Of a stretch of 33,651 nt of DNA, positions 1 to 33,651 are shown piece after piece (position 1 is the stretch's first letter; the number at the start of each line of letters is the position of its first letter). A program made the translations under genes and the position numbers. The notes below the pieces were generated by a model, which saw only the letters and a list, made by a program, of their open reading frames with translations, was not told where the DNA came from and searched no databases. The DNA is from Synechococcus sp. PNGco_S_binSS4 (GTDB taxonomy: Bacteria; Cyanobacteriota; Cyanobacteriia; PCC-6307; Cyanobiaceae), in the NCBI GenBank assembly GCA_007571085.1, contig RKSC01000032.1, positions 1-33,651 on the forward strand. The letters run 5' to 3'.

Positions 1-961
1 AGAGGCGGTTGGGTAGCACAGGAAATCCACTCACCACTTCCCCAGGGCCCACATTGGCATGGACACCAGCCTTGGAGCTGGCAATTACCCCGTCCCCAAT
101 GGACACACGATTCCCTACGCCCACCTGACCAGCCAAGATCACCCCACGGCCAATGGCAGCCCCACCGGCAATGCCCACCTGGGCAGCAAAGGCACAACCT
201 GGACCCGTGACCACCCCATGGCCAATCTGCACCAGGTTGTCAACTTTGGTGCCAGCTCCGAGGCGGGTTTCCCCCACAGCTGGGCGATCCACCGTGCTGC
301 CGCAGCCCACTTCCACCTCATCCTCCAGCACCACGCAGCCCGTTTGGGGCATTTTGCGCCAACCCTTGCTTGTGGGCACAAAGCCAAAGCCTTCCCCACC
401 GATCACCCCATTGGCCTGAACCACGCAGTTGCATCCCAGTCGGCTACGGGAATGCACCACCACATTGCTGTGCAGTTCACAGCCTTCCCCAATCCACACA
501 TGGTCATAGAGTACCACACCGGGATGGAGAACAGCTCTTTCCCCCACATGGCAGTGCTCACCCACCACCACCCCCGCTGCCAGGGAAGCACTGCCAGCCA
601 CCTGGGCACTGGCTGGCACCACCGCTGTTGGATGGCAGCCAGGTGTGGGCCGTTGGCGGGGATACAGACAGTCCAGGGCTTCGGCAAAGCTGAGGCGGGG
701 ATCGGTGGAGGCTGCCCAGGCCATACCCTGGTCTTGGGCGCATCGGTGCAGGTGCTCTTCACCAGCGGGCAACAACACCGCACTGGCCCCACAGCGGGGC
801 AGGGCTGACTTCATGGGGTTGTTGGGCTCTAAGAAGCTGAGCTGACCCTTTTGGGCTTGTTCGAGAGAGGCTGCCCCATGGAGGAGGGGATCATCTCCTA
901 GCCAGCGGCCATCCTCCGGCTGAAGGCTATCTAGGGCAGCAAGAAGTTCACTGAAGCGCAT
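1..961 (-). CDS. lpxD: UDP-3-O-acylglucosamine N-acyltransferase LpxD, truncated by the left window edge
   Basis: Reverse strand from ATG at 961 reads [70 protein letters not shown]..., followed by hexapeptide-repeat (left-handed beta helix) sequence open to base 1. Absent from the ORF track because no stop codon lies in the window. Confidence 0.9.
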
Positions 962-970
962 CAGATGGCT

Positions 971-2089
971 TTAGCTGAAGGAACGGGTCAATACAAGGGA
1001 GTCCCGGTGCACCACACAGGCGGCGTTGGCCTGGCCCAGCAAGGGGACCACCTGGTCACGGGAGAGGCCACAGATCCTGTCCACCACCTCCCTGCTGTGA
1101 CGACTGATGCCCCGGCCAATTTCCTCCCCATCCGGTCCACAGAGACGGACAGCTTCATGGGCCACAAAGGACCCCTCCACAGCAGTGATGCCAGCGGCCA
1201 AGAGAGAGGCGCCTTGCTGTTCAATGGCCTCCACCGCACCCTGGTCCAGATGCAAACTACCCTGGAGCAACACACCGTGGGCCAACCAGCGTTTGCGCAC
1301 GGGAATGGGGACGGCATCAGCCCAGAAGCGAGTTCCCCCATCAGCTCCCTGGAGCAGCCCTTCTAAGGGGGCAATTGTACGACCATCGGCTAGGTCCACC
1401 GTGATGCCGCTGGCCGTGGCTATTCGGGCCGCAGCCAGCTTGGTGACCATACCCCCTGTGCCCCACTGGCCACCAGGGGCTGCCGCTTGGCTCAGGCTGA
1501 GAAGTTCCGCCCGGCCATTCACCTCATGGATGGGTCTAGCTTGCAGGTCCCGCCGTGGATCGGCGGAGTAGAGCCTATCCACATCGGTGAGCAGGATCAG
1601 CCTCTCAGCTGCTATGGCTACAGCCACCCGGGCAGCAATGGTGTCATTGTCACCAAAGCGCAGCTCATCGGTGGCCAGGGCATCGTTTTCATTGACAATG
1701 GGCACTACGCCTCTGGCCAGCAGCCCCCGCAGTGTGGCGGTGGCATTACGGTAGCGGCGCCGGGACACAAAGTCGCTGCGGGTGAGCAACACCTGGGCCA
1801 CCAGTTGGTTATAGACGCCAAAGGCCTTGTCATAGGCAGCCATGAGCAGCCCTTGACCCACGGCTGCAGCCACCTGCTGCTGGTGCACATCCTGGGGCCG
1901 CTGGCTGTCCCCTAGGCGGCGACTGCCCAAGCCCACAGCACCACTGCTCACCAGCACCAAAGGGCGCCCTTGCTGACGGAAGTGGCTAAGAACCCTTGCC
2001 AATTCACCTATGACCGTCTCCGTGCTGCGCCGCTCATCCCCTCGAAGCAGGCTGGTGCCCACCTTGACCACTATGGGTGGCAAGGACAT
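971..2089 (-). CDS. proB: Glutamate 5-kinase
   Basis: MSLPPIVVKVGTSLLRGD..., VLVSSGAVGLG, NENDALATDELRFGDND, GGMVTKLAAARIA motifs and C-terminal PUA-like region. The internal Met at 2089 is a better start than the ORF-track 2128. Confidence 0.95.
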   Translation of the reverse strand: MSLPPIVVKVGTSLLRGDERRSTETVIGELARVLSHFRQQGRPLVLVSSGAVGLGSRRLGDSQRPQDVHQQQVAAAVGQGLLMAAYDKAFGVYNQLVAQVLLTRSDFVSRRRYRNATATLRGLLARGVVPIVNENDALATDELRFGDNDTIAARVAVAIAAERLILLTDVDRLYSADPRRDLQARPIHEVNGRAELLSLSQAAAPGGQWGTGGMVTKLAAARIATASGITVDLADGRTIAPLEGLLQGADGGTRFWADAVPIPVRKRWLAHGVLLQGSLHLDQGAVEAIEQQGASLLAAGITAVEGSFVAHEAVRLCGPDGEEIGRGISRHSREVVDRICGLSRDQVVPLLGQANAACVVHRDSLVLTRSFS

Positions 2090-2186
2090 GGTGTAATCAC
2101 TGCACAGGGGCACAACATATTTCATCACTCTGGCTGAGGATGGGCAACGTTGCAGTTAAGTTGGTACTGCAGTTTAGCTTTCCATC

Positions 2187-2396
2187 ATGGCCATCACCCG
2201 GGGTCAGAAAGTACGCATCAAGCGTCCCGAGTCTTACTGGTTCAACGAGGTGGGCACCGTAGCCTCTGTTGACACCAGCGGCATCCTCTATCCCGTATCT
2301 GTGCGCTTTGACAGCCTCAACTACACCTCCTACAGCGGTGTGGAAGGTGGCCTGAACGTGAACAACTTTGCTGAGAGAGAACTGGAACCTGCCTAG
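2187..2396 (+). CDS. psaE: Photosystem I reaction center subunit IV (PsaE)
   Basis: [29 protein letters not shown]...[33 protein letters not shown] is a full-length PsaE SH3-like sequence. Confidence 0.97.
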
Positions 2397-2449
2397 CCAG
2401 GACCATCACACCCATCCCATAGGACGGGTGTCTCTCCCCATTGCTGTTT

Positions 2450-3373
2450 GTGCCAGAGCTCCCCGAGGTGGAAGTGGTTCGCCGTGCCCTCCAGGGTGGT
2501 GTTGGACCTTTCCTCATTCGACATGTAGACGTTCTTCTGGAGCGTACGGTTGCCTTCCCTGTGGGTGATGGAGCAGCCTTTGCTGCTGCACTCACAGGGT
2601 GTCAGCTTTACCATTGGCAGCGCCGGGGCAAATACCTCCTCAGCCAACTCTCCCGTGGTGGCCAGCCAGCTGGTCAGCTGGGCGTTCATTTACGCATGAC
2701 TGGCCGGTTTCTCTTCCTGAATCTGGAACTGGAAGAGGCTCCCCTGTGCCCCCACACCCGGGTGCGATTTTTGGGAGATGGGAAGGAGTTGCGCTTTGTG
2801 GATACACGCACCTTTGGTCGCATGTGGTGGGTGCCCCATGGCACTGGGGCGAGCCAGGTGATCACAGGACTCCAGCGGCTGGGTCCGGAACCCTTCTCCC
2901 CAGCCTTTAATGGGGCCTACCTTAAGAAGCGCCTCCAGGGATCCAGGCGCCCCATCAAAACAGCCCTTCTCGACCAGTCTGTGGCGGCTGGCGTGGGCAA
3001 TATCTATGCCGACGAGGGTTTGTTTTTGGCAGGGATTCCGCCCCATGTTCCCAGTGGTAGCTTGAGTCAAGGGCAGTTGCACCTGCTTTGCCAACGGTTG
3101 GTGGAGGTGCTGGCCACAAGCCTTAGCCGGGGGGGAACCAGCTTTAGGGATTTTCGTGATCTCCAAGGCATCAATGGCAACTATGGACAGGAAGCCTGGG
3201 TCTTTGGGCGTTCAGGTCAGCCTTGTCGTCGCTGTGGCACACCGATCCAGCGCCGGGTACTCAGTGGGCGCACCAGCCATTGGTGCCCCAACTGTCAGCC
3301 AATGGCCCCAGGCCCATGGGACAGAGGTGAAGCACCAGTCACAGCAGAGGTAAGGTCTCCAGCCCATGGCTGA
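2450..3373 (+). CDS. mutM: Formamidopyrimidine-DNA glycosylase
   Basis: PELPEVEVVRRAL N-terminus, GVGNIYADEGLF, and C-terminal zinc finger CRRCGTPIQRRVLSGRTSHWCPNCQ. GTG at 2450 puts catalytic Pro directly after the initiator. Confidence 0.95.
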   Translation: MPELPEVEVVRRALQGGVGPFLIRHVDVLLERTVAFPVGDGAAFAAALTGCQLYHWQRRGKYLLSQLSRGGQPAGQLGVHLRMTGRFLFLNLELEEAPLCPHTRVRFLGDGKELRFVDTRTFGRMWWVPHGTGASQVITGLQRLGPEPFSPAFNGAYLKKRLQGSRRPIKTALLDQSVAAGVGNIYADEGLFLAGIPPHVPSGSLSQGQLHLLCQRLVEVLATSLSRGGTSFRDFRDLQGINGNYGQEAWVFGRSGQPCRRCGTPIQRRVLSGRTSHWCPNCQPMAPGPWDRGEAPVTAEVRSPAHG

Positions 3374-4082
3374 TGGCACCAGCATAGGGGTGGTGGGAGC
3401 GCACCAGGGTATCTGGCCGTGCCTGCTGCCACCAATCCACAAGTTCTGGCCTGGCATTGCTAACCATCAATCCCCACCAAGGACCAGCCAGCATGGAGCG
3501 ATCATTACCGGAATCACCACAGCAGAGCACCTGATCTGGCCGCAAGCCCAATTTCTGCTGTAGGTGGGCAGTCACTGGGCCTTTGCCAGCTGCAGGAGGC
3601 AAGAGGTCCAGCTGGCAACCACTGCTGAACACCACTTGGGCCTGGAGACCTGCCTGCCCTAGGCAGGCCCGGAGATGATTTTCAAATTCACGGGCTTCCT
3701 TGCCCTGGCGGGGTCTGGTTAGCTCATAACTCAGCTTGTAGGGGGTTTGCTCGGAAGCTGGCTGCATGGCCAGGTCACTCCAATGGGACAACAGGGCCTT
3801 GAGGGCAGGGCGGTGCCAGTGCTTCCCTAGCATGGTGTCCCAGAGGGGATCCGGCTGACCACGCCAGAGCAAGGTGGAACCCACCCCTGTGGCCCAACCA
3901 TCAGGCTCCAACAGGTGCTCCTCTTGCTGCAACTGGCGTGCTCCAGCCAAACTGCGACCCGTGGCATAGACCAGAGCGATGCGGGAGCGCAGTGTCTCCA
4001 GCGTCTTGTTCAGGCGAGCTAGGGCAGGGCGGTCCCCCACAAGGGTATGGTCCAGATCGGTAACCAAAAGCAGGTCCTTCAT
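3339..4082 (-). CDS. HAD-IIB phosphatase, sucrose-phosphate phosphatase (S6PP) family
   Basis: MKDLLLVTDLDHTLVGDRPALARLN... (DxDxT motif), YATGRSLAGARQLQQEEHLLEPD, CCGDSGNDRSML motif. Start taken at internal Met 4082 rather than 4289, which avoids overlapping the divergent CDS. Confidence 0.85.
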   Translation of the reverse strand: MKDLLLVTDLDHTLVGDRPALARLNKTLETLRSRIALVYATGRSLAGARQLQQEEHLLEPDGWATGVGSTLLWRGQPDPLWDTMLGKHWHRPALKALLSHWSDLAMQPASEQTPYKLSYELTRPRQGKEAREFENHLRACLGQAGLQAQVVFSSGCQLDLLPPAAGKGPVTAHLQQKLGLRPDQVLCCGDSGNDRSMLAGPWWGLMVSNARPELVDWWQQARPDTLVRSHHPYAGAISHGLETLPLL

Positions 4083-4119
4083 TGCCTCCACTGGTGACTG
4101 GGCACTGTAACCACTTCTC

Positions 4120-5568
4120 ATGTCCAAACCCATCATCCCACCCAGCTCCCGTAGCCGAGCCAGCCTTAAAGAAGAGAAGATCATCCAATCTGCAGAGGCC
4201 CATTTTGAGCGCACTCTCATCAGGGTGCAGGGTCGGCAGGCGGGGTCTGTAGCAGCCATTGAGCATCCCAGCAAAGGGGTATTTCTCAACTACGGAGAAG
4301 TGTTTCTGCGGGACAACGTACCGGTGATGTTCTACCTGCTCTTGAAGGGACGTCACACCCTGGTGCGGCACTTTCTGATGCTGTGCATGGACATGCAAAG
4401 CAGTGCCTTACAAACCCGGGGTCTGTTTCCCACCAGCTTCATTGAAAAAGACGGTGAGCTGCTTGCAGACTACGGCCAACGGTCCATTGGTCGCATTAGC
4501 TCTGTGGATGCCAGCCTCTGGTGGCCCATTCTCTGCTGGATTTACATCTCCCACTTACAGGACTGGCAGTTTGGCTGTGACCAGCGGGTACAACGGGCTG
4601 TGCAGCGCCTCCTGGACCTGGTGATGCAACCTTCCTTTGAAGGCACTCCCGTGTTGTTTGTGCCGGATTGCTCCTTCATGATTGACCGTCCCATGGACGT
4701 TTGGGGAGCACCCCTGGAAATCCAGGTGCTGCTTTATGGGTGCTTGAAGTGCTGTGTGCAACTCATGGAGTTGGCCCAACAACACAACGCCAGCCCCAGC
4801 AGGCTGCTCAGCCAAAGGATCCCCCTCACACGGCAGTGGATCCATGATCTGCGCTCCTACTTGCTGAAGCACTATTGGGTGACCAGCAAAACCATCCAGG
4901 TGCTGCGACGGCGGCCCACAGAGCAGTACGGGGATGTTCAGCATCTCAATGAGTTCAATGTGCAGCCCACCTTCATCCCGGACTGGCTACAGGATTGGCT
5001 GGACGACCGGGGGGGGTACCTTATCGGTAATGTGCGTACTGGCCGGCCAGACTATAGGTTTTTCACCCTGGGCAACAGCTTGGCCTGCATCTTCGGACTG
5101 CTAACAGCACCCCAGCAACGGGCCCTCTTTCGTTTGGTCCTGCACAACAAAGATCACCTCATGGCCCAGATGCCCATGCGCATTTGCCACCCCCCCATGG
5201 AAGGTGAGGAGTGGGCCATGAAAACGGGCTCAGATCCCAAAAATTGGCCCTGGAGCTACCACAATGGTGGTCACTGGCCCAGCTTGCTCTGGTACATGGT
5301 GATGGCAGTAGCCATCCATGACAAACACTACCCCAAGGCAGATGTGTTGCTCACAGGCCAGATGAAAACCCTACTTGAGCGATCTTACCAGATACACCTC
5401 ACCCAACTTCCCCGCCAGCAATGGGCAGAATACTTTGATGGCCCCACCGGAACCTGGGTGGGCCAGCAGGCTAGGACCTATCAGACATGGACCATTGTGG
5501 GCTTCCTGCTGACCCGGGAACTGCTCCGTAGTGGTTGCCAGCTCAACTTCTCTTTTGAGTTGAACTAG
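4120..5568 (+). CDS. Glycoside hydrolase family 100 (alkaline/neutral invertase)
   Basis: NYGEVFLRDNVPVMFYLLLKG, TRGLFPTSF, YGQRSIGRISSVDASLWWPIL, KNWPWSYHNGGHWPSLLWYM are characteristic of cyanobacterial/plant neutral invertases. Confidence 0.92.
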   Translation: MSKPIIPPSSRSRASLKEEKIIQSAEAHFERTLIRVQGRQAGSVAAIEHPSKGVFLNYGEVFLRDNVPVMFYLLLKGRHTLVRHFLMLCMDMQSSALQTRGLFPTSFIEKDGELLADYGQRSIGRISSVDASLWWPILCWIYISHLQDWQFGCDQRVQRAVQRLLDLVMQPSFEGTPVLFVPDCSFMIDRPMDVWGAPLEIQVLLYGCLKCCVQLMELAQQHNASPSRLLSQRIPLTRQWIHDLRSYLLKHYWVTSKTIQVLRRRPTEQYGDVQHLNEFNVQPTFIPDWLQDWLDDRGGYLIGNVRTGRPDYRFFTLGNSLACIFGLLTAPQQRALFRLVLHNKDHLMAQMPMRICHPPMEGEEWAMKTGSDPKNWPWSYHNGGHWPSLLWYMVMAVAIHDKHYPKADVLLTGQMKTLLERSYQIHLTQLPRQQWAEYFDGPTGTWVGQQARTYQTWTIVGFLLTRELLRSGCQLNFSFELN

Positions 5569-5600
5569 GTTTGAGTTGAGTTGAACTGAGTTGAACTAGG
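5553..5600 (+). repeat. Imperfect short tandem repeat (TTGAGTTGAAC / TTGAACTGAG units) spanning the invertase stop codon
   Basis: Direct reading: tttgagttgaactagg | tttgagttgag | ttgaactgag | ttgaactagg. Confidence 0.85.
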
Positions 5601-5605
5601 AGAGC

Positions 5606-6088
5606 TCAGAACAGGCCAAGGGTTAGGGACTTGTCAATGGGCAGTGTGGCACCAATGCCCAGGTAAAGGGCCATAAAGGTGCCAAACAAAAACACCCCCA
5701 TGGCAACAGGGCGCCGGAAGGGATTCTGGAAGCGGTTGAAGCTCTCAATAAAGGGAATGAGCATCAAACCTAAGGGCACCATGGTCTGGAGGGCAATGCC
5801 CAGCAGCTTGTTGGGCACCACCCTCAAGATCTGAAACACCGGGTAGAGGTACCACTCTGGGAGGATTTCCAGGGGAGTGGCGAAGGGATCAGCAGGCTCC
5901 CCCACCATGGCAGGATCCAACACGGACAGCCCCACAACGCAGGCGAGGGTCCCCAGAATCACCACAGGGAAGATATAGAGAATATCATTGGGCCAGGCAG
6001 GCTCACCATAGTAGTTGTGGCCCATGCCTTTGGCCAGCTTGGCCCGCAGCTGGGGATCGTTTAAGTCGGGTTTTTTGAGAATGGACAT
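5606..6088 (-). CDS. petD: Cytochrome b6-f complex subunit IV
   Basis: [46 protein letters not shown]...[22 protein letters not shown]. Confidence 0.97.
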
Positions 6089-6160
6089 GGGCCCAGTGCA
6101 GTGAGGTGTGAGGGGAAGAATGAAGCAAGAGGCTGGAGGGGGAACCCCTCAGCTGGGGAT

Positions 6161-6808
6161 TCAAAGGGGACCGGAAATGCCCTGCTTACGGATCATCAGG
6201 AAGTGCATCAGCATAAACACCGCCAAAAGCCAAGGCAAAACAAAGGTGTGGAGGCTATAAAAGCGGGTCAAGGTGGCCTGACCAACTGCCTCGCTGCCCC
6301 GCAGAAGCTCAACGATCTGGTCACCAACCACCGGAATGGCGGCAGGAACGCCAGAGACAATTTTCACGGCCCAGTAACCCACTTGATCCCAGGGCAAGGA
6401 GTAGCCGGTTACACCAAAGCTGACGGTGATCACCGCCATGGTCACCCCAACCACCCAGGTGAGTTCCCGGGGTCGCTTGAATCCACCGGTTAAGTAGACC
6501 CGGAACACATGGAGGATCAACATCAGCACCATCATTGAGGCACTCCAGCGGTGGATGGAGCGGATCAGCCATCCGAAGTTCACTGAGGTCATCAGATACT
6601 GAACGGAGTTGAAAGCCTCAGCCACGGTGGGCCGGTAATAAAACGTCATGGCAAACCCGGTGGCAAACTGAATGAGAAAGCACACGAGGGTGATACCGCC
6701 CAGGCAGTAGAAGATATTGACGTGGGGCGGAACGTACTTGGTGGAGAAATCGTCTGCGATCTCTTGGATCTCCAGGCGCTCTTGGAACCAGTCGTAAACC
6801 TTCGACAT
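6161..6808 (-). CDS. petB: Cytochrome b6
   Basis: [38 protein letters not shown]...[16 protein letters not shown]...[35 protein letters not shown]. Start moved to 6808 (MSKVYDWF). Confidence 0.97.
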
Positions 6809-7010
6809 GGGGTCAGAGGGGCTCAGTAGCTGAATGGTGATAAGGACAGACAAAATGGCTGCCCATCAAGCGCAGGGGTGTATCCCACGCCGGTCATGCA
6901 CTCTAGAAGGTCATATCCCCAACTGGGCTCCCCATGAAGGAGGGCCCCAACCAGATACCTTGGCTAGCCGTTGCTGAGAGCCGCTGCCATAGCCTTGGGA
7001 AGGGACCGCA

Positions 7011-8303
7011 ATGGCCATGGGCAGACATTCCATCAAAGTGGGTTTGTGGGCAAAGGGGGTAGTGCACACCCTGGGCATTTGCCTTGTGGCCATGATGGTT
7101 GCTGGCTTTCTTTTAAGCCCGCCAGCAGCTCAGGCCCTCTCTGAAGACCAACGGTTGATCGTGGAGGCCTGGAGCCTGGTGAATCAAAGCTACGTGAATC
7201 CAGCCTTTGATAGGACACCGTGGCGCCGGGCTCGACAGGAAGCCCTGGAGAAGTCGATTACATCACGGGAGAGTGCCTATGGGGCCATTGAAACCATGGT
7301 AGAAGCCATCGGTGACCCTTTTACACGTTTCCTGCGCCCGGATGCTTTTCAGGCACTGAAGGACAGCACCGAAGGTGCCATCTGCGGTGTGGGTCTCCAG
7401 CTTGGCATCAGTGAAGGGGAAACCGTGGTTCGGGTCATTTCCGTGCTAGAGGGTTCCCCAGCCGCCAGGAGCGGAATTCAGGGGGGCAGTGTGGTTTTTG
7501 CCGTTGATGGGGACCCTGCCACCAACCTGGGTCTGGAAGGGGTTGCTGCTGCTCTGCGAGGACCATCTGGTACCACTGTGGAGGTTGATCTGGAAAACCC
7601 AGATGGTGAGCACCAACATGTCTTCATTGAGCGGGGCACCGTGAATCTCCGTCCGGTGCTCAGGCGCCGCCTGCGGGAAAATGGCCACACCTACGGTCTC
7701 TTACAGATCCAGCAGTTCACCAAAAAGGTGCCAGAGCTGGTGGCTACAGCCTTGGAAGACCTGCAAAACAAGAACATCGAAGGACTGATTATTGACCTGC
7801 GCAACAACCCTGGTGGTTTAGTGAGCAGCGGTTTGGCGGTGGGTGATGCCCTGCTTGATGGGCAACCCATTGTGAAAATCCTCGACCGCAATGGGATCAC
7901 GGAAACCATCACTGCCGCTCCAGGAACCATTTACCAGGGCCCAATGGTGGTGTTGGTAAACAGTGGCACCGCCAGTGCCAGTGAGATTCTGGCTGCTGCT
8001 CTACAGGATTCCCACCGGGCTGAGGTGATGGGACGGCCCACCTTTGGCAAGGGATTGATGCAGAGTCTGGTTCCCCTGAGCGATGGCAGTGGGTTGGCTG
8101 TCACCGTGGCTCGCTATCTAACCCCCTCTGACCATGACATTCAGGATTCCGGCATTACCCCTGACCAGGTTCTTGCAGCCACCACGGAGACCATGCCAGA
8201 GGAGGAGGCCATGGATCCTTGGCTAGACAGGGCCATGCTTGCCCTGCAGAAACAGCTGCCTAGTGATGAGAAGCACATTGAGCGCAGAGCTGTTGTGATC
8301 TGA
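7011..8303 (+). CDS. ctpA: Carboxyl-terminal processing peptidase (S41 family, PDZ domain)
   Basis: N-terminal hydrophobic signal segment, PDZ region (GVGLQLGISEGETVVRVISVLEGSPAARSGIQGG), catalytic NSGTASASEILAAALQD and GRPTFGKGLMQ motifs. Confidence 0.92.
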   Translation: MAMGRHSIKVGLWAKGVVHTLGICLVAMMVAGFLLSPPAAQALSEDQRLIVEAWSLVNQSYVNPAFDRTPWRRARQEALEKSITSRESAYGAIETMVEAIGDPFTRFLRPDAFQALKDSTEGAICGVGLQLGISEGETVVRVISVLEGSPAARSGIQGGSVVFAVDGDPATNLGLEGVAAALRGPSGTTVEVDLENPDGEHQHVFIERGTVNLRPVLRRRLRENGHTYGLLQIQQFTKKVPELVATALEDLQNKNIEGLIIDLRNNPGGLVSSGLAVGDALLDGQPIVKILDRNGITETITAAPGTIYQGPMVVLVNSGTASASEILAAALQDSHRAEVMGRPTFGKGLMQSLVPLSDGSGLAVTVARYLTPSDHDIQDSGITPDQVLAATTETMPEEEAMDPWLDRAMLALQKQLPSDEKHIERRAVVI

Positions 8304-8306
8304 TGG

Positions 8307-8948
8307 TCACACCAGACCTTCCTGCACTAGCACGCTCAACACATCATCAAAGTCATTCCAGGGGTGAAAGGCCTGGCCCCGCTCTCTGAGCAACTGGGCC
8401 AAAACATCTCTGGCAAACACAACATCGGCAGCTTCTGCCATGCGTAGGTCCGTAATGCCATCACCAATGGCAATGGTGTGGCCATGGCCATAAATCTCCA
8501 TGACCACTGCCTTGGCAACAAGTTCCTCGTCAGAGGTGTAGGGGCTGTGGATTTGATGGCTTCTCCCCTGTTCTTGGGGAATAACCTGGCCGGCAATCAC
8601 AGCCTTGAAGCGGTGGCGATGCTGCAGGAGTACGGCCTCCACCAGGGGTAGAAAGCCACCGGAGACAACAACGACCGGGATACCGGCCCTGTCCATGGCA
8701 TCTAGGAAGGGTAGGAAGCTGGGCCTGGGGGAAAAAGAGGCCATGCGCTGGACCATATCCATCAAATGCTGTGTGGTCAGTGCGGCACCTAGCTGGTCCA
8801 TGGCTTCCCGAAGGCTGAGACGGGAGCGGAGCAGACCCATCTTCAGCTGACTCCAAGTATCCCCACAGGTTTCCTGCATCACCAGATCAAAGCTATCGAC
8901 GGGGGTGATGGTTCCATCGAAATCACAGAAAACTGTGGCCCCAGCCAT
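8307..8948 (-). CDS. HAD-IB / MtnX-like phosphatase
   Basis: TVFCDFDGTITPVDSFD, VVVVSGGFLPLV, IAIGDGITDLRMAEAADVVFAR. Confidence 0.8.
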   Translation of the reverse strand: MAGATVFCDFDGTITPVDSFDLVMQETCGDTWSQLKMGLLRSRLSLREAMDQLGAALTTQHLMDMVQRMASFSPRPSFLPFLDAMDRAGIPVVVVSGGFLPLVEAVLLQHRHRFKAVIAGQVIPQEQGRSHQIHSPYTSDEELVAKAVVMEIYGHGHTIAIGDGITDLRMAEAADVVFARDVLAQLLRERGQAFHPWNDFDDVLSVLVQEGLV

Positions 8949-9032
8949 GGTTCTAGACAGCAGCTTTCACCATAGTTATGGAACGATCAGGGCTAGGGTA
9001 ATGTCTCCCTAGAATTACTGCCATTGCGCTCC

Positions 9033-9767
9033 ATGGGCGCGGAATTTCTGCAAGCATCGGTGGTTGCAGGCTCAACGTGTCAGCTGCGACTATCAGGCCC
9101 CAGCTCCAGGGGTTTGGCACTGCTCCACGGGGTGGAGATTGCCTTGCCAAATCTCCCTGGGGGAGAATCCCTGGAGTTGGATTGTGGAGATTGGTTTCTG
9201 GGCTACATGGACCTGCAACAACTGCAAGAGCTGCTGCAGCGCCGCAATCTGACTCTGGTAGCTTTGAGCTCTTCTAACCCACGCACTATTGTGGCTGGAG
9301 CGGCCCTGGGCTTGGTGACAAAACCCAACATGCTAGTGCCCCATGGGGCCCAGCAGCCATCGTCCCAGCCCCGGCCCCAGGAACAGCAAGGGGGAAAGGC
9401 CTATCTCTATGAGGGCTGTCTCCGCTCTGGGGATTGCTTGGACCATGGCGCCACGGTGGTAGTTTTGGGGGATGTGAACCCTGGGGCCCGGGTCTCTGCT
9501 GGAGGGGATGTGATTGTCTGGGGACGGATGCGGGGCATGGCCCATGCCGGCTGCCGGGGCAACAGTGCGGCCCGTGTTGCTGCATTGCAACTGCAACCTC
9601 AGCAGGTGCGCATTGCCTCTGCAACAGCCTTGGGGCCTGGGGAGAAGGCACCGCCAGGGCGGCCGGAGCAAGCCGTGCAGCGCAATGGCCAAATTGTGAT
9701 TGAGGATGCTACGTTCTTACCCACCTACACTCCCGGTGTAAGGCCGTGGTCCCCTGTTGCCAGATAA
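9033..9767 (+). CDS. minC: Septum site-determining protein MinC
   Basis: C-terminal MinC beta-helix GCLRSGDCLDHGATVVVLGDVNPGARVSAGGDVIVWGRMRGMAHAG; directly upstream of minD and minE. Confidence 0.93.
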   Translation: MGAEFLQASVVAGSTCQLRLSGPSSRGLALLHGVEIALPNLPGGESLELDCGDWFLGYMDLQQLQELLQRRNLTLVALSSSNPRTIVAGAALGLVTKPNMLVPHGAQQPSSQPRPQEQQGGKAYLYEGCLRSGDCLDHGATVVVLGDVNPGARVSAGGDVIVWGRMRGMAHAGCRGNSAARVAALQLQPQQVRIASATALGPGEKAPPGRPEQAVQRNGQIVIEDATFLPTYTPGVRPWSPVAR

Positions 9768-9840
9768 CCCCTATGAAGACAGGATTCAAGCCATTGAATG
9801 TCTTAAATGCTAGCTCACCAATTCCTCCCCACGGCCACTG

Positions 9841-10698
9841 ATGTCCTCTCCTAATTTAGGCTCACACATTGATGCTCTGAAAGCCAACAACTGCCGCTCC
9901 ATTGTCCTTTGTTCTGGCAAAGGTGGTGTTGGCAAAACCACCCTCACGGCTAATCTTGGGGTTGCCTTGGCCAAGTTGAATAAGAAAACCTGTGTAGTTG
10001 ACGCAGACTACGGTCTACGCAATCTTGACCTGCTCCTTGGACTAGAAAGCCGCATTGTTTTTACGGCGCAAGAAGTAATTTCTGGTGGTTGCCGCTTGGA
10101 GCAAGCCCTGGTCAGGCATAAGCATGAAACCAATCTGATGCTGATGCCAGCTGGCAATCCACGGATGCTCGACTGGTTTAGTTCGGAGCATATGCGCACC
10201 TTGATCACTTTGCTTTCCGAAAGCTTCGATTTTATTCTCATTGATGCACCAGCCGGTGTTGAAGATGGCTTCAAGAATGCGGTGGCTGGGGCCAGCGAGG
10301 CTATCCTTGTGGTCAACCCTGAAATCTCATCCGTGCGGGATGCAGACCGGGTGGCTGGTCTTTTGGCATCTCAGGGCACCATTGACACCATCCAGTTGCT
10401 GGTCAACCGGGTGCGACCCAGGATGGTGGAGAAACTAGACATGCTGTCCATTGAGGATGTCCTTGATATCCTGGCAATTCCCCTTCTTGGAGTGGTACAG
10501 GAGGATGAGCAGGTGATCATTGCGGCTAACCTGGGGGAACCCCTGGCTTTAGGGAAGCCCAAATCCCCCGCTGCCTTTGCCTATGGCAACATTGCTCGCC
10601 GCATACAAGGAGAGGATATACCCATTCCCGATATCAATGCTAAGCATGGGGGCTTTGTGGGCCGTCTTGGTGAGTTCCTTTCCACAAAAATCATCTGA
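9841..10698 (+). CDS. minD: Septum site-determining protein MinD
   Basis: Deviant Walker [41 protein letters not shown]. Confidence 0.97.
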
Positions 10699-10706
10699 AT
10701 TCCACA

Positions 10707-10979
10707 ATGACCATTCGCGAACTCCTTGATCGCCTTTCTGGTAACAGGAACACCAGTGCAAACTCCGCCTGTAGCCGTCTGCGGGTGGTGCTGGCCCATG
10801 ATAGAAGCGATTTGAGCCCTGCGTTGCTGGATCAAATGCGTCTGGAAATTATGGAGGTGGTGTCCAAGTATTTGGAGCTTGACTACATTGGCAGCGAGCT
10901 CACCCTGGAAACGGAGGAACGGTCCACGGCCCTGGTGGCTAACTTGCCCATCCGCTGTGTCAGAAAGCTGTCCCGATAA
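10707..10979 (+). CDS. minE: Cell division topological specificity factor MinE
   Basis: [40 protein letters not shown]; 8-bp spacing from minD. Confidence 0.96.
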
Positions 10980-11029
10980 GGTCATGGTGGTTCCATGGTC
11001 TGGCTAAACCCCCTTTTGGCAGGAGCAAA

Positions 11030-11248
11030 TCACTTCTCTTTCTCCTCCTCCTCCTCCTCTTCCTCCTCCTGATCCAGCAGGTAGGCAGCAAAAAGAGCGT
11101 CCAGACAAAAGGCTAGGGCAGCAAAACCACCCACCAGCCGCCAGACCAGTTGGGGCAGAAATAAACACAGCCCAAGACCAACCAGGGCCAGGGTCACATC
11201 AATGAGAATGGCACGGCTGAGCCACAGCTTAGGAATCCTTGTCAACAC
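11030..11248 (-). CDS. Hypothetical small membrane protein with C-terminal poly-Glu tail
   Basis: 72-aa ORF with hydrophobic core ILIDVTLALVGLGLCLFL...GGFAALAFCLDALFAAYLL ending DQEEEEEEEEEKEK; it fills the gap between minE and the aldo/keto reductase gene. Confidence 0.6.
   Translation of the reverse strand: MLTRIPKLWLSRAILIDVTLALVGLGLCLFLPQLVWRLVGGFAALAFCLDALFAAYLLDQEEEEEEEEEKEK
11036..11071 (+). repeat. TCC/TTC trinucleotide microsatellite encoding the poly-Glu tail on the minus strand
   Basis: Direct reading ctctttctcctcctcctcctcctcttcctcctcct. Confidence 0.9.
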
Positions 11249-11255
11249 TTAGGTT

Positions 11256-12257
11256 TTAGGCAGACTGAAAGGGGTTTTGAGGCATCAGGGTGGCCAGCTC
11301 CCGGCTAGCCCGGTCTAGGGCTTGGCGCTCATGGGTGGAAAGCATCCAACCTAGGGCCTGCTCCATAACCTTCACTTGCTGGGGATTGCGCAAACCAGGA
11401 ATGGGAATGGTCCCATGGGCACGGCACCAATTGACCGCCACAGCAGCGGAGCTGGCACCGTGGTCCTTTGCCATGTCATTCATCAGTGAAAGCAGTGGCT
11501 GCAGCCGGGGCAAAAGGCGGCCAAAGAGCAGACCACGGGGTCCAGATGGCAGATCACTGGTGCCATAACGCCCTGTCAAGAGACCCAGGGCCAAAGGGGA
11601 GTAGGCAATTACCGCCACTCCCAATTCTCGACAAACCTCCAGAACACCGCCATGGTGTCGGGGCTGCTGGGACAGCAAGGAAAACTGCACCTGAAGACTA
11701 CGCAAGGGCACGCCGGAATCGGCCATCCAACCCACAAGGTGGCGTAACCGCTGAGGACCCATGTTGGAAAGACCTACAGCTCTGGCATGTCCACAATGTA
11801 CCTGGTCCATGAGTCCCTGCAAGAGGGGTTTCTCCTGCCATGGGGCGTAGCGGCTTGTGCTCCAGTGGAGCTGCACCAAATCCATGGGCCGCCCCAGCCG
11901 TTGCCGGGATGCCGCCCCTGCCCCACAAAAACCGTGACGCCCCAGACGCCAAGGGTAGGGAGCCAATTTGGTGGCCACGGTCACCCGTTGGCCCTGCTCT
12001 GGGGGCAGGGCCGCCAGACCTTCCCCCAGCAGGATTTCGCTGCGCCCTTGCAGCTGGCCTGTGCCGTAGGAATCAGCAGTATCAAAGAAGGTGAGCCCAG
12101 CCCTAAGACAGGCCCTAAAGGTGGCCAGCAAGGTGCCATCGTCTTGCCCGGGGGAATATCCCCATATGAAGCGGTTTCCCCAGGCCCAGGTGCCCACCCC
12201 TATGGGGCTGAAGATAGGCGGGTCTAACCCGTCTAACCGTTGTGCTTCTGTGCACAC
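11256..12257 (-). CDS. Aldo/keto reductase family oxidoreductase
   Basis: IGVGTWAWGNRF, FFDTADSYGTGQLQGRSEILLGE, VQLHWS, AVGLSNMGPQRL, IPIPGLRNPQQV motifs. Confidence 0.92.
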   Translation of the reverse strand: MCTEAQRLDGLDPPIFSPIGVGTWAWGNRFIWGYSPGQDDGTLLATFRACLRAGLTFFDTADSYGTGQLQGRSEILLGEGLAALPPEQGQRVTVATKLAPYPWRLGRHGFCGAGAASRQRLGRPMDLVQLHWSTSRYAPWQEKPLLQGLMDQVHCGHARAVGLSNMGPQRLRHLVGWMADSGVPLRSLQVQFSLLSQQPRHHGGVLEVCRELGVAVIAYSPLALGLLTGRYGTSDLPSGPRGLLFGRLLPRLQPLLSLMNDMAKDHGASSAAVAVNWCRAHGTIPIPGLRNPQQVKVMEQALGWMLSTHERQALDRASRELATLMPQNPFQSA

Positions 12258-12414
12258 TTCCAGTCTCCAGCCGTCTCAGATGGGAAGCTCACCCTAGTCC
12301 CCCTATGGCCGGCAATGGTGAAACTGATCCAGCCATCAGCCATGGGATCTGGTGGTGGATTAGCTGTGGGAGGACTTAGCCTGTGCAACGGTTGAGGTAA
12401 CCGTGCCATTCCCA

Positions 12415-13668
12415 ATGACCACCACCCTTCCCGGAGCTACCACCCAGGCCGAGACTGGCCAGGGCACCCTCAAGGTGGACAGCACCTTACCCCGGTATAG
12501 GAATCAAATCCGACGACGACCGACCCGTACTGTGATGGTGGGAGATGTGCCCATTGGCAGTCAGCATCCAGTGGTGGTGCAGTCCATGATCAATGAAGAC
12601 ACCATGGATATACCGGCAGCCGTGGCAGGAATCCGTCGTTTAGCGGATGCGGGCTGCGAAATTGCCCGGGTCACTGTTCCTTCCCTCTCCCATGCCCGGG
12701 CCATGGAGTCCATTGGCCATCAGCTCAGAGACGAAGGCTACACCATACCCCTGGTGGCTGATGTGCACCACAACGGCATCAAAATTGCTCTGGCAGTGGC
12801 CCCACATGTGGATAAGGTGCGCATTAATCCTGGCTTGTTTGTCTTTGATAAGCCAGATCCCAATAGGCAAAGCTTTAGCGCAGCAGAGTTTGCCGCAGCA
12901 GGGGAGCGCATTCGCAGCACCTTGGCACCCCTGGTGGAGCTGTTGAAGAAACAGAACAAGGCCCTACGCATCGGTGTCAACCACGGTTCCCTGGCGGAGC
13001 GCATGGTCTTCACCTATGGAGACACCCCCCAGGGCATGGCGGAATCGGCCATGGAGTTCATCCGCATCTGCGCTGAGATGGACTTCCATAACATCGTTGT
13101 GTCCATGAAAGCCTCCCGGGCACCGGTGATGTTGGCTGCCTATCGGCTCATTGCTGATGCCATGGATGCAGAAGGACTTCACTACCCTCTCCATTTGGGG
13201 GTTACAGAGGCGGGGGATGGAGATTATGGACGCATCAAGAGCACTGCAGGCATTGCCACCTTATTGGCTGAGGGCTTAGGGGACACGATTCGTGTATCCC
13301 TAACGGAAGCACCGGAGCGGGAAATTCCCGTGGGCTTTTCCATTCTCCAGTCCCTGGGTTTGCGGAAAACCATGGTGGAATACGTTGCCTGCCCCAGCTG
13401 TGGCCGCACCCTGTTTAACCTGGAGGAGGTGTTGCAACAGGTGCGAGCTGCCACAGACCATTTGACCGGCCTAGACATTGCAGTGATGGGTTGCATTGTC
13501 AATGGTCCTGGGGAGATGGCCGATGCAGACTATGGCTATGTGGGCAGATCACCGGGAACCATTTGCCTCTACCGGGGTCGTGAAGAAATCCGCAAGGTTC
13601 CAGAATCTGAAGGGGTGGAGGCCCTCATTGCCTTGATAAAAGAGGATGGCCGTTGGGTGGATCCCTGA
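12415..13668 (+). CDS. ispG: 4-hydroxy-3-methylbut-2-enyl-diphosphate synthase
   Basis: [88 protein letters not shown] at 12415 preferred over ORF-track GTG at 12403. Confidence 0.96.
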
Positions 13669-13709
13669 GCTGGAGCCTATACCTGCCCACCAGGGACTTT
13701 TAGCTTTAG

Positions 13710-15293
13710 CTAGCCAGCTTGGGCCAGGAGGGCCTCAACAAACTCAAAACTGTTGAAGGGGCGCAGATCACGGATACCTTCCCCAGCCCCAATGAACCTG
13801 ATGGGGAGCCTGGCCTCGCTGGCCACAGCTAAGGCCACACCACCCTTTGCACTACCATCCAACTTGGTCAGCACCACACCTGTCAGCTGGGCAGCTTGGG
13901 CAAAAGCTAGGGCCTGACGCAAACCATTTTGCCCCTGGCTGGCATCCAACACCAGCAAAGACTCAATGGTGGCATTAGGGGCTTTGCGATCAATGATGGT
14001 GCGAATTTTGGCCAGCTCCTCCATCAAATTGTGTTTGGTCTGCAGGCGCCCTGCGGTATCAACAAGGAGGAGTTCTGTGTCCTTAGACTGGGCCGCACCA
14101 ATGGCATCAAACACCACAGCAGCAGGATCCGCATTGGCGGAAGGGTTGGCAATCACATCCACATGGCTGCGCTCTGCCCAAATACTCACCTGTTGCACCG
14201 CCGCCGCCCGAAAGGTGTCCGCTGCGGCCACCATGCAACTGTAGCCACTGCGCACAGCCAAGTTGGCCAATTTACCCAGGGTGGTGGTCTTGCCCACCCC
14301 ATTCACCCCCACCAGCAGCCACACATTGAGGCGCTGCCGCTGGGGGACCAGCAGGTCACAACCCGTGGCACGAATCGGTTCCTCCAGCTGCTGCCGCAGT
14401 TGATCCTTCAGCAGGCGCAGCCCTTCACTGGGGGGCACCACCTCCTCATTGATGCGTCGCCGCAGGGCCTCCAGCACAGCGTCCGTGGCCTCCAACCCCA
14501 CATCTGCCTGGAGCAACACAGCTTCCAGATCATCCACTATTTCCGGGGTGAGGGGATCACTGCCTAGGCTTTCCAGCAGCCGAGTGACCAGACCACGGCG
14601 GGTTTTTTCCATACCCCGCCGCAACCGTCCCAGCCAGTGGATTTCCTCCAAGGACACATCCTCCACCTGCCTACCTTGGGCAGCTAGCACCTCAGCTGAC
14701 CAGGTGAACTCCTCATCAAAGCCACCCAAACTGGGTTCAGGGGTATCCTCCGCCCCGGGCTGGGGAGGGGACTCCACATCATTAATATCAATGGCCTGGT
14801 CAATGGCCTGGCCATTAACCGCTGCCTCACGTTGCTCACGTTCGGCCCTAGCCTTGGCCAGGAGACCTAAGCTGGCCTCCCCTGGCACCGATGATGGCCC
14901 CTCCTCCTGGGGGTCTATCTGGTCAGGGGAACTGGCAGGTGCAGGAGAGGAGGGGGCCTCAGCTGTTGCCGCTGCCGTTGCAGGTTCAGGGGCTAGGGTC
15001 TCTTGAAGGGCAGTTTTGGCCACCTCCTGCTCAGCTTTTAGGCGGGCATAGGCTGCTTTGGCCCAAGCCAAGGAAGGGTCCTCCTGCACCTGCTCCGTGG
15101 GTGTGCCTGCCGGTTCTGGTTCTGGTTCTGGTTCTGGAGAACTAGCCTGCTCAGGAGAACTGATTGGTTGCTCTGCAGCAGAGGGCTCAGCAGGAAGCTG
15201 GTCTGGAGTGGGGGCAGCCTCCTCAGGCTTAGGAGGGTTGGGATTGGCAGCAGGCTTCTGCACCTTACGGCGGCGGAACCAGTCAAATACCAT
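13710..15293 (-). CDS. ftsY: Signal recognition particle receptor FtsY with long acidic/proline-rich N-terminus
   Basis: [60 protein letters not shown]-terminal PEPEPEPE low-complexity region. Confidence 0.96.
15112..15135 (+). repeat. Hexanucleotide GGTTCT x4 inside ftsY (encodes Pro-Glu repeats on the minus strand)
   Basis: Direct reading ggttctggttctggttctggttct. Confidence 0.95.
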
Positions 15294-15295
15294 GC

Positions 15296-15928
15296 TCAGG
15301 CTTCAGTGGGGGCAAGCTGGGCTGCCGTAAAACGCCGCAGGATGCCATTGATGCGACGCCGTCCTTCCTTATCACTGTAGGCATTGGCCAGATTAACGGC
15401 CTCATTGCACACCACAGCCACCGGGGTGTCCAACACGGTTAACTCCGCTGCGGCCAGCCGCAGAATGTTGCGGTCTACCTGGGGAAGCCGGGTCAGGCGC
15501 CAGCCCTCCATCACCCCATCCAACTGCTGATCCAAGGTGGCACGATGGTCCTGCACGGCAGCTGCAAGGCTCAGGCAATGGCTGCGCACCTGCTCTTGCT
15601 CAGCAGCCAGGAGCAACCGGGGCAGGTCCAGTACGGCAGACAGCCGGTTGAGAACCTGCTCAGCTTTCTCCAAACCCAGCCGCAGGTGATCCCGTGCATT
15701 GCTCAGCTCACGGGCACCCAACTCGCTCTCCAAGGCCTCCTGTTCCGCCATGAGCAGATCCTGGGCAGAACGCTCCAAAGAGTCCTGCATGTGACCATGC
15801 AAGGTGGTCAAGGCTGCCAGCAACAGATCCTCCAGAGCAGGAGGATGGGTGGATTTTTTCTTGTCACTCACCTGCCCCAAGGTGAGGAGGGCCAACTCCC
15901 GGGCCAGGGAACGGCTTGCTTGAGCCAT
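15296..15928 (-). CDS. nusB: Transcription antitermination factor NusB
   Basis: SRSLARELALLTLGQVSDK..., VDRNILRLAAAELTVLDTPVAVVCNEAVNLANAYSDKEGRRRINGILRR. Confidence 0.93.
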   Translation of the reverse strand: MAQASRSLARELALLTLGQVSDKKKSTHPPALEDLLLAALTTLHGHMQDSLERSAQDLLMAEQEALESELGARELSNARDHLRLGLEKAEQVLNRLSAVLDLPRLLLAAEQEQVRSHCLSLAAAVQDHRATLDQQLDGVMEGWRLTRLPQVDRNILRLAAAELTVLDTPVAVVCNEAVNLANAYSDKEGRRRINGILRRFTAAQLAPTEA

Positions 15929-15933
15929 GGTAT

Positions 15934-16662
15934 CTAGGTGTGGCCTGTGGGGGCGTAGGAAACCTTTGGCTCCAGGGGGGATTGGTCCTCCGACAAGGTG
16001 GAGAGCTTCTCATCGGGATTGAGGAAGCCAGCTGAGATAATGGTCCGAAACGCCACATCCACCGGGATATTCAGGTTCTTCACATCCTTCTCAGGGACTA
16101 GGGCGTACCAGCCGGTGGTGGGATTGGGGGACGTGGGGATAAAGATATTGATCATGGGATCGGGAAAAAAGGGCTGCATGGACTGACCCACTGGACCTGT
16201 CACAAAGGCCATGGTAAAGATTCCTTCCTTGGGATATTCCACCAACACCACCCGTCTAAACCGGCGTGAGTTGTCATTGACAAGGGTTTGCAGGAGCTGC
16301 TTCAGGGTTTTATAGACCGTGCCAGCAAGGGGTACCCGGGTCAGGGTGTCTTCCCCAAATTGGGCCAGGCGGCTCACCACCACAATGCGGGTCATCAAGC
16401 CAATGAGCAGGATGCCCAGCAGTGGAACCAGCAAACCCAACATCAGGTTAATCAGCCCCAACAGCAGTGGGTTTAGGGTTTGGAAGGGGTTGAGCTGCTT
16501 AGGAACGGAGGTGAGGAACTCCACCACCCAGCGGGCCACAATTGTGGAGAGCCAAAGGGTGGTGGCCAGTGGAATAACCACCACCAGACCGGCAATGAGG
16601 TCATTTTTAAGGTCTTGTCGCAACCGGACCAAGGGTCCTATGTCTCTAACCTGCTCCGACAT
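15934..16662 (-). CDS. DUF502 family membrane protein
   Basis: LKNDLIAGLVVVIPLATTLWLSTIVARWVVEFL...GLMTRIVVVSRLAQFGEDTLTRVPLAGTVYKTLKQLLQTL...VLVEYPKEGIFTMAFVTG; typical neighbour of nusB/ftsY. Confidence 0.88.
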   Translation of the reverse strand: MSEQVRDIGPLVRLRQDLKNDLIAGLVVVIPLATTLWLSTIVARWVVEFLTSVPKQLNPFQTLNPLLLGLINLMLGLLVPLLGILLIGLMTRIVVVSRLAQFGEDTLTRVPLAGTVYKTLKQLLQTLVNDNSRRFRRVVLVEYPKEGIFTMAFVTGPVGQSMQPFFPDPMINIFIPTSPNPTTGWYALVPEKDVKNLNIPVDVAFRTIISAGFLNPDEKLSTLSEDQSPLEPKVSYAPTGHT

Positions 16663-16725
16663 CACCCTGGCTGGAAGTCTTCTATTCACCATAGTAGACG
16701 GTGAAGCCAGCCAAACTCAGGGGTG

Positions 16726-17526
16726 CTAATGGTGCTCCCCTTGGCTCTGCAGGAGTGGTTTCCCATGGCCTGCCACTACCACACCGGCCATGATGGCCGC
16801 AGCTGCTGCCATTACCACCTCCGGCAATTGACGAAACAACCGGGCTCCCCAGCTCTCCCGAAGCTGCTCTGCAGAAGGATTCTGCTGGCTTTCCTGCAGC
16901 TGATTCAGGTCCCTAAGCACCAGCTGCTCCAAGATAGCCACCACATCCTGAGCATCAGCTTCTGGAGAAGCCATCCCAGGTAGGCTGGCCCGTAGCTCCT
17001 CCAACCGTCCTGGATTAGCCAGCTGGTCTAGAAATGGGGCAGACCGAATCTCTTCCAGTTGTTCTTGCAGCCGAACAATCTCTTGTGCTGCAGCGGTCTG
17101 TTGCTGAGCTCTATCCTGCTGCAGTTCCACCTCAGCAATGATGGTGCTGCCCAGCAACAGGACAGCCAGCAAGATGGCGCAGCCTGCTGTGAGGGGACGG
17201 GTGAGCCGTTGGCGCCATGCCATGGCTCTTCCTGGCAAGGAGCTGACACCCATCTGTAGTGCCATTGTGCTCATCAGCAACCCCAACAGGGTCATGGGGC
17301 CATGGTCATGGATGGTGAAGGCCAAGGTGCTGAGTAGCACCTGGGGTCCCACCTGAGGACTGCCCACCAGAACGGCCAATAGCTTCAGCACCAGCACCAG
17401 CACCAGGGCCAGTCCTAGCCATGGCAGCAACAGGATGGTCCAGGGCATGGGGGAACAGCTGGTCTCTCCAGGTTCTTGGCTGCCAGATTCTTGGGCAGGC
17501 ATGGTGGATTGAACGGGATGCTTCAC
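16726..17526 (-). CDS. Multi-pass membrane protein with coiled-coil segment, loosely HpsJ-like
   Basis: Several hydrophobic helices flanking a Gln/Glu-rich segment (VELQQDRAQQQTAAAQEIVRLQEQLEEIRSAPFLDQL). Family assignment is from general architecture only. Confidence 0.55.
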   Translation of the reverse strand: MKHPVQSTMPAQESGSQEPGETSCSPMPWTILLLPWLGLALVLVLVLKLLAVLVGSPQVGPQVLLSTLAFTIHDHGPMTLLGLLMSTMALQMGVSSLPGRAMAWRQRLTRPLTAGCAILLAVLLLGSTIIAEVELQQDRAQQQTAAAQEIVRLQEQLEEIRSAPFLDQLANPGRLEELRASLPGMASPEADAQDVVAILEQLVLRDLNQLQESQQNPSAEQLRESWGARLFRQLPEVVMAAAAAIMAGVVVAGHGKPLLQSQGEHH

Positions 17527-17631
17527 AGCTCACCTTTTTGGTCTGTCTCGATGGTGGGTGCAGGGACAGGATGGGTCCACCCTGACATTGGCTACGGTCT
17601 TGAATCAAGAAGGACTCACTATCCATAAACC

Positions 17632-18267
17632 ATGGCATCTCCTTTGGAACCAGCCTCTTTAGAACCAGCCTCCCACTCCCCAGGTCCGCTCCAGCCCAAT
17701 GAGGTGGCCGCCTGGCGCCGGCGTTGGCAGGAGGGCCATACCCCTTGGAACCTAGGTGAGGCGGCACCGGAGCTGGTGTCTGTCCTGGGTAGCTGGCAGG
17801 TGGCTGGAAGAGCCCTGGTACCTGGCTGCGGTCATGGCCATGAGGTGTCCCTACTGGAGGATCTGGGCTGGTCTGCTGTGGGCCTGGATGTGGCTCCGGA
17901 GGCCCTAGCTGCCGCCTGCAAACGGGATCCACGTCCCCTATGGCACTGTGGCGATGTGCTAAATCCACCACCGCACTGGAGGGGAACCTTTGACCTGGTG
18001 GTGGAGCACACATGCTTCTGTGCACTTCCACCCCGCTGCCGTCCAACCTATGCCCAGGCGGTAAGGGATCTGCTGCAACCTGGTGGACATTTTCTTGGTT
18101 TGTTCTGGTGCCATCAGCAACCTGATGGACCTCCCTTTGGCTCCACACCCCAGGAGCTAAACCATTGCTTTGGTGATTTACTGCATCTGATTAGCCTCCG
18201 TGAGGCCCACCATTCTGTAGAGCAGCGTTGGGGAGAGGAATGGTTAGGTCATTGGCAGGGACCTTGA
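17632..18267 (+). CDS. Class I SAM-dependent methyltransferase, TPMT (thiopurine S-methyltransferase-like) family
   Basis: WRRRWQEGHTPWNLGEAAPEL, ALVPGCGHGHEVSLLEDLGWSAVGLDVAPEALAAA, FDLVVEHTCFCALPP. Confidence 0.88.
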   Translation: MASPLEPASLEPASHSPGPLQPNEVAAWRRRWQEGHTPWNLGEAAPELVSVLGSWQVAGRALVPGCGHGHEVSLLEDLGWSAVGLDVAPEALAAACKRDPRPLWHCGDVLNPPPHWRGTFDLVVEHTCFCALPPRCRPTYAQAVRDLLQPGGHFLGLFWCHQQPDGPPFGSTPQELNHCFGDLLHLISLREAHHSVEQRWGEEWLGHWQGP

Positions 18268-18363
18268 CCTTAAGGCTAGGCACCATGGCTTGCAACGGTC
18301 AATGCAAAGATCTAGGCTGGCTGCAATGACTTTTTATCTCTGACTTCCTCAGAAAAGCTGGCT

Positions 18364-19665
18364 TTGCTTTGGGCCTCTGCTGTCTCTGTGGGAGCAGCCT
18401 CCCGTCTTGCCGCCCGCATCTTCTCTATTCCAGCTGTTGTACTTTTGCTGGCCGGCGGGTTGGTCATGGGTCGTCAAGGGCTGGGATTAATTGAGCCCCT
18501 TGATCTGGGCTCCGGTTTAGAAACAGCCGTGGAGCTTTTGGTGGCTTTGGTGCTCTTTGATGGGGGTCTAGGTCAGCGAATGCCAGATTCCAGCCTGGCA
18601 CCACGACTGCGGCGTTTGGTGATTTTTGGTTTGCCAGTGTCCCTTGTGGGAGGGCTATTAATGGCCCACTACTGGACCCAGTTGAATTGGGAGCTGGCTG
18701 TTCTGTTCTCCATCATTGTTTCCGCTACGGGCCCCACGGTGATCACCCCTTTAGTGAACCAGGTGAGGCTGCAGCGTCCCCTGGCACAGTTACTGGAAGG
18801 GGAGGGTTTGCTGGTGGAACCCATTGCCGCTGTGGGTGCCTTGGTGAGTCTCCAGTGGATTCTGGAACCATTCACCACCAGTTATCAGCTTCTGGTGGCA
18901 GAACTTCTCAGCTCCCTGGGTATGGGTTCCCTCTTCGGGCTTTTGGCAGGTGCATTGTTGGCTCTTCTGCTGCGGCAACTCCCCGATGACTCCATGGATT
19001 CCGTGCGGATGCAGCTGTGTCTTGCCACCCTCATGGTGCTTTCTGTGGGCTGTGGGCAAGTGATTAGCCCAGCTGCAGGGCTGCCTGCTGCGGCTGTGGC
19101 TGGTACGGTGGTGGGCCGCATGGTGGAATCCCGATTGGGGGAGCTGGAAGCCCAGCTGCGTCAGCTATCCCAATTGGCCATCACCCTCCTGTTTCCCCTT
19201 CTAGCAGCGGACATCACCTGGGGAGATCTGAGCCCCTTGGGTTGGAGGGGAGTTGCCTGTGTATTGAGCCTCATGGTGGTGGTGCGTCCTTTGGCTGTCA
19301 TTCTTGGCAGCGTGGGCTCCGGGCTGTCCTGGCCTCAGAAAATCTTTCTGGGCTGGATGGGGCCACGGGGCATTATCAGTGCTTCCACCGCCAGCCTATT
19401 TGCCCTGCGCTTGGAGGAGGCAGGGATTTTGGGGAGCAGCCGGGTGCAGGGATTGGTGTTTCTCACCATCTTGATGACCGTTAGCCTCAATGGGCTCAGT
19501 GCACCTCTGCTGGCCCGCTCTCTGAAGTTAACCCAAGGGCTGCCTGCAGACGAGGATGATCTGCCCCCACCCCATGGAGAAGTTCCCAGGACACAAGCAG
19601 ATCCGGACCACGTAAAGATCCCAGAAGAGCAGCTCGAACTCCCTTCATCACCACCCCCTTTTTAA
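18364..19665 (+). CDS. Cation:proton antiporter, CPA1/NhaP-like
   Basis: AGGLVMGRQGLG, ELLVALVLFDGGL, SATGPTVITPLV, LLEGEGLLVEPIAAVGAL, WMGPRGIISASTASLFAL. The start codon is uncertain. Confidence 0.88.
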   Translation: MLWASAVSVGAASRLAARIFSIPAVVLLLAGGLVMGRQGLGLIEPLDLGSGLETAVELLVALVLFDGGLGQRMPDSSLAPRLRRLVIFGLPVSLVGGLLMAHYWTQLNWELAVLFSIIVSATGPTVITPLVNQVRLQRPLAQLLEGEGLLVEPIAAVGALVSLQWILEPFTTSYQLLVAELLSSLGMGSLFGLLAGALLALLLRQLPDDSMDSVRMQLCLATLMVLSVGCGQVISPAAGLPAAAVAGTVVGRMVESRLGELEAQLRQLSQLAITLLFPLLAADITWGDLSPLGWRGVACVLSLMVVVRPLAVILGSVGSGLSWPQKIFLGWMGPRGIISASTASLFALRLEEAGILGSSRVQGLVFLTILMTVSLNGLSAPLLARSLKLTQGLPADEDDLPPPHGEVPRTQADPDHVKIPEEQLELPSSPPPF

Positions 19666-20953
19666 CCCCTGCCGCTTTTGCCGCTTTTGCCAGCAACTCC
19701 TGAGCCCCTGCTGGGGCAAATGGCTGGGGCAAATGCTGCAACACGTAGCCCAAGGCAGCCCGGCACCCCTTGAGTTGTAGATGGGCACGACTCTCTGCAT
19801 CCAACTCCGGTGTGCTGAGAAAAGGTCGTGCCTGCTCCACCCCATCTTGGAGCACCACCAAAGAAGGTGCCAGCAGGGCTGCCAGCTGTTCTTGCCAAGG
19901 CTGGGGTTGTTTGGTATCCAGGCCAGCCTCCTGCCAGCGGGGCAGAAGTTCATGGCGCAGGGTTTCCCCATCCATGCCGTGAAGCACCTGGCTATTGAGC
20001 CAGTTGAGCTTGTCCCAGTCAAAGCGGGCACCAGCCCTGTTCACCCGATCAAAATCAAACACAGCAGCAGCATGTGGCAAATCAAAGCGCTCCCCCAGGC
20101 CAGTGGGTGGTGACCAACCCAGGAGACACATGTAGTTGCTCACGGCAGCAGCGGTGTAGCCCAGGGCTTGGAAGTCAGCAATGGAGGTGACCCCATCCCG
20201 CTTGGACAGCTTGCGACCCTCCTTGTTGAGAATTAGAGGGGTGTGGGCAAAGGAGGGCTCCATGGCCCCCAGGGCTTGGTAGAGGAGCACCTGCTTGGCT
20301 GTGTTGGCGATGTGATCTTCCCCACGGATCACATGGGTGATGCCCATGGCAATGTCATCCACCACCACTGCCAGGTTGTAGAGAGGATCACCAATTTGAT
20401 CACCAGGGGCACGGCGGGCAATGACCATATCCCCTCCCAGATCAGCCCCTCGCCAGCGCATGGAACCACGCACCATGTCTTCCCAAAGGATGTCTTGGCT
20501 GTCATCAATACGAAAACGCACCACCGCTTGCCGTCCCTGCCCATGGAAGGTGGCAATCTCTTGGGGGGAAAGATTGCGGTGGCGGTTGTCGTAGCGGGGT
20601 GCTTCCTGGGCTGCTTGTTGGGCTTCCCGCATGGCGTTGAGCTCTGCTTCAGTGGCATAGCAGCGGTAGGCATGACCACTGGCCAAGAGGGCGGCAATGG
20701 CCTCCTTATGGTTGGCGGTGCGCTGGCTTTGCACCACGGGCTCACCGTCCCAGTCCAGTCCCAGCCAACGCAGACCAGCCAGGATGCTATCGGTGAAGAC
20801 CTGTTGGGACCGCTCCCGGTCTGTGTCTTCAATACGAAGCAGAAACTGGCCCCCATGGCGGCGGGCAAATAGCCAGTTAAAGACCGCCGTGCGGGCAGTA
20901 CCCATGTGCAAGTTGCCCGTGGGACTAGGGGCAATGCGAACGCGAACAGACAC
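19496..20953 (-). CDS. gltX: Glutamyl-tRNA synthetase
   Basis: VRVRIAPSPTGNLHMGTARTAVFNWLFARRHGGQFLLRIEDTDRERS, HVIRGEDHIANTAKQVLLYQALG, KLSKRDG. Start is GTG at 20953; the ORF-track start at 21088 would run through tRNA-Asp. Confidence 0.96.
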   Translation of the reverse strand: MSVRVRIAPSPTGNLHMGTARTAVFNWLFARRHGGQFLLRIEDTDRERSQQVFTDSILAGLRWLGLDWDGEPVVQSQRTANHKEAIAALLASGHAYRCYATEAELNAMREAQQAAQEAPRYDNRHRNLSPQEIATFHGQGRQAVVRFRIDDSQDILWEDMVRGSMRWRGADLGGDMVIARRAPGDQIGDPLYNLAVVVDDIAMGITHVIRGEDHIANTAKQVLLYQALGAMEPSFAHTPLILNKEGRKLSKRDGVTSIADFQALGYTAAAVSNYMCLLGWSPPTGLGERFDLPHAAAVFDFDRVNRAGARFDWDKLNWLNSQVLHGMDGETLRHELLPRWQEAGLDTKQPQPWQEQLAALLAPSLVVLQDGVEQARPFLSTPELDAESRAHLQLKGCRAALGYVLQHLPQPFAPAGAQELLAKAAKAAGVKKGVVMKGVRAALLGSLRGPDLLVSWELLHGVGADHPRLQAALGLTSESGPAEVH

Positions 20954-20987
20954 CTGGTAGTGGGGGTTGTTCAGACCATTTAACCAA

Positions 20988-21061
20988 CGGGACCGACGGG
21001 ATTCGAACCCGCAACTTCCGCCGTGACAGGGCGGTGCTCTAACCGGTTGAACTACGGTCCC
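20988..21061 (-). tRNA. tRNA-Asp (anticodon GTC)
   Basis: Reverse strand GGGACCGTAGTTCAACCGGTTAGAGCACCGCCCTGTCACGGCGGAAGTTGCGGGTTCGAATCCCGTCGGTCCCG folds as a cloverleaf with a 7-bp acceptor stem; CCA is not encoded. Confidence 0.97.
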
Positions 21062-21115
21062 ATGAATCAGTTGTGATCTTACCAGCATCAGCCGGTCCAG
21101 GTCAACGGACCCAGC

Positions 21116-21622
21116 TCATTCCATGAGGTGTTTCATTTGGGCCACCATGGCTGTGATGGTGTCTGGGTTGGCTGGTTTCTGGCTATGGCTGAGCAGTTCA
21201 CGACCCAGGACGGTGCAACCCAGGTGACTCAGCTGCAGGCGCATGGCAGAGAGGATTTTCTGACCACCACCACCGGAGTGGGTGGACAGAGCCACGGGCT
21301 TGCCATTGAAGAGACTGCGGAAATCTTCCGCACAGCGAGACAACCAGGCAATGGCGTTGGTGAGGCTAGGGGGAATGCCCCCGTTGTATTCCGGAGCACA
21401 GATCCACAGGCCACCGGCCTTGGCCATGGCTTGGTGGAGTTGCTCAAAATCCGCACCGGGCCCATTGGATTCCCCACGGGAGGTGTAGAGATTCAGATCA
21501 AGGGTGGTGAGATCCAAAAGCACTGTGGAGAGTCCTGCAGCAGCACCTGCAGCTAGAACAGACTCAGCCAACTGGAGATTGCGGTTGTGACTAGCTACCA
21601 GGATAAGCAGGTTAGGCGCCAT
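21116..21622 (-). CDS. NADPH-dependent FMN reductase family protein
   Basis: LILVASHNRNLQLAESV, GGLWICAPEYNGGIPPSLTNAIAWLSR (flavodoxin-like APEYNxxxP motif). Confidence 0.9.
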   Translation of the reverse strand: MAPNLLILVASHNRNLQLAESVLAAGAAAGLSTVLLDLTTLDLNLYTSRGESNGPGADFEQLHQAMAKAGGLWICAPEYNGGIPPSLTNAIAWLSRCAEDFRSLFNGKPVALSTHSGGGGQKILSAMRLQLSHLGCTVLGRELLSHSQKPANPDTITAMVAQMKHLME

Positions 21623-21627
21623 GGGGC

Positions 21628-21810
21628 TCAGGGACGGAAGCCTGCAGGTTCAATCAGGCGCACCTGATTGCCCCTTGCCGTGAACTCACGACCCTGGTCG
21701 CTTTGCACCACCACGCGGCCACCGGACTTCACACGAATCACGCGGGCCCGAACCCAGCCCATGGCTGCGGATTCAAGCACTTTGACCAAATCACCAGGCT
21801 GAAGATCCAT
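21628..21810 (-). CDS. Small conserved-looking hypothetical protein (beta-rich, SH3-like character)
   Basis: 60 aa MDLQPGDLVKVLESAAMGWVRARVIRVKSGGRVVVQSDQGREFTARGNQVRLIEPAGFRP; fills the gap between the FMN reductase gene and tRNA-Trp. Confidence 0.7.
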   Translation of the reverse strand: MDLQPGDLVKVLESAAMGWVRARVIRVKSGGRVVVQSDQGREFTARGNQVRLIEPAGFRP

Positions 21811-21860
21811 GGAAACTTAACTAGAATGAACCTTAAGGCAGGGTCAGGAGAGGCATCAGA

Positions 21861-21933
21861 CGCGCCGTGGAGGACTCGAACCCCCGACATCAGGTTTTGG
21901 AGACCTGCGTTCTACCAGCTGAACTAACGGCGC
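21861..21933 (-). tRNA. tRNA-Trp (anticodon CCA)
   Basis: Reverse strand GCGCCGTTAGTTCAGCTGGTAGAACGCAGGTCTCCAAAACCTGATGTCGGGGGTTCGAGTCCTCCACGGCGCG; anticodon loop CTCCAAA; acceptor stem GCGCCGT/ACGGCGC. Confidence 0.97.
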
Positions 21934-21976
21934 AATAGCTGATGCCCCCATGGGGCAAGACAATTCTATGGCGCCA

Positions 21977-22444
21977 TCAGGCGTCCCGGTCAAACCGCTG
22001 CTTGACCCGGGTGGCTTTACCCACACGGTTGCGCAGATAAAAGAGCTTGGCTCGCCTCACTTTACCACGGCGTTGCACCTTTACAGATGCGGTTTGGGGA
22101 GAGTGAAGCATGAAGATGCGCTCCACCCCAATGCCTTGGAAGATACGCCGCACCGTAATGGTTTCATTGAGGCCACTGTGACGTTTGGCAATCACCACAC
22201 CCTCATAGGGCTGGACCCGCTCCTTGCCCCCCTCACTAATCTTCACCCCCACCCTGACGGTGTCACCCACGAAAATCTCCGGCAAAGCACCCGAGGGCTT
22301 GAGTTGTTCACGCTCAAAAGCCTCAATCAGGGCCTGACCCTTGAGGGTAGTGACTGATGTTGCAGTGGTGCCAGGGCTATCTGGTTCTGCCGAGGGCTCT
22401 TCTGGTGGGGCCTGGGGGTTGCTGGAGTCTGTGGCGCTGGTCAC
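21977..22444 (-). CDS. rplS: 50S ribosomal protein L19 with N-terminal Ser/Pro/Glu-rich extension
   Basis: [59 protein letters not shown]...[22 protein letters not shown]. Confidence 0.96.
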
Positions 22445-22473
22445 CTCTGTTTCTCAATGAACAGTCATGCACC

Positions 22474-22794
22474 TTAGCTGGTCTGCCTCCTCTTTGTCCC
22501 CAATGTCTTGGGTCCAAAGCGGTTCCAGGCCAGCACCCCTCCCGTAGCCAGTAGCCAGATTACCCCCAGACCTTCGGAAAGCACATACAGGCTTTTGCCC
22601 GGGGTACCTAGCCACTCCCCTTCATGCAAGACCATGAGCCAGTGAACCTGGCCTCCCCTTAGACCCAGCCAGTCCCTGGCCAGGCGATAGAGCACACCGG
22701 TCAGAGCACTGTTGAGTAGGGGTATGAGCAAAAGGGGACCAAGACAGCCATGCCAACGACGCATGAGGCTGACTGTGTGTTTCCAGTTCACCAT
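22474..22794 (-). CDS. Small PepSY-associated-TM-like membrane protein
   Basis: RRWHGCLGPLLLIPLLNSALTGVLYRLARDWLG...HWLMVLHEGEWLGTPGKSLYVLSEGLGVIWLLATGGVLAW; RxxHxxxG...TG and LHEG pattern. Confidence 0.7.
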   Translation of the reverse strand: MVNWKHTVSLMRRWHGCLGPLLLIPLLNSALTGVLYRLARDWLGLRGGQVHWLMVLHEGEWLGTPGKSLYVLSEGLGVIWLLATGGVLAWNRFGPKTLGTKRRQTS

Positions 22795-22859
22795 GGCTGC
22801 AGAACCTCACCGTGCCAATGCATCTACTTTAGGTTACTTGCACCAGGCTAGGGCCCATC

Positions 22860-23690
22860 GTGAACAAGCTCTTTGCTGACCTCCTCATTAGGAGCGCAGC
22901 CCATAGCAGCCCGCGGATTCGCCAGACTAGGCGTGGCATTGCGGCAAAGTCGGCCCCGGAGATTGCCACCATGCGACAAGCCAGCCGGATCGTGGCCACA
23001 GTTCTGAAAGAAATCATGGCCATGGTGGAGCCGGGGCAGACCACCGGGGATCTGGATGCCTATGCGGAACGGCGCATACGGCAGATGGGGGCCGTGCCCA
23101 GCTTTAAGGGTTACCAGGGTTTTCCCGCCTCCATTTGTGCCAGCATCAACAGCGAAGTTGTTCATGGCATTCCCAGCTCCAAGCGGGTGATTAGGGATGG
23201 GGACGTGTTGAAGGTGGACACCGGTGCTTGTTTTGAGGGCTTCCACGGGGACAGCTGTGTCACCATCACCGTGGGCTCCACCAATGATGCTGCCCAGCGT
23301 CTGAGCCGGGTGGCCCAGGAGGCCCTAATGAAAGGGTTGGCCCAGGTGCGTTCGGGAAACACGTTGCTGGACATTGCCGGGGCGGTGCAAGACCATGTGG
23401 AGTCCCATGGCTATGCGGTGGTGAGGGACTACACAGGCCATGGCATTGGCCGCAACCTCCATGAGGAGCCCTCCGTGTTCAACTACCGCACCAACCAGCT
23501 ACCCAATGTGCGCTTGCGCCCAGGCATGACCCTGGCGGTGGAACCTATCCTGAATGCAGGTGGCTCGGCCTGTCGCACCTTGAAAGACGGCTGGACAGTG
23601 GTGACTGAGGATGGTTCTCTCTCTGCCCAATGGGAACACACAGTTTTGGTCACCCGGGATGGCTGCGACATCCTCACTGATCGGAGCTGA
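22860..23690 (+). CDS. map: Methionine aminopeptidase type I
   Basis: [74 protein letters not shown] start. Confidence 0.96.
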
Positions 23691-23739
23691 ACTGATAGGA
23701 GTTGAGTCTTGATGCCTGGCATGTGGGCTGGGCACCTTG

Positions 23740-24462
23740 TTAATGGCCATCTTTAGGACGGGTGCAGAGTCGTCCATAAAGGCCATTCATCAAATTGGCC
23801 ATGGGGGCCAGAAGATAGGTCAAGGGATTGAAGCTCACAATGATCAGCCGTAAATCCCAGCCCACCAAATTCAGGATTTGCTCCGCCACAAACCCAGCTG
23901 ACATGGGGCCGTAGGGATTCAAGCTGCTGCGAAAAGGCCCCAAAATCAGGCGCCGGATGGTGCATGGTGCATCCAGGCTTTGCAGGGTGAGCAGGGTGCC
24001 CAGGCTGCGCTTACTCACCTCATAGATAGGACTGAAAGCAGGACCCACCTCAGCTTCAGATGTGTTTACCCAAAGCTCACGACCTATTCTTCGCTCCTCT
24101 GAAAGTTGGCGACTCTGGCGAAGAAACAGGGCAATTAGGGCCTGAGCACTCATGAGATTGGCCTGGAGCACCTCTTCAATGGCAGCCCCATCACGGCGCC
24201 CCAGAAGATTCATGCCGTGGTTAATCACCAAAATATCCACCTCCAGAAGTAGGGCCTCCAATGCACCATCAACCTGACCATTCCAGACCAGCCAATGGGG
24301 CTGGTCCAGATGGTGGGGGGCCGGTCTGCGGCTAATGCCAATCACTGTGGCTCCTCGCCGTTGCAGGCCCTCCCGCAGTGCGGAGCCCAAAGCACCACTT
24401 GCACCTGTGATGGCAACGCGCTTTGACCAGCGATTGGGGCGCTTCTCCCTTTCCTTTTCCAT
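23740..24462 (-). CDS. Short-chain dehydrogenase/reductase family protein
   Basis: VAITGASGALGSALREGLQRRGATVIGISRR, DILVINHGMNLLG, YEVSKRSLGTL (YxxxK). Confidence 0.85.
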   Translation of the reverse strand: MEKEREKRPNRWSKRVAITGASGALGSALREGLQRRGATVIGISRRPAPHHLDQPHWLVWNGQVDGALEALLLEVDILVINHGMNLLGRRDGAAIEEVLQANLMSAQALIALFLRQSRQLSEERRIGRELWVNTSEAEVGPAFSPIYEVSKRSLGTLLTLQSLDAPCTIRRLILGPFRSSLNPYGPMSAGFVAEQILNLVGWDLRLIIVSFNPLTYLLAPMANLMNGLYGRLCTRPKDGH

Positions 24463-24518
24463 GGATGTCAACCCCCCACTCCCCTGAGGGAATCCTCTTC
24501 TGTGGCCATGGACAACTT

Positions 24519-24908
24519 ATGGAGACCCCATTCCAGAATCAGCCTAGCCAGAACCAGAAGCAGGTGTCCCTGTTTCTTCCCTACTGCGCAGCGGTGCCAG
24601 GAGCAAAGCACCTGAAGGAGGCCATGGCCATCTTCTCCCAAGGGCAGCTCATGGGAGCTCGGCAGATTCAGGGTGGTCCACCCATTGCATTTTCTTTGCA
24701 GTGGCAGCCCGGCCAGCTGCCTGCAGACCCTTGCCCCTGCACCTTGACCATCCCCCAAGTGCAAGGGGCCTGTTATCGCTTCTCGGTCCCCAGTCACCAG
24801 GCTGTGGTTTGGTTCCTTCAGGTGTACCAGAGCCAGACAGGTGGTTCTGTAGGTGAACATGTGCCTGATATGCCCCAGAGCTTTTGGACGCAGCTTTTTT
24901 CTGCTTAA
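24519..24908 (+). CDS. Conserved-looking hypothetical protein
   Basis: METPFQNQPSQNQKQVSLFLPYCAAVPGAKHLKEAMAIFSQGQLMGARQIQGGPPIAFSLQWQPGQLPADPC...VPSHQAVVWFLQVYQS; its TAA is 1 nt before the in-frame GTG of the next gene. Confidence 0.65.
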   Translation: METPFQNQPSQNQKQVSLFLPYCAAVPGAKHLKEAMAIFSQGQLMGARQIQGGPPIAFSLQWQPGQLPADPCPCTLTIPQVQGACYRFSVPSHQAVVWFLQVYQSQTGGSVGEHVPDMPQSFWTQLFSA

Positions 24909-24909
24909 A

Positions 24910-26019
24910 GTGCCTCCAGCACCTGGCCTGGCCTTGTCCATCACTGTGTTAGTCGGCTCCACAGAGCCCTACAGCGGCAAGTCCGCCCTTGTGCTGGGGT
25001 TGGCCCAGTGGCTCCAGTCTCAGGGAATTCGCTTTTGCTACAGCAAACCACTGGCCACCAGCCTGGAGCGCCAGCAGCAGCATTCAGAACCCCTGTTTGA
25101 CGATGACGCCCATTTGATTGGGGAGATGCTCCAGCTGGCCCCAGCAGACCTGATCCCTTCCCTTGCCCCATCTGCTTCTGCAGGCAACCTTGACTTGGCC
25201 CACCTGGGGGAGGCCATGGAACGGGACTATTTCCCAGCTCTACAGGAGAAGTTGGAGAGCTCCACAGCCCAGGTGACCATTATGGAGGGTCCCAGCTCTT
25301 TGGCGGAGGGCTGCTGCCTGGGGCTCCATTTACCTGCTCTGGCTGCCCGCCTGGATGCCCCAGTGTTGCTGATCCATTCTTGGCAGGGCAGCACCAGTGT
25401 GGAGACCCTGGTTGATGGGTGCCATCGCCTGGAAGGACGGGCCAGTGGATTGGTGCTGAATGCTGTGGAGCCCGAGCTCATTCCCTCCTTGAAACATGAT
25501 CTAGAACCCCTCCTGCAGCGCCTTCACCTGCCCCTGCTGGGTGTACTGCCCCGCAGCCCCCTACTGCGCAGTGTGAGTGTAGGTGATCTGAGCCAGCGGC
25601 TGGCGGCGGAGGTGCTTTGCTGCCCGGAGCGGCTGGACCTGCTGGTGGAAACACTCTCCATTGGGGCCATGAGTGTCAATTCAGCCATGCAATTCTTCCG
25701 CAGGCGGCGCAATATGGCTGTGATCACTGGTGCAGACCGAACCGACATCCAACTGGCGGCCCTAGAAGCCTCCACCCAGTGTCTGATTCTCACAGGAGCA
25801 TCCTCCCCCCTTCAACAGCTGGTCAACCGTGCTGAAGAGCTGGAAGTGCCCGTATTAAAGGTGAGCAAGGACACACTCAACACCGTGGCATTGGTGGAGC
25901 GGGCCTTTGGGAATGTGAGGCTCCATGAGCCCATCAAGGCCAGCTTTGCCCTGCGCCTGATGCGGGAGAATTGCGATTTCACACCGTTGATAGCACGTCT
26001 CAATCTGCCCTCACCTTGA
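24910..26019 (+). CDS. Phosphotransacetylase-family/BioD-like ATPase with DRTGG-like domain
   Basis: ITVLVGSTEPYSGKSALVLGLAQWL (P-loop variant), VTIMEGPSSL, GLVLNAVEPE, LLGVLPRSPLLRSVSVGDL, NMAVITGADRTDIQLAALEASTQCLILTG. GTG at 24910 (or TTG at 24934) preferred over 24853. Confidence 0.85.
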   Translation: MPPAPGLALSITVLVGSTEPYSGKSALVLGLAQWLQSQGIRFCYSKPLATSLERQQQHSEPLFDDDAHLIGEMLQLAPADLIPSLAPSASAGNLDLAHLGEAMERDYFPALQEKLESSTAQVTIMEGPSSLAEGCCLGLHLPALAARLDAPVLLIHSWQGSTSVETLVDGCHRLEGRASGLVLNAVEPELIPSLKHDLEPLLQRLHLPLLGVLPRSPLLRSVSVGDLSQRLAAEVLCCPERLDLLVETLSIGAMSVNSAMQFFRRRRNMAVITGADRTDIQLAALEASTQCLILTGASSPLQQLVNRAEELEVPVLKVSKDTLNTVALVERAFGNVRLHEPIKASFALRLMRENCDFTPLIARLNLPSP

Positions 26020-26082
26020 ACAGTTGCAAAGGCAGCCATGGGGAAGGGTGACTGCTAGCTTGCAAGGAGCTTTGCACGGTCC

Positions 26083-26595
26083 TTGCCCAGGTCCCTTGAT
26101 ATACCCCCGTCGCCTCGGGTGGATGCCCTAGCCCATGAGTTGGCATTGCTCAACAGCCAGGCAAAACGGTGCATTGCCATGCTGGGATCCCGGCATGTGG
26201 CAATGACAACAGCCTATCTGGTGGAGCTACTTGCCAGTGCCTTGGCCCGGGAAGGCCACAGCTTGCTCACCTCCGGCTCCTTGGGAACCAATGCCGCAGT
26301 GGTCCGTGGTGCCCTGGCGGTCAATCCCAGGTCTCTGACGGTGGTACTTCCCCAAAGCCTTTCCCGCCAAAGCAAGGAATCACGCCAGCAGCTGGAGCCG
26401 GTGCTCCATCTCATTGAGAAGCCTGAACATGATCAGCTTTCCCTGCAAGAGGCCAGTCGCCTTTGCAACCAAGAAATTATCCAGCGCTGTGATCAGTTGA
26501 TCTGCATGGTGTTCCACGACAGTCACACCCTGCTGGAAACAGCCCAGATGGCAGAAGACCAATGCCGCCTGGTGAGTGTTCTGTATTTTGATTGA
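26083..26595 (+). CDS. SLOG/DprA-like protein ('DNA recombination-mediator protein A' family in cyanobacteria)
   Basis: RCIAMLGSRHVAMTTAYLVELLASALAREGHSLLTSGSLGTNAAVVRGAL...TVVLPQSLSRQ...QLICMVFHDSHTLLETAQMA Rossmann/SLOG-like pattern. Exact start uncertain (TTG 26083). Confidence 0.78.
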   Translation: MPRSLDIPPSPRVDALAHELALLNSQAKRCIAMLGSRHVAMTTAYLVELLASALAREGHSLLTSGSLGTNAAVVRGALAVNPRSLTVVLPQSLSRQSKESRQQLEPVLHLIEKPEHDQLSLQEASRLCNQEIIQRCDQLICMVFHDSHTLLETAQMAEDQCRLVSVLYFD

Positions 26596-26625
26596 GCTCT
26601 TAAGCAAGGGAACACCAGCAGCACC

Positions 26626-26724
26626 ATGGGCATCTGGCTGACAAGTTGGGGGCTGATTGATTTGGGGGCTGTGCTGCTGGTGCTGCTGGTGGTGGTGGCA
26701 TTTCTTGCCCGTTGGCGTTCCTAA
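26626..26724 (+). CDS. Putative 32-aa single-pass membrane microprotein
   Basis: ATG...TAA reads MGIWLTSWGLIDLGAVLLVLLVVVAFLARWRS: an about 18-residue hydrophobic segment plus a positive C-terminus (positive-inside type). It occupies most of the gap between 26595 and the hemL stop at 26728. Below the ORF-track length cutoff. Confidence 0.5.
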   Translation: MGIWLTSWGLIDLGAVLLVLLVVVAFLARWRS

Positions 26725-26727
26725 GGA

Positions 26728-28032
26728 TCAAGCAATTTCCCCAAAGGACTGGCGGAAAGCTTCCAGGGTTGTGTCAATGTCCTTGTCGCTGTGGGCTAGG
26801 GAGGTGAAACCTGCTTCAAAGCCACTGGGTGCTAAGTAAACACCCCGCTCCAACATGGCCCGATGGAGACGGCCAAACAGCTTATGGTCTGCTGCTTGGG
26901 CATCAGCGAAGTTGTGCACAGGCTGGTCGCGGAAGAAAAAGCCAAACATGCCGCTGATGCTTCCACCAGTGATGGGAAGGCCCGCCTCCTGGCCCGCCTC
27001 CAAAATACCTTTGATCAGCTGCTGGGTGATGGTCTCCAGGTGCTCATAGGTGCCGGGGCGCTTGAGCCGTTCCAGGGTGGCAATTCCAGCTGTCATGGCC
27101 AGGGGGTTGCCACTGAGTGTTCCGGCCTGGTACATGGGGCCTTCTGGAGCCACCATGGCCATCACATCAGCCCTTCCACCGTAGGCACCCACGGGCAAAC
27201 CCCCACCAATCACCTTGCCCATGGTGGTGAGATCAGGTGTGACACCAAAACGTTCCTGGGCACCGCCGTAGCTGATGCGAAAACCCGTCATCACCTCATC
27301 AAACACCAGGAGGGCGTCCTGGTCCCGTGTGAGCTCCCGCAGCCCTTCCAAGAAGCCAGGATCTGGTGGGATAAACCCGGCATTCCCCACCACGGGCTCC
27401 AGGATTACACCAGCAATTTTGCCCTGATGGTCAGAAAACAGGGTTTTGACCGCTTCCAAATCATTGTAAGGAGCCGTCAGGGTGGAGGCAGTAGCCCCAC
27501 GGGGGACACCGGGTGAATCGGGCAATCCGAGGGTGGCAACGCCGGAGCCTGCCTTCACCAGGAACATATCCGCGTGGCCGTGGTAGCAGCCCTCAAATTT
27601 GATCAGTTTCTCCCGATTTGTGAAGGCACGCATCAACCGCAACACCGCCATACATGCCTCGGTGCCGGAGTTGACAAAGCGCACCTTCTCCACAGAAGGG
27701 ACAGCTTCAATCACCATCTCTGCCAAGGTGTTCTCCAGGAGGCAGGGGGCGCCAAAGGAGGTGCCCCGATCCAGGGCATCGTGGAGGGCGGTAATCACAT
27801 CACCATGGGCATGGCCGCAGATGGCTGGTCCCCAGCTGCCCACATAGTCAATGTAGCGGTTGCCATCCACGTCCCAAACTGAAGAGCCTTGGACATGGTC
27901 AAACACAATGGGTTTGCCAGGGACTGAACGAAAAGCCCGAACCGGTGAACTGACGCCCCCCGGCATCAAGGCTTGGGCTGCGTCAAAGATCTCTTCGGAG
28001 CGAGTTGTATTCAACGAAGAAGCTGGAGCCAC
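26728..28032 (-). CDS. hemL: Glutamate-1-semialdehyde 2,1-aminomutase
   Basis: [86 protein letters not shown]. Confidence 0.97.
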
Positions 28033-28079
28033 GTCATCGAGTTCAGTGGGTCAAGCCTAAGGGTAAAACCAAACCTCCA

Positions 28080-28889
28080 CTAATTCATCGGGCCAGGGAT
28101 GGCCAATTCCACAACAACGGGGGCATGGTCACTGGGCCGGGACAGGCCCCGCTGCTGGCGGTCAATCCAGCAGCCCTTAGCAACACCACAGAGCTGCCGG
28201 CTCAGGTAAATGTGATCTAGGCGCCAGCCCTGATCCCGGGGCCAGGCACCACTGCGGTAATCCCACCAACTCCAATGGCCACTTTCCGGGTGGAAGCAAC
28301 GGAAGGCATCTACAAGGTCCTGTCCCAGCACCACCTGCAGTGCTTCACGTTCCTGGGCACTGGCCATGATGCGCCCCTCAAGCCCCTGGGGATCATGCAC
28401 ATCCCTATGGTCCGGAGCAATGTTGAAATCCCCCACCATGCAAAGGGGCTCACCCGTCTCCAATTGGGCAGCCACATAGCGACCCAGGCAGTTCAGCCAG
28501 TCCAGCTTGTATCCATAGCTTTTACTGCCCACGGATGTGCCGTTGGGAACATAAAGGTTAAGGATGGTCAGGGAGCCTAGGCGTCCGCTGATGACCCGCT
28601 TCTGCTGGCTTAGGGCCATGGCCTCCTGGTCATCCTCCAGGAGGCTGTCAAATCCGTAGCCCACATGGGTGAGGGGCTGACGGCTGACCAAGGCCACCCC
28701 GTTGTAAGACTTTTGACCACTGATGGTTGCCCCATAGCCAACAGCTTCCAGTGGTTCATGGGGGAAATGTTCATCTGGCACCTTGGTTTCCTGAAGACAG
28801 AGCACATCGGGCTGGTGTGTTTCCAGCCAGCTGGCCACCTGGTCTAGGCGGGCCCGAATGGAATTCACGTTCCAGGTTGCAATGCGCAT
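28080..28889 (-). CDS. xthA: Exodeoxyribonuclease III
   Basis: MRIATWNVNSIRARLDQVASWLETHQPDVLCLQETKV, SGQKSYNGVALVS, LNLYVPNG, GDFNIAPDHRDVHDP, SDHAPVVVEL. Confidence 0.95.
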   Translation of the reverse strand: MRIATWNVNSIRARLDQVASWLETHQPDVLCLQETKVPDEHFPHEPLEAVGYGATISGQKSYNGVALVSRQPLTHVGYGFDSLLEDDQEAMALSQQKRVISGRLGSLTILNLYVPNGTSVGSKSYGYKLDWLNCLGRYVAAQLETGEPLCMVGDFNIAPDHRDVHDPQGLEGRIMASAQEREALQVVLGQDLVDAFRCFHPESGHWSWWDYRSGAWPRDQGWRLDHIYLSRQLCGVAKGCWIDRQQRGLSRPSDHAPVVVELAIPGPMN

Positions 28890-28939
28890 GGAAGCCGGCA
28901 GGACAACATAGAATTAAGCAATGAACCAGGCTGGTGACC

Positions 28940-29410
28940 ATGGTGCCCTTATCTCTGCAACGCATAGTTCTCCTTGCCCTGCCCCTGCCATTGCTGATTC
29001 AGCTTCCAGCCCGTGGTGAGGTGCCTCTTCCAGCCACAGGCATTGTGAACGAAGACGACCGGGAGGAGCGCTTCTACAACTTTGATGCTGGCCGCCAAGC
29101 GGGGGGAGGCTTTATTGATCCCTCTAGTTTCATTCGCAAACTGCAGAGTCGCCGCAATCTGCGCTACGCCACCGATCCAACCAGGAGCCTTGATGCTGCT
29201 CTGGAGGCCTTTGACGAGAATCTCCATGGGTCGTCCCCTCCAGAGGGAGAGGGGGAAACCGCAGCAGGGCAGATCATCAATCCCTTCCCAGGTTTGGGCA
29301 GTAACCGCATCCAGCTCCCCGCCAACCTATTCATGGAGCTGTCTCCCAACCAGCCAACCAGCCAGCCAACCAGCCAGCCAACAGGTACAAAAACCATAGA
29401 GATAGAATGA
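28940..29410 (+). CDS. Hypothetical secreted protein with C-terminal QPTS repeats
   Basis: N-terminal signal-like MVPLSLQRIVLLALPLPLLIQLPARGEVPLPATG, then DDREERFYNFDAGRQAGGGFIDPSSFIRKLQSRRNLRYATDPTRSLDAAL and tail NQPTSQPTSQPTG. Confidence 0.65.
   Translation: MVPLSLQRIVLLALPLPLLIQLPARGEVPLPATGIVNEDDREERFYNFDAGRQAGGGFIDPSSFIRKLQSRRNLRYATDPTRSLDAALEAFDENLHGSSPPEGEGETAAGQIINPFPGLGSNRIQLPANLFMELSPNQPTSQPTSQPTGTKTIEIE
29351..29383 (+). repeat. 12-nt tandem repeat cagccaaccagc encoding QPTS
   Basis: Direct reading cagccaaccagc cagccaaccagc cagccaaca. Confidence 0.93.
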
Positions 29411-29437
29411 GGAAGAGGCACACCACACCCAGGGCAC

Positions 29438-29463
29438 CCCATTGTGGTGGCCCATTGTGGTGG
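29438..29463 (+). repeat. Perfect 13-nt tandem duplication cccattgtggtgg x2 in the intergenic region upstream of glcD
   Basis: Direct reading cccattgtggtgg cccattgtggtgg. Confidence 0.95.
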
Positions 29464-29493
29464 GACGGCTTCTAGCCACACCTCCTGTTTGCC

Positions 29494-30951
29494 GTGGTTA
29501 CTGATGCTCCCATTCCTTGGAAAGCCATCCACGCCCGCTTTGCCGCAGTGCTAGGGGCCAAGCGCCTGCTGCGGCGCCGGGAGGATTTGCTGGCCTACGA
29601 CTGTGATGGGCTAACCCTACACCGTTGCGCTCCAAAACTGGCGGTGCTTCCCCGCTCCACTGCTGAGGTGGTGACCACCGTGAAGCTTTGCGCCCAGCTG
29701 GGACTTCCTTTTGTGGCCCGTGGCAGTGGCACTGGACTCTCTGGTGGGGCCATTCCCAGTGAGGAGGCAGTGCTGATCATCACCAGTCGGATGCGCCGCA
29801 TTCTGGACATTGACCTGGATAACCAGACCATCCTAGTGGAGCCCGGTGTCATCAACAACTGGGTCACCCGGGCTGTGGCGGGGGAGGGTTTCTACTACGC
29901 CCCTGATCCCTCCTCCCAGACCGTATGCAGCGTCGGCGGCAACATTGCCGAGAACTCTGGCGGTGTCCACTGCCTAAAATATGGAGTCACCAGCAACCAT
30001 GTGCTGGAATTGGAGGTGGTGTTGCCCGATGGCACCTTGACCCGCTTTGGTGGCCATGTGGCTGAGATGCCCGGCCTGGACCTGAGGGGTCTATTTATTG
30101 GCAGTGAGGGCACCTTGGGCATTGCCACCGCCATCCGCCTGCGCCTCTTACGCCAGCCAGAAACCGTGCGGGTGCTGCTGGCTGATTTTGCCGCCATGGA
30201 AGATGCGGGGGACGGGGTGTGCCGTATCACTGCAGCTGGCATTTTGCCCGCAGGGATGGAAATAATGGACAACTTCACCCTCAATGCCACTGAGGATCTG
30301 CTGCAGACCGGTGTTTATAACAGGAGTGCGGTGGCAGCCCTGCTGGTGGAGCTGGATGGCCATGCCGCTGAAGTGGAAGCTGCCTGCCAGCAGGCCAAGG
30401 ATCTGCTCATGGCCGCCGGAGCCCAGAACCTACAGTGGGCCAAATCCCCGGAGGAGTGTGAGCGCCTCTGGAAAGGCCGCAAAGCAGCCTTTGCCGCCAT
30501 GGGACGCCTCAGTCCTAGTTATTACGTGCAGGATGGGGTGGTACCCCGCAGCACCCTCCCCCAAGTGCTAAAGGCCATTGCAGACATCAGCCACCGTTAT
30601 GACCTACCCATTGCCAATGTGTTCCATGCCGGGGATGGGAATCTGCACCCCTTAATTCTTTACGATCACCACGAGCCAGCCATCATCCAGCGGGTGGAAC
30701 AAGCCGGTGCAGACATCTTGCGCCTCTGTGTAGAGATGGGAGGCAGCATTACCGGGGAGCATGGCATCGGTGCGGACAAACGCAATGCCATGGCCTTGAT
30801 GTTCAGCGCCATGGATCTGGACACCATGACCCGGGTGCGCCAAGCCATTGACCCTCAACAGCGGGCCAATCCCAACAAACTCTTCCCCACCCCAACGGGC
30901 TGTGCAGAGGCTTCCCGGCGCTCTTTGCGGGTGCCGGTGGACGTGTATTGA
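29494..30951 (+). CDS. glcD: Glycolate oxidase/dehydrogenase subunit GlcD (FAD-linked)
   Basis: LPFVARGSGTGLSGGAIPSEEAVLI, VEPGVINNWVTRAV, SVGGNIAENSGGVHCLKYGVTSNHVLELEVVLPDG, VFHAGDGNLHPLILYD, GSITGEHGIGADKRNAM. Confidence 0.95.
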   Translation: MVTDAPIPWKAIHARFAAVLGAKRLLRRREDLLAYDCDGLTLHRCAPKLAVLPRSTAEVVTTVKLCAQLGLPFVARGSGTGLSGGAIPSEEAVLIITSRMRRILDIDLDNQTILVEPGVINNWVTRAVAGEGFYYAPDPSSQTVCSVGGNIAENSGGVHCLKYGVTSNHVLELEVVLPDGTLTRFGGHVAEMPGLDLRGLFIGSEGTLGIATAIRLRLLRQPETVRVLLADFAAMEDAGDGVCRITAAGILPAGMEIMDNFTLNATEDLLQTGVYNRSAVAALLVELDGHAAEVEAACQQAKDLLMAAGAQNLQWAKSPEECERLWKGRKAAFAAMGRLSPSYYVQDGVVPRSTLPQVLKAIADISHRYDLPIANVFHAGDGNLHPLILYDHHEPAIIQRVEQAGADILRLCVEMGGSITGEHGIGADKRNAMALMFSAMDLDTMTRVRQAIDPQQRANPNKLFPTPTGCAEASRRSLRVPVDVY

Positions 30952-30968
30952 GCAACCGATTCATCTGA

Positions 30969-32330
30969 ATGGCCACCAGCAACCAACCCCCAAAATCCAC
31001 CGAGGAGGACCTGACAGATCCCTGTGTCCATTGCGGCTTCTGCCTCAGCACCTGTGCCAGCTATCGGATTCTGGGAACGGAAACCGACTCCCCCCGTGGC
31101 CGCATTCATTTTCTCAAGGCAGTGGAGGCGGGGGAGCTGAACCTGTCATCGGTGGCAGAGCATTTTGAGTCCTGCCTGGGTTGTTATGCCTGTGTCACCG
31201 CCTGCCCCTCCGGTGTGCGCTATGACCAGCTCATTGCCCAGGTGCGACCTCAGCTAAAGGACCTGCCGGTGCGCGGCCCATGGCAGCGGTTGTTTCGTGG
31301 GGCACTATTTTCCCTGCTGCCCTATCCGGGCCGTCTGCGCCGTCTCCTGGCCCCCCTGCGCTTTTACAGCGGCTCCTGGGTGCAAGCCATGGCCCGCCGT
31401 AGCCGTCTGACCCAGCTGTTTGGGCCAGAAATTGCTGCCATGGAGCGCCTGTTGCCCCCCTTATCAGCCGGCAGCTTCCAGGATGCCTTGCCCCTACTCA
31501 GACCTGCCCAGGGGCAACGGCGGGCCCGGGTGGGTTTGGTGTTGGGCTGTGTGCAACGCCTATTTGACCACCAGGTGAATGGAGCCGTGGTGCGGTTATT
31601 AACAGCCAATGGGGTGGAGGTGGTGATACCCCCCCAACAGGGCTGTTGCGGAGCGGTGACAGATCATCAAGGAGAAACAGCCCACACTGAAAAACTGGCC
31701 CAAGACCTGATGGCCTCCTTTACCGCCGTTGTGGGTCACCAGAAGCCTGCAGGTGCTCAACCCTTGGATGCCATTCTGGTGGCCGCTTCAGGCTGTGGTC
31801 ATACCCTCAAGCAGTACGACCGCATTCTTTCTGCCCACCCCACCTTGGCTGAGGAGGGCCGCACTTTTGCCAGGGGAGTGCGAGATGTGCAGGAATTTTT
31901 GGCGGAGCTGGGGTTAAGTGCTCCCCTCCATCCCCTATCACCAGAGCCCCTGCGCGCTGTAATCCATGACCCCTGTCATATGCTCCACGGCCAGGGCATT
32001 GCCGCTGCCCCACGGCGCCTCCTGGCTGCCATCCCTGGCCTCACCCTGGTTTCCCCCATGGATGCCGGGGTGTGTTGTGGCAGTGCCGGCATCTACAACA
32101 TTGTCCAACCTGAGATTGCATCCCAATTGGGGGAAGAGAAATGTGCTGATTTGGTAGCCACCGGTGCCCAGCTATGTGTTTCAGCCAACATTGGTTGCAC
32201 CCTGCAGTTGAAACAGACCATGGGCACCATGGACAGCCCCCTCCCTATTCTCCACCCAGCCCAGCTGCTGGACTACAGCACCCGGGGCCTGCAGCTCCCC
32301 GCTGAGTTGTTTCTCAAGGGCAGTGGTTGA
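30969..32330 (+). CDS. glcF: Glycolate oxidase iron-sulfur subunit GlcF
   Basis: DPCVHCGFCLSTCASYRILGTETDSPRGRI, ESCLGCYACVTACPSGVRYDQLI (two 4Fe-4S motifs), CCG motifs (QQGCCGAVTDHQGE, DAGVCCGSAGIYN); 17 bp downstream of glcD. Confidence 0.95.
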   Translation: MATSNQPPKSTEEDLTDPCVHCGFCLSTCASYRILGTETDSPRGRIHFLKAVEAGELNLSSVAEHFESCLGCYACVTACPSGVRYDQLIAQVRPQLKDLPVRGPWQRLFRGALFSLLPYPGRLRRLLAPLRFYSGSWVQAMARRSRLTQLFGPEIAAMERLLPPLSAGSFQDALPLLRPAQGQRRARVGLVLGCVQRLFDHQVNGAVVRLLTANGVEVVIPPQQGCCGAVTDHQGETAHTEKLAQDLMASFTAVVGHQKPAGAQPLDAILVAASGCGHTLKQYDRILSAHPTLAEEGRTFARGVRDVQEFLAELGLSAPLHPLSPEPLRAVIHDPCHMLHGQGIAAAPRRLLAAIPGLTLVSPMDAGVCCGSAGIYNIVQPEIASQLGEEKCADLVATGAQLCVSANIGCTLQLKQTMGTMDSPLPILHPAQLLDYSTRGLQLPAELFLKGSG

Positions 32331-32347
32331 TCTATTCATGCCACTGC
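32320..32347 (+). other. 7-bp perfect inverted repeat (GCAGTGG...CCACTGC) straddling the glcF stop codon
   Basis: gcagtgg ttgatctattcatg ccactgc; no following T-tract, so terminator function is not claimed. Confidence 0.5.
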
Positions 32348-32435
32348 TGTGGTGGTTAAACCCTGGGCTGCTTCCACTAATCCAATGGTGGGGCCAGGTG
32401 CGGAGTAAGCTAACCAGAGAGGCCCCAGGATTTTA

Positions 32436-32471
32436 ACAATCTCAAGAAAATCTACAATCTCAAGAAAATCT
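32436..32471 (+). repeat. Perfect 18-nt tandem duplication acaatctcaagaaaatct x2 upstream of the LRR gene
   Basis: Direct reading acaatctcaagaaaatct acaatctcaagaaaatct. Confidence 0.95.
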
Positions 32472-32538
32472 GAAGATCCTAGGAAATCCTCAATCCCAGG
32501 AGAAGCATGCTAAGCTTGCTTCAGCTTTGGACATTGCC

Positions 32539-33651
32539 ATGTCTTGGGCTTGCCAGTCTCTCCTGTCAAAGCAAGTGTTGCACCTTGGGTCGGGCATCTT
32601 GAGTGCTGCTCTCTGGGGGACAGCTGTTGTAGTGGAGCCTGTTCAGGCCCACCATGGTATCACCATAGATGGAACTAGCTACTCTTGCGCCTTCCTTGGC
32701 CATCATCATTCTTACTGGTACGATAATACTTGTGATTTGCAAGGAGATCTAGGAACTAGGACAACCCTGCCGGCAGGTTTATTTAAGCATCTTCCTAATC
32801 TACGATATGTCTTTCTGAATCAAAACAATCTAACCAGCTTGCCATCAGGTCTATTCAGTGGTCTTCCCAACCTGGAAGAGATCAGACTACAATATAACAA
32901 CCTGAGCACCGTGCCGCGAGATATATTCCAAGGATTTTCTAGCTTGAAAAATATCTATCTCTATGGCAATAATCTGACTAACTTGCCAGAAGATTTATTC
33001 AGTGAGCTTTCCACGTTAAGAGTAATCAGCTTGCATAACAACGACCTAACCACTATGCCAGCAGATTTATTTGGTGGTCTTCCTAATCTGATAGGCATTT
33101 TTGTGAGTAATAATAATCTATCTTGCCGACCTGCGCTTCCGTCAGGTAAGTCATTTTTTGATGAGTATGACAGGGCTGATACTCTGACCGCTAGTTTGCC
33201 AGTTTGCGAGGGAGAGATTCCTTTAGAATACATGCCTCCACAAAATTACAATAACATTGCAAGTCAGACCACTGTCAGCCTTGCTAATGAATATCAATTC
33301 TATGATAATGATTTCTCCCCATATCCATCTCCAGGAGGGAATCTAACCTATACAGTGAAAAATAGCAATGGAGATGTGGTGACAGCATCCATATCTAATG
33401 GTGTATTAACAATAACACCTGTTGGCTTGGGCTATTCTACAATCACAGTCAACCTTACTGGCACTGGACAGTGGACGGAAAAAGATCTGATGATCGGAAG
33501 CGATCCAATCGTTTACCGCAAATCCGTTGATCTCACTTTCAATGTCTCCCAAGATGGTGAACATAATGTCTCCCAAGATGATGAACAGCTCCAAGGAGAA
33601 GGTGAACAACCCCAAGGAGGTGAACATAATCTCCTCCCAGGAAACGAGCAA
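32539..33651 (+). CDS. Secreted leucine-rich-repeat protein with Ig/cadherin-like domain, truncated by the right window edge
   Basis: Open frame from ATG 32539 to the last base (371 codons, no stop): putative signal peptide MSWACQSLLSKQVLHLGSGILSAALWGTAVVVEPVQA|HHG, five 24-aa LRRs, cap LSCRPALP...LPVCEG, then LTYTVKNSNGDVVTASISNGVLTITPVGLGYSTITVNLTG. Missing from the ORF track because it lacks a stop in the window. Confidence 0.9.
   Translation, partial: MSWACQSLLSKQVLHLGSGILSAALWGTAVVVEPVQAHHGITIDGTSYSCAFLGHHHSYWYDNTCDLQGDLGTRTTLPAGLFKHLPNLRYVFLNQNNLTSLPSGLFSGLPNLEEIRLQYNNLSTVPRDIFQGFSSLKNIYLYGNNLTNLPEDLFSELSTLRVISLHNNDLTTMPADLFGGLPNLIGIFVSNNNLSCRPALPSGKSFFDEYDRADTLTASLPVCEGEIPLEYMPPQNYNNIASQTTVSLANEYQFYDNDFSPYPSPGGNLTYTVKNSNGDVVTASISNGVLTITPVGLGYSTITVNLTGTGQWTEKDLMIGSDPIVYRKSVDLTFNVSQDGEHNVSQDDEQLQGEGEQPQGGEHNLLPGNEQ
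32767..33126 (+). repeat. Five tandem 72-nt leucine-rich repeats within the LRR CDS
   Basis: LPAGLFKHLPNLRYVFLNQNNLTS / LPSGLFSGLPNLEEIRLQYNNLST / VPRDIFQGFSSLKNIYLYGNNLTN / LPEDLFSELSTLRVISLHNNDLTT / MPADLFGGLPNLIGIFVSNNNLSC. Confidence 0.95.
33541..33588 (+). repeat. Two 24-nt repeats encoding NVSQDGEH / NVSQDDEQ, followed by further E/Q/G-rich low-complexity sequence
   Basis: aatgtctcccaagatggtgaacat / aatgtctcccaagatgatgaacag. Confidence 0.9.

What the first reader, a model, noticed from the sequence alone, without database searches (positions are those of the whole stretch)
32539..33651. Secreted eukaryotic-type LRR protein with Ig/cadherin-like domain, missed by the ORF track
Sequence: the frame is open to the window end and carries a signal-peptide-like N-terminus, five 24-residue LRRs with consensus LPxxLFxxLxxLxxLxLxxNNLxx, a two-Cys cap, a beta-rich region and a polar repeat tail. 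Established knowledge: the 24-residue LPxxxFxxLxxLxxLxLxxNxLxx form is typical of extracellular LRR proteins in eukaryotes, and LRR, ankyrin and TPR proteins are recurrent eukaryotic-like factors in symbionts, including sponge-associated bacteria. Inference: this could be a host-recognition, adhesion or anti-phagocytosis surface protein of a symbiotic picocyanobacterium. It is the only clear accessory gene in an otherwise housekeeping window.
Basis: partly seen in the sequence, partly recalled or inferred. Interest (0 to 1): 0.72.

Follow-up and report, generated by a model that had tools for sequence, protein, structure and literature searches.

The report
Surface leucine-rich-repeat protein of sponge cyanobacterium
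The contig ends inside a real gene for a secreted, animal-like leucine-rich-repeat protein, one of about a dozen in the genome of a cyanobacterium that probably lives in sponges; its relatives are built to be held on the cell surface by a built-in outer-membrane barrel, as expected of host-binding proteins.

Summary
In detail: an ORF from ATG 32539 runs open to 33651, the end of contig G000:C81. It encodes a signal peptide, a two-Cys N-cap, five 24-residue LRRs (LRR_8 7.7e-26), a two-Cys C-cap, an Ig-like (Big_9-like) domain and a polar/acidic tail. It is not unique: the 1.68-Mb genome has LRRs on nine contigs plus three N-terminal stubs, mostly cut at contig ends. LRR_8 occurs in 8/8 genus members but 14/242 other Cyanobiaceae; one inspected non-symbiont protein is a different kind (ROCO GTPase). 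The genus lacks rmlC in 10/10 genomes, a published mark of the sponge symbiont "Ca. Synechococcus spongiarum", whose LRR proteins are already reported. What I did not find described: single ORFs in five genomes join LRRs to a C-terminal autotransporter-type beta-barrel, one in another genus fitting "Ca. S. feldmannii". The barrel profile hit none of 22 other Cyanobiaceae genomes tested. Most likely the window gene is an LRR passenger displayed on the outer membrane to bind a host or neighbour ligand. Its own barrel is inferred (3' end missing) and binding is untested. Some paralogues are broken. An interesting variant of a known theme.

The parts
32436..32471 (+). two exact tandem copies of ACAATCTCAAGAAAATCT in the gap between glcF and the LRR gene; function unknown
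   Evidence: the repeat finder
32539..33651 (+). 5' part (371 codons) of the LRR gene, open to the end of the contig; GC 0.436 and GC3 0.391 against 0.583 for the rest of the window and GC3 0.65-0.68 in glcF/glcD
32539..32649 (+). predicted Sec signal peptide (residues 1-37, ...EPVQA|HH)
   Evidence: sequence; junction conserved in paralogues C38, C91, C110, C120, C119, C9, C85. No SignalP run
32650..32766 (+). N-terminal cap with two Cys (C50, C65), family signature HHxxTIxGxxxxC...NxCDL
   Evidence: DNA 83-85% identical over 46-61 nt in paralogues
32767..33126 (+). five 24-residue leucine-rich repeats (residues 77-196)
   Evidence: Pfam LRR_8 7.7e-26; unit parse; AF2 and Foldseek
33124..33207 (+). 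C-terminal cap with two Cys (C196, C223), CRPALPSG...LPVC, shared with paralogues C38, C110, C120 and C1
33235..33552 (+). Ig-like / Big_9-like beta domain (residues about 233-338)
   Evidence: homology to G008:C1/C7 domain; no Pfam hit by itself; AF2 low confidence
33553..33651 (+). polar/acidic repetitive tail, cut by the contig end; placed like the acidic linker before the barrel in G008:C38
   Evidence: role as linker is inference
30969..32330 (+). upstream neighbour, glcF-like gene (glcD-like gene 29494-30951 before it); not part of the system, fixes the location

Best explanation
The gene is the 5' part of one member of a multigene family of LRR passenger proteins in a probably sponge-symbiotic picocyanobacterium ('Ca. 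Synechococcus spongiarum' lineage). Proposed working: (1) the signal peptide sends it through Sec [inferred from sequence]; (2) a C-terminal autotransporter-type beta-barrel, seen in single ORFs with LRRs in homologues but lying beyond the contig end here, inserts in the outer membrane and displays the rest outside [shown as domain architecture for homologues, inferred for this gene]; (3) the Ig-like domain and polar linker act as a stalk [inferred]; (4) the capped LRR solenoid binds a ligand, most likely a sponge cell or matrix molecule, for adhesion or for escaping phagocytosis [inferred]. Paralogues differing in repeat number and surface residues would give a set of binding surfaces.
For: LRR identity. 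About a dozen family loci in the genome. LRRs and barrel in one ORF: own C150 (1238 aa), G007:C72 (PF03797 36.8 bits), G008:C33 (PF03797 43.9 bits), G009:C2 (complete 1826-aa ORF, barrel by profile A1), G073:C47 (2192 aa, barrel by A1). Own C39, Calx-beta-like repeats plus barrel, passes PF03797. G008:C38 shows signal peptide, Ig-like domain, acidic repeats and barrel in one ORF, the arrangement expected beyond the window tail (PF03797 25.3 bits, just below 26). Host bias: LRR_8 in 8/8 genus members against 14/242 others; barrel profile in 9/10 genus members plus G073 against 0/22 other Cyanobiaceae tested. Sponge-symbiont identity: rmlC missing in 10/10, as published (PMC6506613); SH4 is reported with 9 LRR genes (PMC8225149). 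LRR core codons are conserved between repeats, pN/pS 0.16, so the fold has been maintained.
Against: The 3' end of this gene is missing, so its own barrel is not seen, and its post-LRR domain differs from the Calx-beta-like repeats of its own paralogues. The C150 barrel has no Pfam hit alone and the barrel profile found no PDB relative. Fewer barrel ends (C150, C39, C110, C22) than LRR N-termini are assembled. Concave-surface positions are the most variable, but pN/pS there (0.73) does not differ clearly from convex positions (0.63), so selection for binding diversity is not shown. Paralogues C1 and C135 are broken. No ligand, localisation or expression data.
Confidence: 0.6

Rival explanations
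1. A secreted or periplasmic LRR protein without a barrel: the signal peptide exports it, and it is released or held by another anchor.
For: No barrel is seen for this gene; its post-LRR domain is Ig-like rather than the Calx-beta-like repeats of own paralogues; fewer barrels than LRR N-termini are assembled.
Against: Homologues with LRRs, or with the Ig-like domain plus acidic linker, carry a barrel in the same ORF.
Confidence: 0.2
2. A decaying remnant: the copy is a pseudogene or is becoming one in a reducing genome, with no present function.
For: Paralogue C1 is frameshifted in its N-terminal cap and C135 is in pieces; G009 has only an LRR N-terminal relic downstream of glcF; an SD-like AGGAG lies before an out-of-frame ATG at 32507 rather than before 32539.
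Against: 371 codons are open here; LRR core codons are conserved across the family, pN/pS 0.16; the sequence at ATG 32539 (ATTGCCATG) matches the start of paralogue C38.
Confidence: 0.12
3. A surface binding protein aimed at other bacteria, phage or self-aggregation rather than at the sponge.
For: LRR solenoids bind many ligands; nothing here identifies the ligand. Same display route as the best explanation.
Against: Presence tracks the probable sponge-symbiont lineages within Cyanobiaceae, though sponges are also dense microbial habitats, so this does not exclude it.
Confidence: 0.2
4. Assembly chimera joining glcF to an unrelated LRR fragment.
For: The gene lies at a contig end and differs sharply in GC (0.436 against 0.583); genes downstream of glcF differ among congeners.
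Against: Other own LRR loci are similarly low in GC (0.41-0.48), including C1 inside a contig; G009 also has an LRR relic just downstream of glcF; the tail matches no other place in the genome.
Confidence: 0.05

Closest known systems
LRR 'eukaryotic-like proteins' of 'Ca. Synechococcus spongiarum' and 'Ca. S. feldmannii' (PMC6506613, PMC8225149)
   Same: Same kind of organism by genus-wide rmlC loss; similar number of LRR genes (9 reported in SH4); listed there as host specific with unknown site of action
   Different: Those papers count LRR domains; in the passages read, autotransporter domains are described for FN3/cadherin proteins, not for LRR proteins
FN3/cadherin proteins with autotransporter domains of the same symbionts, e.g. 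277cV_123 (PMC6506613)
   Same: Eukaryotic-like passenger plus autotransporter domain in the same symbionts
   Different: Passenger is FN3/cadherin, not LRR
LasAI/LasAII of 'Ca. Liberibacter asiaticus' (PMC3708911)
   Same: Described as LRR-bearing passengers on autotransporters
   Different: Repeat is a 40-plus-residue unit, no signal peptide predicted, prophage-borne; not a 24-residue LRR
Animal extracellular LRR ectodomains (LGR4, LRRC15, IGFALS, VLRs, Toll)
   Same: 24-residue LPxxLFxxLxxLxxLxLxxNxL repeats; best PDB sequence hits (7.5e-47) and fold hits
   Different: Window caps have two Cys each, not the usual Cys-rich LRRNT/LRRCT pattern; common ancestry was not tested
Leptospira LRR proteins (LIC12759, LIC11098, LIC12234)
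   Same: Bacterial LRR proteins among the best PDB hits (5.5e-39; fold hit 4tzh at 36% identity)
   Different: Shared caps or a barrel were not seen in these matches
Listeria internalins (from general knowledge)
   Same: Order of cap, LRR and Ig-like domain; surface-bound host-binding protein
   Different: 22-residue LRRs and cell-wall anchoring in a Gram-positive; repeat length differs here

Membership tests
Extracellular 'typical' class LRR protein | tandem 24-residue repeats with consensus LPxxxFxxLxxLxxLxLxxNxLxx | tested here: met
   five units; LRR_8 7.7e-26
Extracellular 'typical' class LRR protein | export signal | tested here: inconclusive
   signal-peptide-like N-terminus conserved in the family; no predictor or experiment
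Extracellular 'typical' class LRR protein | Cys-rich LRRNT and LRRCT caps of the animal type | tested here: not met
   only two Cys on each side and no LRRNT/LRRCT Pfam hit
Type V (autotransporter) secretion protein | C-terminal beta-barrel in the same chain, for the window gene | not testable with these tools
   gene cut at 33651 by the contig end; no overlapping contig found
Type V (autotransporter) secretion protein | C-terminal beta-barrel in the same chain, for LRR homologues | tested here: met
   PF03797 above cut-off in G007:C72 and G008:C33; profile A1 in G009:C2 and G073:C47
Internalin family | 22-residue LRRs | tested here: not met
   24-residue units
Internalin family | LPXTG-type wall anchor | not testable with these tools
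   3' end missing
ROCO (LRR-Roc-COR) GTPase, the kind found in a non-symbiont Cyanobiaceae genome | Roc and COR domains after the LRRs | tested here: not met
   present in G138; absent from the 371 residues here, which have a signal peptide and an Ig-like domain; the missing 3' part is unseen
'Ca. Synechococcus spongiarum' lineage (organism) | loss of dTDP-rhamnose pathway gene rmlC | tested here: met
   PF00908 absent in own genome and 9/9 congeners
'Ca. Synechococcus spongiarum' lineage (organism) | 16S rRNA or named-genome match | not tested

The most novel reading that the evidence does not exclude
Two sponge-symbiotic cyanobacterial lineages share a family of autotransporters with animal-like LRR passengers, gained or exchanged between lineages and kept as a variable set of outer-membrane receptors that decides which sponge cells accept or spare them.
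Probability: 0.2. Interest if true: 0.75.

Novelty: new variant of a known kind. Interest (0 to 1): 0.42.

Why it matters
LRR 'eukaryotic-like' proteins of sponge symbionts are usually counted, with location and function left open. Linking them to an outer-membrane barrel in single ORFs says where they would act (outside the cell) and gives a direct test: display the LRR passenger on a laboratory strain and measure binding to sponge cells or uptake by phagocytes.

Tried and rejected
(1) Finding the rest of the gene: the last 99 bases match nowhere else in the genome and no fetched locus shares its end; own barrel fragments on C39, C110 and C22 begin in Calx-beta-like repeats or mid-barrel, with no recognisable overlap. 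(2) Naming the organism by a genome-contig scan: first try not answered, second gave only a Bacteroidetes LRR hit. (4) Positive selection on the concave face: ratio 0.73 (bootstrap 0.57-0.95) against 0.63 (0.52-0.75) on the convex face, not distinguishable. (5) Barrel profile against PDB: no hit; NCBIfam on the barrels: nothing relevant. (6) Phage origin: only weak LRR hits in two phage records. (7) NCBIfam hits of the window protein to type III effectors and a Leptospira fibronectin-binding protein are far below their cut-offs and reflect generic LRRs. (8) Promoter and terminator scan: sites lie inside the gene; not used.

Full report
WHAT IS THERE. The last 1.1 kb of the window is an open frame from ATG 32539 to base 33651. 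The window is a complete contig, G000:C81, so the gene is cut by the assembly. The translation reads: signal-peptide-like N-terminus ending ...EPVQA|HH; N-cap with two Cys; five 24-residue LRRs at residues 77-196; C-cap with two Cys; a beta-rich domain; and a Gln/Glu/Gly-rich tail. Pfam LRR_8 gives 7.7e-26. The single-sequence AlphaFold2 model is poor overall (mean pLDDT 46.9) but forms five evenly spaced strands over the LRRs, and Foldseek matches animal LRR ectodomains and a Leptospira LRR protein. By sequence, the best solved relatives are mostly animal ectodomains, with Leptospira LRR proteins among them. This resemblance does not show common descent.

THE START. The sequence at ATG 32539 (ATTGCCATG) also occurs at the start of paralogue C38, which supports this start. 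An SD-like AGGAG lies before another ATG at 32507, which is out of frame, so a frameshift near the start cannot be fully excluded.

NOT ALONE. The same genome (1.68 Mb, 169 contigs, 95% complete) has LRR_8 matches on nine contigs: C38, C169, C91, C150, C135, C120, C1, C110 and the window contig C81. Three further contigs carry N-terminal stubs of the family: C119, C9 and C85. Most are cut at contig ends. Where the N-terminus is present they share the ...QA|HHxxTIxG...CDL cap or a variant of it, and, where reached, the CRPxLPxG...LPVC cap or a variant; behind it several have Calx-beta-like repeats. Their GC is 0.41-0.48 against 0.58 for the rest of the window. C1 is frameshifted in its N-cap and C135 is in fragments. 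Between repeats, structural core positions have pN/pS 0.16. Concave positions vary most by entropy, but their ratio (0.73) is not clearly above that of convex positions (0.63). So the fold was maintained, and diversifying selection is not shown.

THE BARREL. Own contig C150 carries LRRs, a Calx-beta-like region and a C-terminal region that aligns at 46% and 36% identity with the C-terminal regions of own C39 and of G007:C72. C39 and G007:C72 pass Pfam Autotransporter PF03797 (33.2 and 36.8 bits, cut-off 26). G008:C33 also passes (43.9 bits) in one ORF with LRRs. G009:C2 (1826 aa) and G073:C47 (2192 aa) carry LRRs and a barrel found by the three-sequence profile A1. Thus five genomes hold at least one ORF joining LRRs and barrel. 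C150 alone has no Pfam barrel hit and A1 finds no PDB relative, so the barrel is called autotransporter-type by homology. The own genome also encodes another PF03797 protein on C153 at 100.6 bits.

WHY THIS BEARS ON THE WINDOW GENE. Its domain after the LRRs is not Calx-beta-like. It resembles a domain behind LRRs in G008:C1 and C7 (33% identity over 64 aa) that is just below the Big_9 cut-off. In G008:C38 a related domain (39% identical to the G008:C1 domain) is followed in one ORF by acidic repeats and a barrel (PF03797 25.3 bits, just under cut-off). The window's polar tail stands where that acidic linker stands. The window gene's own barrel is therefore an inference.

WHO CARRIES IT. With LRR_8, 8 of 8 same-genus genomes at 85% completeness or more (own included; G004 with a single match) are positive, against 14 of 242 other Cyanobiaceae (Fisher p 9.5e-10, ignoring relatedness). 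One inspected non-symbiont protein, in G138, is a ROCO GTPase; G240 and G080 have similar repeats and C-termini by eye. Only G073, of another genus, has many LRR matches (40) and also 25 barrel matches. Profile A1 hits 9 of 10 genus members and G073, but none of 13 other-genus Cyanobiaceae and none of nine other LRR-positive ones.

WHICH ORGANISM. The genus lacks rmlC (PF00908) in 10 of 10 genomes, while most relatives have it. Loss of the rhamnose pathway is a published mark of 'Ca. Synechococcus spongiarum' (PMC6506613), although strain m9 was reported to have rhamnose genes (PMC5331489). G073 (2.5 Mb, about 100 contigs, 94% complete) fits the published statistics of 'Ca. S. feldmannii' 277cV. 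G001 (1.4 Mb, about 180 contigs, no hit with the window protein) fits m9, which is reported without LRRs. These identifications are inferences. SH4 is reported with 9 LRR (PMC8225149). One published report places close relatives of m9 in anoxic blue-hole water without a host (PMC12997750), so membership in the genus is not proof of a sponge host.

LOCATION. glcF homologues in five congeners are followed by differing genes. In G009 a relic of an LRR N-terminus lies several hundred bases downstream of glcF. This mildly supports the window's linkage as real.

VERDICT. LRR proteins in these symbionts are already known. The addition is the LRR-plus-barrel architecture shared by two symbiont lineages, which I did not find described in the library searched; most subscription papers are not held, and the main S. 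spongiarum genome papers (mBio 2014 and 2015) were not read. Function remains untested.

Noticed in passing
L027:4300-5537 (G000:C1) and L025:1-1300 (G000:C135): Two LRR paralogues of the same genome are broken: C1 by a frameshift in the N-cap, C135 in several short frames.
   Followed up: partly
L113:3304-6912 minus strand (G003:C62): A congener ORF joins a CAP (cysteine-rich secretory protein) domain, Ig-like domains and the same type of barrel: another eukaryotic-like passenger.
   Followed up: no
L080:509-2665 minus strand (G000:C153): PF03797 autotransporter (100.6 bits) whose N-terminus reads FGDSLSDPGN, suggestive of a GDSL esterase passenger.
   Followed up: no
L110:941-5230 minus strand (G138): LRR protein of a non-symbiont Cyanobiaceae genome is a ROCO GTPase (Roc, COR-A, COR-B), unlike the symbiont kind.
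   Followed up: partly
L094:3204-3638 (G009:C61): Relic of an LRR gene N-terminus downstream of glcF, the same neighbourhood as in the window.
   Followed up: partly
window 32436-32471: Exact 18-bp tandem repeat (two copies) just upstream of the LRR gene.
   Followed up: no
L064 and L107: Runs of N in the fetched sequence inside the LRR or barrel regions (withheld or unresolved stretches), so repeat counts there are incomplete.
   Followed up: no
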